Shown: piece after piece, positions 1 through 11,065 of the stretch | Layout: every line of letters begins with the position of its first letter | Position numbering within the stretch: position 1 is the first letter of the stretch | Origin: Wenzhouxiangella sp. | GTDB lineage: Bacteria; Pseudomonadota; Gammaproteobacteria; Xanthomonadales; Wenzhouxiangellaceae | Reading direction: 5' to 3' | DNA length: 11,065 nt | NCBI GenBank assembly: GCA_007127425.1 | Contig: SKZJ01000091.1 | Coordinates: forward strand, 1-11,065 | Program-made: the position numbers and the translations under genes | Notes under the pieces: generated by a model | Database searches by the model: none | Seen by the model: the letters and a program-made list of their open reading frames with translations, nothing else | What the model was told of the DNA's origin: nothing

Positions 1-827
1 CCGACCTGATGATCGGCCTGCCCGGCATCACGCCGGACGCCTTCGACCGCGACCTGCAGTACTACATCGATGCCGATGTCTCGATCAAGGCATACCCGAC
101 GCAGTTGCTGCCCAACAGCCCCATGGCGCACCCGGACTACATGGCCCGGCATCGCATCGAAACCGATGAGGACGGGTTCCTGATCTCCTGCGCCTCCTAC
201 ACGGCGGCCGAACTCGAGCAGATGAAGTTCACCTACCACGTCTACACGGTCGCTGACGGCTACGGCTGCCTGCGGCACGTGCTGCGCTACCTGCAGTGGG
301 AACACGACATCCCGGCCATCCGGGTGATCAACGACCTCGCCGGCCACTACCGGCAGGATCCCGACCGCTACCCGGCCATCGGCTGGGTGATTCGCTATTT
401 CAGTCTCGACAAGTGCATGCCGGGCGGCTGGCGCCAGTTCTTCGACGAGGTGGCCCAATTCGTGGGCGAGCGCTACGGGGTGCAGCGCGATGCAGCCCTG
501 GAGGTGGTGCTGTCGGTCAACGAAGCCACCATGCCCGACGAGTCGCGCGAGTACCCGATGACCGTCTCACTCGCGCATGACTACGTCGCCTATTTCCTCG
601 ACCGGCAGAGAAAGGGCGAAAGCACCGGCCGCTCGCTGAAGGATTACCCGCCGGGCCAGCTCGAGGTTGCCGACCCCAACCGCATGGCCGAGATTGATTT
701 CGAGTACCAGCAATACGACACGCACCAGTTCTTCTGGGAACTGCACAGCCCGGTATCGCGCGTCAAATCCACGGTCACCGGCAATGAGACCGACACCGAT
801 ACGCCGGCCCGGGCCGTGGGAAACTGA
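1..827 (+). CDS. Radical SAM family protein, C-terminal part (5' end outside window)
   Basis: The frame is open from position 3 and the start lies upstream of the window. It begins with Asp-Leu followed by MIGLPGITPDAF, which matches the late core strand of radical SAM barrels (the D-x-M-x-G-L-P-G-x-T pattern). The next stretch, SIKAYPTQLLPNSPM, is the 'xxxLxxxPxSPM' segment typical of radical SAM enzymes that carry an N-terminal cobalamin-binding domain. The CxxxCxxC iron-sulfur motif and any B12 domain would be upstream and cannot be seen. The rest is a helical C-terminal extension of about 200 residues with no motif I recognise, ending in a low-complexity Thr/Asp tail. Family assignment is fairly sure; substrate and reaction are unknown. 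It converges with the Sel1 gene, with 10 bp between the stops and no hairpin. Nothing ties it to the TonB operon. Confidence 0.75.
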   Translation, partial: DLMIGLPGITPDAFDRDLQYYIDADVSIKAYPTQLLPNSPMAHPDYMARHRIETDEDGFLISCASYTAAELEQMKFTYHVYTVADGYGCLRHVLRYLQWEHDIPAIRVINDLAGHYRQDPDRYPAIGWVIRYFSLDKCMPGGWRQFFDEVAQFVGERYGVQRDAALEVVLSVNEATMPDESREYPMTVSLAHDYVAYFLDRQRKGESTGRSLKDYPPGQLEVADPNRMAEIDFEYQQYDTHQFFWELHSPVSRVKSTVTGNETDTDTPARAVGN

Positions 828-837
828 CGAATCGGGT

Positions 838-1488
838 TCAGTCGATCTCTTCGAATTCGCCGACCGGCTCGCCGGCTTCCATCATCTGCTCGAACCAGGC
901 CGCTTCCTGCTCCAGCCAGCGCTCGACCCGCCATTCGTCTTCGCGGTAGTAGACATCGCCAATCGACTGAGGATGGTCTCTCGGTTGCACCAGCAGGGGG
1001 TTCGAGCCGGCGACGCCGCCCAGTCTCGAGCCGGTGGCCGACCGGTAACGACGGTTGACGAAACGCTTGGTACGGGGCAATGTCGCCGCATCGGCATACT
1101 CCGGCACCAGTTCCTCGTCATGAATGCGCTGCGCCCTCTGTTGCTCGTTGTCATCGAGTTCACGCCAGATTTCATCGGCAGCATGCACCAGTTGAGGATA
1201 CTCCCGCTCGGCTGACAGCTCGATCCAGGCCCAGGCCCGGGCCGGATCACGGCTCACGCCGATCCCGTTGTAGTACATGGTGCCGATATTGAACTGGCTG
1301 AGCTTGTTGCCCCAGCGCGCGGACTGACGGTAGCCCTGGTAGGCACTGTCGTAGTCGCCTGATTCGTAATGACGGGTGGCCTCGACGTAGGCCTTGAGCC
1401 CGGGATTGTAATCACGGCTCTGGGAACCGGCATCTACAGCCGAAACCGGCAATATCAGGAGCAGAAAGAAAACGGCGGAGAATCTCAT
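838..1488 (-). CDS. Secreted Sel1-like repeat protein
   Basis: This 216-residue protein has a clear signal peptide: MRF, a hydrophobic stretch to about residue 17, and likely cleavage near AVDA-GS at residue 20. Two Sel1/TPR-like helical pairs follow at about residues 34-62 and 63-96. The second holds the Sel1 signature (FNIGTMYYNGIGVSRD, then A-W-A-W-I-E-L-S-A). The remaining 120 residues are charged, with no recognised domain. Sel1 proteins are usually scaffolds for protein-protein contacts; the partner here is unknown. The start is well fixed by GGGAGG five bases before the ATG. It lies 34 bp after the TPR-sulfotransferase gene on the same strand, so co-transcription is likely. The predicted location is the periplasm. 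Confidence 0.85.
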   Translation of the reverse strand: MRFSAVFFLLLILPVSAVDAGSQSRDYNPGLKAYVEATRHYESGDYDSAYQGYRQSARWGNKLSQFNIGTMYYNGIGVSRDPARAWAWIELSAEREYPQLVHAADEIWRELDDNEQQRAQRIHDEELVPEYADAATLPRTKRFVNRRYRSATGSRLGGVAGSNPLLVQPRDHPQSIGDVYYREDEWRVERWLEQEAAWFEQMMEAGEPVGEFEEID

Positions 1489-1500
1489 GGTCGCCTCCCG

Positions 1501-1515
1501 GGCTGCCGGACAGCC
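1501..1515 (-). other. Small hairpin between the TPR-sulfotransferase and Sel1 genes
   Basis: GGCTG and CAGCC flank a five-base loop, giving a 5-bp stem in the 34-bp gap, just before the Shine-Dalgarno of the Sel1 gene. There is no U-tract, so it is not a convincing terminator. It could slightly affect read-through or ribosome access, or mean nothing. Confidence 0.25.
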
Positions 1516-1522
1516 TTACGGG

Positions 1523-3574
1523 TCAATCGGTTGGAAAATAATGCTTCCAGTGTAGCGGAGGACGGTAACCGCGGCTGCTTGCCACGCGTTCCAGCGCCTC
1601 GCTCATACCCCGATCATAGGACAGGCCGAGCCTCTCGCACAAGTGGGTCAGGGTGCGCTCGGTCTCGCCAAGGAGCTCATCCAGGCGGATGTCGATGATG
1701 TCGATCGGCAGCCGTTCACGCAGTCGGTCCAGCACGATTCGGTCCTTCCGCAAGGCCTTGAGCATGGTCGGCACCTGTCGATAGCCGACCAGGCGCCACT
1801 GCATGGCCAGGTAGTTCTCCTCGGCCACCGGATTGATGACCGTGGCACCGGGGAACAGGCGCGCAAGTTGCGCCATGTCGAGCGGCTGCACCGACGCTGA
1901 CTCGACGGGACGCCCCTTGTCGGAGAAATAGCGGGCGTAGCGCCGACGGCTCAGGTGCAGGCGCGATGGATCCGCTCTGCCAAAGCTCTCCACGTTAAGC
2001 GGCAAGGCCAGGTGGAGCTTGCGTTGCGGCCAGTCGGCCAGGGTGAGCACGTCCAGCGACCCGGACCTTGCCAGTGCGGCCAGCAGCAAATCGCGCCCGG
2101 CACACGGCCAGCCCGCAACGAACAGCGGCAGCGAGGCGGCTTCTTGTTCATCTTGCGGCCATGGATACTGCTCGATCGGCGCCAGCGCCTGATCACTGTC
2201 GGTGTCGATACTGAGATAGCTCGGCTCTCCAAGATAAGGAGGTTGCCAGGCCGCGTCCGGGAAAAGCGCGGCGGCCTCATCATGGCGACCGGCCCGGTCG
2301 AGCACGTCCAGCCGCATGGACTGCGTGCGGCCACGGTTGTCCTCGTCCACATCCTTGCGACCGGCGACGTGTTTCAGGTTCCGTTCGGCCAGGTCGTACA
2401 TCTCGGCTTCGCGCAGCAGGCGCGCGATTTCCCAGTGCACGGCCAGTGTCAGCCGGGCATCCTCGAGCAGCGGCTCCAGGGCGGTGGCCAGGGGTTGTGA
2501 CTGCCCCTTGCGTAGATGCATCCGGGCCGCCAGCAAGCGCGCGCGTGTTTGCAGGTCGATGTCTTCGGCTTCAAACAAGCCCGTTGCCAGTTCAAGCGCT
2601 TCGTCAAATTCATCGGAGACTTCGGCCGTCAGCGCGTACAGCCACCTGCGCAGCGGCTCCGGCAGCTCGGTGCCGCGCTCGGCCAACGCCCTGAGCGCGT
2701 CCGCATCGTTGTCTGCGGCATGCAGATCGGCGAGATCGAGTACCAGGTCCCGGTCGGCCAGGGTCGGTGACTCCTCATCGAACACGCGCCGCGCGTCCTG
2801 GATACGTCCCGTGCGCGCCAGGCTCAGTGCCAGCCCACGGGCAACCGCCCGATTGGACAGGCCGAGCTGTCGTGCCTTCTCGAATTGCTCGACCGCCTCG
2901 CGGTGCTTTCCGAACCGCTGCAGCACTTCGCCGGTGACCAGTTGGACGTTCGGATTGCCGGGCTCGTACTCGGCCGCGTTGGCCAGGCAGCGTTCGGCAA
3001 AACTGAACAACCCCTTGGCCACGAATACGCGCGCCATGGCCAACTGCGTCGCGGCGTTCTCCGGGGCCACCTCAAGTGCGTGAGAGGCATGCTCGTTGGC
3101 CGCCTCCGCGTCACCTTGCTCGAGCAGCAGCTCGGCCAGTGAAACCAGGGCGGGCACATGGTCTTCATCTGCGCGCAAGGCGGTCTTCAGACCGGAAATC
3201 GCTTCCTTCGTCCGACCTTCGACATGATCCAGCCGTGAGCGGATGGTCCGGGCTGGCGCATGCCCCGGATTCAGCTCAAGACACTGGTTGAGGTAATCCC
3301 TCGCTTCTGCCGCCTGTCCCCGGCTGAGCAGCAGCCGACCGAGCGCGAAACGGGCATCAACGTGCTGGCGGTTATCCTGGGCCACGCGTTCAAAGCGCGC
3401 AAGCGCATCATCAACCTTGCCCTGCTTCTCATCACACAGAGCCAGCAGGAAATGAAGCTCGGTATCGTTCGGGGATTCGGCCAGCCCTTGCAGGCAAAGC
3501 TCGGTCGCCTTTTCAAAGCGTCCGGATAGGAAGTGCTGCCGAACGCCGTTCAGCACGCTGCTAGGGGATTGCAT
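1523..3574 (-). CDS. TPR protein with a degenerate C-terminal sulfotransferase domain
   Basis: This 683-residue protein has TPR-like helical repeats over about residues 8-440 (for example around 37-100, 140-205 and 206-240). A region of about 200 residues then follows the plan of TPR-linked sulfotransferases. LFVAGWPCAGRDLL at 484-497 sits where the PAPS-binding P-loop (G-x-P-R-S-G-T-T) should be, but the Arg-Ser and Thr-Thr are lost. LFPGATVINPVAEENY at 573-588 replaces the usual 'LFP-A-x-x-I-x-x-x-R-D-P' 3'-phosphate site and lacks its Arg and Asp. RLDELLGETERTL and ERLGLSYD near 630-654 match the conserved late helix. It has no signal peptide, so it is probably cytoplasmic. GGAG seven bases before the ATG supports the start. 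It follows the TonB-operon TPR gene by 58 bp that contain a GC hairpin. It is probably catalytically dead or repurposed as a nucleotide or protein binder; this is inference. Confidence 0.75.
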   Translation of the reverse strand: MQSPSSVLNGVRQHFLSGRFEKATELCLQGLAESPNDTELHFLLALCDEKQGKVDDALARFERVAQDNRQHVDARFALGRLLLSRGQAAEARDYLNQCLELNPGHAPARTIRSRLDHVEGRTKEAISGLKTALRADEDHVPALVSLAELLLEQGDAEAANEHASHALEVAPENAATQLAMARVFVAKGLFSFAERCLANAAEYEPGNPNVQLVTGEVLQRFGKHREAVEQFEKARQLGLSNRAVARGLALSLARTGRIQDARRVFDEESPTLADRDLVLDLADLHAADNDADALRALAERGTELPEPLRRWLYALTAEVSDEFDEALELATGLFEAEDIDLQTRARLLAARMHLRKGQSQPLATALEPLLEDARLTLAVHWEIARLLREAEMYDLAERNLKHVAGRKDVDEDNRGRTQSMRLDVLDRAGRHDEAAALFPDAAWQPPYLGEPSYLSIDTDSDQALAPIEQYPWPQDEQEAASLPLFVAGWPCAGRDLLLAALARSGSLDVLTLADWPQRKLHLALPLNVESFGRADPSRLHLSRRRYARYFSDKGRPVESASVQPLDMAQLARLFPGATVINPVAEENYLAMQWRLVGYRQVPTMLKALRKDRIVLDRLRERLPIDIIDIRLDELLGETERTLTHLCERLGLSYDRGMSEALERVASSRGYRPPLHWKHYFPTD

Positions 3575-3599
3575 GAAAAGACTCCAGGGGGCGCGGAAA

Positions 3600-3624
3600 C
3601 CGGCGCAGCCCGAGGCTGCGCCGG
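3600..3624 (-). terminator. Strong GC hairpin after the TPR gene, terminator-like with weak U-tract
   Basis: Perfect 11-bp inverted repeat (CCGGCGCAGCC and its complement) around a 3-base CGA loop, starting 9 bases after the stop of the secreted TPR gene. On the minus strand it is followed only by TTTCC, so the U-tract is poor. It could be a partial terminator, or a stabilising 3' hairpin that lowers expression of the two downstream genes relative to the motor genes. It also lies 26 bases before the next gene's start. Confidence 0.55.
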
Positions 3625-3632
3625 CTCAAATT

Positions 3633-5072
3633 TCAATCTTCCGCTTCAGGCTCGACCGGCTCTTCCTGGTCCTGCCGCTGAGCCTCGAGCAGGCGACGAC
3701 ACTCGTCGGTGAGGGTTCGTCCGGCAAGCTGGCGCGCGCGACAGGCGGTGACGGCACGTTCTTCAGCAGCCTCGGCCAGTCGCTCCTGCTGCTCCTGTTC
3801 AAGCATGGCCTGGCGGCGCTCGGTGTCATTGATCGCCGTGATGTAGCCACGCCAGTCACGTGCCTGGGCACGGGTGCGCTGGAAGTTCTCGGCCCGCTCG
3901 AAGGCCTCGTCGGCCCGCATCCTCTGGTCACGGTCGCCTGGGCCGGCCTGGTTGAAGCGTGCGTTGCCCAGCAACAACCAGGCTTCCGCGCGATTCTGGT
4001 CGCTCAGGCCACCCTGATTAATTGCTGAGGTAAACGCTTCCTCAGCCGCTTCATTGTTTTCGTCGGCCATCAATGCCTGGCCCAGGCGGAAGAACAGCTG
4101 GCCGTCGTCCGAGAGCTCGGCCGCCTCGCGCAGCACGGGAATGGATTTGCGATGTTCGCGGGCCTGGCTCCAGAGCTGGGAGAGCAGTTCCAGGTGACCC
4201 ACGGAGCGCTCGACCCGGCCCGCTTCGATTTCGCGCTCAAGCAGCTCGGCTCCACGATGTGGATTATTGAAGGTCGAGTAGTACTGAGCCAGCAGCACGA
4301 TATCGCTTTCACTTTCGATCAGCCCGTTGAGGTAAGCCGCCTCCATCGTCGCGAAGGACTTGAACGGCTCGTCCTGCTCGAGGTAGAGCGAGGCCAACTG
4401 CCGCCAGAAGGACAGCTCGTCCGGCCAGAGCGAGATGATTTCCTCCATCAGTTCCGTGCGTTCGGGCACCATGTTGAGGTTCGACAACAACACGTTCTTC
4501 AACTCGTAGTAGCGCCGCTCCGGCTCCGGGGCCTTCTCGATGGCCCGCTCAAGGGGGTCGAGTGCATCCCGGTACTGTTCGAGGTGATAGTTGGCCGCGG
4601 CCACCATGAAATAGGTGCCGTGCGCTACTTCGATACCTTCCTGACCGAGCCATTCCTCGAAGAATTCCAGTGACTCCTCGTACCGTTCGGTCACGAAGAA
4701 AAGCTGGGCAACGTTAAAGCGCAGGCGGTTTTGCTGCTCCTCCGGAAGCACGTCGAGTCGTAACGCATCCCGGAAGTCGCGCAACGCACTTTCCAGGTTA
4801 TCAAGGTTGACATGGGCCGAGCCACGAATCTGCAGTACCGAGGCACGGTCAAAGTCCTTCATGTCGGCACCCCGCCGCTCCATCAGGCGGTTCAGTTCCC
4901 TGAGTGCTGCCTGATGGTCGTCCTCCTCAATCAGCTCGTAGGCCTCCAGCAGGTCACGCGCAACACGCGGATCCAGCGTCTCGGCCCAGGCAATGGAGGC
5001 GGACATGAGAAGCCCCATGCACAGGGCACACAGCACGGCAATTCGTGCCCGTCCGATAGAAAGCAAGTTCAC
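3633..5072 (-). CDS. Secreted TPR protein of the TonB2-type operon
   Basis: GTG start. The frame is open further upstream, but that part overlaps tonB and is not protein-like. The GTG lies one base after the tonB TAG stop and is preceded by GGAGGA, so the two genes are translationally coupled. The product is 479 residues. Residues 1-30 form a signal peptide with likely cleavage at SIAWA-ET. Repeated helical TPR-like pairs run from about residue 35 to 400, including ALRELNRLMERRGADM, ALRDFRDALRLD, ALDPLERAIEKAPE and AAEEAFTSAINQGG. A Glu/Gln/Arg-rich helix near the end carries two Cys residues about 14 apart, and the tail is acidic. A periplasmic TPR protein is the usual last gene of DUF3450/TtpC/ExbB/ExbD/TonB loci. 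Its role is unproven, possibly an adaptor for TonB or the motor. Confidence 0.85.
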   Translation of the reverse strand: MNLLSIGRARIAVLCALCMGLLMSASIAWAETLDPRVARDLLEAYELIEEDDHQAALRELNRLMERRGADMKDFDRASVLQIRGSAHVNLDNLESALRDFRDALRLDVLPEEQQNRLRFNVAQLFFVTERYEESLEFFEEWLGQEGIEVAHGTYFMVAAANYHLEQYRDALDPLERAIEKAPEPERRYYELKNVLLSNLNMVPERTELMEEIISLWPDELSFWRQLASLYLEQDEPFKSFATMEAAYLNGLIESESDIVLLAQYYSTFNNPHRGAELLEREIEAGRVERSVGHLELLSQLWSQAREHRKSIPVLREAAELSDDGQLFFRLGQALMADENNEAAEEAFTSAINQGGLSDQNRAEAWLLLGNARFNQAGPGDRDQRMRADEAFERAENFQRTRAQARDWRGYITAINDTERRQAMLEQEQQERLAEAAEERAVTACRARQLAGRTLTDECRRLLEAQRQDQEEPVEPEAED

Positions 5073-5073
5073 C

Positions 5074-5676
5074 CTATTCCTCCAGGTTGAAGTCGATCGC
5101 GGTGCGGACACCGATTCGCGCTTGCGCGGTCCCGTCGACAACGCGCGGGTTGTAGCGCCAGCGCTGTACCGCCCGCATGGCCGCCCGGTTGAAACACGGG
5201 TTCGTCGTATTGAGTACCCGAGGATCCACCACGTTGCCTTCCGGCGTGACATCGAACTCGACCATGACTGTTTCCACGTCCCGGGCTCGATCAATACACT
5301 GGGTCGGGTACTGCGGCGGAATCCGGACCAGCGGCTGAGCGTCTCGGTCTGGGTCGAATCCGGTACCGATGTCGACATCCACGCCACCGAGGTCAGGCAG
5401 CGCCCCCATCTGAACGTCCATGGCCGGACGGAACGAGGGATCCGAACGCATCGGCGGCGGCGGTGGCGGCTGATCCAGCACCGGGCGCTGGAAATCCTCC
5501 ATACGCTGATCGGCCCGATCTTCGAGCTGCCGGGTGACGTTGATCTCGACCGAATGGTCCTCGTCGAGCTGGACATCCTGGCGCTGGGTAATGACGGTGG
5601 CCAGCAAAAGGAACAGCCCAACCGTGACGATGATGGCCCCGGGGAGCCCGCCTAACAATCTAAGAAGACTACTCAT
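5074..5676 (-). CDS. tonB: TonB-family energy transducer, short TonB2-like form
   Basis: This 200-residue protein has one N-terminal membrane anchor at about residues 10-29. An acidic periplasmic linker includes six consecutive prolines (70-75), and a TonB C-terminal domain spans about 113-198. Domain hallmarks are IPPQYP at 119-124, FDVTPEGNVVDPRVL at 141-155, and AMRAVQRWRYNPRVVDG at 166-182. The anchor has no histidine, unlike E. coli TonB with its functional His20. The linker is short, about 80 residues. Cys127 and Cys161 are the only cysteines and could form a disulfide in the periplasmic domain. TonB carries energy from the ExbB-ExbD motor to outer-membrane receptors. The start overlaps the exbD stop as ATGA, without a strong Shine-Dalgarno, so coupling is expected. 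Family call is firm; the receptor is unknown. Confidence 0.92.
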   Translation of the reverse strand: MSSLLRLLGGLPGAIIVTVGLFLLLATVITQRQDVQLDEDHSVEINVTRQLEDRADQRMEDFQRPVLDQPPPPPPMRSDPSFRPAMDVQMGALPDLGGVDVDIGTGFDPDRDAQPLVRIPPQYPTQCIDRARDVETVMVEFDVTPEGNVVDPRVLNTTNPCFNRAAMRAVQRWRYNPRVVDGTAQARIGVRTAIDFNLEE

Positions 5677-6083
5677 GATTTTCTGATGGAAACGGCAACA
5701 ATGTCATCAACTCCGGCCGCACGAATCTGATCGAGCACCTCGACCAGGTATTCGCTGTGGGCGGAACCGTCGGACTGGATCACGGCGCTGCCGCGCGGGT
5801 TCTCACGGCGCAAGCGCTCGACTGCAGCCCTGACACCCTCAAGGGGCACCTGCTGGCGGTTGATCCAGATCTCGTTGCTGGAATTGATCGCAACCAGGAT
5901 CGACACCAGGCGCTGCTCCTCAGCGGTGTCGGCATCCGGGCGTGCCACCTGAATACCGGGTTCCTTGATGAACGTGGCGGTGACAATGAAGAAAATCAGC
6001 ATGATGAAGACGATATCCAGCAACGGCGTCACATTGACGTCGCCTTCATCACCTGCACCCGACCTTCTGTTTCGTCTAAGCAT
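5673..6083 (-). CDS. exbD: ExbD, free-standing copy of the TonB motor subunit
   Basis: This 136-residue protein has normal ExbD length. A short basic cytoplasmic N-terminus (LRRNRR) leads to VNVTPLLDIVFIMLIFF, which includes the conserved membrane aspartate (Asp23) that takes part in proton-coupled movement in ExbD/TolR. A periplasmic domain fills residues 43-136. It starts 15 bp after the stop of the exbB-exbD fusion, with no recognisable Shine-Dalgarno in an AT-rich spacer, and ends in an ATGA overlap with tonB. Its membrane segment is almost identical to that of the ExbD half of the fusion, while the periplasmic domains differ clearly. The pair therefore looks like an old duplication with specialised periplasmic heads. 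Confidence 0.93.
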   Translation of the reverse strand: MLRRNRRSGAGDEGDVNVTPLLDIVFIMLIFFIVTATFIKEPGIQVARPDADTAEEQRLVSILVAINSSNEIWINRQQVPLEGVRAAVERLRRENPRGSAVIQSDGSAHSEYLVEVLDQIRAAGVDDIVAVSIRKS

Positions 6084-6090
6084 AATTATG
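6081..6090. other. AT-rich perfect palindrome spanning the exbD start codon
   Basis: CATAATTATG is its own reverse complement, and its last bases on the minus strand are the exbD ATG. It stands out in a GC-rich operon. No -35 element sits at a suitable distance, so it is not called as a promoter. Low structure here may help initiation where no Shine-Dalgarno exists. Confidence 0.3.
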
Positions 6091-6098
6091 GTAATCAG

Positions 6099-7076
6099 TT
6101 ATTGAACAGCGGCTTCCTGGATCGCGATCGCCGGGTCGATACCCGCCTGTCGCGTCTGGTCAAGCACCAGTACAGTTGTTTCGACACGCGCATCCGGGGC
6201 GGCGTTCAATAGAACTACACCATTCGGGTTTTCGGCCCGGAAGGCTTCGACCACCGGCGTCACTGAACGCGGGTCGATCATGCGGGTCTGGTCGACCATC
6301 ACGAAGCCGTCGCTACGAACGCTCAGCATCATGGTGGGCGGTGGCCGTTGCAATTCCTCGGGCGGATCGTCCTGGGGCGTCTGAAGCCCGATGCCAATCT
6401 CGTCAAGAAACGTCGCGGTGACAATGAAGAAGATCAGCAGGATGAACACGATGTCCAGCAGCGGCGTGATGTTGACCTCGGCTTCGTCCATTTCGGACCC
6501 GGTCAACCGACGCGTGGCCCCGTAGGCCATCGCGGCCTCGACATCCAGATCTTCCGCCACTCTCGTGGCGATGTTCTCGTTCTTCCGTTCGAGATAACTG
6601 ATCGAGAAGACGCCGGTCAGCGAGACCGCGAGTCCGGTCATGGTCGGAATGGTTGCACGCGAGATGCCTTCCGCCATCAGGCGGGCGTTCGAGGCGCCCG
6701 TCTCGACGATGACCTGGAAGACCTGGATCATGCCGGTCACGGTACCGAGCAGGCCGAGCAATGGCGTGATCAGGATCAGCGCCTTGATCACGTTCATGTA
6801 GCGCTCGTTCTCGATCCGGACTTCCGAGATCAGCCGTTCGCGATAGGCATAGGATTCCCAGCTCCGGTGATCGCTGACATCCTGCCAGCGACGGTTCTGG
6901 TCCCTGCACATTTTAGGACCAGAGAACCAGAAATACAGCATGCGTTCACTGATCAGCAGCCACATGAGCAAGGTGCTGCACAGCAGGGCGACCACCACCG
7001 GACCGCCGGCATCGAGGTATCCCCCGATGACGTCGATCACGTTGGCTGGGTTGAGCAGTTCCAGAAACACAGTCAT
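6099..7076 (-). CDS. ExbB-ExbD fusion protein (proton channel plus motor subunit in one chain)
   Basis: One uninterrupted frame of 325 residues, counting from the ATG at 7076; a TTG at 7079 is directly before it. TGAGG lies four bases upstream of the ATG. Residues 1 to about 190 are an ExbB/TolQ/MotA-type channel with membrane segments near 24-46, 96-123 (ITPLLGLLGTVTGMIQVF) and 138-165 (TIPTMTGLAVSLTGVFSIS). Residues from about 195 are a complete ExbD: EAEVNITPLLDIVFILLIFF with the key aspartate at 208, then a periplasmic domain to 325. Separate ExbB2 and ExbD proteins are the norm, so the fusion is unusual. An internal ATG (6491) precedes the ExbD part but has no good Shine-Dalgarno. The topology fits: the ExbB C-terminus and ExbD N-terminus are both cytoplasmic. 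It follows ttpC by 22 bp. Confidence 0.9.
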   Translation of the reverse strand: MTVFLELLNPANVIDVIGGYLDAGGPVVVALLCSTLLMWLLISERMLYFWFSGPKMCRDQNRRWQDVSDHRSWESYAYRERLISEVRIENERYMNVIKALILITPLLGLLGTVTGMIQVFQVIVETGASNARLMAEGISRATIPTMTGLAVSLTGVFSISYLERKNENIATRVAEDLDVEAAMAYGATRRLTGSEMDEAEVNITPLLDIVFILLIFFIVTATFLDEIGIGLQTPQDDPPEELQRPPPTMMLSVRSDGFVMVDQTRMIDPRSVTPVVEAFRAENPNGVVLLNAAPDARVETTVLVLDQTRQAGIDPAIAIQEAAVQ

Positions 7077-7098
7077 CAAGCCTCAGTTTGAAACGGCA

Positions 7099-8457
7099 TC
7101 ACTTCCGGTCGCCGGTATCAGCAACGAAGCTGACCGACTGCTCTTCCAGAATCTGCGACAGGCGACGTGATGCACCGGCCGCGAAGGCGTGCAGCAACAG
7201 CAGCGGCACGGCGGCAATCAGGCCCAGCACCGTCGTGATCAGCGCCTGGGAGATACCGCCTGCCATCAGCTTGGGATCACCCGTACCGAACAGCGTGATG
7301 GCCTGGAAGGTGACGATCATACCGATCACCGTACCGAGCAGACCCATCAGCGGAGTAACGGCTGCCAGCACCTTGACCAGGTTGAGGCCGCGTTCGAGTT
7401 TCGGAATCTCCTTGAGCACCGCATCATCGAGATGCAGCTGGAGGGTTTCGAGGTCCTCGTGCTTGTGCTCATTGTACGACGCCATGATCCGACCGAGCGG
7501 GTTGGACTCCGACGGTGTCGAGGACTTCATTTGTGCCCTGACCTGCATGGAGGTGATCATCAGCATGGCCCAGCGGAAGATCGCCAGCAGAATACCGAAG
7601 AACGCCACGACGATAATGGTGTAACCGATCCAGCCGCCCTGGTCGATACGCTCGCGCAACGTCGGGGTCTCGATCACCAGGCCGAGCAGGGTGCCCAGCG
7701 ACGGGTCGACCATGCCGCGAACGACACCGTCACCGTCATAATCGACGACACGCCGGGCAGCACGGACAGCGCCGCCGCCAGGCTGGCGAACCAGGTAACG
7801 CAAGGTGCCATCCTGGGCCACCATGTAGCCACGTTCGGTGAAGGCAGTGAATGGCCCGATGCGAACGACACTCTCATCAACCGAGCGATTATCGGCGCGG
7901 ATCACCGGGGCGTCGTAGCGAACCACCTTGCCCTGCTCGGTCGCTTCCTGGAGCATGGTGAACCACAGCCCCTCGAGTTCGTCGATGGTGGGCAGGGCAC
8001 CTGCCTGCGCCATGCGCGAGAGGTCCTCGCCTCGGCCGGGCAACTGGGTGGAGATCAGCGACTCTTCAAGCTGCTCGTTGAGATCGGCCGCGGCCGCACG
8101 GGCCACACCGAAGAGCTCACCGAACTCACCCTGGCGCTCGGCCAGCTGGTTGCGCAACTCTTCGAGTTCGCGGTCGTTGTCGTTGCGAACACCCTCGAGG
8201 CGGCTGGCTTCCTGTTCGGCGGCTTCCACTTCGTTGCGAACGCGCTGAAGCTCCTGCTCGCGGTTGACTTGTTCCTGGCGGAAGCGTTCTTCACGCTCGC
8301 GGTTGGCCTCGGCCACCTGCTGACGTTCGGTCTGCATGGTGCGCAGCACTTCTTCAAGCGTCTGCGGCTGCGCCATCAAGTTGGGCGAAAAGCCGGCCAG
8401 GGCCAGGACCGAGGCGGCAACGAGCACGGCCAGGCGGTTGGAAATCTTGGAGGTCAT
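7099..8457 (-). CDS. ttpC: TtpC-type ExbB: MotA/TolQ/ExbB proton-channel protein with periplasmic coiled coil
   Basis: From the ATG at 8457 the product is 452 residues. It has a signal peptide (cleavage near NLMA-Q, residue 29) and a Glu/Arg/Gln-rich coiled coil at about 33-110. A periplasmic globular part at about 145-265 includes TIDELEGLWFTMLQE and VRIGPFTAFTERGYMV. The channel domain has membrane segments near 277-298, 361-384 (VTPLMGLLGTVIGMIV) and 402-424. This matches TtpC of Vibrio TonB2 systems, which is needed there together with ExbB2, ExbD2 and TonB2. AGGGA five bases before this ATG supports the start. An in-frame ATG at 8529 overlaps the DUF3450 stop as ATGA and would add 24 residues before the signal peptide; its ribosome site is weak. 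The channel segments resemble those of the downstream ExbB half. Confidence 0.88.
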   Translation of the reverse strand: MTSKISNRLAVLVAASVLALAGFSPNLMAQPQTLEEVLRTMQTERQQVAEANREREERFRQEQVNREQELQRVRNEVEAAEQEASRLEGVRNDNDRELEELRNQLAERQGEFGELFGVARAAAADLNEQLEESLISTQLPGRGEDLSRMAQAGALPTIDELEGLWFTMLQEATEQGKVVRYDAPVIRADNRSVDESVVRIGPFTAFTERGYMVAQDGTLRYLVRQPGGGAVRAARRVVDYDGDGVVRGMVDPSLGTLLGLVIETPTLRERIDQGGWIGYTIIVVAFFGILLAIFRWAMLMITSMQVRAQMKSSTPSESNPLGRIMASYNEHKHEDLETLQLHLDDAVLKEIPKLERGLNLVKVLAAVTPLMGLLGTVIGMIVTFQAITLFGTGDPKLMAGGISQALITTVLGLIAAVPLLLLHAFAAGASRRLSQILEEQSVSFVADTGDRK

Positions 8458-8525
8458 AGTTTCCCTGCCATCGGATGGTTGATTCATGTTCATGGCGATT
8501 GAGTTCATCTTCCGTTCCACCCCTG

Positions 8526-9317
8526 TCATTCTGCGTCACGCGGCGCGGTGGTCGGAATGTACATGAAGTCCGGCGGAATCTGCTCGCGAGCAATACGGGA
8601 ACCGGTCTTGAGGTCGGGCAGGAAGGAGGAATCCAGATCCACCCAGCTACTCGTCTGCGTGTCGAAGCGCTTGAGCACTTCGTCATCGTCCGTGCGGAAG
8701 GTGAGAGAGACACGACCGATCCGCAGGAACTCCACGTTCTCGTACAGGCGACCGTCGACCTCGATGTCGCCACGGTAGGCTTCAATGGTGCGGCCGTACT
8801 CGTTCTCGATCTGGTAGGCCTCGACCACCATGCGATAGCGCTGGGCCGGTGAACGCGAGGGATCGTCCATGGCGTTTTCCAGTCTCTGGACGCGTTCGCG
8901 CCGCTCTTCCAGCAGGAAGGGCACGTCCGCCTCGACCAGCCGGGCAAGGCCATCGACCATGTCTTCCATCAGCGGCTGCACGGCACGCTGCAAGGCCGCG
9001 ATATTGTCGATGTCGCTGCGCAGCGAATCGATTTCGCGCTCCTGCGACTCGACCTGGCGGCGCTGGGACTGGTTGTAGCGCGTGAGCTGCTCGAGCTGGT
9101 TGAGGTTGGCGCGGTAGTCACCCAGCAGTTGCTGGGTGCGCTCATCGATGTCATCGATGCGCTCCTGCGACTGGCGGGTGCCTTCCTGAGCCTGGCGGCT
9201 GGTTTCGAGCACCGGCTCGATTTCCTGCGTGTAAACGCTGAAGCTCGCCATCAGGAACAGGCCGCCGGCGAAAGTGGCGCAGAGGCCGAAAACTTGTCTA
9301 TTGGTCAGTATCTTCAT
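8526..9317 (-). CDS. DUF3450 family periplasmic coiled-coil protein
   Basis: The product is 263 residues, the usual DUF3450 size. An N-terminal hydrophobic segment at about 8-29 acts as a signal peptide or anchor. A long coiled coil rich in Gln/Glu/Arg runs over about 33-115. The family core follows: DVPFLLEERRERVQRLE at 131-147, then VVEAYQIENEYGRTIEAYRG at 164-183, and a beta-rich end with FLRIGRVSLTFRT (197-209) and SSWVDLDSSF (223-232). DUF3450 genes regularly lead TtpC/ExbB/ExbD/TonB operons, as here; their molecular function is not established. The frame is open to 9389, but the extra 24 residues lack a ribosome site and would sit before the hydrophobic segment, so the ATG at 9317 is preferred, though its own Shine-Dalgarno is weak. 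Its stop overlaps an upstream in-frame ATG of ttpC. Confidence 0.88.
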   Translation of the reverse strand: MKILTNRQVFGLCATFAGGLFLMASFSVYTQEIEPVLETSRQAQEGTRQSQERIDDIDERTQQLLGDYRANLNQLEQLTRYNQSQRRQVESQEREIDSLRSDIDNIAALQRAVQPLMEDMVDGLARLVEADVPFLLEERRERVQRLENAMDDPSRSPAQRYRMVVEAYQIENEYGRTIEAYRGDIEVDGRLYENVEFLRIGRVSLTFRTDDDEVLKRFDTQTSSWVDLDSSFLPDLKTGSRIAREQIPPDFMYIPTTAPRDAE

Positions 9318-9582
9318 GCCCAGTTCATCACGTGTTTTGGATTGGGTAACTCGTCGGCGACCCATGCGGGAGGCCGGAAAGGCACACATTCTACGCAGTT
9401 CTCATCCGCCAACGCAAGCGCCATTCCGTTGACATGTATCACGGAACCACAGCCTGTTTTGGGGAATCAAAGGAAAACAACCGGTTCCGATGGGATGGAC
9501 CGGCAGGGATCACGACACAATCCCCTGGCGCGGACGTCGGCAACAACAATCGCTGCGTGCCACTTGTCACGGACGGAGACGG
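9318..9582. other. Divergent intergenic region (265 bp)
   Basis: It separates the minus-strand operon from the plus-strand transglutaminase-TPR gene and holds the promoter noted at 9388-9417. For the plus gene there is a perfect TTGACA at 9429-9434, but no fair -10 at 16-18 bp. A possible leader hairpin lies at 9504-9527 (CAGGGAT with ATCCCCTG, one bulged base, 9-base loop). I see no Fur box, riboswitch or small gene in it. Confidence 0.6.
9388..9417 (-). promoter_or_regulatory. Candidate sigma70 promoter for the DUF3450-TonB operon
   Basis: On the minus strand, TTGCGT (9412-9417) and TAGAAT (9388-9393) are separated by 18 bp. Each differs from consensus by two and one bases respectively. 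The expected start point is about 65 bases upstream of the DUF3450 ATG. It is the best match I found in the 265-bp divergent region. No AT-rich Fur-like 19-mer overlaps it. Confidence 0.5.
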
Positions 9583-10665
9583 ATGAAAATATTACTTGGA
9601 TCAACACTGGCATTGGGTCTATCGGGCGACATGGCACCGCCCGATCCCGATGAAGTCATGAGACTCCCCGAAGCGGTGATCGAACAAATCGACGAGCACG
9701 TCTACCGGGGCAGCAACAATCCCGATCGGCGTCTCGAACTGCTGGCCCGATTGATGTTTTCAAGTGGCGGCATGGGCTTCAGCTACATTGTTGAACCGAC
9801 GCGAGACGCAGCCGGAGCATTCGATGCCGGCGAAGGCAACTGCCTGTCATTTACCCTGCTGTTCCTGGCCATGGCCGACCATGTGGGCCTTCGTGCCACT
9901 CCGCGCGAGGTGCAGGTGCCGCTCAGCTGGCGACGGGACGGCAGCTCGCTTTACGAAACCGGCCACGTCAACGTGCTGGTGGAGACCGGGACACGGCGTG
10001 CGGTCGTCGACTTCGAGCCGGACCCGATCCGGTCTCACCGCCTGTCGACGACACGGCGGGCGCAACGCATCAGCCGCGAGCGTGTGCTCGCGCACTTCTA
10101 CAACAACCGGGCCGCCGAGTTGCTGGCCGCGGGCCATGCCGATGCAGCGCGCCAGTGGAGCAAAATCGCACTTCAACTCGCACCGGAGTTTTCCGCGGCA
10201 CTCAACAACCGGGGCGTGATCGAAAGCCGGCTCGGTGAGTTCGAGAACGCGCTCGGTTACTACCAGGAGGCGCTGAAGGTGGATACGGATAACAGCAGCA
10301 CCCTGTTCAATCTTTATGAACTCTACAGGCGCACCGGCGAGCACGTCGAGGCCCGGCAGGTCCTGGATCGGCTCGAGGGGCTGCGATCACGCGACCCGTA
10401 CCTGCATTGGTCGCTGGCCCGCAGATTCGAGGATCTGGGCGAACTGGAGCGTGCCGACCGACTTTACCGGCGCGCGATCGGACTAAGGGACGAAGAACCG
10501 CTGTTCCACGCCGGCCTGGCACGCGTCGCCGAGGCCTTGGGCGACCGGGAACGCGCCGAGCAGTCGCTGGCCCGGGCGATGGAACTCAATCGCCGCAGCC
10601 CGGAAACAGGCTTTCAATGGGACAACACTTTGCTTGCCCTCAAGGCCGGACTGACCGAACACTGA
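9583..10665 (+). CDS. Transglutaminase-like protein with C-terminal TPR repeats
   Basis: The product is 360 residues from the ATG at 9583, supported by GGAG four bases upstream; the frame is open to 9490 but the added residues look like leader, not protein. The N-terminus (MKILLGSTLALGLSG) may be a short signal peptide, without a clear cleavage motif. The transglutaminase-fold core has a candidate triad: Cys87 in AGEGNCLSFTLLF, His128 in ETGHVNVLVE, and Asp143 in VVDFEPD. That order and spacing match the superfamily. From about residue 168, four or five TPR pairs follow: ANNRAAELLAAG-like, FSAALNNRGVIESRLGEFE, LFNLYELYRRTGEHVEA, LHWSLARRFEDLGELERA and FHAGLARVAEALGDRERA. It may be a peptidase or a cross-linking or scaffold protein, probably in the envelope; the substrate is unknown. 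It is divergent from the TonB operon and may be unrelated to it. Confidence 0.8.
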   Translation: MKILLGSTLALGLSGDMAPPDPDEVMRLPEAVIEQIDEHVYRGSNNPDRRLELLARLMFSSGGMGFSYIVEPTRDAAGAFDAGEGNCLSFTLLFLAMADHVGLRATPREVQVPLSWRRDGSSLYETGHVNVLVETGTRRAVVDFEPDPIRSHRLSTTRRAQRISRERVLAHFYNNRAAELLAAGHADAARQWSKIALQLAPEFSAALNNRGVIESRLGEFENALGYYQEALKVDTDNSSTLFNLYELYRRTGEHVEARQVLDRLEGLRSRDPYLHWSLARRFEDLGELERADRLYRRAIGLRDEEPLFHAGLARVAEALGDRERAEQSLARAMELNRRSPETGFQWDNTLLALKAGLTEH

Positions 10666-10668
10666 TCG

Positions 10669-11065
10669 TCACCCGTCGGAGGGCTCGTCACCGACATCAA
10701 CGCCCGCCGAAATCAACTGCGATCGCAACGGCTCAAGGTGGTGACGGTAGTGACGCCACCGACCCGAGGCGCTTTTGTAAAGCGGGCGACGGACCTGCCA
10801 GTAGCTGGCCGTACGTACCGTCGTTTTCTGGCGGTGGAACGCCAGGCAGGCAGGATCCCACGGCAAATCCAGGAACTCGAGCAGCGAACGAATCTCGGTC
10901 TCCGGATCATCAACGAGCCGATCGTAGTCGACCTCCTTGATGCGATCAGGGAAGGTCGTTTTCCAGTGACGCATCAGCCGTTCGTACTGTCCGTAATAGT
11001 GCCCGATATCGGTCAGGGCATTGGCATAGGAGGCCGTTCTTGCGTCGAGGTGATGCATGAAAATC
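10669..11065 (-). CDS. Sulfotransferase family protein, C-terminal part (start outside window)
   Basis: The frame is open through the window end (the codons before MHHLD read Ile-Phe), so the N-terminus with the P-loop is missing. The visible 131 residues carry the typical end of TPR-associated sulfotransferases. They include ANALTDIGHYYGQYERLMRHW, then EVDYDRLVDDPETEIRSLL and FLDLPWDPACLAFH. Next come TVRTASYWQVRRPLY and GRWRHYRHHLEPL, which hold the conserved Thr-x-Ser and Arg-x-Pro-hydrophobic-Tyr elements near the PAPS site. In contrast to the degenerate relative at 1523-3574, these look intact. It converges with the transglutaminase-TPR gene, with 3 bp between the stops and no terminator hairpin between them. 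Confidence 0.85.
   Translation of the reverse strand, partial: IFMHHLDARTASYANALTDIGHYYGQYERLMRHWKTTFPDRIKEVDYDRLVDDPETEIRSLLEFLDLPWDPACLAFHRQKTTVRTASYWQVRRPLYKSASGRWRHYRHHLEPLRSQLISAGVDVGDEPSDG

Follow-up and report, generated by a model that had tools for sequence, protein, structure and literature searches.

The ExbB-ExbD, TolQ-TolR and MotA-MotB motors are described as five channel subunits around two axle helices, mostly in a 5:2 arrangement (PMC12905483; this and the other papers cited here are quoted from the parts of their texts that were available). The ratio of ExbB to ExbD was long disputed, with 4:2, 5:1, 6:3 and 5:2 all put forward (PMC12215075). In the E. coli ExbB-ExbD and TolQ-TolR motors (PDB 6TYI, 9DDO, 9DDM and others), channel and axle proteins are separate chains, a single type of channel subunit is used and ExbB is longer, unlike in the motor described below. 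The channel and axle domains are nevertheless homologous, and the key threonine and aspartate residues are shared.

The TonB2 system of Vibrio vulnificus and V. anguillarum (TtpB-TtpC-ExbB2-ExbD2-TonB2-TtpD) has two kinds of channel subunit, TtpC and ExbB2. The V. vulnificus operon begins with ttpB and ends with ttpD, with ttpC, exbB2, exbD2 and tonB2 in between (PMC6957404), and an operon of Vibrio maritimus (L095) follows the Vibrio TonB2 layout. In the literature consulted, as far as the texts were available, we found no description of the make-up of such TtpC-type motors with their two kinds of channel subunit.

Here we analysed a stretch of 11,065 nucleotides from Wenzhouxiangella sp., referred to as the window. 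It carries an operon with the gene order and the two kinds of channel subunit of the Vibrio TonB2 system. Whereas the Vibrio operons encode one ExbD, separate from ExbB2, the operon in the window joins ExbB2 to a further ExbD (ExbD1). Two motor parts for nutrient uptake that are normally separate are joined in one chain in this salt-loving bacterial group, and the join is real and conserved. No account of an ExbB-ExbD fusion came up in a literature search that left most subscription papers and preprints out of reach; other fusions, TolB-Pal and PorE, are mentioned in the available part of a 2025 paper on periplasmic force transducers. The database name of one homologue (P0040), 'ExbB/TolQ/biopolymer transport protein ExbD', indicates that annotation has already met the fused architecture.

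One frame encodes ExbB2 and ExbD1 within a TonB2-type operon

ExbB and ExbD are usually separate proteins in TonB2 systems. In the window, a single frame without internal stop codons runs from its ATG at 7076 to its stop at 6099 on the minus strand and encodes both. Pfam matches above the cut-off cover residues 78-173 (MotA_ExbB, PF01618, 6.3e-20) and 197-314 (ExbD, PF02472, 6.9e-21) of the 325 aa product, which bears out a preliminary description of this DNA as holding one frame with ExbB segments followed by a full ExbD. Scores against the NCBIfam models of the canonical proteins lie far below the cut-offs, at 27.5 against 206.2 bits for ExbB (TIGR02797) and 33.4 against 152.95 bits for ExbD (TIGR02803). 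A single-chain AlphaFold2 model (119-row alignment, mean pLDDT 76, pTM 0.46) predicts long helices at residues 10-66, 73-91, 94-126 and 131-176, an unstructured link at 177-203 with pLDDT below 50 at 181-199, the ExbD membrane helix at 204-227 and the periplasmic ExbD fold at 248-319.

Table 1 Features of the fused TonB2-type operon in the window, with the evidence for each.
Feature	Positions	Strand	Evidence and remarks
DUF3450 protein, TtpB-like	8526..9389	-	Pfam PF11932; position of ttpB, first in the V. vulnificus operon; true start may be ATG 9317
TtpC-like channel subunit with N-terminal periplasmic part	7099..8529	-	PF01618 at residues 343-462 of 476; Pro190 kept; true start may be ATG 8457
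ExbB2-ExbD1 fusion gene	6099..7076	-	325 aa; single frame, both Pfam domains above cut-off
ExbB half, residues 1-176	6549..7076	-	Pfam PF01618 and AlphaFold2 helices
Linker, residues 177-203	6468..6548	-	Unstructured in the model; contains the former ExbD1 N-terminus (RRLTG...AEVN)
Ancestral ExbD1 start-codon site, residues 187-188, now GCC ACG	6513..6518	-	Comparison with standalone ExbD1
Internal ATG, Met196, non-conserved	6489..6491	-	Counts of Met near the ExbD motif
ExbD1 membrane helix, residues 204-227	6396..6467	-	Model; conserved Asp208, codon 6453-6455
ExbD1 periplasmic domain, residues 248-319	6120..6335	-	Model and Pfam PF02472
Free ExbD (ExbD2)	5673..6083	-	Pfam PF02472; groups with the ExbD2 proteins of unfused operons, 100/100
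TonB	5074..5676	-	Pfam TonB_C above cut-off
TPR protein, TtpD-like	3633..5060, start approximate	-	Pfam TPR; position of ttpD in V. vulnificus TonB2 and relatives

The operon lies on one strand in the order ttpB-ttpC-[exbB-exbD]-exbD-tonB-ttpD, with all six gene types of the TonB2-type layout in sequence and an extra ExbD domain on exbB. As in TtpC, the MotA/ExbB channel domain of the upstream protein follows a long N-terminal part; the membrane aspartate is present in both ExbDs and TonB carries the TonB_C domain. Pfam searches of the neighbours upheld the claim in the preliminary description of a TonB2-type operon with a TtpC channel subunit, a free ExbD and TonB; the DUF3450 (TtpB-like) and TPR (TtpD-like) genes, which it had left unnamed, complete the six-gene layout. 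To judge from its family, the operon would drive TonB-dependent uptake.

Downstream of the operon, a further TPR gene occupies 1523-3574 on the minus strand, with a homologue in the same place in four of seven longer loci (L035, L164, L165, L166). Its second half looks sulfotransferase-like; Pfam gave no such match. On the other side, a divergent TPR protein is encoded at 9490-10665 on the plus strand, for which Pfam reports TPR only and whose first half, on our reading of the sequence, presumably has a cysteine-protease or transglutaminase-like character. In Wenzhouxiangella sp. AB-CW3, all three subunits of the TonB complex are reported as expressed, the genes being unspecified in the text available, and the proteome of this strain is deposited as PRIDE PXD021036 (PMC7691419). 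The available part of one review gives TtpC as homologous to TolR (PMC5524678); the TtpC-like protein at 7099-8529 matches the TolQ/ExbB family.

The fusion is conserved in the family

An error had to be excluded because the window's genome (2.08 Mb) consists of 333 contigs and is 65% complete. We therefore examined 43 genomes of the window's family, assigning an ExbB to the window's kind at 60% identity or more to a probe (P0115). Such an ExbB is present in 26 of the 43, and the junction is read through in 25 of these 26. The ExbB lies in a frame of 321-361 aa in 24 of the 26; in G006, counted among the 25, 56 residues of ExbD are read before the contig ends, and in the 26th genome (G012) the fusion locus is split by contig ends. 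In 15 of the 17 remaining genomes, the only ExbB is more distant (39-46% identity) and lies in frames of 189-211 aa, which are too short for a fusion; the other two gave no ExbB match at the limit used. One family genome (G026) has an unfused system only. A stop inside the match in G029 was dismissed, the fused frame of 323 codons being intact there, and G051 was rejected as a second fusion, its exbB and exbD being separate.

The fragmentation and incompleteness of the window's assembly are what would speak for a sequencing or assembly artefact of an incomplete metagenome-assembled genome. Against this, 24 other family genomes and more than 100 protein clusters have the same frame, and in G019, one of the 25 read-through genomes, it lies on a single contig of 3,844,697 nt. 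The chance of an artefact is thus practically nil. The preliminary description had proposed a search for the same fusion in related genomes, which succeeded in 25 of the 26 family genomes with the window's kind of ExbB, and had named a sequencing error, or separate genes in all close relatives, as grounds for giving the fusion up; the recurrence of the frame in 24 other family genomes and the 25 junctions read through dispose of both.

Of the 120 homologues listed out of 1,346 database matches, 110 have both Pfam domains, a count that includes the cluster of the query itself, and the close ones are named Wenzhouxiangella or Wenzhouxiangellaceae. The ExbD motif [ND]ITPLLD is present in all 108 fusions examined among these 120; one of 109 fusions, the partial P0107, was left out of the counts of motif and methionine. 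One scan of genome contigs yielded no loci from the group to which the window belongs.

We rejected the possibility that G019 relies on the fused motor alone, since this genome also encodes TolQ/TolR, a further pair of ExbB/ExbD proteins and a second TonB. The neighbours of these other Ton/Tol genes, named by reading the sequence, are presumably msbA, lpxK and MotA.

Fused and free ExbD belong to separate lineages

The closest unfused operons with DNA context are TonB2-type operons with two ExbD genes, ttpC-exbB-exbD1-exbD2-tonB, which are colinear with the window's and differ from it in having exbB and exbD1 as separate genes. They were found in L066 (Parvularculaceae), L071 (Alphaproteobacteria) and L146, L153, L167-L186 (one order), the last group being treated as alphaproteobacterial on the strength of ExbBs that branch with those of L066 and L071. 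The TtpC proteins of these operons match the window's TtpC at 390-512 bits, against mostly 250-370 for the gammaproteobacterial loci compared, and their TonB proteins, a few of them truncated where the locus stops, match at 118-225 bits, compared with mostly 30-100.

In a tree of 67 rows, the fused ExbDs, standalone ExbD1 proteins and the first ExbD of the unfused operons form one clade (100/100), and the free ExbD and the second ExbD of the unfused operons form the other (100/100). These two clades identify the fused ExbD as ExbD1 and the free ExbD as ExbD2, each orthologous to its counterpart in the unfused operons. By this phylogeny, fused and free ExbD represent separate lineages, which also occur side by side and unfused in other operons, and the former is no stray duplicate of the latter. 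One protein first considered a standalone ExbD1 (P0121) was discarded, as it falls among the fused ExbDs in the tree and is likely to be a piece of a fusion protein. The fusion is followed by a free ExbD in 24 of 25 loci, and the exception stops at a contig end. In the unfused operons, the spacing of exbB and exbD1 ranges from a short overlap to about 20 bases (plus-strand loci only). These comparisons support an origin of the fusion by in-frame joining of the closely spaced exbB and exbD1 of such an operon.

Further TonB2-type operons with a second ExbD were seen in L069, L070, L073, L081, L083, L085, L091, L092, L113, L135, L142 and L149-L152, with apparently more than one kind of two-ExbD layout. 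L102 and L115 hold tandem TtpB-TtpC clusters, the second DUF3450-TtpC pair beginning at or after the TPR gene of the first operon. In L133, three consecutive TonB-domain genes, one with three TonB-like stretches, follow a TonB2-type ExbD. L128 is a TonB2-type operon in a record titled Flavobacteriaceae; its ExbB groups with one from Porticoccaceae, possibly reflecting contamination of the metagenome-assembled genome.

The ancestral ExbD1 start is lost and the linker is under selection

Near the window's clade, standalone ExbD1 proteins (some carry the names Salinisphaera sp. PC39 or Polycyclovorans sp.) mostly begin with M(K/R/T)RRL or MRRL and lead into AEVNITPLLD or AEVDITPLLD (20 proteins read). 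The fused linker retains the RRL...AEVNITPLLD of this N-terminus, and none of 25 fused loci has an ATG, GTG or TTG at the possible old start places. At the fusion locus of G019, the tryptic peptide MAEELDVEAAMAYGATR spans the ExbB tail into the former ExbD1 start.

Between five near relatives, dN/dS was 0.105 for the ExbB half, 0.100 for residues 171-198, 0 for the ExbD membrane helix and 0.062 for the periplasmic part; for 38 pairs above 80% identity, the values for the same four regions were 0.096, 0.095, 0.009 and 0.067, all of them rough, as synonymous sites are near saturation. The stretch of residues 171-198 measures 28 codons in 23 of 25 fused loci and 30 in the other two, and the linker is more variable in sequence than the domains. 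Because the ancestral start site is lost and the linker is under selection, the fusion protein most likely stays one chain.

Two alternatives would supply free ExbD1 from the fused gene. In the first, one chain is translated and then cleaved within the cytoplasmic linker, releasing ExbB2 and ExbD1 to assemble in the manner of the unfused relatives. The link is unstructured in the AlphaFold2 model, cytoplasmic by the known topology and more variable than the domains; however, purifying selection acts on it as on the ExbB half and its length hardly varies, and we regard cleavage as unlikely.

In the second, which the preliminary description had placed at the ATG at 6491, internal initiation yields extra free ExbD1. 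Here 23 of 25 fused loci do have an in-frame ATG, GTG or TTG somewhere within the 23 codons leading to the ExbD motif, and an ATG is common at the place of Met183. That place holds leucine in other fused loci, however, and Met196 is not conserved, a methionine within 12 residues before the motif being present in 23 of 108 fusion proteins; the ancestral start, as noted, is gone from all 25 loci. The Shine-Dalgarno core is matched by 3 bases at ATG 6491 and 4 at the start of the fusion, a weak argument, since the annotated starts of the free exbD and of tonB have no match at all. Initiation at 6491 has thus become less well supported, and internal initiation as a whole is very improbable, though start-like codons do occur elsewhere before the motif.

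Related fusions occur in separate parts of the ExbB tree

Trees were built from 110, 38, 100, 151 and 67 rows. Other fusions (P0108/P0109; P0119 with P0240-P0245; P0249, P0251, P0253, P0254, P0256, P0260 and P0263) have, as here, an ExbD behind an ExbB2-type subunit in a single chain, and occupy places on the ExbB tree separate from the Wenzhouxiangella-type fusions, which points to independent fusions or later fission. Standalone ExbBs lie between P0108/P0109 and the Wenzhouxiangella-type fusions, and a single origin of these two groups was rejected in a 38-row tree, where one clade for all 17 fusions gave a p-AU of 0.0055, with P0109 a long branch. The best 120 matches of P0119 contained 17 more fusion clusters (P0240-P0247, P0249, P0250, P0251, P0253, P0254, P0256, P0258, P0260 and P0263). 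On a quick tree of 100 rows, the fused state required 8 changes, of which starred branches force 5 or more, with gains indistinguishable from losses; several of these fusions come from single metagenomic contigs and long branches are present. Two fusions in that tree were not relied on, namely P0250, which contains a frameshifted-looking stretch, and P0258, which has a very long branch. From these trees, at least two independent fusions in TonB2-type ExbB genes are likely; fusion followed by later fission may take the place of independent origins.

In the fusion clade of P0119 and P0240-P0245, the ExbD falls outside the ExbD1 clade of the 67-row tree. P0241 had no close relative in 198 gammaproteobacterial genomes, and P0119's own clade was absent from the matches listed for 398 genomes of the window's order, empty results that show little in such samples. 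With the ExbD of this clade placed elsewhere and its operon context not found, a free second ExbD may not be needed everywhere. For P0254, 289 genomes of the class of G1115 yielded no fused relative, a result that likewise shows little, with just 6 matches in which stops separate the domains.

Another type of join is seen in P0265 (329 aa), encoded on a single metagenomic contig of 18.7 kb, a single chain in which residues 2-150 form a TtpC channel domain and residues 169-326 an ExbB2. It is possibly a natural TtpC-ExbB2 fusion and, as a single case, would fit TtpC and ExbB2 as neighbours.

Pore signatures differ between TtpC and ExbB2

Pore positions were compared in E. coli ExbB numbering. 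Twenty-seven loci were left out as duplicates or unrelated, including L146 and L153 (both from G1115, a genome left uncounted); at least two same-genome pairs, L032/L038 and L044/L058, were retained, and L027, at a contig end, was unclassed, giving 155 of 156 ExbB2 loci with a class. TtpC has Thr180, Thr181 and Pro190 in all 152 rows. ExbB2, fused or not, has Pro180 in 154 of 155 loci, and at position 190 serine or threonine in 149 and proline in one. The pore residues Thr148 and Thr181 and the axle aspartate are present in all 25 fused loci, as is an arginine or lysine at the place of Glu176; the membrane aspartate is kept in all 218 ExbD rows, fused and free. The differing signatures of TtpC and ExbB2 fit unequal roles in a mixed ring.

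Position 176 was considered as further evidence for a shared ring. In the raw table of 153 TtpC-ExbB2 pairs, a glutamate in TtpC goes with lysine or arginine in ExbB2 in 30 of 31 cases. This charge pairing was rejected as evidence, the kinship-aware median p being 1 on the 151-row tree, where the comparison comes down to 4 and 12 independent pairs only. As the covariation is unsupported once kinship is allowed for, the composition of the ring is something we infer.

Following from the 5:2 structures, it is a reasonable expectation that a 1:1 fusion would be unable to pack all its ExbD helices in one pore. A homomeric ring of five fusions would place two ExbD1 helices in the pore and three outside, or adopt another stoichiometry, with TtpC and ExbD2 in a separate ring or an accessory layer. 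The 27-residue unstructured link would let the unused helices lie outside, and ExbB2 keeps Pro141 and Thr148 in 155 of 155 loci and Thr181 in 154. Ratios of 5:1 and 6:3 have been reported for E. coli ExbB-ExbD, and are judged in the text available to stem probably from the conditions used or from truncation of the subunits (PMC12905483). A surplus of three ExbD helices in each ring would, however, be without parallel in the 5:2 motors, Pro190, described as a conserved kink in ExbB (PMC12215075), is missing in 154 of 155 ExbB2 loci, and TtpC is given as indispensable in the TonB2 system of Vibrio anguillarum in the available part of a review (PMC5524678). The homomeric ring is accordingly doubtful.

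Discussion

Beyond the preliminary description, our comparisons identify the fusion as exbB joined to exbD1 and the free ExbD as ExbD2, with the ExbD1 start lost in all 25 fused loci, and indicate that such fusions in TonB2-type operons probably arose more than once.

For the working motor, a mixed ring of TtpC and fusion is the best idea; its composition, the pairing of the helices and the drive of TonB are inferred. In this model, the ring of five would consist mainly of TtpC, with the short ExbB2 half of the fusion in one or two places. The unstructured link of about 27 residues, ample in length by ordinary peptide geometry, would let the ExbD1 helix into the pore, where it would pair with the free ExbD2, or with a second ExbD1, to form a two-helix axle that drives TonB. 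The simplest motors without surplus helices would be a mostly-TtpC ring that contains either one fusion plus one ExbD2 or a pair of fusions. Taken whole, the explanation that the fusion arose by an in-frame join of exbB2 and exbD1, stays one chain and serves as the minority subunit of a five-membered ring made mainly of TtpC has about an even chance of being right.

A stricter form can be put forward tentatively, and we hold it to be possible without expecting it: a fixed hetero-pentamer of one ExbB2-ExbD1, four TtpC and one ExbD2, with one marked subunit and an axle of two different helices. If such fusions arose repeatedly and independently, one ExbB2 per ring would then be the rule in TtpC-type motors, and these would be asymmetric by design.

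Because each ExbB comes linked to a single ExbD in a natural fusion, the stoichiometry of the motor becomes directly testable. The size of the native protein, together with a count of the TtpC, fusion and ExbD2 chains in each complex, would answer the stoichiometry question.
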